A stretch of DNA of 64,000 nt, from positions 1 to 64,000 of the forward strand of contig JIBW01000008.1 of the NCBI GenBank assembly GCA_012970285.1, in the 5' to 3' direction. The position numbers and the translations under genes were made by a program. This document shows positions 1 to 64,000 of the stretch, piece after piece. How positions within the stretch are numbered: position 1 is the first letter of the stretch; the number at the start of each line of letters is the position of its first letter. Source of the DNA: Bacillaceae bacterium JMAK1 (GTDB taxonomy: Bacteria; Bacillota; Bacilli; Bacillales; Marinococcaceae). The notes beneath the pieces are model-generated. The model had not been told where the DNA came from. It saw nothing but the letters and a program-made list of their open reading frames with translations, and searched no databases.

Positions 1-55
1 GACGCTTAATTTTCATTCAGTTTTCAGCGGACAACCGTTGTACTATTTGCAAGAT

Positions 56-132
<77 letters not shown>

Positions 133-153
133 TCTTCAAATCATATAGCAATT

Positions 154-229
154 GGGGCCTTAGCTCAGCTGGGAGAGCGCCTGCTTTGCACGCAGGAGGT
201 CAGCGGTTCGATCCCGCTAGGCTCCACCA
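154..229 (+). tRNA. tRNA-Ala (anticodon TGC), CCA encoded
   Basis: A 76-nt cloverleaf. Acceptor strand GGGGCCT pairs with AGGCTCC with one G-U pair. The anticodon TGC sits in loop CTTTGCACG, the T arm has GGTTCGATCCC, and CCA is encoded. Ile-Ala pairs often sit in 16S-23S spacers, but here a terminator follows directly, so the pair closes a transcription unit. Confidence 0.97.
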
Positions 230-242
230 TACATAAATTCTC

Positions 243-268
243 AAGACAAGCTTAGGCTTGTCTTTTTT
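243..268 (+). terminator. Intrinsic terminator after the tRNA pair
   Basis: A perfect 9-bp stem, AAGACAAGC/GCTTGTCTT with loop TTAG, runs into a T tract. It separates the tRNA transcript from the ctsR operon. Confidence 0.92.
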
Positions 269-301
269 GTTGTTTGTAAAACTAATACAAGTTCTCTTAA
301 C

Positions 302-330
302 TTGCATGTTGAGGATAAATGTATTATATT
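302..330 (+). promoter_or_regulatory. Sigma-A promoter of the ctsR operon
   Basis: -35 TTGCAT at 302-307, 17-bp spacer, -10 TATATT at 325-330. Transcription would start near 337, inside the CtsR operator that follows. Confidence 0.7.
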
Positions 331-332
331 AT

Positions 333-354
333 AGTCAAAGATAGTCAAGGTCAA
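333..354 (+). promoter_or_regulatory. CtsR operator (heptad direct repeats)
   Basis: The heptads AGTCAAA and AGTCAAG are separated by GAT, and a further partial GTCAA follows. This matches the known CtsR box, two direct GGTCAAA-like heptads three bases apart. It overlaps the predicted transcription start, consistent with autorepression of ctsR-mcsAB-clpC. Confidence 0.88.
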
Positions 355-366
355 GGGGTGTGGATG

Positions 367-837
367 ATGAGCAATAACATTTCAGATGTTATTGAACAAT
401 ATCTTAAATCAATTCTTACAGACGAGGAACGTAATTTAATAGAAATTAAGAGAAGTGAACTTGCGAAGCACTTTGAATGTGTCCCTTCACAAATAAATTA
501 TGTCATTCGTACGAGATTTACGATTGAAAAAGGTTATATTGTGGAAAGTAAAAGAGGTGGGGGCGGATACATTCGTATTCAAAAAGTGTCCCATTCAGAT
601 GATCTTGAATTAATTGATCATCTTCTTAAATTGATTGGCAAACAAGTAGATCAAGTAGGGGCGTTGAGCGTCATTAGCCGTCTATTAGAAGAGAAAGTTA
701 TTACGAAACGTGAGTTTTTACTAATGAAAGCAACAATCGATCGTCAAGTACTTGCCTTACAGCAAGCAGCACATCGAGATGTGTTGCGTGCAAACATTTT
801 AAAAGCAATGTTAAGCAGTTTGAAGTATAAGGTGTAG
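367..837 (+). CDS. ctsR: CtsR, transcriptional repressor of class III heat-shock genes
   Basis: A 156-residue DNA-binding repressor of clp and stress genes, acting in the cytoplasm. The N-terminal winged helix-turn-helix contains the conserved VPSQINYVI, RFT and KRGGGGYIRI segments, the last being the glycine-rich wing. The C-terminal half corresponds to the McsB-contact domain. Start ATG 367 (ATG 364 just before it) is preceded by AAGGGGTG and gives the family N-terminus MSNNISD. An in-frame ATG at 319 would place the promoter -10 and operator inside the coding region and is rejected. It is first in the operon with mcsA, mcsB and clpC, and the operator upstream implies autoregulation. Confidence 0.96.
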   Translation: MSNNISDVIEQYLKSILTDEERNLIEIKRSELAKHFECVPSQINYVIRTRFTIEKGYIVESKRGGGGYIRIQKVSHSDDLELIDHLLKLIGKQVDQVGALSVISRLLEEKVITKREFLLMKATIDRQVLALQQAAHRDVLRANILKAMLSSLKYKV

Positions 838-854
838 GTAGAGGGGGTGTGCAA

Positions 855-1397
855 ATGCTTTGTCAACATTGCAATGAGCGTAAAGCAACGCTTCGTTTTA
901 CGAAGATCGTAAATGGCAACAAAACAGAGAAGCACCTCTGTGAACATTGTGCTAAGGACCAAGGTGAAGCATTGCCTGGGAACAACAACTATTCCATTCA
1001 TGATTTACTCTCTGGAATGTTGAACTTAGATTCTTCTAATCCTTCATTAGGTCAAATACATTTCAAGCAGCCGAGGACAGAACTAAGTTGTCCGAAATGT
1101 AAGTTGAGTTATTCAGCATTTGTACAAAATAGTCGGTTCGGATGTTCACATTGTTATCAAGCTTTTGAAGAAAAGCTCGATCCCATACTAAAACGTGTCC
1201 ATGGTGGCAATCATGTTCATAGAGGTAAAATTCCAAAGCGTATAGGGGGAAAGCTTGAGCATAAACGTAAGGTTATAAAGTTAAAGGAAAAGATGCAGTT
1301 CTATATTCAAAACGAAGAGTTTGAGGAAGCTGCGATTATCCGAGATGAAGTTCGTGCTCTACAACGTGAACAAAACGATGAAGGGGGCAATGAATGA
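855..1397 (+). CDS. mcsA: McsA, zinc-binding activator of the McsB arginine kinase
   Basis: A 180-residue adaptor that stimulates the protein-arginine kinase McsB and modulates CtsR. Two pairs of CxxC knuckles at the N-terminus (Cys3/6 and 29/32) and two more in the middle (CPKC and CSHC) are the expected zinc ligands. A UVR-type helical motif (EEFEEAAIIRDEVRALQ) closes the protein. ATG 855 is favoured over GTG 849 because the ribosome-binding site GAGGGGG ends at 847. The stop overlaps the mcsB start region, so the two are probably translationally coupled. Confidence 0.95.
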   Translation: MLCQHCNERKATLRFTKIVNGNKTEKHLCEHCAKDQGEALPGNNNYSIHDLLSGMLNLDSSNPSLGQIHFKQPRTELSCPKCKLSYSAFVQNSRFGCSHCYQAFEEKLDPILKRVHGGNHVHRGKIPKRIGGKLEHKRKVIKLKEKMQFYIQNEEFEEAAIIRDEVRALQREQNDEGGNE

Positions 1398-2479
1398 TGT
1401 CGCTTGAACAATTTATTTCGGAAGCGATTAGCCCTTGGATGAATCAGCCGGGTCCAAATGACGAAATTGTTTTGAGTAGTCGTGTTCGCTTAGCAAGGAA
1501 TCTTTCCAATTACTCGTTTCCATTTAAAGCATCAGATGAAGATGCAAAGTCGGTGTACAACTATTTACATGAAAACTTGTCTGAAAAGACGCTTGATGGA
1601 ATCGGAAACTTATCTTGGTTTGCAGTAAAGAACATGTCTGAAATTGAGCGACAAGTCCTCGTTGAAAAACATTTAACGAGTCCTCAGCTTGCAGAAGGTT
1701 CAGAGGAAGCGGCGGTCGTACTCAGTGATGACGAATCCATAAGTATTATGGTGAACGAAGAAGATCATTTACGCATTCAATGTTTATATCCAGGATTGCA
1801 GCTGAGTGAGGCATTTGAAGCTGCCAATGCTTTGGATGACTGGGTTGAGGCAAACGTTGACTATGCATATGATGAAAAGCGTGGTTATTTAACGAGTTGC
1901 CCTACAAATGTAGGAACAGGGCTTCGCGCCTCAGTAATGATGCACCTTCCTGGACTCGTAACAACGAAGCAATTATCAAGAATTATTCCTGCAGTTAATC
2001 AAATTGGTCTCGTCGTTAGAGGAATATACGGTGAAGGTAGCGAAACTAAAGGGAATCTCTTTCAAATTTCCAATCAGATGACACTTGGAAAGACGGAAGC
2101 AGATATCATTGATGATTTACGCAGCGTCGTTTTGCAATTGATTAAGCGAGAACGGATTGCAAGAGAAAAGCTGCTTGAGGCCAAGAAATTACAAATGATT
2201 GATCAAGTTTATCGATCTTTCGGTATCCTTGCGAACAGTCGTATCATAGAATCAGTAGAAGCGGCATCGCATTTATCGAATGTAAGGCTTGGCATTGATC
2301 TTGACTTAATTGAAGACATCGACGCGAAGATTCTCAATGAACTCATGATTCTCATTCAACCAGCGTTTCTTCAACAGTACGCGAAGAAAGCACTAACGAC
2401 AGAACAGCGCGATGAACGACGAGCGTCGTTGATTCGTGAAAGATTAAAGCTAGAAAACATATTAGACGGAGGTGAGTGA
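1397..2479 (+). CDS. mcsB: McsB, protein-arginine kinase
   Basis: A 360-residue member of the phosphagen-kinase family that phosphorylates arginines on CtsR and on proteins destined for ClpCP. The ATP/guanidino-kinase hallmarks are present: [12 protein letters not shown] near the N-terminus and [23 protein letters not shown] in the centre (catalytic-loop cysteine). Tandem ATGs at 1394 and 1397 follow AAGGGGG. The second matches the family N-terminus MSLEQF. The gene overlaps or abuts mcsA and overlaps the ribosome-binding region of clpC, so the four genes form a tight operon. Confidence 0.96.
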
Positions 2480-2481
2480 CC

Positions 2482-4941
2482 ATGATGTTTGGCCGTTTTA
2501 CAGAGCGCGCTCAAAAGGTGCTCGCACTTGCACAGGAAGAGGCCGTGCGACTTGGTCATACGAATATAGGAACGGAGCATATCCTTCTAGGACTTCTTCG
2601 TGAAGGAGACGGTATTGCTGCCAAAGCCTTGCAAGCACTCAATTTAGGTGCGGAGAAAGTACAAGTGGAAGTGGAGAATCTGATCGGTTCGGAAAGCTCT
2701 CAATCCACTGTACAAGAGACGCCTCACTACACACCACGTGCTAAAAAAGTAATTGAACTCTCGATGGATGAAGCTAGAAAGCTTGGTCACTCTTATGTAG
2801 GAACAGAGCATATTTTACTTGGTCTTATTCGAGAGGGTGAAGGAGTAGCCGCTCGTGTGCTAAATAATCTTGGGGTGAGTCTGAATAAAGCACGCCAGCA
2901 AGTGCTACAACTTCTAGGTAGTAATGAGTCTTCTAGCAGCGGTACACAACAAGGTGGAGGTGTAGCTGGAGGAAACGTCAACACACCAACTCTTGATGGT
3001 CTCGCAAGAGATCTAACGAACGTTGCAAAAGAAGAAAACCTGGATCCGGTTATTGGACGCGGTACTGAAATACAACGCGTGATTCAAGTGTTATCGAGAA
3101 GAACGAAAAACAACCCAGTGTTGATTGGTGAGCCTGGTGTTGGTAAGACAGCGGTAGCAGAAGGGCTTGCACAAGCCATTGTCGCGAATGAAGTTCCTGA
3201 GACACTTCGAGGAAAACGTGTGATGACGCTGGATATGGGTACAGTCGTAGCCGGCACGAAATACCGGGGTGAATTTGAAGATCGTTTGAAGAAGGTTATG
3301 GAAGAGATTCGTCAAGCTGGTAACGTTATTCTCTTTATTGATGAGTTGCATACGCTAATTGGTGCAGGTGGTGCAGAAGGTGCAATTGATGCCTCTAACA
3401 TTTTGAAACCATCTCTTGCCCGAGGGGAATTGCAATGTATTGGTGCGACGACCTTAGATGAGTATCGTCGTTACATTGAGAAAGATGCAGCGCTTGAACG
3501 TCGCTTCCAGCCAATACACGTGAATGAACCGACACTTGATGAGTCCGAGCTGATTCTCTTTGGACTGCGCGATCGTTATGAGGCACATCACCGTGTGACA
3601 ATTACCGATGAAGCGATTTCGGAAGCCGTTAAAATGAGTGATCGTTATATCTCTGATCGTTTCTTACCGGATAAGGCGATTGATTTAATTGATGAAGCAG
3701 CTTCAAAAGTTCGGTTGCGTTCTTATACAGCTCCGCCGAATCTGAAAGATATGGAACAAAAGCTCGATGAAACACGCAAGGAAAAAGACGCAGCTGTTCA
3801 AAGTCAAGAATTTGAAAAAGCAGCTTCATTACGAGATAGTGAGCAACGTTTGCGTGAAGAGCTTGATCAACTAAAAGATGAGTGGAAAGAGCAACAAGGT
3901 CAAGAGAACACCGAAGTAACAATGAATGATATTGCTGAGGTGGTAGCGAGCTGGACGGGAATTCCTGTTGCTAAGCTGGCTGAAGAAGAGACCGAACGAT
4001 TACTTCGTATGGAAGATATTCTTCACAATCGTGTCGTTGGTCAAGATGAAGCAGTTGTAGCGATATCGAAAGCGGTTCGCCGCGCACGAGCAGGCCTTAA
4101 AGATCCAAAACGACCAATTGGTTCATTTATTTTCTTAGGACCAACAGGTGTTGGTAAGACTGAGCTTGCGCGGGCAGTAGCAGAAACGTTATTCGGTGAC
4201 GAAGATGCTGTTCTTCGCGTGGATATGTCTGAGTACATGGAGAAGTACTCGACAAGTCGTCTCGTTGGTTCTCCTCCAGGTTATGTTGGGTATGATGAAG
4301 GTGGACAATTAACGGAGAAAGTTCGTCAAAAACCTTACTCAGTGATTTTACTCGACGAGATTGAGAAAGCACACCCGGATGTATTTAACATTCTGTTGCA
4401 AGTGCTTGAAGATGGTCACTTAACGGATTCTAAAGGTCGTAAAGTCGACTTTAGAAATACCGCGATCATTATGACCTCAAACGTCGGTGCAAGCGCACTA
4501 AAAGAAAATAAGTACGTTGGGTTTACGACGCAGTCTGAGGATGCAAAATACGGGGATATGAAAGGGAAAGTTATGGGCGAGTTGAAGAAAACGTTCCGTC
4601 CAGAGTTCCTGAACCGTATTGATGAGACGATTGTTTTCCATAGTCTTGAGAAGAAACACATTAAAGAAATTGTCGGTCTCATGGCTGATGAATTACAAAA
4701 GCGTCTTGCTGAACAAGAGATTAACTTCTCGTTAACTGAAGTTGCAAGAGAAAAGATTGCAGACGAAGGGTTCGATCCAGAGTATGGAGCTAGACCACTC
4801 CGTCGTGCACTGCAAAAACAAGTGGAAGATCGTCTCTCCGAAGAACTTCTAAGAGGACGAATTAAAAAAGGTGAAACAGCCGTTATCGACTATAAAGATG
4901 GTGAGTTTGTCGTAGAGCTTAAAGAAACGGCAACCACGTAA
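2482..4941 (+). CDS. clpC: ClpC, AAA+ unfoldase of the ClpCP protease
   Basis: An 819-residue HSP100 ATPase that unfolds substrates for ClpP in heat shock, competence and sporulation control. Two Clp-N repeats (about residues 1-145) are followed by D1 with Walker A GEPGVGKT near residue 216. A coiled M/UVR domain is near 410-475, and D2 has Walker A GPTGVGKT near residue 553. ATG 2482 gives the conserved [11 protein letters not shown] start and sits 6 nt after GGAGGTGA. The in-frame GTG 2476 lies within that site and is rejected. It is transcribed with ctsR-mcsAB, under the same CtsR operator. Confidence 0.97.
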
Positions 4942-4948
4942 TTTCGAG

Positions 4949-4976
4949 AAGAGCCGGGACACCTCCCGGCTCTTTC
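4949..4976 (+). terminator. Intrinsic terminator after clpC
   Basis: GC-rich 9-bp stem GAGCCGGGA/TCCCGGCTC, extended by A-T pairs, loop CACC. The T tract is short (TTTC), so some read-through into radA is likely. Confidence 0.75.
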
Positions 4977-5026
4977 TGTACATGTAACGTTATATGAGAA
5001 AACACGACAAATAGAGGGAGGGAATT

Positions 5027-6418
5027 ATGGCAAAAACAAAAACAAAATTCGTCTGTCAAGAATGTGGCTACGAGTCCATGAAGTGGATGGGTCGGTGCCC
5101 GGGTTGTCAGAACTGGAATACATTAGTTGAAGAATTAGATGCTCCTAAAAAATCAAGAACGACTGCTACGATGACAAGTATGTCTAGCGCAAAGTCTAAG
5201 CCTGAGGTCATCACAAAAGTAACGCGAGAAGATGAACCTAGAATGACGACAAATTTGTCAGAATTGGACCGTGTACTTGGCGGTGGCATCGTACCAGGTT
5301 CGCTTGTACTCGTTGGTGGAGATCCTGGAATTGGGAAGTCGACACTTCTTTTGCAACTCTCGGCTATACTCGCGGAAAACAAGCGTAAGATTCTTTACAT
5401 ATCAGGTGAAGAGTCCGTGAAACAAACCAAAATGCGCGCTGAGCGTCTCCATGCCCAATCGGATCAGTTATACGTCTATACAGAAACGGATACACAAGCG
5501 ATTGAGATAGCCGTTGATCAGGTTGATCCTGATGTTGTTGTAATTGATTCCATACAAACGATGCAGACGCCTGACATTACTTCTGCTCCTGGAAGTGTGG
5601 CTCAAGTTCGAGAATCGACAGGGATGTTTATGAAGATGGCAAAGTCAAAAGGAATTGCTGTTTTTGTCGTCGGGCATGTGACGAAACAAGGAGCGATTGC
5701 TGGTCCTAAAATGCTTGAACATATGGTTGATGCTGTGCTCTATTTTGAAGGTGAGCGTCATCATACGTATCGGATTTTGAGAGCGGTAAAAAACCGTTTC
5801 GGATCGACAAATGAAATTGGGATTTTTGAGATGAAAGAACAAGGTCTCCGCCAAGTGCTAAATCCATCTGAGATATTCTTAGAGGAGAGGACGAACGGTG
5901 TAGCGGGAGCAATTGTCGTCGCATCCTTAGAAGGGACAAGACCAGTACTTGTAGAACTTCAAGCGTTAGTTGCCCCTTCAAGCTATGCAAACCCAAAAAG
6001 AACCGCCACAGGGGTCGACCATAACCGGGTATCGTTGTTGATGGCCGTACTTGAAAAACGAGTCGGGATGTTGTTACAAAATCAAGATGCGTATATTAAT
6101 GTTGCGGGTGGTGTGAAGCTTGACGAACCTGCAGTTGATCTTGGTATTGCCATTAGTATTGCCTCGAGCTTTCGAAATGAAATTACAAAGCCTACAGATG
6201 TCGCCATCGGTGAGGTAGGTTTGACCGGAGAGATTAGACGGGTATCAAGAATTCAAGAGCGTGTGAAAGAGTGTGCAAAGCTAGGATTCAAACGTTGCAT
6301 TGTACCTGCTAAAAACCTCGGTGATTGGACCGTTCCGAAAGGGGTTGAAGTAATCGGAGTACATTCCTTAGATGAGGCACTTGCCGTTATGTTAGGCGAG
6401 CGAGCAAAAAGAAGATAG
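5027..6418 (+). CDS. radA: RadA, DNA repair/recombination branch-migration ATPase
   Basis: A 463-residue RecA-like ATPase that processes recombination intermediates. The N-terminal zinc finger has Cys10, 13, 24 and 27. Walker [10 protein letters not shown] begins near residue 99, the RadA-specific KNRFG motif is near residue 255, and a C-terminal Lon-protease-like domain ([15 protein letters not shown]) completes the fold. The start follows GAGGGAGGG. disA follows 16 nt later, the usual pairing. Confidence 0.96.
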
Positions 6419-6437
6419 CAAGCAAAGGAGAATCGTG

Positions 6438-7508
6438 ATGTCGGAGATTAGTCGCAATCATTTTATTGAAAATGTATTCCCTTTTTTGGCTCCAGGAACA
6501 GCGTTAAGAGATGGTATTGATAATGTTTTGCGTGCGGGTACAGGAGGGCTCATTGTCGTTGGGTATACCGACAGTGTAAAAAAGGTTGTTGATGGGGGAT
6601 TTCATATCCAAGCGTCCTATACCGCAGCTCAATTGTATGAACTTGCAAAAATGGATGGTGCGATTATCTTAAGTAAAGACATCCAGAAAATCCTCTATTC
6701 AAACGTACAATTAATCCCTGACAATAAAGTATTCTCTGACGAAACTGGCATGCGTCATCGCACAGCAGAACGAGTGGCTAGACAGACTGGAGAGTTAGTC
6801 ATCGCCGTGTCTGAACGAAGAAATGTCATTACGTTATACCAAGGCGAATTTAAGTATACGTTAAAAGAAATGGGAGTTATTTTAACGAAAGCAAACCAAG
6901 CGATCCAAACCCTTGAAAAATATAAAGCGGTTTTAGATCAAAGCATGACAAACCTTGGCGCTTTAGAATTCGAAGGTCTTGTATCATTCCAGGATGTAGC
7001 ACCAGTTATTCATCGGATCGAAATGGTCTTACGTGTGAAACGCGAACTCATTACTTACGTACATGAACTAGGGAATGAAGGTCGTCTCATTACGATGCAA
7101 TTAAATGAGTTGCTCACAAATGTTGAAAAAGAAGCTCTTCAACTCTTTAGAGACTATGTCAATGAGGAAGAGATCACAGCGGAAGAAGCATTCCATGCGT
7201 TGCAACAGAGTAGTGCTAAGCATTCCTTTACAGACGAATACATTCGTAAATTACTTGGATTGAAGCTTCGGAGGGAACAAGATCCTGTTTTACATTCAAG
7301 AGGATTCCGTTTACTACATCGTATTCCGAGATTGCCATCGGCCGTGATTGATAATATTGTCCAATACTTCGAAACGGTTAGTGCGATGACAGAGGCGACT
7401 TTGGAAGACTTGGAAAATGTAGAAGGAATTGGTGAAACCCGTGCAAGACTGGTCGTTGAAGGGTTAGAGAGAGTACAGGAACAGTTGTTTATTGATCGTC
7501 ATATTTAA
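6438..7508 (+). CDS. disA: DisA, DNA integrity scanning protein and diadenylate cyclase
   Basis: A 356-residue protein that converts 2 ATP to c-di-AMP and scans DNA for branched structures before sporulation. The DAC domain carries the catalytic DGA motif (MDGAIIL, Asp73) and RHRTAER (Arg106 onward). A helical linker follows, and the C-terminus has a helix-hairpin-helix DNA-binding segment (VEGIGETRARLVVEGL). ATG 6438 is 7 nt after AAAGGAG and is preferred to GTG 6435. It is probably cotranscribed with radA. Confidence 0.96.
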   Translation: MSEISRNHFIENVFPFLAPGTALRDGIDNVLRAGTGGLIVVGYTDSVKKVVDGGFHIQASYTAAQLYELAKMDGAIILSKDIQKILYSNVQLIPDNKVFSDETGMRHRTAERVARQTGELVIAVSERRNVITLYQGEFKYTLKEMGVILTKANQAIQTLEKYKAVLDQSMTNLGALEFEGLVSFQDVAPVIHRIEMVLRVKRELITYVHELGNEGRLITMQLNELLTNVEKEALQLFRDYVNEEEITAEEAFHALQQSSAKHSFTDEYIRKLLGLKLRREQDPVLHSRGFRLLHRIPRLPSAVIDNIVQYFETVSAMTEATLEDLENVEGIGETRARLVVEGLERVQEQLFIDRHI

Positions 7509-7642
7509 TGTGATTGATACGTCGCTGTAAGGGTTACAATGTATAGTAATCTTCACCTCAAAGAAATGATTCTATGAATTTCTGCGAACGAAGATTAGAA
7601 GACTTAAACGTTGTCCATAATGAAGGGTAGGAGGTGGAAGTT

Positions 7643-8746
7643 ATGTTAAAACGAATCGTCCAAGTGTTCTTTGTTATTCTTGGCGGTGCGCTCGGTTTTA
7701 TTTTTTATCCCGAACTTATTACAATTTTATCCCTAGAGCTACCCGGCTGGATAGCGAGTGATTATGTGGGCGGGTTAATTGGGGCAGGGATATTCTTCTT
7801 GTTAAGTTTATGGTTAGCAGGACCGATTGCACGAGCGATGAGTATCGTTGAAGAAGCGATTGTGAAGGCACCGATTACTGATGTGTTGTTCGGTACGATT
7901 GGTTTAGTGTTAGGTCTGACCGTTGCTTACTTGATTGGTATTCCGATTGGTGAATTTTCAGTTCCGATCTTAAGTCAAGTTCTCCCAATCTTTATTACGA
8001 TTCTGTTCGGGTATTTTGGATATCGAATCGGTTCACAAAAACGAGACGAACTCGTCTCCCTAGTTTCAAGCTTCGGGAAGATGAGTAATAAAGAGAAGAA
8101 GAAAGACGATCAATCTTCAACCGAGTCAGCAGTACCAATTAAGATCTTCGATACGAGTGTTATTATCGATGGACGAATTGCAGATGTTTGTCGAACGAGG
8201 TTTCTAGAAGGAACCGTTGTGATTCCAAAATTCGTTCTTGATGAATTACAGCATATTGCAGATTCTTCAGATGCGTTAAAGCGTAATCGTGGACGCCGAG
8301 GTCTAGACATTCTAAATCAGATCCAAAAAGAACTCCCAGTGCAGGTGAAAATCGAAGACATTGACTTCGATGACGTACAAGGTGTCGATAGTAAACTTGT
8401 AAAGTTGGCACAAAAGACAAATGGGATCGTCGTAACGAATGATTTCAATTTAAACAAAGTGTGTGACTTACAAGGCGTTTCTGTTCTGAATATTAACGAT
8501 CTGGCTAATGCTGTTAAACCAGTAGTATTACCAGGGGAAGAAATGCACGTGCAAGTGATTAAGGACGGTAAGGAAGAAAAACAAGGCATCGGCTATCTCG
8601 ATGACGGTACGATGATTGTCATTGAAGAAGGTCGTTCATATATTGGCGAGCATCTTGAAGTCATCGTGACGAGCGTTTTACAAACGAGTGCGGGTCGCAT
8701 GATCTTTGCAAAACCGAAAGTAATAGAGAAAGAAAAAGCGTTATAA
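7643..8746 (+). CDS. yacL: YacL, membrane PIN-TRAM domain protein (putative nuclease)
   Basis: A 367-residue protein with four hydrophobic helices in the first ~135 residues. A PIN domain follows ([14 protein letters not shown] with acidic residues; TNDFNLNKV), then a C-terminal TRAM-like domain. PIN domains are usually Mg-dependent RNases; the substrate here is unknown. ATG 7643 lies 5 nt after GGAGGTGG; GTG 7634 is within that site. A weak candidate promoter (TTGATA at 7514, TACAAT at 7535, 15-bp spacer) lies upstream. Its position between disA and ispD matches Bacillus. Confidence 0.9.
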
Positions 8747-8753
8747 GTTTTTT

Positions 8754-8811
8754 AACTAGAGAACCGTAGATGATGGCAGATGAGACAGTTGCCTTATGCG
8801 GTTCTCTAGTT
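8754..8811. repeat. 13-bp perfect inverted repeat between yacL and ispD
   Basis: AACTAGAGAACCG at 8754-8766 is the exact reverse complement of 8799-8811. The 32-nt loop holds a nested GGCA/TGCC pair. No T tract follows on either strand, so this is not a standard terminator. It could be an RNA-processing or stability element. Confidence 0.7.
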
Positions 8812-8825
8812 GTATGATTAAGAAT

Positions 8826-8848
8826 GGTCGTCCTCGTACGACCTTTTT
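8826..8848 (+). terminator. Intrinsic terminator between yacL and ispD
   Basis: 6-bp stem GGTCGT/ACGACC with a 6-nt loop and a five-T tail, 15 nt after the longer inverted repeat. Confidence 0.7.
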
Positions 8849-8875
8849 ACTTTCAATAGAAGGGGCAGAGCGATT

Positions 8876-9580
8876 ATGACCTATACCGTGATCATTCCCG
8901 CAGCAGGTCAGGGAAAACGAATGAAAGCGGGAAAGAATAAGCAATTTCTACAACTAAATGATCGCCCTGTAATTATTCATACTTTACAAGTGTTTGAAAG
9001 AGACCCTCTGTGTGAACAAGTGATTGTTGTTGCTAATTATCAAGAAATAGCACAAATGGAAGCCTTATTTCAACAGTACACGTTAAAGAAAGTTGATAAA
9101 GTCATTGCAGGTGGAGCGGAACGACAAGAAAGCGTGTTCGAAGGAATAAAAGCGGTAGACGATCGTGAAGGAATGGTCATCATCCATGACGGAGCGAGAC
9201 CTTTTATTGAAGTCGAACAAATACACGAGTTACTGACGTACGTAACCGCTGAGCAAGGGGCCGTATTAGGGACTCCAGTGACAGATACGATCAAGCGTGT
9301 TGATGAGAATAGGAACATTGTAGAAACTGTACCGAGAAAGCCGCTTGTTGCCGTGCAAACACCACAAGCATTTACATATTCGATGATTTATCAAGCTTAC
9401 GAGACTGCTTTTACGAATCAATTTGTCGGAACGGACGATACGAGCCTAGTTGAGTACATGGGCAAAGAAGTGATCGTTGTTTTAGGTAGTGAGGACAATA
9501 TCAAGTTAACAACACCTTTTGACTTAGCGGTCGCTAACGTTATTCTAGAACAACGGCTAGAAAGGGGAGTTTCGGAATGA
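8876..9580 (+). CDS. ispD: IspD, 2-C-methyl-D-erythritol 4-phosphate cytidylyltransferase
   Basis: A 234-residue enzyme of the MEP isoprenoid pathway that forms CDP-methylerythritol from CTP and MEP. The N-terminal nucleotide-binding loop [12 protein letters not shown] is intact, as are the [10 protein letters not shown] and TDTIKR segments. Start ATG 8876 follows GAAGGGG. The stop overlaps the ispF start by 4 nt, so the two consecutive-pathway enzymes are coupled. Confidence 0.96.
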
Positions 9581-10050
9581 GAATTGGACAAGGGTTTGAC
9601 GTCCATGCATTAGAAAGGGATACGGACCTCATTATTGGTGGGGTGAAGATTGACTATGAATTCGGTCTGAAAGGCCATTCAGATGCAGATGTATTGTTAC
9701 ATGCAATTTCAGATGCACTTCTTGGAGCGGTAGCAGAAGGAGACATTGGAAAGCACTTTCCAGATACTGACCCTGCGTATAAAGGGGCAGACTCTGCCAA
9801 GTTATTACAAGAGGTATACAAGCTTGTCACCAACAAAGGTCTAAAGCTAGGTAATCTTGATTGTACAATCATTGCTGAGAAACCAAAGATGGCTCCTCAT
9901 ATTCAAGATATGCGTTCAAGAATTAGTGAGCTGTTAAATGTCGATGTTGGCCAAGTAAACGTAAAAGCGACAACGTCTGAGAAGCTTGGATTTACAGGAA
10001 GAAAAGAAGGTATTGCTTCGCTGGCAACTGTACTACTCATTGAAGATTAA
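9577..10050 (+). CDS. ispF: IspF, 2-C-methyl-D-erythritol 2,4-cyclodiphosphate synthase
   Basis: A 157-residue trimeric enzyme that cyclises the CDP-ME phosphate and releases CMP. The metal-binding DVH in [11 protein letters not shown] and the [12 protein letters not shown] segment are present, with the C-terminal [16 protein letters not shown] signature. The start overlaps the ispD stop (ATGA). It is full length for the family. Confidence 0.97.
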
Positions 10051-10053
10051 TGC

Positions 10054-10082
10054 ATGAATCAACGCATTTTGCATGCTATACT
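10054..10082 (+). promoter_or_regulatory. Extended -10 promoter of gltX
   Basis: -10 TATACT at 10077-10082 is preceded by TGC (extended -10). The -35 ATGAAT, 17 bp upstream, is poor. It lies in the ispF-gltX gap. Confidence 0.55.
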
Positions 10083-10113
10083 AAGATAAGAACTTGATAG
10101 GACGGTGTTTTTT

Positions 10114-11574
10114 ATGACAGCAGATGTACGTGTGCGTTTTGCACCAAGTCCAACTGGACATTTGCATATTGGTGGGGCAAGACAAGCTCTATTTAATTAT
10201 CTATTTGCAAAAAAAAATAATGGTGACTTTATTATTCGGATTGAAGATACAGATCAAGCTAGAAATATTGAAGTGGCCACGGACAAGCTTCTTCGTAGTA
10301 TGAAATGGCTCGGTGTTCATTGGGAGGAAGGTCCAGACGAAGGTGGTCCTTATGGTCCTTATCGAAGCATGGAACGAATGGAGACGTATACGGAGTATCT
10401 AACTCAACTTCTTGAGGAAGACAAAGCATACTATTGTTATATGACGACTGAGGAGCTTGAAAAAGAGCGTGAAGAGCAAACTGCTCGCGGTGAGATGCCA
10501 AAGTATAGTGGTCGAGATCGTAATCTAACAAAAGAGCAACGTGCAGAATATGAAGCTAAAGGTATTGAGCCTGTCGTACGTTTTAAAGTGCCTGAAGGTG
10601 AAACGATTGTTATTGATGATGCAATTCGTGGACAAGTAACCTTTGAAGCTGATGGAATTGGTGACTTTGTTATTGCGCGAACGGACGGTGTTCCTACGTA
10701 CAACTTTGCGGTTGCGATTGATGATCACTTAATGAAGATTTCTCATGTCATTCGTGGAGAAGAGCATCTGTCCAATACACCGCGACAAGTAATGGTCTTC
10801 AATGCACTAGGTATGAATCAACCGACCTTTGCACATGCACCACTTATCCTAAATCCTGATCGTCAGAAGATGAGTAAGCGTGACGAATCGATTATGCAGT
10901 TCGTTGAACAATATCAAGATTACGGGTATTTACCAGAAGCACTCGTTAACTTCTTAGCTCTCCTTGGCTGGTCTCCAGTAGGCGAAGAGGAGATTTTCAC
11001 TCTCGACGAATTACAAGAGCAGTTCAGCTTAGACCGTGTATCAAAAGCGCCAGCTGTATTTGATGAAGCGAAGCTTGCATGGGTAGGAAATCAATACATG
11101 AAAGCGGCAAGCTTAGAGCGTGTTACGGAGCTATGTATTCCGTACTTGCAAAAAGCAGGCAAGATTTCAGAGACATTGTCTGATGACGATCACAAATGGG
11201 TCACTGAGCTTGTGAGCATGTATCAAGAGCAATTGCATTACGCTGCAGAAATTGTAGAGTTAACGGAACTCTTTTTCAAAGAAGACGTAGACTATGACGG
11301 AGAAGCGAAAGAAGTCATTGCTTCTGAGCATGTGCCAGCAGTTATGAGTGCTTTTGCAACACAAATCGAGTCGATGGACGTATTTGAAGCAGATGCAATT
11401 AAAAAGTCGATTAAAGCAGTTCAAAAGGAAACAGGCTACAAAGGCAAGCAATTGTTTATGCCGATTCGTGTAGTTGTCAGTGGTCAAACACATGGACCAG
11501 AATTGCCAAAAGCAATAGAACTGATTGGAAAAGAAACGGTCTTAAAGAGAGTTCAAAAAGCAGCGCAACAATAA
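10114..11574 (+). CDS. gltX: GltX, glutamyl-tRNA synthetase
   Basis: A 486-residue class I synthetase that charges tRNA-Glu. In bacteria lacking GlnRS it usually also mischarges tRNA-Gln; that is inferred from the group. The HIGH-type motif HIGG is near residue 16 and KMSKR spans residues 252-256. ATG 10114 gives the family N-terminus ([15 protein letters not shown]). GTG 10105 lies in the ribosome-binding region. It is followed immediately by a Cys T-box leader. Confidence 0.97.
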
Positions 11575-11580
11575 CATAAT
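11552..11580 (+). promoter_or_regulatory. Candidate promoter for the cysE-cysS T-box leader
   Basis: TTCAAA at 11552-11557 and CATAAT at 11575-11580 with a 17-bp spacer, overlapping the 3' end of gltX. Initiation near 11587 would fall just before T-box Stem I. Confidence 0.4.
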
Positions 11581-11589
11581 TAAAACATG

Positions 11590-11826
11590 TAGATGAGGAA
11601 AGTAAGCAAGAGTGGCGATTTCCAGAGACAGCCGGTTGGTGGGAAAGGCTGAATCGTCTCCTTGCTGAAATGCACCTCGGAGTCTTTTGCTGAAAGGGAA
11701 CATCAAGTAGGCAAAAGCGGTGATGAGCCGTTATTAACAAATGAGTGGGGTATGGAAGACTTGCCTCAACAGAGTGGAACCACGTGGAATGCGTCTCTGT
11801 GCCTTTGCACAGGGGCGTTTTATTTT
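11590..11826 (+). promoter_or_regulatory. T-box riboswitch, Cys specifier (TGC)
   Basis: A leader with all T-box landmarks. AGTA in the Stem I specifier loop lies just after 11600, and the specifier codon TGC is at 11671-11673, behind GAAA. The T-box sequence GAGTGGAACCACG is at about 11772-11784. The terminator stem is 11791-11802/11807-11818, loop CTTT, followed by TTTTATTTT. Uncharged tRNA-Cys would stabilise the antiterminator and switch on cysE-cysS. Confidence 0.93.
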
Positions 11827-11972
11827 GGAATCATTTCTTTCGTCAGATAAAGCAATGTTTGTTACAGTAGAGCTTAGTACGTGACCGAATAGGGTAAGCT
11901 AAGAAAAAATTGACCGTGTTTTTAATGGGTTAGGAATAAACATAAACGATTGGAAAGAATGAGGGGGAGGCC

Positions 11973-12623
11973 ATGTGGCGGACATTCAAAAACGACATTG
12001 ATGTTGTGTTTACGAGAGATCCTGCAGCGAGAAGTCGATTCGAAGTCATTCTAACGTATTCTGGGGTTCATGCAATTTGGCTTCATCGGATTGCGCATTG
12101 GTTTTGGGGAAAGAAACTCTTCTTATTTGCAAGAGTCTTATCTCAAATTAGTCGCTTTTTTACAGGAATTGAAATACACCCTGGCGCACAAATTGGTCAG
12201 CGTGTGTTTATTGATCACGGCATGGGTGTAGTTATTGGGGAAACATGTGAAATTGGCAACGATGTCACGATTTACCAAGGGGTAACTCTTGGTGGAACAG
12301 GGAAAGAAAAAGGGAAACGACATCCTACAGTGGAAGATCATGTTTTATTTGCATCTGGCGCAAAGGTGTTAGGGTCTATGACGATTGGTCGTAATTCCAA
12401 CATCGGAGCCGGGGCAGTCGTTTTAAATGAAGTACCACAAAACAGCACGGTCGTCGGGATTCCAGGGCGTGTCGTTGTTCAAGACGGGGTACGTGTGAGT
12501 GATAGCTTGGATCATCACCAACTACCCGATCCTGAGAACGAGCGTTTTCGGTTACTCGAAAAAGAGGTTGAACGATTGCGCCGTGAGTTGAAAGAATTGA
12601 AGCAAGAGCATAAAGGAGAGTGA
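11973..12623 (+). CDS. cysE: CysE, serine O-acetyltransferase
   Basis: A 216-residue enzyme that makes O-acetylserine, the precursor of cysteine. An N-terminal helical domain is followed by a left-handed beta-helix of hexapeptide repeats ([20 protein letters not shown]) with the catalytic-site HPTVEDHV segment. Start ATG 11973 follows GAGGGGGAGG. The stop overlaps the ribosome-binding region of cysS. Control by the Cys T-box couples cysteine synthesis to tRNA-Cys charging. Confidence 0.95.
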
Positions 12624-12628
12624 AGCCG

Positions 12629-14026
12629 ATGGCTATTCATATGTACAACACGTTAACTCGTAGCAAAGAAGAGTTTCGTCCTCTAGAAGAAGGACGGGTG
12701 AAGATGTATGTATGTGGACCTACGGTATACAATTACATTCACATTGGAAACGCACGACCTGTAGTCGTATTTGATATGGTGCGCAGGTATTTAGAATATA
12801 AAGGGTACGATGTGGAGTACGTATCGAACTTTACAGACGTTGACGATAAGATTATTAAAGCTGCCAATGAAACAGGAGAAGATGCTTTTAAGTTAGCGGA
12901 ACGTTTTATTGAGAAGTTTCATGAAGATACGAAAGCGCTTGGTGTGAGAGAAGCTGATGAGCATCCGCGTGTAACGAAAACAATGCCTGAGATCATTGAC
13001 TTCATTAAAGCATTAGTTGATAAAGGTTATGCTTATGAATCGGACGGAGACGTTTACTTTCATACAAAGGCGTTCCCTTCTTACGGGCAGTTGTCCGGAC
13101 AGTCGATCGATGATCTCCGTTCAGGCGCACGTATTGATGTGGGTGAACAAAAGCGTGACCCGTTAGACTTTGCATTGTGGAAGAAGGCAAAGGATGGAGA
13201 AGTTAACTGGGAAGCGCCGTGGAGTTCGGGGAGACCTGGTTGGCATATTGAATGTTCAGCGATGGTTAAGAAATACCTCGGTGACACGATCGACATCCAT
13301 GCGGGTGGTCAAGATCTTGCGTTCCCGCACCATGAGAACGAAGTGGCTCAATCCGAAGCACTTAACGAAAAGAAAATGGCGAACTATTGGTTACACAACG
13401 GTTACATTCAAATTGACAATGAAAAAATGTCAAAGTCGCTCGGTAACTTTGTTTTAGTGAATGACCTGATAAAAGCGTATGATCCAAGTGTCATTCGATT
13501 CTTCATTTTACAAGCGCATTATCGCCATCCACTGAACTTTAACAATGAGTTGCTCGAATCAGCAAAGTCGGGTTTGCTCAGAATTCATACGTTTGCTGAA
13601 AACGTTCAACACCGAATTCAAGAAACGGCTGACTTAGGTGAATCTGACGTGATGGAAAATCGCATCGAGCAATTTAAAAAGCGTTTTATGGATGATATGG
13701 ATGATGATTTCCATACTGCAAATGCGATTACGAATATTTTTGAGTTTGTTCGGGAAGGAAATCGCTACCTACAGGAACCAAACACTTCTAAACGTGTATT
13801 AGAATTAATGATAACAACACTAAAAGAGTGGGGAACAGTACTAGGCGTATCGTTTGTACCAGAAGCGGAACTTCTTGATGATGAAATTGAGACATTAATT
13901 GAACAAAGGATTCAAGCAAGAAGTGAACGTAATTTCCAAGAGGCAGACCGAATTCGTGATGATCTAAAAGAGCGTGGCATTCTTTTGGAAGATACGGCCC
14001 AAGGAACGAGATGGAAGAGGGTTTAA
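12629..14026 (+). CDS. cysS: CysS, cysteinyl-tRNA synthetase
   Basis: A 465-residue class I synthetase. The HIGH motif is HIGN in [19 protein letters not shown] is present, and the zinc ligands are visible in [15 protein letters not shown] and FPHHENE. ATG 12629 lies 9 nt after AAAGGAGAG; GTG 12620 overlaps the cysE stop and adds only a short tail. It follows the T-box and cysE, so both are probably induced by uncharged tRNA-Cys. Confidence 0.96.
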
Positions 14027-14029
14027 ACG

Positions 14030-14431
14030 ATGCAATCTTCACAGTATAAACAGTTAAACGGATTAACATTAGCGTACATCGGTGATGCGGTTTATGAGCT
14101 GCATGTACGCTCTTCCCTCGTACAAAAGGGAATGGCAAAACCGAATGAACTCCACAAAGCGGCAACTTCATACGTAAGTGCGAAAGCACAAGCGAGCGCG
14201 CTTCATTACTGGCTAGAAAATGAGCAACTAACCGAAGAAGAAGAAGCAATTGTGCGCAGAGGGCGTAATGCGAAATCAGGAAGTTTGCCAAAAAACACAG
14301 ACGTTCAAACGTACCGATATAGTACAGGCTTTGAAGCATTAATTGGTTATGTGCATCTAGCGTGCGACAAGACTCGTTTAGAGCAATTAATGAATGAGGC
14401 GATTGCCAGGACTGATGAGGAGGAATCATGA
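14030..14431 (+). CDS. mrnC: MrnC, Mini-ribonuclease III
   Basis: A 133-residue RNase III-like enzyme with only the catalytic domain, which matures the ends of 23S rRNA. The nuclease motif [14 protein letters not shown] and the second acidic segment [10 protein letters not shown] are intact. There is no double-stranded-RNA-binding domain, as expected. It follows cysS by 3 nt and overlaps rlmB. Confidence 0.94.
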
Positions 14432-15174
14432 TGAAAGAACAACAAGATGAATGGTTGGCGGGACGAAATGCGGTTACTGAAGCGTTGCGCTCTTCACAAT
14501 CAGTGCAAAAGATTTGGGTAGCTGAAGGAGTCAAAAAGGCGTCCATTCATGAGATTACTCAAAAGGCTAAAGAGCAAAACATCGTCGTGAATTTTGTTCC
14601 TAAACAAAAAGTCGATACCCTGGTCGGACATAAAAACCATCAAGGCATTATCGCTTCGATTGCAGCTCACAACTATTCGGACATGGAAACGTTATTCCAA
14701 CGTGCAGAAGCTAAAGGCACCGCGCCTTTTTTTATTTTGCTTGATGGCATTGAAGACCCACAAAACTTAGGGTCTATTCTTCGATCGGCAGATGCAGCAG
14801 GGGCGGATGGTGTCATTATTCCAAAGCGTGGGGCGAGTGGACTTACGTCTACAGTTGCGAAAGCTTCAGCGGGAGCAATCGCCCACGTACCTGTCGTAAA
14901 AGTAACGAATATGGCTAGAACAATTGCTGAGCTCAAAGAACGAGGGCTATGGATGATTGGGAGTGACGCAAAAGGCGACGGAGATTTTAAGCAGTTAGAT
15001 GCTTCCATGCCACTTGGCTTGATTATTGGCAGTGAAGGTAAGGGTATGAGTCGTCTCGTGAAAGAATCGTGCGATTTTTTGTATAGCATTCCTTTAATGG
15101 GACAAGTTACCTCGTTAAATGCAGCGGTAGCCGGTAGCCTTTTTATGTACGAAGTTCAAAGAAAGCGCTCGTAG
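14431..15174 (+). CDS. rlmB: RlmB-type 23S rRNA 2'-O-ribose methyltransferase (TrmH/SpoU family)
   Basis: A 247-residue SAM-dependent RNA methyltransferase with a trefoil knot. An N-terminal L30e-like substrate-binding domain precedes the SpoU motifs: LDGIEDPQNLGSILRSADA, LIIGSEGKGM and VTSLNAAVAGSLFMYE. ATG 14431 is 7 nt after GAGGAGG; ATG 14428 is also possible. It overlaps mrnC. Confidence 0.93.
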   Translation: MKEQQDEWLAGRNAVTEALRSSQSVQKIWVAEGVKKASIHEITQKAKEQNIVVNFVPKQKVDTLVGHKNHQGIIASIAAHNYSDMETLFQRAEAKGTAPFFILLDGIEDPQNLGSILRSADAAGADGVIIPKRGASGLTSTVAKASAGAIAHVPVVKVTNMARTIAELKERGLWMIGSDAKGDGDFKQLDASMPLGLIIGSEGKGMSRLVKESCDFLYSIPLMGQVTSLNAAVAGSLFMYEVQRKRS

Positions 15175-15184
15175 GGGTGCTGTG

Positions 15185-15700
15185 ATGATGAAAGAGTATG
15201 TGATTGTTGACGGCTATAACATAATTGGTGATTGGCCTGAACTCGTTAAACTAAAAAAACAATCGTTGATCGATGCAAGAGATGCGCTCATTGAAAAGAT
15301 GGCTGAATACCAGGCCATCACTGGGCGCAATGTCATCATTGTGTTTGACGCACATCTTGTAAAGGGAATCGGCGCGAAAGATCATCTCTACCGGGTTGAA
15401 GTCATTTATACGAGGCAAAAGGAAACGGCAGATGAGCGGATTGAAAGGCTAGCAAAGCAATTGAAGAATGTGAATACGCAAATCTATGTGGCAACGTCAG
15501 ATCAAGTAGAGCAACGGGTTATTTTTGCTAACGGTGCGTTACGTACCTCTGCAAGAGAGTTGCGACTCCAAGTTGAAGATGTCGAACGTACGATTGGACA
15601 AGCCGTAAAAGATGTCGAGTCTACCTCGAAAAAAGGGAACATTGCGCTTAGTGATGAAGTTGCTGAATTCTTTGACAAATGGCGTCGAAAAGGTCATTGA
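15185..15700 (+). CDS. rae1: Rae1 (YacP), ribosome-associated NYN endoribonuclease
   Basis: About 171 residues of an NYN/PIN-like domain. Conserved acidic residues lie in VDGYNIIGDWP and VFDAHLVKG, and the C-terminal ETADERIERL and ATSDQVEQ segments complete the site. In B. subtilis Rae1 cuts mRNA in the ribosomal A site; the same role is inferred here. ATGs at 15185 and 15188 both follow AGGGGTG. Confidence 0.9.
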   Translation: MMKEYVIVDGYNIIGDWPELVKLKKQSLIDARDALIEKMAEYQAITGRNVIIVFDAHLVKGIGAKDHLYRVEVIYTRQKETADERIERLAKQLKNVNTQIYVATSDQVEQRVIFANGALRTSARELRLQVEDVERTIGQAVKDVESTSKKGNIALSDEVAEFFDKWRRKGH

Positions 15701-15704
15701 CTTA

Positions 15705-15733
15705 TTGATTCTCGTCCTGGACTGCTATATACT
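15705..15733 (+). promoter_or_regulatory. Sigma-A promoter of sigH
   Basis: -35 TTGATT at 15705-15710, 17-bp spacer, -10 TATACT at 15728-15733, directly after the rae1 stop. Confidence 0.75.
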
Positions 15734-15771
15734 TAGTTCACACACACCGAAGTCGAGGGCGAGGGATTGTC

Positions 15772-16440
15772 ATGAGCGCATACGTCTTAGAAAACAATCA
15801 GGCGGTTGTTAGATCAGAGAACAAGGATGTAATTAGCGAAGATGAAAGACTCGTAGAAGCTGTTCGTTACGGGAACTCCACTGCTTTGGAACAATTAATT
15901 AATAAGTACAAGAATTTTGTACGTGCGAAAGCAAGGTCATATTTCTTGATCGGTGCTGATCACGAGGACATTGTTCAAGAAGGAATGATTGGTCTCTACA
16001 AAGCCATCCGAGATTTTAATGGGGACAAGCTTTCATCGTTTCGGGCATTTGCAGAACTTTGCATTACACGTCAGATTATAACGGCTATAAAGACAGCCAC
16101 TCGTCAGAAACACATTCCGTTGAATTCATATGTTTCTTTGGACAAGCCAATGTATGATGAAGAGTCAGATCGTACTCTAATGGATGTGGTTTGCAGTTCG
16201 TTAATTAGTAACCCAGAAGAAATGCTCATTAATCAAGAGGAACTGACAGACATTGAATTGAAGATTAGCGAAGTGTTAAGTGAACTTGAGCAACAAGTTT
16301 TAAGGTTATATCTAGAAGGTCAATCATACCAAGAAATCTCGATCGACTTGAATCGTCACGTGAAATCAATTGATAATGCATTGCAACGAGTGAAGCGTAA
16401 GCTCGAACGTTACGTCGAGAAGCGATACGTACACACTTAA
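15772..16440 (+). CDS. sigH: SigH, RNA polymerase sigma-H factor (early sporulation)
   Basis: A 222-residue sigma-70-family factor that directs transition-state and early sporulation genes. Region 2 is clear (EDIVQEGMIGLYKAIRDFNGDKLSSFRAFAE) and region 4 has the helix-turn-helix around LYLEGQSYQEISIDL. ATG 15772 follows GAGGGATTG. It has its own promoter and is followed by a hairpin. A neighbouring rpmG (L33), present here in B. subtilis, is missing. Confidence 0.96.
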   Translation: MSAYVLENNQAVVRSENKDVISEDERLVEAVRYGNSTALEQLINKYKNFVRAKARSYFLIGADHEDIVQEGMIGLYKAIRDFNGDKLSSFRAFAELCITRQIITAIKTATRQKHIPLNSYVSLDKPMYDEESDRTLMDVVCSSLISNPEEMLINQEELTDIELKISEVLSELEQQVLRLYLEGQSYQEISIDLNRHVKSIDNALQRVKRKLERYVEKRYVHT

Positions 16441-16492
16441 TATTTTTATAATTTAAAATAGCAGAATCTTCTATTGGTTTTGAGATTTAACG

Positions 16493-16524
16493 GAAGGTGC
16501 AAGGTCTTGTGGCCCTGTACCTTC
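16493..16524 (+). terminator. Hairpin downstream of sigH (probable weak terminator)
   Basis: 12-bp arms GAAGGTGCAAGG and CCCTGTACCTTC pair with one mismatch and one wobble. No strong T tract follows, and the secE promoter begins 2 nt later. Confidence 0.5.
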
Positions 16525-16525
16525 A

Positions 16526-16554
16526 TTGACAGTTGTTTCGTTCTATGATATTCT
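16526..16554 (+). promoter_or_regulatory. Strong sigma-A promoter of secE-nusG
   Basis: Consensus -35 TTGACA at 16526-16531, 17-bp spacer, -10 TATTCT at 16549-16554 preceded by TGA (extended -10). Confidence 0.85.
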
Positions 16555-16614
16555 GCGACTGTATAGTAGATTGAGATTTGTGGCTATAATGATAGAAGAT
16601 AGTAATCCATTCAA

Positions 16615-16640
16615 AACGCCGTCGATACGGTTGTTTTTTT
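16615..16640 (+). terminator. Terminator-like hairpin in the secE leader
   Basis: CCGT/ACGG stem with loop CGAT, extended by AAC/GTT across a small internal loop, then a run of seven Ts. It lies between the promoter and secE, so it may act as an attenuator. Confidence 0.5.
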
Positions 16641-16702
16641 ATGTTCAGAAATATTGATACGCTTGAAGCTACGTTTTCATATTTTCGGGGGGTGTCCTGC
16701 AA

Positions 16703-16882
16703 GTGACTAATCCAGTGCAATTTCTAAAAGAAGTCGGCAAACAAATGAAACAAGTAACTTGGCCGACGCCGAGTGAGCTTTTTAAATATACGAAGATTGT
16801 CCTCGTGACGGTAATTTTCATGTCAATCTTCTTTGCCATCGTTGATTTTGCTTTCTCGGAACTTGTAAGGCTGTTCCTATAA
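16703..16882 (+). CDS. secE: SecE, preprotein translocase subunit
   Basis: A 59-residue single-span membrane protein that clamps SecY in the SecYEG channel. The amphipathic N-terminal helix includes the conserved QVTWPTPSEL segment, followed by a hydrophobic stretch (VLVTVIFMSIFFAIVDFAF). The start is GTG 16703, 8 nt after GGGGGGTG. nusG follows, the standard order. Confidence 0.93.
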   Translation: MTNPVQFLKEVGKQMKQVTWPTPSELFKYTKIVLVTVIFMSIFFAIVDFAFSELVRLFL

Positions 16883-16904
16883 GCGTATTTTTGATGTATA
16901 GAGA

Positions 16905-16928
16905 GGAGGGCGGCAGCCTGAAAGGCTG
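16905..16928 (+). promoter_or_regulatory. SD followed by a hairpin upstream of nusG
   Basis: The SD GGAGGG (16905-16910) is 25 nt from the nusG ATG. Hairpin CAGCC-TGAAA-GGCTG (16914-16928) lies between them. A TGA at 16927-16929 rules out an upstream in-frame start. Folding would shorten the effective spacing; alternatively AAAGG within the hairpin serves as SD. Confidence 0.6.
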
Positions 16929-16935
16929 ACTACCT

Positions 16936-17472
16936 ATGGAGAAGAATTGGTATGTTGTTCATACGTATTCTGGGTATGAAAATAGAGTGAAAGCAAACCT
17001 AGAGAAACGTGTCGAGTCAATGGATATGCTCGATAAGATTTTCCGTGTCCTCGTTCCTGTGGAAGAAGAAACAGAAACGAAGAACGGAAAGACAAAAACG
17101 GTAAATCGTAAGACGTTCCCTGGGTACGTACTTGTAGAAATGGTCATGACCGACGACTCTTGGTATGTCGTTCGAAACACGCCAGGAGTTACAGGCTTTG
17201 TTGGCTCCTCAGGTGCAGGGTCAAAACCGACAGCGCTTTTGCCAGATGAAGTTGATTCGATTCTACGTCAAATGGGTGTTGAAGCACCGAAAGCAGAAGT
17301 AGATCTTGAGATTAAAGAATCAGTGAAAGTTAAAGAAGGACCATTTACAGACTTTACTGGTACAGTGGAAGAAATTAGTCTAGAGAAGCAAAAAGTCAAA
17401 GTCCACGTCAACATGTTTGGACGAGAGACTCCTGTAGAACTAGAGTTCCATCAAGTAGAAAAACTTTCATAA
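16936..17472 (+). CDS. nusG: NusG, transcription elongation/pausing factor
   Basis: A 178-residue factor that binds the RNA polymerase clamp. The NGN domain (WYVVHTYSGYE to FPGYVLVEM) is followed by a C-terminal KOW domain with KVKEGPFTDFTGTVEEI. ATG 16936 is the only possible start because of an in-frame stop at 16927. The unusual SD-hairpin-ATG arrangement is described separately. It follows secE by 53 nt. Confidence 0.97.
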   Translation: MEKNWYVVHTYSGYENRVKANLEKRVESMDMLDKIFRVLVPVEEETETKNGKTKTVNRKTFPGYVLVEMVMTDDSWYVVRNTPGVTGFVGSSGAGSKPTALLPDEVDSILRQMGVEAPKAEVDLEIKESVKVKEGPFTDFTGTVEEISLEKQKVKVHVNMFGRETPVELEFHQVEKLS

Positions 17473-17485
17473 CTGGATTTCCCAC

Positions 17486-17514
17486 TTGAAAAAGATAAGT
17501 ATAAGTGATAAGAT
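17486..17514 (+). promoter_or_regulatory. Sigma-A promoter of rplK-rplA
   Basis: -35 TTGAAA at 17486-17491, 17-bp spacer, -10 TAAGAT at 17509-17514 with extended TGA. Confidence 0.75.
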
Positions 17515-17528
17515 TTTCATGTTTGCTT

Positions 17529-17549
17529 CAACTGTCTAGATGACAGTTG
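17529..17549. repeat. 8-bp perfect hairpin in the rplK leader
   Basis: CAACTGTC/GACAGTTG with loop TAGAT. No T tract, so a leader structure rather than a terminator. Confidence 0.55.
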
Positions 17550-17557
17550 GTCAATAA

Positions 17558-17587
17558 GTGGGAGGGTGTAACAACCCGAAACACCAC
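17558..17587 (+). promoter_or_regulatory. Candidate L1-binding RNA motif upstream of rplK
   Basis: Two helices, GTGG/CCAC and GGGT/ACCC, flank an asymmetric internal loop (GA opposite GAAACA). The same fold recurs before rplA. The position suits the known autogenous control of the L11-L1 operon by ribosomal protein L1; the assignment is inferred. Confidence 0.6.
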
Positions 17588-17612
17588 ATTACGAACGAAG
17601 GAGGTGTGTCGC

Positions 17613-18038
17613 GTGGCTAGAAAAGTTGAAACCGTAGTTAAGCTACAGATTCCTGCAGGTAAAGCTAACCCGGCACCACCGGTCGGTCCTGCCCTTGGTC
17701 AGGCTGGTGTAAATATCATGGGCTTCTGTAAAGAGTTCAACGCACGTACACAGGAGCAAACAGGAACTATCATTCCTGTAGAGATTACTGTTTATGAAGA
17801 CCGTTCATTTACGTTTGTGACAAAGACTCCACCAGCAGCAATTCTTCTTAAAGAAGCAGCTGGCGTTAAGTCTGGTTCTGGAGAACCACACAAGGTAAAG
17901 GTTGCATCAGTAACTGCTGAACAAGTACGTGGAATCGCTGAAACGAAGATGGAAGACTTAAACGCTGCTGATATTGATGCTGCTGTTAAGATGATCGAAG
18001 GTACAGCACGCAGCATGGGTATCACTGTTGAAGGATAA
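17613..18038 (+). CDS. rplK: Ribosomal protein L11
   Basis: A 141-residue protein of the GTPase-associated stalk base; binds 23S rRNA and mediates stringent-response sensing. The proline-rich [23 protein letters not shown] segment and the C-terminal RNA-binding domain (GTARSMGI) are intact. Start GTG 17613 lies 5-6 nt after AAGGAGGTG and gives the family N-terminus. A longer upstream in-frame extension would cover the leader motif and is rejected. Confidence 0.97.
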
Positions 18039-18055
18039 TTAATCCTTATAAAATG

Positions 18056-18105
18056 ATCAAGACAGGTTGCGATGAGCCTACTTACGGGTCATTTGCAACC
18101 TTGAT
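18056..18105. repeat. Long imperfect hairpin between rplK and rplA
   Basis: ATCAA/TTGAT and GGTTGC/GCAACC stack across a GACA bulge and continue through GATGA/TCATT. No U tract follows, so it is more likely a processing or stability element than a terminator. Confidence 0.5.
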
Positions 18106-18162
18106 TGTTGTTACGAAGCAGTCGTCTTTCTAAAAGGAATGAATCTTCTCTAGCGATTAAGC

Positions 18163-18188
18163 GTGGGAGGTCAAACCGTTAAAACCAC
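18163..18188 (+). promoter_or_regulatory. Candidate L1-binding RNA motif upstream of rplA
   Basis: GTGG/CCAC and GGT/ACC helices flank an internal loop with GA on the 5' side. The 8-base GTGGGAGG is identical to the motif before rplK. This is a second copy directly before the L1 gene. Confidence 0.6.
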
Positions 18189-18208
18189 AAAAAGAGGAGT
18201 TGTTAGAA

Positions 18209-18907
18209 ATGGCTAAAAAACACGGTAAGAAATATGCAGACGCTAAGAAACAAGTCGATGTAAATAAAGAATACAATGCAAGCGAAGCCATTGAGCTTGT
18301 GAAAAAGATTGCTCCGGCAAACTTTGATGAAACAGTTGAGGTAGCAGTACGTCTTGGAGTAGACCCTCGTAAAGCGGATCAACAAATCCGTGGCGCGGTT
18401 GTTCTTCCAAACGGAACTGGTAAAACTCAACGTGTACTCGTTTTCGCTAAAGGTGAAAAGGCTAAAGAAGCTGAAGAAGCTGGCGCGGACTTCGTAGGTG
18501 AAGAAGACCTCGTTAACAAAATCCAACAAGGTTGGATGGACTTTGACGTTGTTGTTGCAACACCAGACATGATGGCGCAAGTTGGTAAGCTTGGTCGTGT
18601 ACTTGGACCAAAAGGCCTTATGCCAAACCCTAAGACGGGTACAGTAACAATGGATGTTACACAAGCTGTCAATGAAATCAAAGCGGGTAAAGTTGAATAC
18701 CGCGTTGAAAAAGCTGGAAATGTACACGTTCCAATCGGTAAAGTGTCATTTACAGAAGAGCAGTTGGTCGAAAACTTCAAGACAATTGTTGATATCCTTG
18801 CAAAAGCTAAGCCTTCTGCAGCAAAAGGTACGTACATGAAGAACATCGCGGTTTCATCTTCAATGGGACCTGGTGTGAAAGTAAGTACTTCTGGTTACGC
18901 TGGCTAA
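18209..18907 (+). CDS. rplA: Ribosomal protein L1
   Basis: A 232-residue protein that forms the L1 stalk, moves E-site tRNA, and commonly represses its own operon. Conserved segments include [26 protein letters not shown] and [18 protein letters not shown] 18209 lies 9 nt after AGAGGAG. TTG 18200 is too close to that site. The leader motif copy just upstream suggests autogenous control. Confidence 0.97.
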
Positions 18908-18917
18908 TTTTGCCGTA

Positions 18918-18946
18918 TTGACTTTTGAATGACCGTTTTATATAAT
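18918..18946 (+). promoter_or_regulatory. Strong sigma-A promoter of rplJ-rplL
   Basis: -35 TTGACT at 18918-18923, 17-bp spacer, consensus -10 TATAAT at 18941-18946. Confidence 0.85.
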
Positions 18947-18965
18947 TAATAACGGTTAATAGCTA

Positions 18966-19096
18966 AATATACTGCCACAGACAGTAGGTGCACGATTGTG
19001 CGTAAGTCCTGCCGAGGTATCGATCCTATAGAAATGACATTCTGTGTCATTCGGAATCTCCTCTGTCTGTGTGCTCATAGGCAGGGGAGTTTTTTG
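18966..19096 (+). promoter_or_regulatory. L10 leader with antiterminator/terminator switch
   Basis: Terminator stem CTCCTCTGTCT/AGGCAGGGGAG (19058-19068/19079-19089) is followed by six Ts. CACAGACAG at 18976-18984 is perfectly complementary to CTGTCTGTG at 19063-19071 and would break that stem. A separate GAAATGACA/TGTCATTC hairpin lies between. This matches the known L10(L12)4 autoregulatory leader. Confidence 0.88.
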
Positions 19097-19132
19097 ATCC
19101 TCTGAACGGCAAATTATTCAGGAGGTGGAACA

Positions 19133-19630
19133 ATGAGCAGTGTACTCGAGCAAAAACAAGCAGTTGTTGATGAGATCGTTGAGAAGTTTAACAGCAGTGA
19201 GTCAATCATTTTTGTTGATTATCGCGGTCTTAGCGTGAGCCAAGACACGGAATTGCGTACTAAACTACGTGATGCAGACGTTGAACTCAAAGTGTACAAA
19301 AACACATTGACTCGTCGCGCGACAGCTGAGACAAGCCTTACAGAGCTTGACGAAACACTTGTAGGTCCAACAGCAATTGCTACGAGCAAAACAGATGCAG
19401 TAGCAGCTGCGAAAGTCTTGAACGAGTTCGCGAAAGAAAACGAAGCTTTAGAAATTAAAGCTGGTGTTATTCAAGGTAGCGTAACTTCAGTTGAAGACAT
19501 TAAGAAGATTGCTGAACTTCCTTCATACGAAGGACTTGTATCTATGCTTCTCAGCGTACTACAAGCGCCAATCAGAAACTTTGCGTTGGCTTCTAAGGCA
19601 GTCGCAGATCAAAAAGAAGAAAGTGCGTAA
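19133..19630 (+). CDS. rplJ: Ribosomal protein L10
   Basis: A 165-residue stalk protein that anchors L7/L12 dimers to the ribosome. The N-terminal rRNA-binding domain includes [11 protein letters not shown] and the [11 protein letters not shown] segment. The helical C-terminus binds L12. Start ATG 19133 follows AGGAGGTG. Expression is probably attenuated by the L10 leader upstream. rplL follows 38 nt later. Confidence 0.97.
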
Positions 19631-19668
19631 GCACCTAATTTTTAACATTCCTGAAGGAGGAATATACA

Positions 19669-20031
19669 ATGGCTAAAGAGCAAATTATTGAAGAAATCAA
19701 GAGCATGACAGTTCTTGAGTTGAACGACCTAGTTAAAGCAATCGAGGACGAGTTTGGTGTAACAGCTGCAGCTCCAGTTGCAGTAGCTGGTGGAGGAGAC
19801 GCAGGTGCTGTTGAAGAGCAAACAGAATTTAACGTAGTTCTTACTTCTGCTGGTTCTTCTAAGATCGGCGTTATCAAAGTGGTTCGTGGAATCACAGGTC
19901 TTGGTCTTAAAGAAGCAAAAGCGCTTGTTGACGGTGCCCCTGAGACACTTAAAGAAGGCGTAAGCAAAGACGAAGCTGAAGACATGAAGAGCCAACTTGA
20001 AGAAGCTGGTGCACAAGTAGAAATCAAGTAA
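19669..20031 (+). CDS. rplL: Ribosomal protein L7/L12
   Basis: A 120-residue acidic stalk protein that recruits translational GTPases. The N-terminal dimerisation helix, the Ala/Gly hinge (about residues 34-48) and the C-terminal factor-binding domain ([26 protein letters not shown]) are all present. Start follows GAAGGAGG. A strong terminator ends the rplJL unit. Confidence 0.97.
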
Positions 20032-20044
20032 TTTGACTTCTATT

Positions 20045-20085
20045 GAAAAGACTTCCCTGCGATATGTAGGGAAGTCTTTTCGTTT
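20045..20085 (+). terminator. Intrinsic terminator after rplL
   Basis: A 14-bp perfect stem GAAAAGACTTCCCT/AGGGAAGTCTTTTC, loop about GCGATATGT, with Ts in and after the 3' arm. Confidence 0.92.
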
Positions 20086-20137
20086 AAATAGCGTATTCCC
20101 AATGAATAGAAGTTTCTAAGAGAAGGAGGTAAAGTTC

Positions 20138-20740
20138 TTGTCTTCGTATTATTATGATAAAAAACCTACGGTAAGTAGTGAGCGTCAAACGGTTGATGTC
20201 GTAATTAAGGAAAAAGAGTATACATTTTATACAGATCGTGGTGTGTTCTCTAAAGGTGGCGTTGATTTTGGCAGTGCATTTTTAGCCAATGCGTATCAAG
20301 TTCCGGCGGTTGAGGGACCGATCTTGGATGTTGGTTGTGGATATGGTCCTCTCGGAATCTCAATTGCAAGCAACACGGGCAGGGAAGTTTGGATGACGGA
20401 TGTGAATGAACGTGCAGTCGAACTTGCTACAGAAAATGCGCTTCGTAATCACGTCGAAAAACAAGTAACAATCGTTCATGGTTCAGGGTATGAGGCAGTT
20501 TCAGAAGAGAAGACATTTGCGTCAATCGTCACAAATCCCCCCATTCGGGCAGGGAAAACTGTCGTGCATCATTTTTTTGAAGAAGCTTACAATCGTTTGG
20601 TAGATGGAGGAGAACTTTGGGTCGTTATTCAGAAGAAGCAAGGTGCGCCGTCTACGAAAAAGAAACTAGAAGAGCTATTTAAAGATGTCGTTGAGGAAGG
20701 GAAGAGCAAAGGCTACTCTCTCTTTCGGTGTTATAAATAA
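20138..20740 (+). CDS. ybxB: YbxB, RsmC-like class I SAM methyltransferase
   Basis: A 200-residue probable rRNA methyltransferase. The SAM-binding motif I is VDVGCGYGPLG-like (LDVGCGYGPLGISIA), and the catalytic-type motif IV is SIVTNPPIRAGK, where an NPP typical of N-methyltransferases is seen. The start is TTG 20138, 7 nt after AAGGAGGT. Its position between rplL and rpoB matches Bacillus. The substrate is inferred from RsmC relatives. Confidence 0.9.
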   Translation: MSSYYYDKKPTVSSERQTVDVVIKEKEYTFYTDRGVFSKGGVDFGSAFLANAYQVPAVEGPILDVGCGYGPLGISIASNTGREVWMTDVNERAVELATENALRNHVEKQVTIVHGSGYEAVSEEKTFASIVTNPPIRAGKTVVHHFFEEAYNRLVDGGELWVVIQKKQGAPSTKKKLEELFKDVVEEGKSKGYSLFRCYK

Positions 20741-20752
20741 AAGAAAAAATAG

Positions 20753-20781
20753 TTGACCTTAATCTTGGTTTGTGATAATAT
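20753..20781 (+). promoter_or_regulatory. Sigma-A promoter of rpoB-rpoC
   Basis: -35 TTGACC at 20753-20758, 17-bp spacer, -10 TAATAT at 20776-20781 with extended TGA. About 285 nt of leader follow. Confidence 0.85.
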
Positions 20782-20867
20782 CATCTAATGCGTATAACCG
20801 TACTTTTTTAGAACAAAAAAGTTGTTAAAAAAGGAAGTATAAAGGTTATGATGAACGGGAACAATAA

Positions 20868-20932
20868 GTGAATACGAGAAAAAAAGGTTGGTATTTTTAT
20901 CCTATTAAGTATGAGCCTTTTTGTGCATTCAC
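20868..20932 (+). promoter_or_regulatory. Long structured element in the rpoB leader
   Basis: GTGAAT/ATTCAC at the base and AAAAAGG/CCTTTTT higher up form an interrupted stem. A second hairpin (GAAGTT/AACTTC) follows at about 20933-20953. A seven-codon ORF (MMNGNNK, 20848-20871) ends at the base of the first stem. This 290-nt leader holds no larger gene. Confidence 0.5.
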
Positions 20933-21074
20933 GAAGTTTCTTATATGAACTTCGGCATCATTCACAATTGATGTGTTTGATTACATCCCCCATTTCACAA
21001 TGAATGGTACAGTCATGCCGGGACTAAAGGGATATTTTCAGTTAAAAAATACGCGGATTTGAGGGGTGAATTCG

Positions 21075-24000
21075 TTGACAGGTCAACTCATTCAGTATGG
21101 ACGCCATCGCCAGCGAAGAAGCTACGCGCGGATTAGCGAAGTGCTAGAACTTCCTAATCTCATTGAGATTCAAACAGCTTCCTATCAATGGTTTCTTGAC
21201 GAAGGAATTCGTGAGATGTTTCAAGACATTTCACCAATTGAAGATTTTACGGGGAACCTCGTGCTGGAATTCATTGATTACAGCTTAGGTGAACCGAAAT
21301 ATTCTGTAGAGGATTCTAAAGAACGAGACGTTACGTACTCTGCACCACTTAGAGTAAAGGTTCGTTTGATGAATCAAGAAACAGGAGAAGTTAAAGAACA
21401 AGAAGTATTCATGGGCGATTTCCCGTTAATGACGGATACAGGTACATTTGTAATTAATGGTGCCGAACGTGTCATCGTTTCCCAGCTCGTCCGCTCTCCA
21501 AGTGTATATTATAGCCGTAAGACCGATAAGAATGGCAAGAAAGGTTTCACTGCAACAGTCATTCCTAACCGCGGTGCTTGGCTTGAATTAGAAACCGATG
21601 CAAAAGACATCGTATACGTAAGAATCGATCGTACAAGAAAGATTCCTGTCACTGTATTGCTTCGTGCACTCGGATTTGGTGCGGATCAAGATATTGTTGA
21701 TCTAATTGGTGAGAACGAATACTTGCGTAACTCATTAGAAAAAGACAATACCGAAGACACGGAAAAAGCTTTGCTTGAAATCTATGAGCGCCTACGTCCT
21801 GGTGAGCCACCGACAGTAGATAATGCTCGTAGTCTATTAGAGTCTCGTTTCTTCGATCCAAAACGTTATGACTTTGCAAATGTAGGTCGTTACAAGATCA
21901 ATAAGAAACTTCACATTAAAGATCGCCTCTTTAATCAAGTGTTGGCTGAAACACTAGCAGATCCTGAAACTGGTGAAGTGATTGCAGAAGAAGGCTCATT
22001 AATCGATCGTCGTACGCTGGATCGTTTGATTCCTTACTTTGAAAATGATCTTGGATTTAAAACGTACACCGTTGCAGATGGTGTCGTTGAAGATTCTGAT
22101 ATAACGGTTCAATCGATTAAGATCTATGCACCAAATGATCCTGAAGGCGAGCAAACAATTCAGGTAATCAGTAACGGTGAAATTGATCGCAGCATTAAAA
22201 ACATTACTGCTGAAGATATTATCGCTTCAATCAGTTATTTCTTTAACCTTTTACACGGGGTTGGAAACACAGATGATATCGACCACCTAGGAAACCGTCG
22301 TCTTCGTTCAGTTGGGGAATTACTACAAAACCAATTCCGAATTGGTCTTTCCCGTATGGAGCGTGTCGTTCGTGAGCGTATGTCGATTCAAGATCCTAGT
22401 CAAATTACGCCACAGGCACTCATCAACATCCGACCTGTAATTGCGTCAATTAAAGAGTTCTTTGGTAGTTCACAGTTGTCTCAATTTATGGACCAAACGA
22501 ACCCACTTGCTGAGCTTACGCACAAACGACGTCTTTCAGCACTTGGACCTGGTGGTTTAACTCGTGAACGTGCAGGAATGGAAGTACGAGATGTTCACTA
22601 TTCCCACTATGGTCGTATGTGTCCAATTGAAACACCGGAAGGTCCGAACATTGGTTTGATCAACTCACTTTCAAGTTATGCAAAAGTGAATGCGTTCGGC
22701 TTTATGGAAACGCCTTATCGTCGTGTTGATCCTGAGACAGGCCGAGTAACAGAACAATTTGATTACCTTACTGCTGATGAAGAGCATAACTACGTTGTTG
22801 CACAAGCGAATGCGAAATTACAAGATGATGGAACGTTCGTGGATGATAACATTATTGCTCGTTTCCGTGAAGAAAATACGATCGTAAGTAAAGATCGTAT
22901 CGATTACATGGACGTATCACCAAAGCAGGTTGTTTCTGCCGCAACGGCTTCGATCCCATTCTTAGAGAATGATGACTCGAACCGTGCCTTAATGGGAGCG
23001 AACATGCAGCGTCAAGCAGTACCGTTACTAGAGCCAGAAGCGCCAGTAGTTGGTACGGGTATTGAATATGTTTCTGCCAAAGACTCTGGGGCGGCAGTCG
23101 TTGCTAGACACCGAGGTGTTGTTAAGCGAGTAACTGCACGTGAAGTTCGAATCCGTCGATTGGTTGACGTTGAAGGTAAAGAAGTAGAAACAGATGATGA
23201 CGTGTACCGCATGTCTAAATATATCCGTTCGAACCAAGGTACGAGTTATAACCAACGTCCAATCGTTGCAGAAGGCGATGTTGTTGATCGTGGCGAAGTG
23301 CTAGCTGATGGTCCTTCAATGGATAAAGGTGAAATGGCATTAGGACGTAACGTACTTGTAGGATTTATGACTTGGGACGGTTACAACTATGAGGATGCTA
23401 TTATCCTCAGTGAACGACTTGTTAAAGATGATGTATTCACTTCAATTCACATTGAAGAATACGAATCAGAATCAAGAGACACGAAGCTCGGTCCAGAAGA
23501 AATTACTCGCGACATACCAAACATTGGTGAAGATGCACTTCGTAATCTTGATGAGCGAGGCATTATCCGAGTAGGGGCTGAGATCAAAGACGGAGACATT
23601 CTTGTTGGTAAAGTTACTCCTAAAGGGATGACGGAATTAACAGCTGAAGAGCGTCTACTACATGCTATCTTCGGTGAAAAAGCTCGTGAAGTACGTGATA
23701 CGTCACTTCGCGCTCCGCACGGTGGGGATGGAATTATCCTTGATGTAAAAATCTTTAACCGTGAAGATGGTGATGAGTTGCCACCAGGTGTGAACCAACT
23801 CGTTCGTGTTTATATCGTTCAGAAGCGTAAGATCAACGAAGGTGACAAGATGGCTGGGCGTCACGGTAACAAAGGTGTTATTTCTCGAATTCTTCCAGAA
23901 GAAGATATGCCATATATGCCTGACGGAACACCAATTGACATCATGCTTAATCCTCTTGGTGTACCATCGCGTATGAATATCGGACAAGTGCTTGAGATGC

Positions 24001-24614
24001 ACTTAGGAATGGCTGCTCGTCAGCTTGGTATTCATGTTGCTTCCCCAGTATTTGATGGTGCTCGTGAGGAAGATGTTTGGGAAACGTTAGAAGAAGCCGG
24101 TATGGCTCGAGATGGTAAAACGATTCTCTATGATGGTCGTACAGGAGAAACCTTTGATAACCGAGTATCAGTCGGTGTTATGTATATGATTAAGCTTGCA
24201 CACATGGTTGACGATAAGCTACATGCACGTTCAACTGGACCATACTCTCTCGTTACGCAACAACCACTTGGAGGTAAAGCTCAATTTGGTGGACAGCGTT
24301 TTGGTGAGATGGAGGTATGGGCACTTGAAGCATATGGTGCTGCATATACGTTGCAAGAAATCTTAACGGTGAAGTCAGATGATGTTGTCGGACGTGTTAA
24401 AACGTATGAAGCCATCGTTAAGGGTGAAAACGTACCAGAACCAGGGGTTCCTGAATCATTCAAAGTACTGATTAAAGAGCTTCAAAGTTTAGGTATGGAT
24501 GTTAAAATGCTTTCAAGCAATGAAGAAGAGATTGAAATGAAAGAGCTGGACGACGAAGAAGAACAATCAAACGATCGAATGAACCTTAAGTTAGAATCCA
24601 CGGAGAAGGCTTAA
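21075..24614 (+). CDS. rpoB: RpoB, RNA polymerase beta subunit
   Basis: A 1179-residue catalytic subunit of RNA polymerase. The rifampicin pocket reads as wild type ([30 protein letters not shown]), so sensitivity is predicted. The [10 protein letters not shown] and [26 protein letters not shown] segments near the C-terminus are intact. TTG 21075 gives the family start ([18 protein letters not shown]) and follows GAGGGGTGA; GTG 21066 is inside that site. The acidic C-terminal tail is shorter than in B. subtilis. Confidence 0.97.
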
Positions 24615-24623
24615 GAGGGAAGT

Positions 24624-24661
24624 TGCAAAAGAAAGTTCCAGAGCTGGATCTTTCTTTTGCA
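24624..24661. repeat. Long perfect hairpin between rpoB and rpoC
   Basis: 12-bp perfect stem TGCAAAAGAAAG/CTTTCTTTTGCA capped by TCCA/TGGA. There is no T tract after it. A double-stranded stem of this length fits an RNase III or other processing site; that is inferred. Confidence 0.7.
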
Positions 24662-24728
24662 CGTTTGATGTTTACTATCGCCATTTAGCCCCTTTGACAA
24701 CAGAGCGCAGGAAAGGGAGGGTCACCCT

Positions 24729-27700
24729 TTGATCGATGTCAATAATTTTGAATACATGAAGGTAGGTCTAGCATCACCGGATAAGATCCGTAGCTGGTCT
24801 CGTGGTGAAGTGAAGAAGCCTGAGACGATTAACTATCGTACTCTTAAACCCGAAAAAGATGGTTTGTTTTGTGAGCGTATTTTCGGACCACAAAAAGACT
24901 GGGAATGTCATTGTGGGAAATACAAGCGTGTTCGCTACAAAGGTGTTGTATGTGACCGTTGTGGTGTTGAAGTAACGCGTGCAAAAGTACGTCGTGAGCG
25001 TATGGGTCACATTGAACTAGCAGCTCCGGTTTCACACATTTGGTATTTCAAAGGAATTCCAAGTCGTATGGGTCTTGTCTTGGATATGTCACCGCGTTCT
25101 TTAGAAGAAGTTATTTATTTTGCTTCTTATGTGGTTACGGATACAGGAGATACCCCGCTAGAATACAAACAATTGTTATCTGAAAAAGAATATCGAGCTT
25201 ACTATGACAAGTATGGTCGTTCTTTTACAGCACAAATGGGTGCAGAAGCAATTCGTAAAATCCTATCTGATCTTGATTTAAATAAAGAAGTGAAGATGTT
25301 AAAGGAAGAGTTAGAGACTGCACAAGGACAACGTCGTACTCGTGCAATTAAGCGCCTTGAAGTTATTGAAGCGTTCCGTAATTCTGGCAACGAACCATCA
25401 TGGATGATTTTAGATGTATTGCCGGTCATCCCGCCAGAACTTAGACCGATGGTTCAATTAGACGGTGGTCGTTTTGCGACATCAGACCTTAACGACTTGT
25501 ATCGTCGTGTGATCAACCGTAACAACCGTTTAAAGCGTCTACTTGATCTTGGTGCACCAAGTATCATCGTTCAAAACGAGAAGCGTATGCTCCAAGAGGC
25601 TGTTGATGCATTGATTGATAACGGTCGTCGTGGACGTCCAGTAACAGGGCCTGGTAACCGCCCACTTAAGTCACTTTCACATATGCTTAAAGGGAAGCAA
25701 GGGCGTTTCCGTCAAAACCTTCTCGGTAAGCGTGTTGACTACTCTGGCCGTTCAGTAATTGTTGTAGGTCCTAATCTGAAAATGTATCAGTGTGGCTTGC
25801 CTAAAGAAATGGCACTCGAGTTGTTTAAGCCGTTTGTTATGAAAGAGTTAGTTTCTAAAGGTCTAGCGCACAACATTAAGAGTGCTAAGCGTAAAGTTGA
25901 CCGTGTTCAACCAGAAGTTTGGGACGTACTAGAAGAAGTGATTAAAGAGCATCCAGTTCTTCTAAACCGAGCACCTACACTTCATAGACTAGGGATTCAA
26001 GCATTTGAGCCTACTCTTGTAGAAGGACGCGCAATTAAACTGCACCCACTCGTATGTACGGCATACAACGCCGACTTTGATGGTGACCAAATGGCGGTTC
26101 ACGTACCGCTATCGGCAGAAGCGCAAGCAGAGGCACGTGTACTCATGCTAGCAGCTCAAAACATCTTGAACCCGAAAGATGGTAAGCCGGTTGTAACACC
26201 ATCTCAGGATATGGTACTCGGAAACTACTACCTAACTCTTGAGCGTGAAAATGCAGTTGGAGAAGGTTCGGTATTTAAAGATAGTGACGAGGCAATCACT
26301 GCCTACCAAAATGGGTATGTGCATTTGCACTCGCGTATTGCGATTCCAGTAAGTTCGATTGAGAAAACGACTTTCCCTGAAGAAGCGAAAGGTCACTTAC
26401 TTTTAACGAGCATTGGTAAGCTTATGTTTAATGAGATTCTTCCTGAATCGTTCCCTTACATTAACGAACCGACAGCGAAGAACTTAGAACAAGCGACGCC
26501 ACTTGAATATTTTGTTCCTCATGGAACAGATGTAAAGAAAGTGTTCCATGAACGCCCAATCGTGTCGCCATTTAAGAAAGGCTTCCTTGGTGATGTAATC
26601 GCAGAAGTATTTAAGAAGTTCCAAGTCACTGAAACGTCACGAATGCTTGACCGAATGAAGGAACTCGGTTTCTTCTATTCAACAAAAGCAGGTCTTACTG
26701 TTGGTGTCGCTGACATCGTCGTTTTAGCTGAAAAACAAGAGATTCTTGATGCTTCAGAAGAACAAGTATCAAAAGTCGTTAAGCAGTTCCGCAGAGGTTT
26801 AATTACGGAAGAGGAGCGGTACGACAAAATCATTTCAATTTGGAGTGACGCTAAAGACGACATTCAAGGACGTCTGATGAAGACTCTTGATAAGTCTAAC
26901 CCGATCTTCATGATGAGTGATTCCGGAGCCCGTGGTAATGCTTCCAACTTTACGCAACTTGCGGGTATGCGTGGACTAATGGCCAACCCATCTGGACGAA
27001 TTATTGAACTTCCAATTAAATCTAGCTTCCGTGAAGGTCTAACCGTACTCGAGTACTTTATCTCGACACACGGTGCACGTAAAGGACTTGCGGATACGGC
27101 ACTAAAAACGGCTGACTCAGGTTATCTTACTAGACGTCTCGTTGATGTTGCACAAGACGTTATCGTTCGTGAAGATGATTGTGGAACAGACCGTGGACTC
27201 GTCGTATCGGCATTACGTGATGGAACAGAAGAAATTGAGAATCTATATGATCGTCTCGTTGGACGTTTCTCTTTCCAAACAGTAAAGCATCCTGAAACTG
27301 GCGAGGTACTCGTTAAGCCGAATGAATTAATTCATGAAGAGCTTGCGAAGACCATCGTAGAATCAGGTGTTACAGAACTTAAGATCCGTTCAGTATTTAC
27401 GTGTGATACGTCACATGGTGTATGTAACCAATGTTACGGACGTAACCTTGCAACAGGTAGTGACGTTGAAGTTGGCGAAGCAGTCGGTATTATCGCCGCT
27501 CAATCAATTGGTGAGCCAGGTACACAACTTACAATGCGTACATTCCACACAGGTGGGGTAGCCGGGGACGATATTACTCAAGGTCTTCCGCGTATTCAGG
27601 AGTTGTTCGAGGCTCGTAATCCAAAAGGTCAGGCGTTGATTACGGAACTTAAAGGTACAATTGAAGAGATCCGTGATGCTGGAGATAAGAAAGAACTCGT

Positions 27701-28340
27701 AATCCGAGGGGAATACGAAACTCGTTCTTATACAACGGCATATGGTGCTCGTGTACGTGTCGCTGAAGGCGATGCCGTTGAAGCTGGTGAAGCGTTAACT
27801 GAAGGTTCAATTGACCCTAAAGAGTTAATTCAAGTAACTGGTATCGACGAAGTTCAAATGTATCTCTTGAAAGAAGTACAGAAAGTATACCGTATGCAAG
27901 GGGTAGAAATCGGAGATAAACACGTCGAAGTTATGGTTCGTCAGATGCTTAGAAAAATCCGTGTTATGGATTCTGGCGATACGGATGTATTACCTGGAAC
28001 ACTTGTTGAAGTTAATACATTCCATAAGGCGAATATCAATGTACTTCGTAAAGGCAAGCGTCCTGCTGTTGGAACGCCAGTTATTCTCGGAATTACGAAA
28101 GCATCCCTTGAGACAGATTCCTTCTTATCGGCAGCTTCATTCCAAGAGACGACTCGTGTACTCACAGATGCAGCGATTAAAGGACGTAAAGATGCATTGC
28201 TTGGGCTTAAGGAAAACGTTATTATCGGTAAGCTCGTTCCTGCCGGTACGGGTATGCAAAGATACCGTAGCCTAAAAGGCGAGACACCAGATAGTGAAAA
28301 AGAAACAACACCTGAAGTAGAAACAGTAGGTTACGATTGA
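24729..28340 (+). CDS. rpoC: RpoC, RNA polymerase beta' subunit
   Basis: A 1203-residue catalytic subunit. The N-terminal zinc ribbon (CHCGKY and CDRCGVE) is present. The magnesium-binding active-site motif is [13 protein letters not shown]. The trigger-loop region ([11 protein letters not shown]) and bridge-helix region ([22 protein letters not shown]) are intact. The start is TTG 24729, 7 nt after AAAGGGAGGG. It is cotranscribed with rpoB across an unusual long hairpin. Confidence 0.97.
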
Positions 28341-28351
28341 TATAATTGCTG

Positions 28352-28380
28352 TTGACACTTAAGGGTGTGTTTGATAAGAT
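28352..28380 (+). promoter_or_regulatory. Strong sigma-A promoter upstream of ybxF/str operon
   Basis: -35 TTGACA at 28352-28357, 17-bp spacer, -10 TAAGAT at 28375-28380 with extended TGA. The predicted start lies at about 28387, on the only in-frame GTG of ybxF. Confidence 0.8.
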
Positions 28381-28386
28381 GTCAAA

Positions 28387-28668
28387 GTGCGCGTATTTCA
28401 CCGATGTTGCGGTGAAGATAGGTCACATCATCGAATTGCGGACGCAAGTGAGCGTTATGTAGGTGTCAAAGCAACAGTGAAGACAATCTCTACCGATTTG
28501 GTTGATGAAGTTTACATTGCTGCTGATGCGGATGTTCTAGTAACGAAGCAAGTCATCGACATGGCGACACGAAAGCGAAAGCCTTTAACAACCGTTTCAC
28601 CAATGAGAAAGCTCGGCAAAGCTTGTAGTATTGAGGTCAATGCTATGGCTGTAGCGATAAAAAAGTAA
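28387..28668 (+). CDS. ybxF: YbxF, L7Ae/L30e-family kink-turn RNA-binding protein (start uncertain)
   Basis: A small L7Ae-like protein that binds kink-turn RNA; the B. subtilis homologue is ribosome-associated. The conserved core covers VGVKATVKTI, VYIAADADVL and MRKLGKACSIEVNAMAVAI. Relatives are about 82 residues and begin where this sequence reads RSHHRIAD, but no ATG, GTG or TTG exists there. The only upstream in-frame canonical start is GTG 28387, giving 93 residues. It lacks a close SD (AAGGGTGTG is about 17 nt away) and falls on the predicted transcription start. ATT 28435 is a non-canonical alternative. The stop and frame are secure; the start is not. Confidence 0.75.
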   Translation: MRVFHRCCGEDRSHHRIADASERYVGVKATVKTISTDLVDEVYIAADADVLVTKQVIDMATRKRKPLTTVSPMRKLGKACSIEVNAMAVAIKK

Positions 28669-28670
28669 CG

Positions 28671-28720
28671 ATGTTTTTACTGGCGGGTGCATGTTTCCCG
28701 CTAGTAAGAACATTACTTTT
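28671..28720 (+). terminator. 17-bp hairpin between ybxF and rpsL (terminator or attenuator)
   Basis: Arms 28671-28687 and 28697-28713 pair over 17 bp with two wobbles and loop TGCATGTTT. TACTTTTG follows. It lies inside the str operon, so it probably reduces rather than abolishes read-through. About 100 nt then run to rpsL with a weak TATAAA box near 28752. Confidence 0.55.
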
Positions 28721-28822
28721 GCCCATACGTGAACACCTGGAACAGTGGTCTTATAAAATGCTGATTTAGAAGGGTTCATCTTGCAAGCTGCATGAGAACT
28801 ATAGAAGGAAGGAGGAAACATC

Positions 28823-29239
28823 ATGCCAACTATGAATCAACTCGTTCGTAAAGGACGTAAAAGCAAAACTAGGAAGTCTGATGCTCCAGCTTTGAACAAA
28901 GGCTATAACAGCTTCAAAAAAGTTCAAACGGACTTAGCTTCTCCTCATAAACAAGGGGTTTGTACTCGTGTTGGAACGATGACACCGAAGAAACCGAACT
29001 CGGCTCTTCGTAAATATGCTCGTGTGCGTTTGACGAACGGAATTGAAGTTACAGCTTACATTCCAGGAATCGGACACAACCTACAAGAGCACAGTGTTGT
29101 GCTCATCCGTGGTGGTCGTGTTAAGGACTTACCAGGGGTACGTTACCACATCGTTCGTGGTGCGTTGGATACTGCTGGTGTCCAAGATCGTAAGCAAGGT
29201 CGTTCGAAGTACGGTACGAAACGTACGAAGAAGAAGTAA
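28823..29239 (+). CDS. rpsL: Ribosomal protein S12
   Basis: A 138-residue decoding-centre protein. The streptomycin-relevant lysines are wild type in [11 protein letters not shown] and [12 protein letters not shown]. Start ATG 28823 follows AAGGAGGAA. It begins the str ribosomal genes, with rpsG 52 nt downstream. Confidence 0.97.
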
Positions 29240-29291
29240 TACATTTAAATGGGATTTAACCCGTCTATAGAGACAGAAAGGAGGGTTGGTT

Positions 29292-29762
29292 ATGCCTCGT
29301 AAAGGTCCTGTACCTCGTCGTGAAGTGCTTGCCGATCCGATCTACAACTCTAAATTGGTAACGCGTTTGATTAACCGCATCATGGTTGATGGTAAAAAAG
29401 GTAAAGCGCAAAACATTCTTTACGCTTCATTTGACATCGTTCGTGAACGCAGTGGTCAAGATCCAGTTGAAGTTTTTGATCAAGCACTTAAGAACATTAT
29501 GCCAGTACTTGAAGTTAAAGCTCGCCGTGTAGGTGGTGCGAACTATCAAGTTCCAATCGAAGTAAAACCTGACCGTCGTACGACTCTTGGTCTTCGTTGG
29601 TTAGTAAGCTATGCTCGTCTACGTGGTGAAAAAACGATGGAAGAGCGTCTAGCAAACGAAATTCTTGATGCTTCAAACAACACAGGTGCTGCTGTTAAGA
29701 AACGTGAAGACACACACCGTATGGCTGAAGCGAACAAAGCGTTCGCTCACTACCGCTGGTAA
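29292..29762 (+). CDS. rpsG: Ribosomal protein S7
   Basis: A 156-residue primary 16S-binding protein of the small-subunit head, often the translational repressor of the str operon. Conserved PRKGPVPRR start and the [13 protein letters not shown] hairpin are present. ATG 29292 lies after AAGGAGGG; TTG 29286 is too close to it. fusA follows. Confidence 0.97.
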
Positions 29763-29807
29763 AAATAAATATCAGCTGAATTTAGCTGAAAGGAGAAAGT
29801 GTAAACC

Positions 29808-31886
29808 ATGGCTAGAGAATTCTCCTTGGAGAAAACACGTAATATCGGAATCATGGCTCACATCGATGCCGGTAAAACGACTGCTACAGAACGTATTTTG
29901 TTCTATACAGGTCGTACTCATAAAATTGGTGAAACACACGAAGGTGCATCTCAGATGGACTGGATGTCTCAAGAGCAAGAGCGTGGAATTACAATTACTT
30001 CTGCTGCGACAACTGCTTCTTGGAAAGATCATCGTATTAACATCATTGATACACCAGGACACGTAGACTTTACTGTTGAAGTAGAGCGTTCATTACGTGT
30101 TCTTGACGGCGCTGTTGCGGTACTCGATGCTCAGTCGGGCGTAGAGCCACAAACAGAAACAGTTTGGCGTCAAGCGACCACTTATCATGTTCCACGAATC
30201 GTATTCGTTAACAAAATGGATAAGATGGGTGCAGACTTCCTATACTCTGTAGGAACGTTAAACGACCGTCTAGATGCAAATGCGCATCCAATTCAGCTAC
30301 CAATTGGTGCTGAGGATGATTTTGAAGCAATCATCGACCTTGTTGAGATGAAAGCTTACTATTATCTTGATGATTTAGGGCAAAACACGGAGACTCGTGA
30401 AATCCCTGAAGATCACCGTGAATTAGCAGACGAATACCGTGAGAAGCTAGTTGAAGCGGTAGCAGAATTTGATGAAGACTTAATGATGCGTTACCTAGAT
30501 GGTGACACAATCAGTAACGAAGAACTCAAATCTGCAATTCGTGAAGCTACACTTACTGTACAATTCTACCCAGTTCTTTGTGGTTCTGCATTTAAGAACA
30601 AAGGTGTTCAGCCAATGATCGATGCGGTTATTGACTACCTTCCAGCTCCTACAGATGTTCCAGCAATTAAAGGACATAAAGTAGACAGCGAAGAAGAGGT
30701 TGTACGTGAAGCTGACGACAATGGTCCTTTCTCTGCACTTGCATTTAAAGTTATGACAGATCCTTACGTTGGTAAGTTGACATTCTTCCGTGTGTATTCT
30801 GGAACATTAGATTCTGGTTCATACGTTAAGAACGCATCTAAGGACAAGCGTGAGCGTGTCGGTCGTATCCTTCAAATGCATGCGAACACTCGTGAGGAAA
30901 TCAAAACGGTTTACTCTGGAGATATCGCTGCAGGTGTAGGTCTTAAAGATACAACAACAGGAGATACTCTCTGTGATGAGAAGAACCTAGTGATTCTTGA
31001 ATCAATGGACTTCCCAGAGCCAGTAATCTCATTGTCTGTTGAACCTAAGTCTAAAGCCGATCAAGACAAAATGGGTGTTGCCCTCGGTAAGCTTGCTGAA
31101 GAGGATCCAACATTCAAGACGTATACTGACGAAGAAACAGGTCAAACTGTTATCGCTGGTATGGGTGAGCTTCACCTTGACATCATCGTTGATCGTATGA
31201 AGCGTGAATTCAAAGTTGAAGCAGTTGTAGGTGCTCCTCAGGTATCTTACCGTGAGACAATTCGCCAAGCTGCTGAAGTTGAAGGGAAATTCGTACGTCA
31301 ATCTGGTGGACGTGGACAGTATGGTCACGTTAAAGTTGAGTTCTCTCCTAACGAAGAGGGCGCAGGCTTTGAATTTGAGAACGGCATCGTTGGTGGTGTA
31401 GTTCCACGTGAATACATTCCGTCTGTTGAACAAGGAATTGAAGAATCATTGCAAAATGGTCTTCTTGCAGGTTATCCTGTAATTGACGTTAAAGCACGTC
31501 TCTTTGACGGTTCTTACCATGATGTTGACTCAAACGAGATGGCGTTTAAGATTGCTGCATCTATGGCATTCAAAGAAGCTAAATCGAAATGTTCTCCAGT
31601 ACTTCTAGAACCACTCATGAAAGTTGAGATTGTCGTTCCAGAAGAGTACATGGGAGACGTTATGGGTGATGTCACTTCACGTCGTGGACGTGTTGATGGT
31701 ATGGAAGCACGCGGTAATGCTCAAACAATCCGCGCGTTCGTTCCACTTGCAGAAATGTTCGGTTATGCGACAGCACTTCGTTCAAACACGCAAGGACGTG
31801 GAACGTACTCTATGTTCTTCGATCACTATGAAGAAGTTCCTAAGAGTATCTCTGAAGAAATCATTAAGAAAAACACTGGTGAGTAA
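29808..31886 (+). CDS. fusA: FusA, elongation factor G
   Basis: A 692-residue translocation GTPase. G1 AHIDAGKT, G2 with [12 protein letters not shown]3 DTPGHVDF and G4 NKMDKMGAD are intact, followed by domains II-V. Start ATG 29808 follows AAGGAGAAAG. A TCAGCT/AGCTGA hairpin lies directly before the SD. It is the third gene of the str operon. Confidence 0.97.
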
Positions 31887-31908
31887 TCACCAACAAAGTG
31901 AATAGTTT

Positions 31909-31947
31909 GAAAGGTGTAAAGTACGCTAAGTTGTACTTAAGCCTTTC
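31909..31947. repeat. Two-tier hairpin between fusA and tuf, overlapping the tuf -35
   Basis: GAAAGG/CCTTTC encloses AAGTAC/GTACTT. The 3' arm contains the -35 region of the tuf promoter. A weak T-rich stretch follows. Confidence 0.55.
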
Positions 31948-31959
31948 TTGCTTTATAAA
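31931..31959 (+). promoter_or_regulatory. Sigma-A promoter of tuf
   Basis: -35 TTGTAC at 31931-31936, 17-bp spacer, -10 TATAAA at 31954-31959. It allows tuf expression above that of the str operon. Confidence 0.65.
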
Positions 31960-31988
31960 TATACTAATTTAAGGGAGGATATCCTCAA

Positions 31989-33179
<1,191 letters not shown>

Positions 33180-33186
33180 TGCTACG

Positions 33187-33217
33187 AAAAGCACTCGCAT
33201 TTGCGGGTGCTTTTTTT
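33187..33217 (+). terminator. Intrinsic terminator after tuf
   Basis: 12-bp stem AAAAGCACTCGC/GCGGGTGCTTTT, loop ATTT, followed by a run of Ts. Confidence 0.93.
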
Positions 33218-33255
33218 ATTGAACAACCTCCATCACATGTTAGACATATTTACTC

Positions 33256-33283
33256 TTGTTATTTAGAAAAGTGAGAGTATAAT
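33256..33283 (+). promoter_or_regulatory. Promoter of the small membrane peptide gene
   Basis: -35 TTGTTA at 33256-33261, 16-bp spacer, consensus -10 TATAAT at 33278-33283. Confidence 0.65.
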
Positions 33284-33311
33284 GATGTTTACCTAAAGGG
33301 AGGGAACAGTC

Positions 33312-33470
33312 TTGAAGATCATGAAAAAGATGGTTACAAGAGTTATGTTGTCTAGTTCTGCGTTAGTGTTAGCAGTGTTACTTTTACCGGCTTTTTTAAT
33401 TACAGATCAAATTGACGGTTTCCAACAACTCATTGATATGATATTTAAAGATGATGAAACACCATCCTAA
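33312..33470 (+). CDS. 52-residue predicted single-span membrane peptide, unknown function
   Basis: A short ORF starting at TTG 33312, 7 nt after AAGGGAGGG; internal ATG 33321 has no well-placed SD. The predicted product has a basic N-terminus (MKIMKKMVTR), a hydrophobic span of about 20 residues (roughly 11-31, ending LLLPAFLI) and an acidic tail (IFKDDETPS). It has its own promoter and a very strong terminator, and so is a self-contained unit between tuf and the S10 operon. B. subtilis carries an unrelated gene (ybaC) at this point. The family is not recognised. The uncleaved signal-like span suggests a membrane peptide. Confidence 0.7.
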   Translation: MKIMKKMVTRVMLSSSALVLAVLLLPAFLITDQIDGFQQLIDMIFKDDETPS

Positions 33471-33471
33471 A

Positions 33472-33525
33472 ATAACAAAAACAAACAGCTAATGAATCCT
33501 TTCATTAGCTGTTTGTTTTTGTTAT
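33472..33525. terminator. 25-bp perfect inverted repeat; terminator of the small peptide gene
   Basis: Arms 33472-33496 and 33501-33525 are perfect complements with loop TCCT. The A-rich left arm and T-rich right arm would make it work in both directions. Confidence 0.9.
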
Positions 33526-33603
33526 AATAAAGTTTGGTAATTGAAAACCAAACAAAGTCTGTTGAATGATACAACAAGGCAAGAAATTCCTTTCGTAATC
33601 CCC

Positions 33604-33632
33604 TTGCATTCAAGGCGCAGAGCCTTTATAAT
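33604..33632 (+). promoter_or_regulatory. Strong sigma-A promoter of the S10-spc-alpha cluster
   Basis: -35 TTGCAT at 33604-33609, 17-bp spacer, consensus -10 TATAAT at 33627-33632. It gives a leader of about 160 nt. Confidence 0.85.
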
Positions 33633-33699
33633 AGTAAAAGTGTGACAAAGTTGGAGATCCGCACGGGATTTCCTGTTTTTATGTTGTCATTGCGATGAT

Positions 33700-33757
33700 G
33701 CAGAAGGTTGCTGATACACCCGGCCCCTTTGCCATGATGGGTGTGTGGGATTTCTGC
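33700..33757 (+). promoter_or_regulatory. Nested hairpin in the S10 operon leader
   Basis: GCAGAA/TTCTGC encloses ACACCC/GGGTGT, which encloses GGC/GCC. It is located about 45 nt before rpsJ. A role in autogenous control by an operon protein is plausible but unproven. Confidence 0.55.
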
Positions 33758-33784
33758 GGAGTAGGTCTGAAAATCAGGCGATAA

Positions 33785-34108
<324 letters not shown>

Positions 34109-34180
34109 TCAACGTTAAGAGTTAGGATGTCTAATTGGACAAACATTTATTAAAGTAATTTATTACAGGAGGTGTGACTG

Positions 34181-34810
34181 ATGACCAAAGGAATCTTGGG
34201 TAGAAAAATCGGCATGACACAGATTTTTAGCGAGAACGGTGAAGTTGTTCCAGTAACTGTCGTTCAAGCAGATCCAAACATTGTCATGCAGTTGAAAACA
34301 CAAGGAAATGATGGTTACGATGCGGTTCAGTTAGGAGCTGACGACAAGAAACCTGTACGCTCTACTAAACCGGAAAAAGGCCATGCTGACAAAGCAAGCA
34401 CGGCGCCCAAGCGCTACGTTCGTGAATTCCGCAATATCGATGTTGCGAATCATGAAATCGGTCAAACGGTCAGCGTAAATACATTTGAAGTTGGCGACAT
34501 CATCGATGTAACTGGAACTTCAAAGGGTAAAGGTTTCCAAGGTGCTATTAAGCGCCATAACCAAGCCCGCGGACCTATGAGCCACGGTTCACGTTACCAT
34601 CGTCGTCCAGGTTCACTTGGTACGATGCAAGATGCGAAAGTAATTAAAGGCATGGAAGGCCCAGGTCAAATGGGTGGCGGCCAAATTACTGTTCAGAACC
34701 TTGAAGTTGTTCAAGTGGATGAAGAACGCAATTTGCTTCTTATTAAAGGAAACGTACCAGGAGCTAAAAAGAGCTACGTCAAAATCCAGAGTGCTATTAA
34801 AGGCAACTAA
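34181..34810 (+). CDS. rplC: Ribosomal protein L3
   Basis: A 209-residue protein near the peptidyl transferase centre. The N-terminal [14 protein letters not shown] and the extended loop with [15 protein letters not shown] reach into the ribosome core. Start ATG 34181 follows AGGAGGTG. rplD follows 27 nt later. Confidence 0.98.
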
Positions 34811-34837
34811 TGTTTTGAGGAAAGGAGGAGTCTTATC

Positions 34838-35458
34838 ATGCCGAAAGTAACGGTATTTAATCAAAGCGGATCACAAGTAGGCGACGTTGAACTCGCTGAA
34901 GCCGTTTTCGGGATTACACCGAACGAAAATGTTGTTCACGACGCTGTTGTGATGCAACAAGCTTCTCTTCGTCAAGGAACTCAAAAAGCTAAAACGCGTT
35001 CTGAAGTACGAGGTGGAGGAGCAAAGCCTTGGCGTCAAAAAGGTACTGGTCGTGCACGTCACGGTTCTAGCCGTTCCCCAATTTGGAAGGGCGGTGGTGT
35101 GATTTTTGCACCAACACCACGCAGCTACAGCTACAAACTACCAAAGAAAGTTCGTCGTCTTGCATTAAAATCAGTTCTATCTGATAAGGTTCAAAACGAT
35201 GCACTTATCGTGTTAGATGAGTTAAGCTTAGATGCTCCAAAAACAAAGGATATGATCAACATTCTTTCCAGTCTTTCAGCTGAGAAAACTCTTGTCGTTA
35301 CAGCAGAGCGTAACGCTAACGTTGAGAAGTCTGCTAACAACTTGCCTAACGTCAAAACAATTACTGCCACTGGCGTAAACGTACTTGACGTTATCAACTA
35401 CGACAAAGTGATTATCACGAAGGAAGCTGTTGAGAGAGTAGAGGAGGTGCTGAGCTAA
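34838..35458 (+). CDS. rplD: Ribosomal protein L4
   Basis: A 206-residue exit-tunnel protein. The macrolide-related loop [21 protein letters not shown] is wild type in appearance. Start follows AAAGGAGGAG. The stop overlaps the rplW start (TAATG), implying translational coupling. L4 is the autogenous regulator of the S10 operon in enterobacteria; that role is not established here. Confidence 0.97.
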
Positions 35459-35745
35459 TGGATGCACGCGATTTAATTAAGCGCCCGGTCATTACGGAAC
35501 GCTCTACTGAACAGATGGAAGATAAGAAGTACACATTCGAGGTTGACGTTAGAGCGAATAAGACTCAAATCAAACAAGCGATCGAAGAAATCTTCGAAGT
35601 TGATGTTTTGAAAGTCAACACGATTAAATACAAGCAAAAGTATCGTCGTTTTGGACGTTTCGAAGGCTTTAAGCCAGCGAAGAAAAAAGCGATCGTTACG
35701 CTTACAGCAGACAGCGAAGAGATTGAAATCTTCGGCGAAGCTTAA
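35458..35745 (+). CDS. rplW: Ribosomal protein L23
   Basis: A 95-residue protein at the tunnel exit that docks SRP and trigger factor. Conserved [22 protein letters not shown] and [16 protein letters not shown] segments. It overlaps the rplD stop by one base; GAGGAGG within rplD is the ribosome-binding site. Confidence 0.97.
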
Positions 35746-35773
35746 GATCAAATAAGTAAGGAGGGAAACCAAA

Positions 35774-36613
35774 ATGGCAGTAAAACGTTATAAACCGACC
35801 ACTAACGGTCGTCGTTTCATGACAGGGAAAGACTTCTCTGAGATTACAACGGATCAACCGGAACGTTCATTACTCGCTCCATTATCAAAGAGCGCTGGAC
35901 GTAACAACCATGGTCGTTTAACGACTCGTCATCAAGGTGGCGGTCATAAGCGTAAATACCGTATCATCGATTTCAAGCGTAATAAAGATCACATCGAAGG
36001 TCGTGTAGCAACAATTGAATACGATCCGAACCGTTCTGCGAACATCGCTTTGATTAACTACATCGATGGTGAAAAGCGTTATATCATCGCGCCTAAAGGA
36101 CTTAAAGTTGGAGATAAACTCTTCTCTGGTTCTGATGCAGATATTAAAGCAGGAAACGCACTTGAACTTAAAGATATTCCAGTAGGTACGAACGTACACA
36201 ACATCGAGCTTAAGCCTGGTGCTGGTGGTCAACTCGTACGTGCTGCAGGTGCGCAAGCTCAAATTCTTGGACGTGAAGGCAAGTACACACTTATCCGTTT
36301 ACGTTCAGGTGAAAACCGCTTGATTCTTTCTACTTGTCGTGCGACAGTCGGTCAAGTTGGAAACCTTGAGCACGAGCTCATTAACATTGGTAAAGCAGGA
36401 CGTAGCCGTTGGATGAACAAACGTCCAGTCGTTCGTGGTTCTGCAATGAACCCAGCTGATCACCCTCACGGTGGTGGTGAAGGTCGTGCACCAATCGGAC
36501 GTGTGGCTCCAGTTTCACCTTGGGGACAACCTGCGATCGGTTACAAGACTCGTAAAGGCAAGAAAGACTCAGATAAATATATTGTTCGCCGTCGTAACCA
36601 TAAGCGTAAGTAA
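35774..36613 (+). CDS. rplB: Ribosomal protein L2
   Basis: A 279-residue protein required for peptidyl transferase assembly. The conserved [15 protein letters not shown] and C-terminal [15 protein letters not shown] (with the functionally important histidine) are present. Start ATG 35774 follows AAGGAGGG. A 100-nt gap to rpsS holds no gene. Confidence 0.98.
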
Positions 36614-36713
36614 TCGGAGAACAAGACGAATAAGCGCCTGACGGTGGTAAGAACTACTTCTTTAACTGGGGCGCTATCATCGTCACTTTACACATTTGAA
36701 GGGAGGCTTTCGC

Positions 36714-36992
36714 ATGGGACGCAGCCTTAAAAAAGGACCATTTGCTGACAGTCATTTGCTCAAGAAAGTAGAAGCGATGGATGAAAACAGCAAGACAGTG
36801 ATCAAAACTTGGTCTCGTCGTTCTACAATTTTCCCGCAATTCGTCGGACACACGATCGCTGTATACGATGGTCGTAAGCACGTGCCGGTTTACATCCAAG
36901 AGGATATGGTCGGTCACAAACTCGGTGAATTCGCGCCAACTAGAACGTATCGTGGACACGATAAAGACGACAAAAAAACGAAGCGCCGTTAA
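36714..36992 (+). CDS. rpsS: Ribosomal protein S19
   Basis: A 92-residue head protein that contacts S13 and the A-site finger. [17 protein letters not shown] start and [15 protein letters not shown] end are typical. ATG 36714 lies 7 nt after GAAGGGAGG; an in-frame upstream start at 36696 has no such site. Confidence 0.97.
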
Positions 36993-37011
36993 TTAGAGAG
37001 GAGGTTCACTC

Positions 37012-37353
37012 ATGCAAGCTAAAGCAGTTGCTAAACAAGTTCGTGTTGCTCCTCGTAAAGCTCGGATGGTTATTGATCTTGTCCGTGGTAAGGAAGTTGG
37101 AGAAGCGATCTCAATTCTTCGTCATACACCAAGAGGTGTGTCACCGATCGTTGAGAAAGTACTCAACTCTGCTATTGCAAACGCTGAGCACAATTACGAA
37201 CTCGACGCAGAAAACTTATATGTTAGTGCGGCTTACGTAGATGAAGGAGTTACTTTAAAACGTTTCCGTCCAAGAGCACAAGGACGTGCTTCACGTATTA
37301 ACAAGCGCACAAGTCATATCACAATTATTGTTTCTGAGAAGAAGGAGGGATAG
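37012..37353 (+). CDS. rplV: Ribosomal protein L22
   Basis: A 113-residue tunnel protein. [17 protein letters not shown] and the tunnel-lining hairpin [20 protein letters not shown] are intact, with no visible macrolide-resistance indel. Start follows GAGGAGG. Confidence 0.97.
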
Positions 37354-37356
37354 AAC

Positions 37357-38016
37357 GTGGGTCAAAAAGTAAATCCTGTCGGTCTTCGAATCGGAGTCAT
37401 TCGTGACTGGGAGTCTAAATGGTATGCAGAAAAGGACTACGCTGATCTTTTGCACGAAGATGTAAAGATTCGTGAATTCCTAGAAAAACGTCTAAAAGAC
37501 GCGTCACTTTCTAAAATCGAAATCGAACGTGCTGCACGTCGTGTGAACATCAACATTCACACTGCCAAACCAGGAATGGTTATTGGTAAAGGCGGTTCAG
37601 AAGTTGAAGCTCTTCGTAAGAAGCTTAACGATATGACTGGCAAGCGTGTACACATCAACATTTCAGAGATTAAACAAGCGGATATGGATGCTCGTTTAGT
37701 AGCAGAAAATATCGCTCGTCAACTCGAAAACCGTGTTTCATTCCGTCGTGCAATGAAACAATCAATCCAACGTACAATGCGTTCTGGAGCTAAAGGGATC
37801 CGTACAGAAGTTAACGGACGTCTAGGCGGAGCTGACATGGCTCGTTCTGAAAGCTACAGCGAAGGTACTGTTCCACTTCACACACTACGTGCTGATATCG
37901 ATTACGGAACTGCTGAAGCAGATACTACGTTTGGTAAAATTGGTATTAAAATTTGGATCTACCGTGGAGAGGTCCTTCCCACGAAAGGTAAGAGCAAACA
38001 GGAAGGAGGCAACTAA
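37357..38016 (+). CDS. rpsC: Ribosomal protein S3
   Basis: A 219-residue mRNA-entry protein with helicase activity. The KH motif is [16 protein letters not shown], and the C-terminal domain has the GYSEGTVP-like [19 protein letters not shown]. The start is GTG 37357, behind GAAGGAGGG at the end of rplV. Confidence 0.97.
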
Positions 38017-38018
38017 TT

Positions 38019-38453
38019 ATGTTAATGCCTAAGCGCGTGAAATACCGCCGTCAATTCCGCGGCCGCATGAAAGGTCGTGCAAAAGGCGGGACTGAAGTTA
38101 ACTTTGGCGAGTATGGCCTTCAAGCTCTCGAAGCTTCTTGGGTTACAAACCGTCAAATTGAATCGGCACGTATCGCGATGACTCGTTACATGAAACGTGG
38201 CGGTAAAGTATGGATTAAGATCTTCCCTGATAAGCCTTACACTGCAAAGCCTCTAGAAGTTCGAATGGGTTCCGGTAAAGGTGCTCCTGAAGGCTGGGTA
38301 GCAGTAGTAAAGCCAGGTAAAATCATGTTTGAAATTGCAGGTGTGAACGAAGAGGTTGCACGCGAAGCTTTGCGTCTAGCGTCGCACAAACTTCCGATCA
38401 AATGTAAATTCGTAAAACGTGAAGATATGGGTGGTGAGGCAAATGAAAGCTAA
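38019..38453 (+). CDS. rplP: Ribosomal protein L16
   Basis: A 144-residue protein at the A-site tRNA elbow. [19 protein letters not shown] and the [17 protein letters not shown] loop are conserved. ATG 38019 is 9 nt after GGAAGGAGG and matches the family length. It overlaps rpmC by 11 nt. Confidence 0.97.
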
Positions 38454-38646
38454 AGAGATTAGAGATCTTACGACAACTGAAATCGAACAACAAACAAAGA
38501 CTCTAAAAGAAGAATTGTTCAACCTTCGCTTCCAGTTAGCCACTGGACAGTTGGATAATCCAGCCCGCATCCGTCACGTACGTAAAGAAATTGCTAGAGC
38601 CAATACAGTTCTTCGTGAAAGAGAACTCGGCATTACTCGTGGATAA
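38443..38646 (+). CDS. rpmC: Ribosomal protein L29
   Basis: A 67-residue tunnel-exit protein: long helical hairpin with KAKEIRDLT and [22 protein letters not shown] 38443 lies after GGTGAGG inside the end of rplP; an upstream extension to 38419 is rejected. Confidence 0.97.
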
Positions 38647-38665
38647 TAAAGGAGGGGCAAACGTA

Positions 38666-38929
38666 ATGACTGAACGTAATAACCGTAAAGAGTTAACTGG
38701 ACGCGTTGTTTCAGACAAAATGGATAAAACAATTACTGTCGTTGTTGAAACGTACAAACGTGACAAATTATACGGCAAGCGTGTACGTTACTCTAAAAAA
38801 TACAAAGCTCATGACGAGAAAAATGAAGCGAAAGTCGGCGATATCGTCCGTATCATGGAGACGCGTCATCTTTCTAAAGATAAATACTTCCGCCTCATTA
38901 AGATCGTTGAAGAGTCTGTAATCATTTAA
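38666..38929 (+). CDS. rpsQ: Ribosomal protein S17
   Basis: An 87-residue primary 16S-binding protein with an OB fold: [19 protein letters not shown] and [19 protein letters not shown] 38666 follows AAAGGAGGGG. The longer in-frame reading from 38591 runs through rpmC and is not real. Confidence 0.97.
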
Positions 38930-38961
38930 CACACTTCTTTGGTTGAAGGGAGGCAAACGTA

Positions 38962-39330
38962 ATGATCCAACAAGAATCAAGACTCAAAGTTGCTGATAAC
39001 TCTGGTGCTCGTGAAGTTCTTTGCATTAAAGTACTCGGTGGTACTGGACGCAAGACTGCAAATATCGGTGATACAATTGTGTGTACCGTCAAAAATGCAA
39101 CACCAGGTGGCGTTGTTAAAAAAGGTGAAGTTGTTCGCGCGGTAATTGTACGTTCACGTAGTGGAGTACGCCGTAACGACGGTTCTTACATCAAGTTTGA
39201 TGAGAACGCAGCGGTTATCATCCGTGACGATAAAGGACCAAGAGGTACACGTATTTTCGGACCAGTTGCTCGTGAACTTCGCGACAAGCAATATATGAAG
39301 ATCGTATCTCTAGCACCAGAAGTACTGTAA
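38962..39330 (+). CDS. rplN: Ribosomal protein L14
   Basis: A 122-residue 50S protein at the subunit interface, also the RsfS target. [19 protein letters not shown] and [20 protein letters not shown] are canonical. Start follows GAAGGGAGG. Confidence 0.98.
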
Positions 39331-39374
39331 TTAATTAATTAATCACCACTTAAGAACTAAGGAGGTGCGAATGA

Positions 39375-39713
39375 ATGGCGCAGCCGAAATTGAACGTAAA
39401 AGCAGGAGATAAGGTTAAAGTTATCTCTGGTAAAGATAAAGGCAAAGAAGGCGTAATCCTGAAGTCTCTTCCAGCTAAAGAGCGGGTGATCGTCGAAGGT
39501 GTCAACGTTGTGAAAAAGCATGCGAAACCTACACAAGAAAATCCACAAGGTGGAATTCTTAATCAGGAAGCTGCAATTCACGTTTCAAACGTTATGCTTA
39601 TCGATCCGAAAAGCGGAGAACCAACTCGTATTGGTTACAAAGTTATTGAAGACGGTGAGAAAACACGTAAAGTACGCGTTGCGAAAAAATCAGGTGAAGT
39701 CATCGATAAGTAA
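39375..39713 (+). CDS. rplX: Ribosomal protein L24
   Basis: A 112-residue assembly initiator with an N-terminal KOW motif ([21 protein letters not shown]). It is a few residues longer than B. subtilis L24 (about 103), with extra Lys-rich C-terminal sequence. ATG 39375 follows GGAGGTG; ATG 39371 is in another frame. Confidence 0.97.
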
Positions 39714-39739
39714 CACCTGCTGAAAGGAGGTCTTTGATC

Positions 39740-40279
39740 ATGAACGCTTTAAAAAATCGTTATAAACAAGAAATCGTGCCTCGTTTACACGAGCAGTTTA
39801 ACTATTCGTCGGTCATGGCTGTGCCTAAGATCGAAAAAATCGTCATCAACATGGGTGTCGGTGAAGCTGTAAACAACCCGAAATCACTTGATAGCGCGGT
39901 TGAAGAGCTTTCTCAAATTGCTGGTCAAAAACCAGTAGTTACAAAAGCAAAGAAATCAATTGCTGGTTTCAAACTTCGTGAAGGAAACCCAATCGGTACG
40001 AAAGTTACACTACGCGGCGAGCGTATGTATGACTTCCTCGAGAAATTGGTTCATGTTTCTTTACCACGAGTACGTGACTTCCGCGGTGTATCAAACAAAG
40101 CGTTTGACGGACGTGGAAACTACACACTTGGTGTTAAAGAACAATTAATTTTCCCTGAGATTGAGTACGACAAAGTAGATAAAGTACGTGGTATGGATAT
40201 CGTTATCGTTACAACTGCTAAGACAGACGAAGAATCGCACGCACTTCTTAAAGAAGTCGGCATGCCTTTCCAAAAGTAA
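39740..40279 (+). CDS. rplE: Ribosomal protein L5
   Basis: A 179-residue 5S-rRNA-binding protein of the central protuberance. [16 protein letters not shown] and [13 protein letters not shown] are conserved. ATG 39740 is 9 nt from AAAGGAGG; TTG 39734 is too close. Confidence 0.97.
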
Positions 40280-40288
40280 CGAGGATAG

Positions 40289-40504
<216 letters not shown>

Positions 40505-40535
40505 GATCCTTAGATAAGGAAGGAGGACCAACATT

Positions 40536-40934
40536 ATGGTAATGACAGATCCGGTTGCAGATATGTTAACAAGAATTCGCAACGCGAACACGGTACGACA
40601 CGATAAATTGGAACTTCCTGCTTCTAACGTTAAACGTGAGGTAGCGGAGATTCTAAAACGTGAAGGTTTCGTACGCGACGTAGAATTCGTTGATGATAAA
40701 AAGCAAGGAGTTCTTCGCATTTTCTTGAAGTACGGAGAGCAAAACGAACGTGTAATCACAGGCTTAAAGCGTATTAGTAAGCCAGGACTTCGTGTTTATG
40801 CGAAAGCAGATGAAGTTCCACGTGTATTAAACGGACTTGGTATTGCAGTTATTTCAACTTCTAACGGTGTTATGACTGACAAAGAAGCTCGTCAAAAGAA
40901 AGTCGGAGGCGAAGTACTCGCTTACGTTTGGTAA
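40536..40934 (+). CDS. rpsH: Ribosomal protein S8
   Basis: A 132-residue primary 16S-binding protein; in enterobacteria it represses the spc operon. [15 protein letters not shown] start and [26 protein letters not shown] end are canonical. ATG 40536 is 9 nt after AGGAGG. Confidence 0.97.
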
Positions 40935-40964
40935 AAAGCTAGACAAGAATGGAGGTGCGACAGA

Positions 40965-41501
40965 ATGTCACGAATCGGTGTAAGTCCTTTAGAAATCCCT
41001 AAAGATGTAACAATCACTTTAGACGGAAGTCATGTGACTGTAAAAGGTCCTAAAGGCGAATTGTCATACACATTTAACCCAGCTATCGCAATTACAATCG
41101 AAGATGATGTGCTTACAACAAGCCGTCCTTCTGATCATAAAGAACACCGTTCACTTCACGGTACTACGCGTAGCTTGATCGGTAACATGGTTGAAGGTGT
41201 AACTCAAGGTTTCGAAAAGTCATTAGAACTTGTCGGTGTTGGTTACCGTGCTTCAAAATCAGGTAGCAAACTCGTTCTTAACGTTGGTTACTCTCATCCA
41301 GTTGAATTCGATGCAATTGAAGGCATCGAAATCGAAGTTCCAGCGAACAACAAAGTAATTGTTCGTGGAATTGATAAGCAAAAAGTTGGAGCGATCGCTT
41401 CTGACATTCGTTCAGTACGTAAGCCTGAGCCTTACAAAGGTAAAGGAATTCGTTACACTGGCGAACTAGTGCGTCGTAAAGAAGGTAAAACTGGTAAATA
41501 A
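40965..41501 (+). CDS. rplF: Ribosomal protein L6
   Basis: A 178-residue protein near the sarcin-ricin loop made of two similar alpha/beta domains. [14 protein letters not shown] start and the C-terminal [16 protein letters not shown] signature. Start follows GGAGGTG. The gap to rplR (78 nt) shows nothing distinctive. Confidence 0.97.
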
Positions 41502-41579
41502 ATGTAAATGGTGCGTGATCTTTCTCTATGAAAGGCTCGTACTCATGGATCGAACGGCACGAAAGGAGGATACATTCTC

Positions 41580-41942
41580 ATGGCGAACAAAACATCAAAA
41601 AACGTTGCACGTCAACGTCGTCAAAAAAGCATCCGCTTGAAGATTAAAGGTACGACGGAGCGTCCTCGTTTAAACGTATTTCGTTCTTCAAACCACATCT
41701 ATGCTCAATTGATTGATGATGTGAAGGGCGAAACAATTGTTGCTGCTTCTACGCTTGATAAAGATGCGAACGTTGACCACGGTGGAAACGTTTCAGCTGC
41801 GAAAGAAGTTGGAGCACTTGTAGGAAAGCGTGCCATTGAAAAAGGATACGAAAACGTCATTTTTGACCGCGGCGGTTATGTATACCACGGACGTGTAGCT
41901 GCTCTTGCAGATGCAGCACGTGAAGCAGGTCTGAAATTCTAA
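41580..41942 (+). CDS. rplR: Ribosomal protein L18
   Basis: A 120-residue 5S-rRNA-binding protein. [25 protein letters not shown] and [24 protein letters not shown] are typical. Start follows AAAGGAGG. Confidence 0.97.
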
Positions 41943-41963
41943 AGGTCGAAGGAGGGAAAATTT

Positions 41964-42458
41964 ATGATCGATCCGAACAAACTGGATCTTGAAGAAAAAG
42001 TAGTAGCGATCAATCGTGTTGCGAAGGTTGTTAAAGGTGGTCGTCGTTTTCGCTTTGCAGCTGTCGTTGTTGTCGGAGACCGTAATGGACACGTAGGCTT
42101 TGGTATGGGTAAAGCTCTCGAAGTACCAGAAGCGATCCGTAAGGCGATTGAAGACGCGAAGAAAAACTTAGTAAGCGTACCACGTGTTGGAACGACAATT
42201 CCTCACGAATTAATCGGACGTTTTGGCGCAGGTAAAGTACTTCTTAAGCCAGCGAGCGAAGGTACTGGAATCATCGCAGGGGGTCCTGTACGTGCGGTAC
42301 TCGAGCTAGGTGGAGTTGGAGATATTCTTTCTAAATCACACGGTTCTAACAACCCGATTAACATGGTTCGTGCGACGTTAGAAGGTTTAACTTCTCTTAA
42401 AACAGCAGAAAATGTAGCGAAGCTTCGAGGTAAAAGCGTCGAAGAATTGCTAGGATAA
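41964..42458 (+). CDS. rpsE: Ribosomal protein S5
   Basis: A 164-residue accuracy protein. [14 protein letters not shown]-like loop ([18 protein letters not shown]), which contains the spectinomycin-contact region, is wild type. Start follows AAGGAGGG. Confidence 0.97.
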
Positions 42459-42471
42459 GGAGGGAAATGAC

Positions 42472-42657
42472 ATGGCAAACAAGCTAGAAATCACCCTCAA
42501 GCGTAGTTTGATCGGCCGTCCTGAAGACCAACGTGTAACGGTAAAGACGCTTGGACTTCGTAAAGTCAATCATACTGTCGTACAAGAAGACAATCCAGCG
42601 ATCAGAGGGATGGTTAATAAAGTATCCCACCTTTTGAGCGTTAAAGAGATTAACTAA
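42472..42657 (+). CDS. rpmD: Ribosomal protein L30
   Basis: A 61-residue 50S protein: [20 protein letters not shown] and [20 protein letters not shown]. Start follows AAGGAGGG, 13 nt after rpsE. Confidence 0.97.
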
Positions 42658-42692
42658 TAAATCACAGGTGATAAGACAGGAGGTGCGCATGG

Positions 42693-43133
42693 ATGAAACT
42701 ACATGAGTTAAAACCAGCTGAGGGTTCACGTAAATCTGGTATTCGCGTAGGTCGTGGATACAGTGCTAAGCGTGGGAACAAAGCGGGTCGTGGTGAGCAC
42801 GGTCAAAAATCTCGTTCTGGCGGTAACGTAAGACGTGGTTTTGAAGGTGGTCAGAATCCGATTTACAAGCGTTTGCCTAAGCGTGGATTCACAAACCCAA
42901 CTCGTAAAACTTACAGCATTGTTAATGTAGAAAGCCTTAATCAATTTGCTGAAGGTACGGAAGTAACTCCGGAACTTCTTATTGAAGAGGGAATCGTAAA
43001 GAAAGCTAACGATGGGATCAAAGTTCTTGGTAACGGTAGTCTAGATAAAAAACTTACCGTAAAGGCCAACAAGTTCTCTGCATCTGCAACTAAGGTGATT
43101 GAAGGAGCCGGCGGTACAACAGAGGTGGTCTAA
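42693..43133 (+). CDS. rplO: Ribosomal protein L15
   Basis: A 146-residue late-assembly protein. [22 protein letters not shown] and [18 protein letters not shown] are conserved. ATG 42693 is used; ATG 42689 in another frame stops after five codons. The stop overlaps the secY start (TAATG). Confidence 0.97.
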
Positions 43134-44428
43134 TGTTTAAGGCGCTCGCCAATATATTTCGAGTCGCTGATCTGCGCCGTAAGATTCTTTTCACCTTGTT
43201 GATGCTTGTCGTCTATCGTATGGGAACATTTATTCCTGTACCAGGGGCAGATAGTGATGTGTTATCGTTTCAGGACGAAGCAAGCGCTTTTGGCTTCCTC
43301 GATACATTCGGGGGCGGGGCGCTCGGGAACTTCTCGATCTTTGCGATGGGTGTATTTCCATACATCACTGCATCGATCGTCGTTCAACTTCTTAGGATGG
43401 ACGTCGTTCCGAAATTCACAGAGTGGTCGAAGCAAGGTGAAGCAGGGCGTAGGAAGCTTGCGCAGTTTACACGATATTTTACCGTTGTGTTAGCCTTTGT
43501 CCAAGCATTGGCCATGTCTATTGGTTTCAACACACAGTTTCCTGGATTAATACCAGATCCTAGTATTACGACGTACTTAATGATTGCGTTGATTATGACG
43601 GCTGGTACGACGTTCTTGATGTGGCTTGGTGAACAAATCACTGCACAAGGCGTTGGAAACGGAATTTCGATTCTTATTTTCTCAGGTATTGCTGCGGGGA
43701 TACCAAATGGCGTGAACATGATATACGCAACGCAGATTCAAGATCAAGGCGATCAGATGTTTATGGGGATCGTCACGATTCTTCTATTGGCGCTAGCCGT
43801 TTTACTCATTATCGTTGGTGTTGTATTCGTACAACAGGCGATTCGAAAAGTACCGATTCAGTATGCTAAACGGGTTGTAGGGCAAGGCAATACTGCTGGA
43901 GCTCAGTCTACTCACTTACCTTTAAAAGTTAACTCTGCCGGGGTAATACCGGTCATCTTTGCGATGGCTTTGTTTATTTTCCCGCCTACTGTTGCTGGCT
44001 TCTTTGCCGACAGCAATGGTGCTGCACAATGGGTCGTTGAAAACTTCAACTATAATAACCCAATTGGGCTCATCTTTTATGTAGGACTCATTATTGCATT
44101 CACGTATTTCTATACGTTTGTACAAGTGAATCCTGAAACGATGGCCGAGAACTTGAAAAAGCAAGGTGGCTATATTCCTGGAGTACGGCCTGGTAAAGCT
44201 ACGGAACTTACGATTCGTCGAATCTTGTACCGTCTCACTTTCGTCGGCGCTCTATTTTTGGCCACAGTTTCGATTATACCGATCTTCTTTACGAATCAGC
44301 TCGGTTTACCGCAGCAGATTCAAATTGGAGGAACAGGGCTTCTCATTGTCGTGGGCGTTGCCCTTGATACGATGAAGCAAATTGAAGGTCAGCTTATTAA
44401 ACGAAGTTATAAAGGCTTCATTAAATAA
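43133..44428 (+). CDS. secY: SecY, preprotein translocase channel
   Basis: A 431-residue protein with ten predicted membrane helices that forms the Sec channel with SecE and SecG. The plug/TM2a region (FSIFAMGVFPYITASIVVQLL) and the cytoplasmic loop with YIPGVRPGKATE are present. It is translationally coupled to rplO and followed by adk. Confidence 0.97.
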   Translation: MFKALANIFRVADLRRKILFTLLMLVVYRMGTFIPVPGADSDVLSFQDEASAFGFLDTFGGGALGNFSIFAMGVFPYITASIVVQLLRMDVVPKFTEWSKQGEAGRRKLAQFTRYFTVVLAFVQALAMSIGFNTQFPGLIPDPSITTYLMIALIMTAGTTFLMWLGEQITAQGVGNGISILIFSGIAAGIPNGVNMIYATQIQDQGDQMFMGIVTILLLALAVLLIIVGVVFVQQAIRKVPIQYAKRVVGQGNTAGAQSTHLPLKVNSAGVIPVIFAMALFIFPPTVAGFFADSNGAAQWVVENFNYNNPIGLIFYVGLIIAFTYFYTFVQVNPETMAENLKKQGGYIPGVRPGKATELTIRRILYRLTFVGALFLATVSIIPIFFTNQLGLPQQIQIGGTGLLIVVGVALDTMKQIEGQLIKRSYKGFIK

Positions 44429-44439
44429 GCATAGAGTGA

Positions 44440-45857
<1,418 letters not shown>

Positions 45858-45871
45858 CAAAGGAGTTCATG

Positions 45872-46174
45872 ATGGACGAAACAGCTTATCATCTCGGTGA
45901 GGTTGTTTGCGCCTTGAAAGGAAAAGATGCTGGCAATCATTACATTGTCGTGTCGATTCTCGATGTTCACTTTGTTCGTGTCGCAGATGGTGATGGTCGT
46001 AGGTTTCAGACTGCAAAGAAGAAGAACGTACGCCATTTACGGAAGATGGGGTATATCGCTTCTGAGGTTAAGAATAGCCTCGAGCAGACAGATTCAGTGA
46101 CCAATGCCAAAATCCGTCACGGGTTGATTCAGTATTGCAGGGAGAAACCTGTTATAATAAAGGAAGGAGAGTAA
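45872..46174 (+). CDS. KOW-domain RNA-binding protein between map and infA
   Basis: A 100-residue protein with an N-terminal KOW/L14e-like domain (YHLGEVVCALKGKDAGNHYIVV) and a basic segment (FQTAKKKNVRHLRKMG). It corresponds in place to B. subtilis ybzG; the function is unknown, probably ribosome-related. ATG 45872 is 6 nt after AAAGGAG; ATG 45869 is also possible. Its last codons form the infA ribosome-binding site (AAGGAGAG). Confidence 0.85.
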   Translation: MDETAYHLGEVVCALKGKDAGNHYIVVSILDVHFVRVADGDGRRFQTAKKKNVRHLRKMGYIASEVKNSLEQTDSVTNAKIRHGLIQYCREKPVIIKEGE

Positions 46175-46177
46175 TCC

Positions 46178-46396
46178 ATGGCCAAAGATGATGTTATCGA
46201 AGTAGAAGGCACAGTCATTGAGCCGCTACCAAACGCGATGTTTCGTGTCGAGTTAGAAAATGGACACAAGATCCTCGCGCACGTATCTGGTAAAATTCGA
46301 ATGCACTTTATTCGTATCTTGCCTGGAGATAAAGTCACTGTGGAGTTATCTCCGTATGACTTATCACGTGGGCGAATTACGTATCGTTATAAATAA
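46178..46396 (+). CDS. infA: Translation initiation factor IF-1
   Basis: A 72-residue OB-fold protein that occupies the 30S A site. [29 protein letters not shown] and [15 protein letters not shown] are canonical. It lies 3 nt after the KOW protein. Confidence 0.98.
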
Positions 46397-46458
46397 ACGT
46401 CACAGTTTAGCAGACGTGGGCCTCCCAAAGGATGCCGATCATGAAGGAGGGAAACAGG

Positions 46459-46572
46459 ATGAAAGTCAGACCGTCCGTCAAACCGATCTGTGAACGCTGT
46501 AAGGTCATCCGCCGTAACGGTTCGGTTATGGTGATCTGTTCAAATCCGAAGCACAAACAAAAACAAGGATAA
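46459..46572 (+). CDS. rpmJ: Ribosomal protein L36, zinc-binding type
   Basis: A 37-residue C+ form. Zinc ligands Cys11, Cys14, Cys27 and His33 are present ([16 protein letters not shown]). Start ATG 46459 follows AAGGAGGG. Confidence 0.97.
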
Positions 46573-46593
46573 ATATCAAGGAGGTGCTTGAAT

Positions 46594-46959
46594 TTGGCAC
46601 GTATAGCTGGTGTCGATATCCCTCGCGACAAACGCGTTGTGATTTCACTCACTTATGTATACGGTATCGGTAAAGTTACTGCTGAAAGAGTACTTGAAGA
46701 AGCAGAAGTTTCTACTGAAACACGTGTACGTGATCTTACTGATGAAGAGCTTGGACGTATTCGTACTGTCGTAGGTAACTACAACGTAGAAGGTGACCTT
46801 CGTCGTGAAAAGTCACTTAACGTCAAGCGTTTAATTGAGATCGGATCTTATCGTGGAATCCGTCACCGTCGTGGTCTTCCCGCTCGTGGACAACGAACGA
46901 AGAACAACTCACGTACGGTTAAGGGTCCTCGTAAGACGATCGCAAACAAGAAGAAGTAA
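46594..46959 (+). CDS. rpsM: Ribosomal protein S13
   Basis: A 121-residue head protein that contacts P-site t[18 protein letters not shown] start and [19 protein letters not shown] end. The start is TTG 46594, 7 nt after AAGGAGGTG; TTG 46588 lies too close. Confidence 0.97.
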
Positions 46960-46980
46960 TGGATAAGGAGGTAAACTAAA

Positions 46981-47373
46981 ATGGCTAAACCTAAGACAAC
47001 ATCTCGCAAACGTCGTCAACGTAAGCAAGTAGATGCTGGAGTTGCGCACATTCGTTCAACATTTAACAACACGATTGTAACGATCGCGGATCTTCAAGGA
47101 AATGTACTTTCTTGGGCAAGCGCGGGTAACCTTGGTTTCAAAGGTTCTCGTAAGTCAACACCTTTTGCTGCACAAATGGCTGCAGAAAGCGCTGCGAAAT
47201 CAGCGATGGAGCACGGTATGAAAAGTGTTGAGGTTGCAGTTAAAGGACCTGGAGCTGGACGTGAAGCAGCAATTCGTTCTTTACAAGCAACTGGACTTGA
47301 AGTTAACGTCATCCGTGATATGACGCCGGTACCTCATAACGGTTGTCGTCCCCCGAAACGTCGGAGAGTTTAA
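46981..47373 (+). CDS. rpsK: Ribosomal protein S11
   Basis: A 130-residue platform protein. [21 protein letters not shown] and [20 protein letters not shown]-type ending are canonical. Start follows AAGGAGGT. Confidence 0.98.
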
Positions 47374-47383
47374 CACCATAGAG

Positions 47384-47411
47384 GTTTAAATAACCGGAAT
47401 GTGACTATAAT
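47384..47411 (+). promoter_or_regulatory. Weak candidate promoter in the rpsK-rpoA gap
   Basis: Consensus -10 TATAAT at 47406-47411 with a poor -35 (GTTTAA, 16 bp upstream). Confidence 0.35.
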
Positions 47412-47466
47412 GGTTAGATGTGGGAACCACAAGTATGGTGTACAGTGTCAATCACTGCCTTTTCAG

Positions 47467-47501
47467 GAAAAAGCGAAGAGACGTGCGATGCACGCCTTTT
47501 C
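47467..47501 (+). promoter_or_regulatory. Hairpin in the rpoA leader
   Basis: Outer arms GAAAAAGC and GCCTTTTC (one mismatch) enclose a perfect CGTGC-GAT-GCACG hairpin. The 3' side is CCTTTTC. It may be a partial terminator or a binding site for an operon protein. Confidence 0.5.
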
Positions 47502-47531
47502 GGATTCCGACGTTTTTAAGGAGGAAATAAT

Positions 47532-48476
47532 ATGATTGAAATCGAAAAGCCAAGCATTGAAACGATCGAAGTCAGCGAGGATGCTAAATATGGCAAATTC
47601 GTTGTGGAGCCTTTGGAACGTGGCTATGGTACGACATTAGGGAACTCCTTACGTCGAATCCTATTATCCTCCCTCCCAGGGTCTGCGATTACCAATGTTC
47701 AAATTGATAGTGTTCTTCATGAGTTCTCAACGATTGAGGGCGTTGTTGAAGATGTTACAACGATCATTTTGAACTTGAAAAAACTTGCTCTGAACATTCA
47801 TTCGGATGAAGAAAAAGTGCTTGAAATTGACGCAAATGGAGAAGGTGTCGTCACAGCACGTGACATCAACCATGACAGCGACGTAGATATCTTAAATTCG
47901 GATCTTCACATTGCTACTTTAACAAAAGGTGCACAGTTGCATATGCGTATGACAGCAAAACGCGGACGCGGCTATGTTCCTGCTGAAGGAAACAATCATG
48001 AAGATTTACCAATCGGAGTTCTTCCGATTGATTCGATTTTTACTCCGGTATCTCGTGTGAACTATCAAGTTGAAAATACTCGTGTTGGTCAAATTACCAA
48101 CTATGATAAATTGACACTTGATGTCTGGACAGATGGTAGCATCCGTCCTGAGGAAGCCGTTTCTCTAGGTGCGAAGATTATGAACGAGCATCTGAACATC
48201 TTCATTGGCTTGACCGATCAAGCACAGAATGCGGAGATTATGGTGGAAAAAGAGGAAGACCAAAAAGAGAAAGTGTTAGAAATGACAATCGAAGAACTCG
48301 ATTTGTCTGTTCGCTCATACAACTGTTTGAAGCGTGCTGGCATCAATACGGTTCAAGAGCTCACTCAGAAGTCTGAAGAAGACATGATGAAAGTGCGTAA
48401 CCTTGGACGTAAGTCTCTAGAAGAAGTACAAGAAAAGCTTGGTGAACTTAGTCTCGGTTTACGTAACGAAGATTAA
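47532..48476 (+). CDS. rpoA: RpoA, RNA polymerase alpha subunit
   Basis: A 314-residue assembly subunit. The N-terminal dimerisation domain includes [22 protein letters not shown] flexible acidic linker follows at about 230-245. The C-terminal domain contacts UP elements and activators ([19 protein letters not shown]). Start follows AAGGAGG. Confidence 0.97.
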
Positions 48477-48570
48477 TGATCCACGTTGTTTAGACGGAGT
48501 AAAAGTATTGGGCAATGCTTAACTCTTTCTAAACAAAAGATATAGGCTCAGTTGAAGGAGGGAAACGATT

Positions 48571-48936
48571 ATGGCATACGCAAAACTAGGACGTGACAGC
48601 TCTGCTCGTAAAGCTCTTTTCCGTGATCTTGCAACCGATTTGCTTATCAACGAAAAGATTGTTACGACTGAATCGAAGGCGAAAGCTTTACGCCCGATTG
48701 TAGAGAAAGTCATCACACTTGGTAAACGCGGAGATCTTCATGCTCGTCGTCAAGCGGCATCATTCATTCGTAATGAGAACGTTAGCGAAGAAAGTGACAG
48801 CCAAAACGCAGTTCAGAAATTGTTCAGCGAAATTGGTCCACGCTACGAAGATCGTCAAGGTGGTTACACTCGTATTGTTAAGATGGAACCACGTAAAGGT
48901 GACGGTGCACCGATGGCAGTCATCGAACTCGTATAA
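48571..48936 (+). CDS. rplQ: Ribosomal protein L17
   Basis: A 121-residue tunnel-exit protein. [23 protein letters not shown] and [17 protein letters not shown] are conserved. Start follows GAAGGAGG. It is the last gene of the cluster and is followed by a terminator. Confidence 0.97.
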
Positions 48937-48948
48937 CATTCGTTTTGG

Positions 48949-48984
48949 GGCAGGACGGGGACCACTTCGTCACTGCCTTTTTTT
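48949..48984 (+). terminator. Intrinsic terminator after rplQ
   Basis: GGCAG/CTGCC and GACG/CGTC stems with a one-base bulge, followed by seven Ts. Confidence 0.88.
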
Positions 48985-49001
48985 AGTTACGTGGTTCATG
49001 A

Positions 49002-49030
49002 TTGCTTCGTACCGTTATTATCGATACACT
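49002..49030 (+). promoter_or_regulatory. Sigma-A promoter of ecfA1-ecfA2-ecfT
   Basis: -35 TTGCTT at 49002-49007, 17-bp spacer, -10 TACACT at 49025-49030. Confidence 0.6.
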
Positions 49031-49062
49031 TTCTTTATTGATTACAAAAGGGGGAGAAGTGT

Positions 49063-49893
49063 TTGTCTACAATTGAGTGTAAGAATGTTTTTTTCAAATA
49101 TACAGACGAGCAAGATTGGATTATTCAAGATCTCTCCATTACAATTAAACAAGGAGAATGGGTGTCAATATTAGGTACGAACGGTTCTGGAAAATCAACG
49201 TTAGCGAGATTGATAAACGCACTATTAACTCCTACTTCAGGAGCGGTTACTGTAGCAGATAAATCAACAGACGATGAAGGTGAAATATGGAATATTCGTC
49301 AAAAAGCCGGTATGGTATTTCAAAATCCGGATCACCAATTTGTTGCGGCAACCGTTCGGGATGATATTGCGTTTGGGTTAGAGAATGCCGGAGTTGATCG
49401 TGAAGAAATGTTAAAGCGTATTGCATCGGCCAGTGAGCGTGTAGGTGTCGAGGAACTCCTTGCTGCGGAACCCCATCGTTTATCAGGGGGGCAAAAGCAA
49501 CGGGCCGCCATTGCGGGTGTGCTCGCTTTACAACCTGATATCATGATTTTTGATGAAGCAACTGCAATGCTTGACCCTAAGGGGCGGAAAGAAGTTATGG
49601 CTACGATGAAGCAGTTGCATGAACGAGGAATCACGATTCTAATGATTACCCACGAGCTTCAAGAAGCGCTCGTATCCGACCGGATTGTTTTCATGGAACA
49701 TGGCAAGATCATCAATGATTCAAAGGCAGAGGAGTTCTTTCAAAAGCCAGAATTTCTCGTTGAGCGTGATTTTCATTTGCCTTATTTCTTACAAGTTCAA
49801 AAACACCTTGTAGAGAACGGCTTTCAAACGAACTATTTGTTAGATGAAGACGAGTGGGTGAAGTCACTGTGCACATCAAATTCGAAGATGTAA
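49063..49893 (+). CDS. ecfA1: EcfA1, energy-coupling factor ABC ATPase
   Basis: A 276-residue ATPase of the shared ECF module for vitamin and metal importers. Walker A is GTNGSGKST, the Q-loop is in VFQNPDHQF, the signature is LSGGQKQRAAIAG, and Walker B is IMIFDEATAMLD. The start is TTG 49063, 6 nt after GGGGGAG. The 3' end overlaps ecfA2. Confidence 0.95.
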   Translation: MSTIECKNVFFKYTDEQDWIIQDLSITIKQGEWVSILGTNGSGKSTLARLINALLTPTSGAVTVADKSTDDEGEIWNIRQKAGMVFQNPDHQFVAATVRDDIAFGLENAGVDREEMLKRIASASERVGVEELLAAEPHRLSGGQKQRAAIAGVLALQPDIMIFDEATAMLDPKGRKEVMATMKQLHERGITILMITHELQEALVSDRIVFMEHGKIINDSKAEEFFQKPEFLVERDFHLPYFLQVQKHLVENGFQTNYLLDEDEWVKSLCTSNSKM

Positions 49894-50735
49894 ATTATAC
49901 ATATATGCTTGGCTCTCCGTTTGAGAAGAGAGCACTTAATGGCGTTAACGTCTCCATTTCTTCAGGTTCCTTTACTGCGGTCGTTGGTAGCACAGGGTCG
50001 GGAAAGTCGACGTTGATGCAACATATTAATGGACTGCTTGTCCCGACGAGTGGACAAGTTACCGTAGGTTCTACGATCTTGCAACCAGGAGTAAAGCGGA
50101 AAGTGATTAAACCGTTGCGGAAAAAAGTAGGAATGGTGTTCCAATACCCAGAGCACCAATTGTTCGGTTCAACGGTTGAAGAGGACATTCTATTCGGTCC
50201 GGTTCAACACGGCATGTCGGTAGAGAGGGTAAAAAAACGACTTCCCGAGCTATTAAACTTGGTTGGATTACATGAGGATTATCTTCATGAATCTCCATTC
50301 CAATTAAGTGGCGGGCAAATGAGACGGGTAGCTATTGCTGGTGTACTAGCAACAGAACCTGAGTTATTGATATTAGATGAACCAGCTGCTGGACTTGATC
50401 CGTCGGGTCATCGAGCATTATTACAGTTGTTTAGAAGTTGGCATGAGGAACACGGGTTAACGACGGTACTCGTTACCCATGATATGGAAGATGCAGCGAA
50501 TTATGCTGATGATGTGATTGTCATGAATGAGGGCGAAGTAAAGTTACAAGGAAAACCGATCGATGTGTTCCGTGAAGTTGAATCGCTTACGAATATGAAC
50601 TTAGCAGTACCACCTGCCGTTCGAATTGGTATGGCACTAAGGCGTTCGAACTGGTCGATTGATGTGACGAACCAATCGTCAAAACAGCTAGCTGAGCAGT
50701 TAATGACAGATTGGCCAGAAAAAGGAGGGCGATAA
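49869..50735 (+). CDS. ecfA2: EcfA2, energy-coupling factor ABC ATPase
   Basis: A 288-residue second ATPase. Walker A GSTGSGKST, Q-loop VFQYPEHQL, signature LSGGQMRRVAIAG and Walker B LLILDEPAAGLD are present. GTG 49869 gives the family start (HIKFEDVNYTY); GTG 49854 is a longer alternative. It forms a heterodimer with EcfA1 and is 1 nt from ecfT. Confidence 0.94.
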   Translation: MHIKFEDVNYTYMLGSPFEKRALNGVNVSISSGSFTAVVGSTGSGKSTLMQHINGLLVPTSGQVTVGSTILQPGVKRKVIKPLRKKVGMVFQYPEHQLFGSTVEEDILFGPVQHGMSVERVKKRLPELLNLVGLHEDYLHESPFQLSGGQMRRVAIAGVLATEPELLILDEPAAGLDPSGHRALLQLFRSWHEEHGLTTVLVTHDMEDAANYADDVIVMNEGEVKLQGKPIDVFREVESLTNMNLAVPPAVRIGMALRRSNWSIDVTNQSSKQLAEQLMTDWPEKGGR

Positions 50736-50736
50736 C

Positions 50737-51537
50737 GTGCTCCAAAATATTGTCATTGGTCAATATGTTCCTGTCGAGTCTCCGATTCATCGATTGGATG
50801 CTCGCTCAAAAATCTTAGCTGTACTACTCATGGCAGTTGTTGTTTTTTTAGCTAATGATGTGATGACAAATGCAATTCTCGTCGCCTTTGTTGGTTTGCT
50901 CGTGTTGTTGTCAAGAGTCCCCCTTCGATTCTTCATAAAGGGCATGCTTCCCATTTTTATATTGATCGCTTTTACATTCGTTTTACATGCGTTATTTACG
51001 AATGAAGGAAATGTACTATTTACGGTACTCGGTTTTTCTATATACAGTGGAGGAATTATTCAAGGTTTATTCATTGCCATTCGTATTGGAGCGCTCGTCG
51101 TTGTTGCGTCATTATTAACGTTAACGACGTCCCCGATTGATTTGACAGATGGTTTTGAGGCCTATTTAAGACCGTTTAAACGTTTCGGGGTGCCTTCTCA
51201 CGAAATCGCATTGATGATGGCGATTAGCATTCGGCTTATTCCAACGTTATTGTTAGAAGCAGATCGAATTCTTAAAGCACAGTCTGCTCGCGGTGCTGAT
51301 TTCACGAAAGGTACATTAAAGACACGATTAAATACGATGACAGCCTTCATCATTCCGCTTTTCGTCCGCTCATTTAAACGGGCAGAAGATATGGCGACCG
51401 CAATGGATGCACGTGGATATCGGGGTGGAGAAGGGCGGACTAAGCTTCGTGTGCTCAAATGGCAAGGGAAAGATACGGTTGCGATTATATGCATCGTACT
51501 GTTTGGATGTACACTCTTTATGCTCCGCTATGTGTAA
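50737..51537 (+). CDS. ecfT: EcfT, energy-coupling factor transmembrane subunit
   Basis: A 266-residue membrane scaffold that links substrate-binding S components to EcfA1A2. Several hydrophobic helices are seen, and the coupling motifs AQSARGADF and AMDARGYRGGEGRT are present. The start is GTG 50737 after AAAGGAGGG. Confidence 0.95.
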   Translation: MLQNIVIGQYVPVESPIHRLDARSKILAVLLMAVVVFLANDVMTNAILVAFVGLLVLLSRVPLRFFIKGMLPIFILIAFTFVLHALFTNEGNVLFTVLGFSIYSGGIIQGLFIAIRIGALVVVASLLTLTTSPIDLTDGFEAYLRPFKRFGVPSHEIALMMAISIRLIPTLLLEADRILKAQSARGADFTKGTLKTRLNTMTAFIIPLFVRSFKRAEDMATAMDARGYRGGEGRTKLRVLKWQGKDTVAIICIVLFGCTLFMLRYV

Positions 51538-51549
51538 GAGGTGAGAAAG

Positions 51550-52299
51550 ATGCAAAGATGGAAAGTGAAAATAGCATATGACGGTACAGAGTTTTCTGGA
51601 TGGCAAGTGCAACCTGAAAAGCGAACGGTTCAACGTGAAATCAACCAAGCACTTGCACGTATTCATCAAGGAGATCAAGTGAATGTTACTGCGTCTGGAA
51701 GAACAGATGCAGGAGTACATGCAAAAGGACAAATCGTCCACTTTGATTCGCCATTACAAATTCCTGCTGATCGTTGGGCAAAAGCATTAGGAGCTCATTT
51801 ACCTGATGATATTCAAATCATTGAGTCTGTGCCGGTTGCTGCAGATTTTCACGCGCGTTTTGATGCGGTTGCGAAGGAATATCGTTATTTCGTGCGATGT
51901 GGTCAAGAGCGGGATGTGTTTTTGCGACACTATGCTTATCACGTGTACAATAAGCTTGATGAAAGAGCGATGCAATCAGCGTTAGATCATTTAGTCGGGA
52001 CGTTTGATTTCTCATCATTTTGTGCTAGTAATACGAATGTCGTCGACAAAGTTCGTACTCTTTTTGAAGCAAGAGTGGAACGAACCGCAGATGATCAGTA
52101 TGTTTTCGTTTATAGAGGCAACGGATTTTTGTATAACATGGTAAGGATTATAACTGGAACCGTGTTAGCTGTTGGTACTGGGGAAAGAAAGGCTGATCAG
52201 ATCGTTACAATTCGCGATGAGCGAGATCGAAGGTATGCTGGAAAGACAGCACCCGGTCATGGCCTTTATTTATGGGACGTTTATTATAATGATGTATAA
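51550..52299 (+). CDS. truA: TruA, tRNA pseudouridine(38-40) synthase
   Basis: A 249-residue enzyme that modifies the anticodon stem. The catalytic aspartate lies in ASGRTDAGVHA. IAYDGTEFSGWQ and FLYNMVRIITG are conserved. ATG 51550 follows AGAGGTGAG; GTG 51541 is in that site. In B. subtilis rplM follows directly; here a terminator and a foreign operon intervene. Confidence 0.96.
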   Translation: MQRWKVKIAYDGTEFSGWQVQPEKRTVQREINQALARIHQGDQVNVTASGRTDAGVHAKGQIVHFDSPLQIPADRWAKALGAHLPDDIQIIESVPVAADFHARFDAVAKEYRYFVRCGQERDVFLRHYAYHVYNKLDERAMQSALDHLVGTFDFSSFCASNTNVVDKVRTLFEARVERTADDQYVFVYRGNGFLYNMVRIITGTVLAVGTGERKADQIVTIRDERDRRYAGKTAPGHGLYLWDVYYNDV

Positions 52300-52300
52300 C

Positions 52301-52331
52301 AAAAACAGGCTGTCGAACAGTCTGTTTTTTT
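52301..52331 (+). terminator. Intrinsic terminator after truA
   Basis: 13-bp stem AAAAACAGGCTGT/ACAGTCTGTTTTT with one wobble, loop CGA, and a T tract. Confidence 0.92.
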
Positions 52332-52341
52332 GTTGATTCTG

Positions 52342-52370
52342 TTGTGGAGTAGAGGACTGTAGTATATAAT
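52342..52370 (+). promoter_or_regulatory. Sigma-A promoter of the catabolic operon
   Basis: -35 TTGTGG at 52342-52347, 17-bp spacer, consensus -10 TATAAT at 52365-52370. Confidence 0.65.
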
Positions 52371-52409
52371 TTAGATATTAGAATATTTAGTCTTATATAA
52401 ATATAAAAT

Positions 52410-52423
52410 TGTAAGCGTTAACA
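52410..52423 (+). promoter_or_regulatory. cre box (CcpA-binding site)
   Basis: TGTAAGCGTTAACA matches the Bacillus cre consensus at every position. It lies about 35 nt after the predicted transcription start, a typical place for carbon-catabolite repression. Confidence 0.85.
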
Positions 52424-52442
52424 AAAAAGGGAGAGAGTGCGT

Positions 52443-53213
52443 GTGTCACGGTTTAATCAGAAAGTTGCAGTCATCACAGGAGCAGGAAGTGGAATTGGAG
52501 AAGCATTAGCTAAGATTATTGCGCGCGATGGAGGAACGGTCGTTTTAGTTGGACGCACATTGTCTAAGCTTGAGAACGTAGCAAGCGCCATTCGTGAAGA
52601 AGTAGGTGAGGATCGTACGGTTGTTCATCGTGCAGATGTAACGAAGTCTGAAGACATAGAAGCATTAAAATCGGTACTTGAAGAGCGGTTTGGCTCTGTT
52701 GATGTGCTCGTTAATAATGCAGGTGGCTCTTCAAATAAGACCAACATCTTCGAAATGAGTGAAGACGATTGGGTGAAGTCCCAAGATGTGAACTTAAAGA
52801 GTGTGTTCCTCGTCTCTAAAAGCATCGGACAACTTATGAAGAACAATGAAGATCAGAAAGATCGTTCCATTGTCAATGTGGCGTCCTTATCTGGGCATAA
52901 AGCTGGTGCGCATATTCCGCATTATAGTGCTGCGAAAGCAGCGGTTATGAATTTCTCAAGGGCACTGGCTTATGAGCTTGCTCCTTATCAAATTCGAGTG
53001 AACAGTGTATCTCCAGGGTTTGCTCGCACAGACCTTACGAGTGCAGGATTAACGAATGACCGTTTTGTTAAGGCGATTGAGAAGAATACCGCCCTTTCAA
53101 GAGTCGGAACGGCTGAAGAAATTGCGAATGTCATTGCTTTTGTCGCTTCAAGTGAAGCTTCCTATATGACAGGAAGCGACTTGCTCGTTGATGGTGGTTG
53201 GTTACTTACGTAA
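52443..53213 (+). CDS. Short-chain dehydrogenase/reductase
   Basis: A 256-residue classical SDR. The NAD(P)-binding motif is TGAGSGIG (residues 12-19), followed by NNAG (91-94). The catalytic triad is Ser148 and Tyr161-x3-Lys165 (YSAAK). It is probably an oxidoreductase acting on a hydroxy or keto intermediate; the substrate is unknown. GTG 52443 is preferred, 9 nt after AGGGAG; GTG 52437 is too close. It is the first gene of a cre-controlled operon with an acyl-CoA ligase and a lactonase-like hydrolase. Confidence 0.92.
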   Translation: MSRFNQKVAVITGAGSGIGEALAKIIARDGGTVVLVGRTLSKLENVASAIREEVGEDRTVVHRADVTKSEDIEALKSVLEERFGSVDVLVNNAGGSSNKTNIFEMSEDDWVKSQDVNLKSVFLVSKSIGQLMKNNEDQKDRSIVNVASLSGHKAGAHIPHYSAAKAAVMNFSRALAYELAPYQIRVNSVSPGFARTDLTSAGLTNDRFVKAIEKNTALSRVGTAEEIANVIAFVASSEASYMTGSDLLVDGGWLLT

Positions 53214-53249
53214 GATTACAATCTAAATTAGGGTGAGGTGGTTCATTTT

Positions 53250-54914
53250 ATGTTTACAAGACACTATGATCACTGGCCAGAACGTACACCAAAGCGCTTG
53301 AGTATTCCTGAAACAACTCTTTTGGATAATCTAGCTATTAGTGCGAGGCGTTACCCGAATAAATGTGCAATCATTTATTACGATCAAGAAATCACATACC
53401 AGCAGTTGTATGAAGAGCAAAAGCGAGTAGCGGGTTATTTGCAACACGAGCTCGGTGTGAAAAAAGGCGACCGTGTTCTGATTTACATGCAGAATAGCCC
53501 TCAATATGTGATTGCGATTCATGCAATTTTACGAGCGGAAGCCATTGCCGTTCCTATCAATCCGATGATGGTAACAGAAGAAGTGAAGTTTCCGATCGAA
53601 GATAGTGAGGCAACCGTTGCATTTGTCGGCCAGGAATTGTTTGAGCGAGTTAAACCACTTCTTGAGATCACGCCACTCCAGCATGTCATTCTTGCTGCTT
53701 ACTCTGAGTATTTACCAGAGTCTTGCGAGTATGAGTTGCCTGATGTTGTAAAAGCGCCACCGATTGGGAAGGATCCGCAACATATATCTTGGCAAGAAGT
53801 GTTGAGTTACGATCAAGCACCTTTTGCGTATAAGGGTGAGGCAGATGACTTGGCCGTACTACCTTATACGTCGGGAACGACAGGTTTGCCAAAAGGATGC
53901 AAGCATACACACAAAACCGTACAAGCAAATGTCATGTCTGGAAGCCATTGGGGCAATGGATCACCAGAAGCGGTAGCACTAGGTGGATTACCGTTGTTCC
54001 ATGTAACCGGACTGGTTCATTGTATGTTTGTTCCGATTCATTTAGGCGGGACCGTCGTGTTAATGACCCGGTGGAATCGAGACGTTGCGGGAAGATTAAT
54101 TGAGAAACATGAGTGTACAAATTGGACGAATATCTCGACGATGGTCGTTGACTTTTTAGCGAATCCGAACTTATCGAACTATAACTTAAGTAGTTTGTTG
54201 GCAGTGAATGGAGGCGGTGCAGCACTTCCGAAAGCTGTCGGTGAGAAACTCTTTGAAGTGACTGGATTACGTTATGCAGAAGGATATGGTCTCACTGAGA
54301 CGATTTCAACGACACATTCTAACCCTATTGGTAAAGCGAAGTTACAATGCCTTGGCATTCCGAGCTTTGATGTCGATAGTCGAGTTGTCGAACCACTCAC
54401 ATTACAAGAGTTAGGTCCAGGGCAAGAAGGCGAACTTCTCGTTAACGGTCCTCAAGTGTTCAAAGGGTATTGGAATCGACCAGAAGATACGGCTCAAGTC
54501 TTTGTTGAACTTGATGGCAAGACATTTTTTAGAACAGGTGACATTGTTACGTACGATGAAGATGGGTATTTCTATATTGTTGATCGTGTGAAGCGAATGA
54601 TTAATTCTTCAGGGTTTAAAGTATGGCCTGCAGAAGTAGAGTCCAAAATGTACGCTCACCCAGCGGTACAACAATGTTGCATCATTAGTACACCGGATGC
54701 AAGACGGGGAGAAACAGTGAAAGCGGTCATTATTTTAAATGACGGCTTTGAATCAACGACAGAACAAGAGATCATTGATTGGGCAAAGGAAAAGATGGCA
54801 GCCTATAAGTATCCTCGAGTCATTGAATTTACAAAAGCACTACCTGTTTCCGGAAGCGGAAAGATTCTTTGGAGAAAGTTGCAAGACGCTGAACTTCAAA
54901 AATCTAAGTCGTAA
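53250..54914 (+). CDS. Acyl-CoA ligase (AMP-forming), medium/long-chain type
   Basis: A 554-residue ANL-superfamily enzyme that would activate a carboxylic acid through an acyl-AMP to a CoA thioester. The A3 loop is YTSGTTGLPKG (residues 206-216), A5 is EGYGLTE, A7 is FFRTGD, and the C-terminal catalytic lysine is Lys538 (SGSGKILWRKL). ATG 53250 follows GGGTGAGGTGG. It lies 36 nt after the SDR and 18 nt before the phosphotriesterase-like gene. Chain-length preference cannot be read from the sequence. Confidence 0.93.
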   Translation: MFTRHYDHWPERTPKRLSIPETTLLDNLAISARRYPNKCAIIYYDQEITYQQLYEEQKRVAGYLQHELGVKKGDRVLIYMQNSPQYVIAIHAILRAEAIAVPINPMMVTEEVKFPIEDSEATVAFVGQELFERVKPLLEITPLQHVILAAYSEYLPESCEYELPDVVKAPPIGKDPQHISWQEVLSYDQAPFAYKGEADDLAVLPYTSGTTGLPKGCKHTHKTVQANVMSGSHWGNGSPEAVALGGLPLFHVTGLVHCMFVPIHLGGTVVLMTRWNRDVAGRLIEKHECTNWTNISTMVVDFLANPNLSNYNLSSLLAVNGGGAALPKAVGEKLFEVTGLRYAEGYGLTETISTTHSNPIGKAKLQCLGIPSFDVDSRVVEPLTLQELGPGQEGELLVNGPQVFKGYWNRPEDTAQVFVELDGKTFFRTGDIVTYDEDGYFYIVDRVKRMINSSGFKVWPAEVESKMYAHPAVQQCCIISTPDARRGETVKAVIILNDGFESTTEQEIIDWAKEKMAAYKYPRVIEFTKALPVSGSGKILWRKLQDAELQKSKS

Positions 54915-54932
54915 TGGATAGGGGGAGTATTG

Positions 54933-55937
54933 ATGAATTCACTTGTAGAAACGGTTACAGGTCGATTGGCAATTGAAGATCTAGGGAAGACGATGATGCA
55001 TGAACATTTCATCTTTGGCTACCCAGGCTTTGAAGGTGACGTGACGCTCGGGCGATACGACCGTGAAGAAGCGTTACGAGTTGGGATTGATGTATGTGAG
55101 AAGTTGCAACAATTTGGGGTGAACACCGTGGTGGATCCAACGCCAAATGATTGCGGGCGCGATCCAGAAATGCTTAAAGAGATTTCTCTTCGCACAGGGA
55201 TGAACATCGTCTGTGCGAGCGGGTATTATTATGAAGGAGAAGGGGCTCCGGCCTACTTCAAAGCACGAGTGGGATTAAGCAATGCCGAAGAAGAAATCTA
55301 TGAGATGTTCTATAAGGAAGTCACGGATGGCATCGCTGGAACGGAGATCAAACCAGGAGTCATTAAGGTAGGTTCCAGTCGAGGTGTGATTACAGAATAT
55401 GAACAGATGTTTTTTAGGCAAGCTGCACGAATTCAAAAGGAAACAGGTATTCCAATAATGACTCATACGCAAGAAGGAACAATGGGTTATGAGCAAGTCG
55501 AACTTCTGCTCGCACATGGGGCAGATCCTGCGAAAGTGGTAATCGGTCATATGGACGGTACGACGAACATTCGTGATCATTTACGTGTGTTAGAGCGTGG
55601 CGTTACAATTGGATTTGATCGTTTTGGGCTTGAAGGACTTGCCGGTACACCTCTAGATGAGGAAAGGAAAGCTACCCTATTAGGGTTACTTGCGATGGGA
55701 TACGAAGAACAGATCATTCTCTCCCATGACACCGTTAATTATTGGCGAGGTAGACCATTTCCTGAAAGCGATTTCATGAAGACGGTTTTGGAAAAGTGGC
55801 ATGTGCAACATCTATTCGAAAGGGTCTTACCAGAATTACAACAGTCCGGGGTTACAGACGAGACGTTAAACCAGATCTTTACAGGAAACCCAAGTCGAGT
55901 TTTTAAGGGTCAACCAATCAGCGTAAAGCCTTCATAG
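54933..55937 (+). CDS. Phosphotriesterase-family hydrolase (probable lactonase)
   Basis: A 334-residue TIM-barrel amidohydrolase. The binuclear metal site is complete: His23 and His25 (HEH), bridging Lys145 (GVIKVGSS), His178 (THTQ), His206 (GHMD) and Asp266 (SHD). Bacterial relatives of this type are mostly lactonases acting on acyl-homoserine or other lactones, with weak phosphotriesterase activity. Some are uncharacterised. ATG 54933 lies 5 nt after GGGGGAG. A terminator follows. Together with the SDR and acyl-CoA ligase, it suggests lactone catabolism. Confidence 0.9.
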   Translation: MNSLVETVTGRLAIEDLGKTMMHEHFIFGYPGFEGDVTLGRYDREEALRVGIDVCEKLQQFGVNTVVDPTPNDCGRDPEMLKEISLRTGMNIVCASGYYYEGEGAPAYFKARVGLSNAEEEIYEMFYKEVTDGIAGTEIKPGVIKVGSSRGVITEYEQMFFRQAARIQKETGIPIMTHTQEGTMGYEQVELLLAHGADPAKVVIGHMDGTTNIRDHLRVLERGVTIGFDRFGLEGLAGTPLDEERKATLLGLLAMGYEEQIILSHDTVNYWRGRPFPESDFMKTVLEKWHVQHLFERVLPELQQSGVTDETLNQIFTGNPSRVFKGQPISVKPS

Positions 55938-55951
55938 AAGCGGGTTTGGGG

Positions 55952-55976
55952 CCATCTCGAAAGAGGTGGTTTTTCT
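55952..55976 (+). terminator. Intrinsic terminator of the catabolic operon
   Basis: 7-bp stem CCATCTC/GAGGTGG, GAAA tetraloop, five-T tail. Confidence 0.88.
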
Positions 55977-55998
55977 TTATGGATTTTGCTTAAATTAA

Positions 55999-56027
55999 TT
56001 GACTTTGGGCTAGAACTATTATATGAT
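55999..56027 (+). promoter_or_regulatory. Sigma-A promoter of rplM-rpsI
   Basis: -35 TTGACT at 55999-56004, 17-bp spacer, -10 TATGAT at 56022-56027. Confidence 0.8.
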
Positions 56028-56037
56028 GTTAGTTGGC

Positions 56038-56069
56038 ATTTCAAACTCCACTGCCCCGGAGAATGAAAT
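56038..56069 (+). promoter_or_regulatory. L13-type leader hairpin
   Basis: ATTTCA/TGAAAT encloses CTCC/GGAG around ACTGCCCC, with AA/AA internal loop. The position and form fit the known L13 mRNA leader. Confidence 0.65.
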
Positions 56070-56130
56070 AAACGAGAACAACAAACTGATTGTTAAATAA
56101 ATGAATGATCTTGAACGAGGAGGTTCCACC

Positions 56131-56568
56131 ATGCGTACAACTTATATGGCTAAAGCAAATGAAATCGAACGTAAATGGTACGTGATTGATGCTGCAGGTC
56201 AAACTCTCGGACGTTTGGCTAGTGAAGTTGCTTCAATCCTACGCGGTAAAAACAAACCTGAGTTCACTCCACACGTTGACACAGGTGACAATGTCATCAT
56301 CATCAACGCTGAGAAAATCGAACTTACAGGTAAGAAGTGGACAGACAAAGTTTACTATCGTCACAGCGGCTATCGCGGAGGGATTAAATCAACTCGCGCG
56401 ATCGACATGCGTCAAAACAAGCCAGAGAAGATTATTGAGCTTGCAGTACACGGAATGCTTCCAAAGAACACACTCGGTCGTCAAACGATCAAGAAGCTTC
56501 ACGTATACGCAGGACCAGAGCATAAGCACGAAGCACAAAAACCAGAAGCTTACGAGCTACGTGGATAA
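56131..56568 (+). CDS. rplM: Ribosomal protein L13
   Basis: A 145-residue early-assembly 50S protein. [21 protein letters not shown] and [13 protein letters not shown] are conserved. ATG 56131 is 7 nt after GAGGAGG; ATG 56101 is upstream of that site. It normally follows truA directly, but here has its own promoter and leader. Confidence 0.97.
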
Positions 56569-56586
56569 TTAAGAGGAGGGTTTGAA

Positions 56587-56979
56587 TTGACAGCTTTGCA
56601 ATATTACGGTACAGGCCGTCGTAAGAACTCAACTGCTCGTGTATTCGTCACACCGGGCAGCGGTAAAGTAACGATCAACAAGCGCGACATGGATGAGTAC
56701 TTCGATTACGAAACACTCAAAATGGTTGTTCGCGCACCATTTGTTGAAACAGGAACAGAGAACCAATATGACATTAAAGTTAATGTTCATGGTGGTGGAT
56801 TCACAGGTCAAGCGGGAGCGATCCAACTCGGTCTTTCACGCGCACTTCTTGAAGTTGACCCAGAATACCGCAGTACACTTAAAGAAAAAGGCTTCTTAAC
56901 TCGTGATTCAAGAATGAAAGAGCGTAAGAAATACGGTCTTAAAGCTGCACGTCGTGCACCACAATTCTCGAAGCGTTAA
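56587..56979 (+). CDS. rpsI: Ribosomal protein S9
   Basis: A 130-residue protein whose C-terminal tail reaches P-site t[18 protein letters not shown] and [27 protein letters not shown] are canonical. The start is TTG 56587, 6 nt after GAGGAGGG. Confidence 0.97.
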
Positions 56980-56996
56980 GATATTACTTTTACAAG

Positions 56997-57026
56997 AACC
57001 CCCAAACCATTATGGTTGGGGGTTTT
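56997..57026 (+). terminator. Intrinsic terminator after rpsI
   Basis: AACCCCCAAACCA/TGGTTGGGGGTT with a single bulged A, then TTTT. The next 130 nt hold no recognisable feature. Confidence 0.9.
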
Positions 57027-57156
57027 ATGTTTACAAGGGTGTGAAGCATCTGGTTCTTAATTAGAAGATGTTGAAATCATTTACAGTATAGTTTGAGCTT
57101 TAATGGAGCTAACTGATTAAGCGCAAGAGACGGAAATGCTCGTGCTATAGGTAAAG

Positions 57157-57179
57157 AAAAAAAGCCACAAGGGCTTTTT
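57157..57179 (-). terminator. Terminator of the DUF4352 gene
   Basis: AAAAAGCC/GGCTTTTT with a 5-nt loop; on the minus strand it ends in Ts and begins within the stop codon. Confidence 0.8.
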
Positions 57180-57825
57180 ATTGAAGTGTGATTTGACCTT
57201 TCTCAGTTCCCCAGAAGCCTGTTTGAACCTCTAAAATAAAATCATCAGCATCTGCTGGTGTCTCAAATACAACGATCCCGCGTCGATCCATACCAGGGTT
57301 AACACTCTCGAGAAAGAAAGATGATCCTTCATCATTCGCATACATAGATGCCATACTGTCAGCGTCATAAGTACGCTCGTCAGAGACGAGTTTGAAGAAT
57401 GAAGTATCTGTCGTAACTGAATCATTACCCTCGTTTTGGAATGTAAGATCTAAAAGGACAAATTGACCACTTGTCGTTTCATTTAGAAATTCATTGCCGA
57501 CTTCAGTTACACCTGTTTCCACGTTATGTACAGTAAAGTGAGCATCCCCGAGCTCTAATGTTTCCCCGACACCAACGGTTTCTTCAACTTCAATTTCCTC
57601 TTCCTGGATTGCTTCATTTGTGGTGCTTTCTTCAGCTGCATCAATTTCGGTGTCTTTGTTATCGACTTCTTCTGCACCTGCTATGTTATCGTCTTCTGTA
57701 TCGTCACTAGCAACATCTTCACTGTCATCTGAAGGAACAACGATCGATATTAAGAAGATGGCTACAATAGCGATGAACCACCACCGAGCGTAAAGTGGCT
57801 TCTTTTTCTTTGGTTCTTTTGTCAT
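57178..57825 (-). CDS. DUF4352-type membrane-anchored protein
   Basis: A 215-residue protein with a basic start (TKEPKKKKPLYAR) and one membrane helix (about residues 15-30). A long acidic linker (about 31-85) resembles extracytoplasmic spacers. The C-terminal beta-rich domain resembles DUF4352 (VGVGETLELGDAHFTV; GQFVLLDLTFQNEG). The domain is probably outside the cell. Function is unknown. GGGGG precedes the ATG. It is flanked by terminators and is probably monocistronic. Confidence 0.8.
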   Translation of the reverse strand: MTKEPKKKKPLYARWWFIAIVAIFLISIVVPSDDSEDVASDDTEDDNIAGAEEVDNKDTEIDAAEESTTNEAIQEEEIEVEETVGVGETLELGDAHFTVHNVETGVTEVGNEFLNETTSGQFVLLDLTFQNEGNDSVTTDTSFFKLVSDERTYDADSMASMYANDEGSSFFLESVNPGMDRRGIVVFETPADADDFILEVQTGFWGTEKGQITLQ

Positions 57826-58009
57826 GCGAAAACCCCCGTAATTTTTTATATTAATGCTTTAATAGTATACTTGAATAATTTTACAAAAATCCATATTCAA
57901 ATATTGGTCTTTTTGTTATTAATTAACAGATAATGAATTTCTCTAGTCCCTTTTATTTTAACGGTCATATATGTGTTCAGTTCAAACTGATATAATATCT
58001 TTAAATTTG

Positions 58010-58051
58010 AAAAACAGCCAGAAAGGGTTGTCCCTTACTGGCTGTTTTTTT
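58010..58051. terminator. Bidirectional terminator after ku
   Basis: AAAAACAGCCAG/CTGGCTGTTTTT with an inner AAGGG/CCCTT pair and loop TTGT. A tracts and T tracts at both ends serve either strand. Confidence 0.88.
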
Positions 58052-58061
58052 GTGTTCAGCT

Positions 58062-58934
58062 TTAAGACGTTGCTTTTTTCTTCGTCGTTGACGTCTTTGT
58101 AGTCGCTGGCTTTTTGGCAGCGGCTTTTTTCTTTGTTTTTGGTTTTGGTTGGTTTTTCTTTGCTCGGTTAATGGACTTCTCTAGTGCTTCCATAATATCG
58201 GTGACGTTATCAGGTGTTGATTTTGTTTCTTCTGATACGGTAACTTCTTCAGCGGATAGCTTTTCTGCAATTAGGGCTTCTAATTTAACTCGGTAATCGT
58301 CTTGATACTTTTCTGGTTCGAATTCTGTTGTAAGTTGTTCGATGAGTAACTTTGCTGTATCGAGTTCTTTCTTTCCGATTTCTTCGCTTTGTTCAGGAAT
58401 GTTAGGGACATCAATTGTAGATCGTACTTCATCAGGAAAGTGAATGGTTTCTACAACTAGGGCACCTTGATAAACACGGATGACAGCAAGTTGTTCCTTT
58501 GAACGAATCATCATTTTGGCGATGCCAATTTTTTGAGTGTCTTTAAGTGCTTCTCTTAATAAAGCGTAAGCTTTTGATCCTCCTTCATTAGGGGATAAGT
58601 AGTAGCTTTTACTAAAGTAAATCGGATCGATATCGTCTAGTTGAACGAAGTCAATAATTTCAACAGCTTTGTCTTCTTGATCAGTTTTTAATTTCTCGAG
58701 TTCTTCATTGTCTAAGATGACGTATTTGTTCTTTGAATACTCATAGGCCTTTACGATGTCGTCATTTGAAACTTCTTCTTCGCAGTTCGGACAGACCTTT
58801 TTATATTTTATCGGTGTTTTGCATTTTTTGTGTAATTGACGCAGTTGAATGTCTTTGTTGTCAGTTGCTGCATGCATTTTTACAGGGATGTTAACGAGCC
58901 CAAAGCTAATTGTGCCTTTCCACATCGTGTGCAT
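58062..58934 (-). CDS. ku: Ku, DNA end-binding protein of bacterial NHEJ
   Basis: A 290-residue homodimeric ring protein that binds double-strand ends and recruits LigD. The Ku core starts HTMWKGTISFGLVNIPVKM, and a CxxC (CPNCEEE) is near residue 50. A Lys/Ala/Thr-rich tail of about 35 residues (AKKPATTKTSTTKKKATS at the end) resembles the DNA-binding extensions of other Ku proteins. The start is taken at the ATG 7 nt after AAGGAGGG; the upstream in-frame reading lacks an SD. It is divergent from ligD across about 100 nt. Confidence 0.95.
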   Translation of the reverse strand: MHTMWKGTISFGLVNIPVKMHAATDNKDIQLRQLHKKCKTPIKYKKVCPNCEEEVSNDDIVKAYEYSKNKYVILDNEELEKLKTDQEDKAVEIIDFVQLDDIDPIYFSKSYYLSPNEGGSKAYALLREALKDTQKIGIAKMMIRSKEQLAVIRVYQGALVVETIHFPDEVRSTIDVPNIPEQSEEIGKKELDTAKLLIEQLTTEFEPEKYQDDYRVKLEALIAEKLSAEEVTVSEETKSTPDNVTDIMEALEKSINRAKKNQPKPKTKKKAAAKKPATTKTSTTKKKATS

Positions 58935-59038
58935 GATGCATCCCTCCTTAATAAGTAGTTTGGATTTGGGAAGTTTTTTTATACGAGAGGAATAGTAATT
59001 TGCAGGAATTAACACAACCTAATCACAGGTGGTGAACG

Positions 59039-60829
59039 ATGATGGACGTTATGAAGCCAATTATAAGTGAAACAGTTCCAACGGGAGATGAATGGTTGTA
59101 TGAAATTAAGTATGACGGATTTCGGTGTCGCCTAATTTGGACAAGCGAGACTGTGACATTGCTTAGTAAAAACAATCAACGTTTGAACGAGCGATTTCCG
59201 GAAGTGGTGGAATGGTTCAAGACCAATGTTCACTATGTACAAGACTTCTTACCTGTAGAAATTGATGGAGAACTCGTCGTGTTAAATCATCGTTATCAAG
59301 CAAACTTTAGCCTAATGCAAGTGCGTGGGCGGATGAGAAGTGCTGACCGGATTCAAGAAAAGACGAACACAAGGCCTGCGACCTTGATGGCTTTTGACCT
59401 TATTCGGAATTTGGGTGAAGAGATAAGTGATCTGCCGCTTGAAAGGCGTAAAGAACAGCTTGGAACAATCACTGATTGTCTTCCCAATAGCGATAGGTTT
59501 TACGTTGTTGAGACGTTTACTGAGCGATCTGTCATAGAAAAGTGTGTTTTCGATTATCAATGCGAAGGAATGGTGGCGAAGAAAAAAACGAGTGCCTATC
59601 AAAAGGGGAAGCAACACCACGATTGGTTAAAGATAAAAAACTGGCGTGTGATCCAAGGAATTTTGACGCATTATAATCCGAGCAATGGTTATTTTACCGT
59701 TCAAGCTTATGAGGATCATGGTCAATTATTGGAGATCGGAAAATGTAAACACGGTTTATCGAAGGAGTCGGCCTCGATGCTCCACGAACTCTTTCGAAAA
59801 GAAGGTGAAGAACTAAGGGGGCAATACCATTTACCAGCTGCGGTGGTCGGGAAGATTCGTACGCTAGGTGTAGACTCTGGTGAGATGCGAGAGCCTGAAT
59901 TTGAACGGATTGATCCGAGCATTCAATTAAGAGACTGTACGGTTTCGCAAGTTGAAATTGACGTGGCGCAGTTGCCGACGGCAGTTCATATTAAGAATTT
60001 GGAAAAGGAATTTTGGTCGGATTATACGAAGAAAGACTTGTTGGTGTATATGCGTGACATTGCACCCTACATGTTGCCATTCCTTAAGGACAAAGCGTTG
60101 ACGATTATTCGAGCACCTGACGGGGTGGCAAAGGAAACGTTCTTTCAAAAACAATTTCCAGATTATGCTCCGCAAGATGTTTTAGAAACGACTGGGGCTA
60201 ACGAGATTGTATGTAACCGACTAGTTGGTTTACTTTGGCTAGCCAATCATGGTGCAATTGAATATCATGTTCCGTTTCAACGGTTACAATGCATGCATCC
60301 CGATGAAATTGTTTTTGATTTAGATCCACCGAATCGAGAGCATTTTTCTTTAGCGATTCGTGCTGCTCAATTTCTTAAGCAAATTTTAGATGGTCTTGAC
60401 CTTATTTCTTTTGTGAAAACGTCTGGAAATAAAGGCTTGCAAGTATCCATCCCGATCAAAGAAGGAAGTTTAACGTATGAAGAAACAGCCCTTATTACCG
60501 AAGGGATTGCAAAAATAATGGTCGACGCTCATCCGGATGACTTTACGACGGAGCGGCTGAAAAAGAATCGAAACGAACGATTGTACGTTGACTATGTACA
60601 GCACGGGAAAGATAAAACGCTTATAGCGCCTTATAGTCCGAGATTACAAGTGGAAGGTACTATTTCCACGCCGTTGTATTGGCATGAACTTACCGATAAT
60701 TTAGAACCAACAACGTTTACGTTGGGCAATGTCGTGCAACGTATACACGACATTGGGTGTCCCTTCGCCACGTATTCCACGGCTCGGAAGCAACAACGAA
60801 TGGAGCATGTACTGCGTTTAGTAAAGTGA
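59039..60829 (+). CDS. ligD: LigD, NHEJ DNA ligase-polymerase
   Basis: About 596 residues in two parts. The N-terminal ATP-dependent ligase has adenylated Lys24 in EIKYDGF and an OB domain to about residue 300. The C-terminal primase-polymerase domain has the metal-binding IVFDLDPP and KTSGNKGLQV motifs. The 3'-phosphoesterase domain of Pseudomonas and mycobacterial LigD is absent, as in other Bacilli. ATG 59039 and 59042 both follow AGGTGGTGA. It repairs ends with Ku, probably in spores or stationary cells. A weak hairpin (AGTGA/TCACT, then TTTTT) follows the stop. Confidence 0.95.
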   Translation: MMDVMKPIISETVPTGDEWLYEIKYDGFRCRLIWTSETVTLLSKNNQRLNERFPEVVEWFKTNVHYVQDFLPVEIDGELVVLNHRYQANFSLMQVRGRMRSADRIQEKTNTRPATLMAFDLIRNLGEEISDLPLERRKEQLGTITDCLPNSDRFYVVETFTERSVIEKCVFDYQCEGMVAKKKTSAYQKGKQHHDWLKIKNWRVIQGILTHYNPSNGYFTVQAYEDHGQLLEIGKCKHGLSKESASMLHELFRKEGEELRGQYHLPAAVVGKIRTLGVDSGEMREPEFERIDPSIQLRDCTVSQVEIDVAQLPTAVHIKNLEKEFWSDYTKKDLLVYMRDIAPYMLPFLKDKALTIIRAPDGVAKETFFQKQFPDYAPQDVLETTGANEIVCNRLVGLLWLANHGAIEYHVPFQRLQCMHPDEIVFDLDPPNREHFSLAIRAAQFLKQILDGLDLISFVKTSGNKGLQVSIPIKEGSLTYEETALITEGIAKIMVDAHPDDFTTERLKKNRNERLYVDYVQHGKDKTLIAPYSPRLQVEGTISTPLYWHELTDNLEPTTFTLGNVVQRIHDIGCPFATYSTARKQQRMEHVLRLVK

Positions 60830-60954
60830 GCCTAGCCGTCACTCTCATTTTTAGTGTCTGTGTTTAGTAAGAATAAGGGAATTAGTGCGCCGTTTCTTGT
60901 CAGGTTAATGGGCTCTTATCATGATCTTGTGATGAATGGATTATACCGCTCAAA

Positions 60955-60970
60955 TGTTTCCCGTGAAACA
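60955..60970. other. parS: parS site (ParB/Spo0J-binding centromere)
   Basis: TGTTTCCCGTGAAACA differs from the consensus TGTTTCACGTGAAACA at one position. Flanking bases extend the palindrome (AAATGTTTC...GAAACATTT). It lies in the gap between ligD and ybaK and is in an origin-proximal region, as expected for ParB loading. Confidence 0.88.
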
Positions 60971-61038
60971 TTTCCTTATGGCATTCCCAGTTATGAATTA
61001 GCGCGATCTCCTCATACTAATTATTGAGGGGGGAGCAG

Positions 61039-61461
61039 ATGGGAGCTGTTGTATCGTTTCAAAAAGAAAAGCGGGCTAGGGAATGGGAAATCGAGAAATC
61101 GTTGCTTCATACACTTAGCATGGATGACTTAATTCTTGCTTCGGAACAGTTTCTCGTCCCAATTAATGAGAAATTTCGTTTCCGCCAATCCTTTTTAGAA
61201 GAAGTGTGTATGGATGTAGCCATTGAAACGTTTTTGTATGCTGCAAAAGCAGGGATCAGTGAAGCGAAAACCAAAAAGAAACAAGCTGATCCTTCTCATT
61301 TAGAGTCAAGAATTACGGAGCTTAACTTGTTTATTACAGATTGGATTCAAGATGAGTCTGTTGATTCGAGAAAAGTATTAGAAGGCGCTTCACTTTATGT
61401 TTCGTACTGGTGGAATCTCGGCTTTCAAACGGGCCTTCAACGGGGAAGAGTTAAGGCGTAA
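61039..61461 (+). CDS. ybaK: YbaK, DUF2521 protein
   Basis: A 140-residue, mostly helical protein with no known activity. Recognised by content (VVSFQKEKRAREWEIEKSLL; YVSYWWNLGFQTGLQRGR) and by its place before cwlD, as in B. subtilis. ATG 61039 follows GAGGGGGGAG; TTG 61024 is at the edge of that site. Confidence 0.85.
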   Translation: MGAVVSFQKEKRAREWEIEKSLLHTLSMDDLILASEQFLVPINEKFRFRQSFLEEVCMDVAIETFLYAAKAGISEAKTKKKQADPSHLESRITELNLFITDWIQDESVDSRKVLEGASLYVSYWWNLGFQTGLQRGRVKA

Positions 61462-61489
61462 GGGGATAGGCATATGCCTGTCTCCTTTT
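61462..61489 (+). terminator. Terminator of ybaK, overlapping the cwlD promoter
   Basis: 10-bp stem GGGGATAGGC/GCCTGTCTCC with two wobbles, loop ATAT, then TTTT. Confidence 0.7.
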
Positions 61490-61498
61490 GCATACATT
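61471..61498 (+). promoter_or_regulatory. Candidate sigma-E promoter of cwlD
   Basis: -35-like CATATG at 61471-61476, 14-bp spacer, -10 CATACATT at 61491-61498. These match the sigma-E pattern (ATA-type -35, CATACAnT -10). Start would be near 61505, before the SD at 61514. Confidence 0.65.
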
Positions 61499-61528
61499 GA
61501 ACTACCCCTTAGTAAAGGATGTTTGAAC

Positions 61529-62260
61529 ATGAAAAAACGAATGAAGTTCGCTTGGATGTTAGTTATACTTTTTGCAGGTGTGATGGCTTACAGTATGTAT
61601 GCCCTTTTTTCTAACGAAGATACGTCAACACTCGAAATGCCTTTAAGTGGAAGTGTAATTATATTAGACGCAGGTCATGGTGGTGTTGATGGAGGCTCAG
61701 TGGCAAAGAGCGGTACGTTAGAAAAGGATGTAGCACTCGATATTTCTTTGAAGTTAAGGGATTACTTGCAAGCTTCTGGGGCGCTCGTTTATATGACGAG
61801 AGAAGGTGATTCTGATCTTGCTCAAGAAGGCACGAGAGGTTTATCAAATCGGAAGACTGAAGATTTGAAAAAGCGATTAGAAATGATTAATACGTCGAAT
61901 GCCGATTATTATATTTCACTTCATCTAAATGCGACGCCATCTTCTAAATGGCGAGGCGCCCAAACGTTTTATAACCGTACATTTGAAGAAGGAAAGCTTA
62001 TGGCAGAAAGTGTTCAAGGTGAAATGGTTCGGCAATTAGAGAATACCAACCGGTCAGCTTTGCCGATTCATAATATTTTCCTTGTGGATCGTGCTGAAAT
62101 TCCTGGAGTGCTTGTTGAGGTCGGATTTTTATCGAACGTCCAAGAAGCGGCTGATCTCGGAACTGAGGAATATCAAGATAAAGTAGCGGCGAGTATCTAT
62201 CAAGGAATGCTACGGTATAAAGTTCCAGAATTAGCAGAAGAGAATGAAGCAGGAAACTAA
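61529..62260 (+). CDS. cwlD: CwlD, spore-cortex N-acetylmuramoyl-L-alanine amidase
   Basis: A 243-residue amidase that acts with PdaA to form muramic-delta-lactam in spore cortex. A basic N-terminus and one membrane helix (about residues 8-27) precede the Amidase_3 domain. Zinc ligands are His50 (DAGHGG) and His132 (SLHLNA), and the catalytic Glu197 is in VEVGFLSN. ATG 61529 lies 7 nt after AAAGGATG. Long upstream reading frames overlap ybaK and are not used. Confidence 0.95.
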   Translation: MKKRMKFAWMLVILFAGVMAYSMYALFSNEDTSTLEMPLSGSVIILDAGHGGVDGGSVAKSGTLEKDVALDISLKLRDYLQASGALVYMTREGDSDLAQEGTRGLSNRKTEDLKKRLEMINTSNADYYISLHLNATPSSKWRGAQTFYNRTFEEGKLMAESVQGEMVRQLENTNRSALPIHNIFLVDRAEIPGVLVEVGFLSNVQEAADLGTEEYQDKVAASIYQGMLRYKVPELAEENEAGN

Positions 62261-62277
62261 AACCAACCTTTCAGGTA

Positions 62278-62286
62278 TGATACAAT
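62278..62286 (+). promoter_or_regulatory. Extended -10 promoter of salA
   Basis: TGATACAAT provides TGn plus TACAAT at 62281-62286; no good -35 is seen. Confidence 0.5.
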
Positions 62287-62321
62287 AGTGTCGGTATACA
62301 CTTGAAGGGAAGGTGTCAGGG

Positions 62322-63377
62322 TTGTTAAACGAAAAAGAAATTATTGAAGTACTTAAACCAATCCAAGATCCGGATTTGAATAAAAGTATTCTCGAAACGG
62401 GCGGAATACGAGAAGTAAAGATTAAAGGTGAAAACGTAAGTTTGAAAATTGCCTTAGCCCAAACAGGTACAGGCGGTCAAATGAAGGTTCAACAAGATAT
62501 CGTTGCAATCGTAAAGAAATTAGGAGCTGACAGTGTTGGCTTGCGTTTTGAACAACTGACTGAAGAAGAACTAGAACAACATCGTGACCCAGAGCAAGAA
62601 GCTAAAAGTGCTGGACTTTTAGATCCAGATAATAAAGTTAAATTTATCGCGGTTGCAAGTGGAAAAGGTGGCGTTGGGAAATCAACAGTGTCCGTAAACC
62701 TTGCTGTATCTCTTGCGCGAGAAGGTAAAAAAGTTGGAATCGTAGACGCAGATATTTACGGTTTTAGTGTTCCGGATATGATGGGAATTGAACAGAGACC
62801 TACCGTTGAAGGAGACAAGATTCATCCTGTTGAGCGTTACGGTGTGAAGGTCATCTCAATGGGCTTCTTTGTTGAGGACAATGCTCCTGTGATTTGGAGA
62901 GGGCCGATGCTTGGAAAGATGCTTACGAACTTCTTTAAAGAAGTCACATGGGGAGACCTAGACTATTTAATTCTAGACTTGCCACCGGGAACTGGTGACG
63001 TTGCATTGGATGTTCATACGATGCTTCCTGAATCGGATGAAATTATCGTAACGACACCACATGCTACGGCTGCATTTGTAGCTGCGCGTGCTGGAGCAAT
63101 GGCAATTAAGAGTAACCACCGAATTCTTGGCGTTGTTGAGAACATGGCTTACTTTGAAAGCCAAGCTACAGGCGAGAAAGAATATGTATTTGGTCAAGGT
63201 GGTGGCGAACGTCTTGCTGAAGAATTAAAGACGAACGTCATCGGACAAGTGCCACTTGGTCAACCGGATATTGACGAGAATGATTTTGCGCCGTCTGTTT
63301 ATGCAGCTGACCATCGAATTGGCGAAATTTATGGAGAGATTGCTCGTAGAGTTATCGATAAGAAGGAATCTCAATAA
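62322..63377 (+). CDS. salA: SalA (Mrp/NBP35 family P-loop ATPase)
   Basis: A 351-residue ATPase. An N-terminal MIP18-like domain (about 1-85) precedes a Mrp domain with deviant Walker A GKGGVGKST (residue 114 onward), DADIYGFSVP and LDLPPGTGDVALDV. The CxxC typical of Fe-S carrier Mrp proteins is not present. In B. subtilis SalA represses scoC. TTG 62322 gives the family length and follows GGGAAGGTG; GTG 62313 is in that site. A bidirectional terminator separates it from gerD. Confidence 0.92.
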   Translation: MLNEKEIIEVLKPIQDPDLNKSILETGGIREVKIKGENVSLKIALAQTGTGGQMKVQQDIVAIVKKLGADSVGLRFEQLTEEELEQHRDPEQEAKSAGLLDPDNKVKFIAVASGKGGVGKSTVSVNLAVSLAREGKKVGIVDADIYGFSVPDMMGIEQRPTVEGDKIHPVERYGVKVISMGFFVEDNAPVIWRGPMLGKMLTNFFKEVTWGDLDYLILDLPPGTGDVALDVHTMLPESDEIIVTTPHATAAFVAARAGAMAIKSNHRILGVVENMAYFESQATGEKEYVFGQGGGERLAEELKTNVIGQVPLGQPDIDENDFAPSVYAADHRIGEIYGEIARRVIDKKESQ

Positions 63378-63420
63378 ATGAAGAAGAGTAAAGTCTGATG
63401 GCTTTACTCTTCTTCATTTT
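63376..63420. terminator. Bidirectional terminator between salA and gerD
   Basis: An 18-bp perfect inverted repeat (63376-63393/63402-63419) with loop TCTGATGG. It overlaps both stop codons. Confidence 0.92.
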
Positions 63421-64000
63421 CATTTGAATTTTTATCTTCTGAGCTTGATTCACTGTTGCTGTCTTCTTCAGAGTCAGAACTACCTTCGCTTTCACTGGCG
63501 ATTTCTTGTAAGGAAGCTTGGAAGCGAGGGTTTTGCATTGATTCTTCAATAACGGTCATGATTTGTTCTCGAAATTCTTTACTTTTCATCAGTTCAAGCG
63601 TTGCTTGTTCCATTTCAGGGTCGTGCATAACGTCCATCATCATCGTTTGATAATCAGGGTCTTTCATGAGGCGTTTTAAAACTTCCTCATTTTTCGTTTG
63701 CATACTGTCGGCTACTTTAACGCCGAACTTAGGATCATCAATGAGCTGCCCCCAATAGGCTTTCCCTTCTTCAGATGTCAATGTATCGTGAATTGTATCT
63801 TGTACGAACGACTGTTCCATGACGAGTGAAGATTGGAATTCTTCTTCTGTAAGAACCTCTCGTAATGCTTGTTTACCCTCTTCTGTCTTAATGACATCAG
63901 CAACCATTCGTTTCGTTTCATCATAATCAGCTTGAGCTTCACCTTGATAAGCGGCGCAACCTGATAAGAGAATTGCCATAGTGAACACAATGAGTACAGA
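63404..64000 (-). CDS. gerD: GerD, spore germination lipoprotein (5' end outside the window)
   Basis: The reading frame enters from the right edge as ...SVLIVFTMAILLSGCAA, so the start lies beyond 64000. At least 198 residues are seen. The lipobox LLSGC implies a lipid anchor on the spore inner membrane, where GerD clusters nutrient receptors. A helical body follows with Met-rich repeats (TMMMDVMHDPEMEQ) and a Ser/Glu/Asn-rich acidic tail. It is convergent with salA. Confidence 0.93.
   Translation of the reverse strand, partial: SVLIVFTMAILLSGCAAYQGEAQADYDETKRMVADVIKTEEGKQALREVLTEEEFQSSLVMEQSFVQDTIHDTLTSEEGKAYWGQLIDDPKFGVKVADSMQTKNEEVLKRLMKDPDYQTMMMDVMHDPEMEQATLELMKSKEFREQIMTVIEESMQNPRFQASLQEIASESEGSSDSEEDSNSESSSEDKNSNENEEE

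What the first reader, a model, noticed from the sequence alone, without database searches (positions are those of the whole stretch)
52342..55976. Catabolite-controlled SDR / acyl-CoA ligase / phosphotriesterase-like lactonase operon inserted between truA and rplM
A three-gene unit with its own promoter, a perfect cre box and a terminator splits a normally contiguous ribosomal block. The metal site of the hydrolase, the SDR triad and the ligase catalytic lysine are all intact. A lactonase opening a ring, an SDR oxidising the hydroxy acid and a ligase forming the CoA thioester make a coherent path into beta-oxidation. The lactonase-plus-ligase pairing recalls the qsdA/qsdC genes of Rhodococcus for gamma-lactone and AHL degradation. 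The substrate and the order of reactions are inferred.
Basis: partly seen in the sequence, partly recalled or inferred. Interest (0 to 1): 0.72.

Follow-up and report, generated by a model that had tools for sequence, protein, structure and literature searches.

The report
Displaced piece of lactone-degradation gene cluster
Three enzyme genes lodged between two housekeeping genes of a Geomicrobium bacterium look like a broken-off piece of a larger gene set that probably lets Bacillus-like bacteria eat lactones (ring-shaped fatty acids), by chemistry recently described in mammals.

Summary
An SDR, an acyl-CoA ligase and a phosphotriesterase-like lactonase (PLL) lie between truA and rplM, with a terminator and a cre-like box that two other Geomicrobium genomes keep. 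truA and rplM are adjacent in 23 of 29 family genomes. The PLL is about 59% identical to a Geobacillus lactonase and keeps its metal ligands and Tyr/Arg pair.

Orthologues of all three genes sit in a 17-25 kb catabolic cluster in some other Bacillales, with an ACAD11-type dehydrogenase, an APH-type kinase, ligases, hydratases and, often, a Liv-type transporter. In this genome most of that set is on another contig, so the window operon looks displaced. Kinase and dehydrogenase match mammalian ACAD11 (P. putida LvaA/LvaC), whose chemistry feeds 4-hydroxyacyl-CoA into beta-oxidation.

Best reading: PLL opens a gamma-lactone, the ligase makes 4-hydroxyacyl-CoA, and the remote kinase/ACAD11 pair converts it to enoyl-CoA. 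The SDR has an NADP(H)-type motif and more likely reduces a 4-oxo compound (LvaD-like) than oxidises the hydroxy acid. No substrate was tested. It is a new variant joining known kinds (qsd plus lva), moderately interesting.

The parts
51541..52299 (+). truA, left flank of the insert
52301..52329 (+). terminator-like hairpin after truA
52342..52370 (+). putative promoter TTGTGG-17-TATAAT (weak -35)
   Evidence: sequence; nearly invariant in three Geomicrobium genomes; not called by the scan
52409..52423 (+). cre-like box TTGTAAGCGTTAACA, downstream of the -10
   Evidence: fitting variant in L041 and L042
52437..53213 (+). SDR with NADP(H)-type motif VLVGRT; orthologue of the SDR next to a hydratase in the Bacillales cluster
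53238..54914 (+). AMP-forming acyl-CoA ligase, PRK08314 subfamily; likely ATG 53250
54930..55937 (+). phosphotriesterase-like lactonase (PF02126), 189 of 323 positions identical to 3f4c; likely ATG 54933
55948..55973 (+). terminator-like hairpin ending the operon
   Evidence: region aligned in L041 and L042
56131..56568 (+). rplM, right flank of the insert (the ORF list starts it at ATG 56101)

Best explanation
The operon is a displaced part of a Bacillales gene cluster for gamma-lactone / 4-hydroxy-acid catabolism. Proposed course: the PLL hydrolyses a gamma-lactone to a 4-hydroxy acid; the ligase makes 4-hydroxyacyl-CoA; an APH-type kinase encoded elsewhere phosphorylates the 4-hydroxyl; the ACAD11-type enzyme encoded beside that kinase eliminates phosphate to give 2-enoyl-CoA, which enters beta-oxidation. 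The SDR would reduce 4-oxoacyl-CoA to 4-hydroxyacyl-CoA, as LvaD does, or adjust stereochemistry. A Liv-type ABC transporter encoded with the remote genes would import the substrate. CcpA at the cre box would shut the operon off when sugar is plentiful. Shown: gene families, conserved residues, shared cluster membership in relatives, the empty site in relatives, and the remote kinase/ACAD11/transporter set in the same genome. Inferred: substrate, order of reactions, direction of the SDR, import, CcpA control, and that the operon moved rather than arose in place.
For: Orthologues of all three genes lie in one cluster with kinase and ACAD11-type genes in G293 (L078 + L185), G032 (L081 + L188) and G359 (L189). 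Kinase at E <= 1e-60 in 56 of 56 PLL genomes of the order, within 25 kb of the PLL in 31 of 56 by my count. ACAD11-type gene (E <= 1e-140) in 55 of 56 PLL genomes against 121 of 341 others, within 25 kb in 29 of 56: 28 by coordinates plus G400. Own genome: ComB-like, kinase, ACAD11-type, SDR, ligase, LivHMGFK, thiolase, ACAD and SDR genes on contig C5, the Liv proteins 50-73% identical to those beside PLLs. ACAD11-type protein: 485 bits to 4hr3, 470-473 to ACAD11 structures, 156 to the next ACAD; the Arg/His/Arg helix and catalytic Asp named in PMC12440821 (passages) are kept in the alignment. Kinase: 351 bits to 9o56, 154-157 to ACAD11. LvaA/LvaC/ACAD10 chemistry: PMC11342911 (passages). qsd operon needed for gamma-caprolactone use: PMC6476934 (passages).
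Against: The window itself has no kinase or dehydrogenase; the two loci are on different contigs and coregulation is untested. GkaP, a close characterised relative, has delta-decanolactone as best substrate (PMC4338136, passages), while ACAD10-dependent phosphorylation was not seen with 5-hydroxyhexanoate (PMC11342911, passages). 26 of 56 PLL genomes lack this ligase directly upstream, and 10 of 56 had none of the 14 probe genes near the PLL (contig ends limit some). 121 of 341 genomes without the PLL have the ACAD11-type gene. Kinase presence in PLL-free genomes of the order was not measured. In L049, L055 and L082 the PLL sits beside genes I recognise as sugar-acid catabolism. NCBIfam names the ligase 'long-chain'. 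A FadE-type control is in 372 of 397 genomes, too common to rule out that co-presence reflects versatile genomes.
Confidence: 0.6

Rival explanations
1. A delta-lactone (5-hydroxy acid) or other hydroxy-acid path in which the SDR oxidises the ring-opened product; the remote kinase/ACAD11 genes serve another substrate.
For: GkaP's best substrate is delta-decanolactone; only SDR, ligase and PLL are in the operon.
Against: SDR, ligase and PLL orthologues are clustered with kinase and ACAD11-type genes in other genomes; the SDR motif is of the NADP(H) type (recalled rule).
Confidence: 0.2
2. A qsd-like quorum-quenching or AHL-scavenging unit: the PLL opens acyl-homoserine lactones and the ligase activates released acyl chains.
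For: PLL-ligase pairing as in Rhodococcus qsdA-qsdC, needed for AHL and gamma-caprolactone degradation; PLL residues kept.
Against: No TetR-type gene beside the PLL in the window; the shared cluster carries 4-hydroxyacyl-CoA-type enzymes, for which AHL breakdown has no evident need (inference).
Confidence: 0.12
3. Catabolism of a more complex plant or terpenoid lactone taken up by the Liv-type transporter, with the ACAD11-type steps used late in chain shortening.
For: Large cluster with Liv-type transporter and several SDRs and ligases.
Against: I recognised no monooxygenase or ring-cleavage gene in the stretches read, but not every open frame there was identified.
Confidence: 0.08

Closest known systems
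Rhodococcus erythropolis qsd operon (QsdA lactonase, QsdC ligase, QsdR)
   Same: PLL next to an acyl-CoA ligase; gamma-lactone catabolism (PMC6262395 abstract and passages; PMC6476934 passages)
   Different: Here an SDR is added, no TetR gene is adjacent, a cre-like box is present, and likely later pathway genes are recognisable on another contig
Pseudomonas putida lva operon (LvaEDABC) and mammalian ACAD10/ACAD11
   Same: Ligase, SDR, APH-type kinase and ACAD11-type enzyme with conserved special residues
   Different: A lactonase is added; genes are split over two loci in this genome; a LvaB equivalent was not looked for
Geobacillus kaustophilus PLL, GkaP (3tn3), and 3f4c
   Same: 3tn3 and 3f4c score about 440 bits; 189 of 323 positions identical to 3f4c; same metal ligands, Tyr99, Arg230, Trp271, Pro275
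   Different: Substrate range of the window protein is unknown

Membership tests
Phosphotriesterase-like lactonase (PLL) | Six metal ligands H23, H25, K145, H178, H206, D266 (GkaP numbering) | tested here: met
   H24, H26, K146, H179, H207, D267
Phosphotriesterase-like lactonase (PLL) | Conserved active-site Tyr99 and loop-7 Arg230 | tested here: met
   Y100 and R231 by the alignment
Phosphotriesterase-like lactonase (PLL) | Lactonase activity | not testable with these tools
   needs purified enzyme
qsd operon | PLL adjacent to a fatty acyl-CoA ligase | tested here: met
qsd operon | TetR-type qsdR divergent from and within 200 bp of the lactonase gene | tested here: not met
   the neighbours are the ligase and rplM
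qsd operon | Ligase orthologous to QsdC | not tested
   QsdC sequence not obtained
lva / ACAD10-ACAD11 pathway (remote cluster of the same genome) | ACAD with the Arg/His/Arg helix and catalytic Asp special to ACAD10/11 and LvaC | tested here: met
   alignment; residues from PMC12440821 passages; the paper's numbers equal chain position plus one by my count
lva / ACAD10-ACAD11 pathway (remote cluster of the same genome) | APH-type kinase related to the ACAD11 kinase domain, encoded next to the ACAD | tested here: met
lva / ACAD10-ACAD11 pathway | LvaD-type 4-oxoacyl-CoA reductase | tested here: inconclusive
   window SDR has an NADP(H)-type motif (recalled rule); LvaD sequence not compared
CcpA-controlled operon | cre-like box near the promoter, kept in relatives | tested here: met
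   the match alone is not significant
CcpA-controlled operon | CcpA binding and glucose repression | not testable with these tools
   needs experiment

The most novel reading that the evidence does not exclude
Many Bacillales carry a complete gamma-lactone route in which a PLL supplies 4-hydroxy acids to a bacterial form of the ACAD10/11 phosphorylation-elimination pathway. This would give this PLL branch a physiological role; Geomicrobium would run the route from two separate loci after part of the cluster moved into the truA-rplM gap.
Probability: 0.5. Interest if true: 0.65.

Novelty: new variant of a known kind. Interest (0 to 1): 0.5.

Why it matters
As far as I recall, the natural substrates of phosphotriesterase-like lactonases are debated; they are mostly studied as quorum quenchers or pesticide hydrolases. 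A recurrent cluster joining a PLL and a ligase to the 4-hydroxyacyl-CoA kinase/dehydrogenase pair recently described in mammals makes a concrete, testable proposal for one branch, and would extend that pathway to lactones in Gram-positive bacteria.

Tried and rejected
Considered and set aside: the three genes as an isolated pathway (orthologues cluster with many others); recent foreign DNA by composition (GC 0.44-0.46 and third-position GC 0.37-0.41 against 0.38-0.45 and 0.30-0.41 in six other genes of the window); recent plasmid origin of the PLL (the top-listed plasmid hit is 44% identical). The tree of 65 PLLs puts the three Geomicrobium sequences on a long branch with G199 of another family (support 99/88), not with the other members of their own family; this fits an old transfer but long branches are unsure. 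The tree of 37 ligases does not resolve their place. The FadE-type control was too common to discriminate (372 of 397). The one PLL genome without an ACAD11-type hit, G371, has its PLL 19.6 kb from a contig start, about where that gene would lie, and its kinase 11.6 kb from the PLL; the missing gene was not looked for further. Outside the order the PLL is rare: 7 of 299 genomes of the phylum at E <= 1e-60, two of them of this order.

Print: I looked for papers joining a PLL to the LvaA/LvaC or ACAD10/11 pathway with (40 papers matched, 20 listed; 245 matched, 15 listed; 4 matched, all listed), reading listings only. I saw none; by its term counts no paper listed holds both sides. One search asked for three terms, so a paper with one term from each side would be missed. 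The library holds open-licence PMC papers only. The original LvaEDABC paper and the 2012 gamma-caprolactone paper were seen only as references.

Full report
What is there. Between truA (51541-52299) and rplM lie three genes on the + strand: an SDR, an AMP-forming acyl-CoA ligase and a phosphotriesterase-family protein. The genome belongs with Geomicrobium: its same-genus relatives G008 and G009 match contigs named G. sediminis DSM 25540 and Geomicrobium sp. JCM 19038, which hold the same insert at the same place with PLLs 94% and 93% identical. Of 29 family genomes (the own one included), 23 have truA and rplM 159-311 bp apart, including G010 of the same genus (270 bp); 3 have this insert, 2 have a gap of 1029 bp, and 1 showed no rplM in the fetched stretch. 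In the family, 11 of 29 genomes have a PLL at E <= 1e-60.

Control signals. A terminator-like hairpin closes the operon (55948-55973) and another follows truA. The proposed promoter has a good -10 and a weak -35. From there to the cre box one base differs among three genomes. The cre-like box is TTGTAAGCGTTAACA in the window and TTGTAAGCGCTCACA in the other two; the pattern alone has 5 matches in the window against 1.54 expected. Further matches lie in the remote cluster region of the same genome, among them L154 3339, inside the first part of livH.

The lactonase. By sequence the best solved relatives are 3f4c and the GkaP structures such as 3tn3 (about 440 bits), then the DR0930 group (up to about 385), then the SsoPox-like aryldialkylphosphatases (about 160-168) and parathion hydrolase-type enzymes (about 122-142) (the species of 3f4c and DR0930 and the name SsoPox are recalled). 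Identity to 3f4c is 189 of 323 aligned positions. The six metal ligands, Tyr99, Arg230, Trp271 and Pro275 of GkaP are kept. It passes the sequence tests made for a PLL; activity is untested.

The company it keeps. In the order, 56 of 397 sampled genomes have this PLL at E <= 1e-80. For all 56 I examined the DNA around the PLL, up to 9.5 kb away where contig and fetched stretch allowed, usually about 8 kb upstream. The ligase orthologue is directly upstream in 30 of 56; an SDR orthologue (>= 50%) is near in 25, an enoyl-CoA hydratase in 26, Liv-type transporter genes in 21, and the kinase in only 3, because it usually lies farther off. SDR and ligase together occur in 16; 10 had no match to any of the 14 probes. 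The order SDR-ligase-PLL without genes between them was seen only in the three Geomicrobium genomes. Ten representative neighbours were checked with Pfam; other names are my recognition of sequences.

The long cluster. I read five longer stretches. In G293, G032 and G359 the order is ACAD11-type, SDR, thiolase (G293 and G032), SDR, a second ligase, TetR, 3-hydroxyacyl-CoA dehydrogenase-like, hydratase, thioesterase, kinase, ComB-like, FadE-type ACAD, SDR (orthologue of the window gene), hydratase, QOR (G032 and G359), Liv set (G293 and G032), ligase, PLL (with for the PLL end). L187 (G340) shows much the same order as far as the transporter, without a listed FadE-type or thioesterase gene; its ligase and PLL are in L162. 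In G304 (L186) the ACAD11-type gene is 16 kb beyond the PLL with other genes between; the kinase lies outside that stretch, about 19 kb from the PLL.

The other half in this genome. Contig C5, about 214.7-231.3 kb (L153 and L154), holds ComB-like, kinase, ACAD11-type, SDR, a regulator-like gene, ligase, LivHMGFK, a thioesterase-like gene, thiolase, ACAD, SDR and two MaoC-like genes. Ten of these were checked with NCBIfam; the regulator-like, thioesterase-like and MaoC-like names are by eye. That the window operon is a displaced part of the cluster is inferred from this and from the empty site in relatives.

Why 4-hydroxy acids. The remote ACAD scores 485 bits with 4hr3, 470-473 with ACAD11 structures, and at most 156 with any other ACAD. 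In the printed alignment it keeps the Arg, His, Arg helix and the Asp that PMC12440821 (passages) names for ACAD11 and links to LvaC. The kinase matches 9o56 (351 bits), ACAD11 (154-157) and 3dxp (127). PMC11342911 (passages) describes phosphorylation of 4-hydroxyacyl-CoA and phosphate elimination to 2-enoyl-CoA, and reports that cells formed no phosphorylated product from 5- or 6-hydroxyhexanoate. PMC6476934 (passages) states that gamma-caprolactone assimilation by rhodococci needs the qsd operon. PMC9628823 (passages) gives LvaD as 4-oxopentanoyl-CoA 4-dehydrogenase.

Statistics. The ACAD11-type gene (E <= 1e-140) is in 176 of 397 genomes: 55 of 56 with the PLL and 121 of 341 without (Fisher p about 5e-21; by genus 22 of 22 against 41 of 113, p about 5e-9; genus overlap read by eye). 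Relatedness makes these p-values too strong. The kinase (E <= 1e-60) is in 56 of 56 PLL genomes; I did not measure it in PLL-free genomes. Physical linkage is the stronger evidence: the ACAD11-type gene within 25 kb in 29 of 56 (and, for G400), from 9 of 22 PLL genera by my count; the kinase within 25 kb in 31 of 56 by my count. Of the other 27, one has no ACAD11-type hit and 26 have it farther off or on another contig, this genome among them.

Against. 121 of 341 genomes without the PLL have the ACAD11-type gene, so its substrate need not come from lactones. GkaP's best substrate is a delta-lactone. Some PLLs sit beside sugar-acid genes (L049, L055, L082, my recognition). The SDR direction rests on a recalled cofactor rule: VGRT is kept in 24 of 25 orthologues whose alignment covers it, and 3 further rows do not cover it. 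A FadE-type control was too common (372 of 397) to discriminate.

Verdict. It is a new variant joining two known kinds, qsd and lva/ACAD11, found as a displaced fragment. I saw no paper joining them in the limited searches named in Tried and rejected.

Noticed in passing
window 58062-60829: Divergent genes that look like Ku and LigD (bacterial non-homologous end joining), recognised by eye, close to the ribosomal block.
   Followed up: no
L135 and L136 (G010 C54 6696-7720): In G010, the Geomicrobium without the PLL, the kinase-like gene matches in two separate frames (a break or sequencing error), while its ACAD11-type neighbour matches in one open frame.
   Followed up: no
L120, L121: Two family genomes have 1029 bp between truA and rplM, so something else may be inserted at the same place.
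   Followed up: no
L049, L055, L082: In two Halobacillus records and in G195 a PLL relative sits beside genes that look like sugar-acid (gluconate/KDG) catabolism, suggesting a sugar-lactone substrate for that branch.
   Followed up: partly
L153 15759-16505; L185, L187, L188, L189; L043 3423-4223: A 2-phosphosulfolactate-phosphatase-like (ComB-type) gene lies next to the kinase in 4 of the 5 longer stretches and in this genome, and one that looks alike is near the PLL in a Rubrobacter contig; its role is unexplained.
   Followed up: no
L046: The record titled Chryseobacterium sp. ISL-80 carries a Bacillaceae-type cluster on a contig of the same length as one of order member G216; the title is probably wrong.
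   Followed up: no
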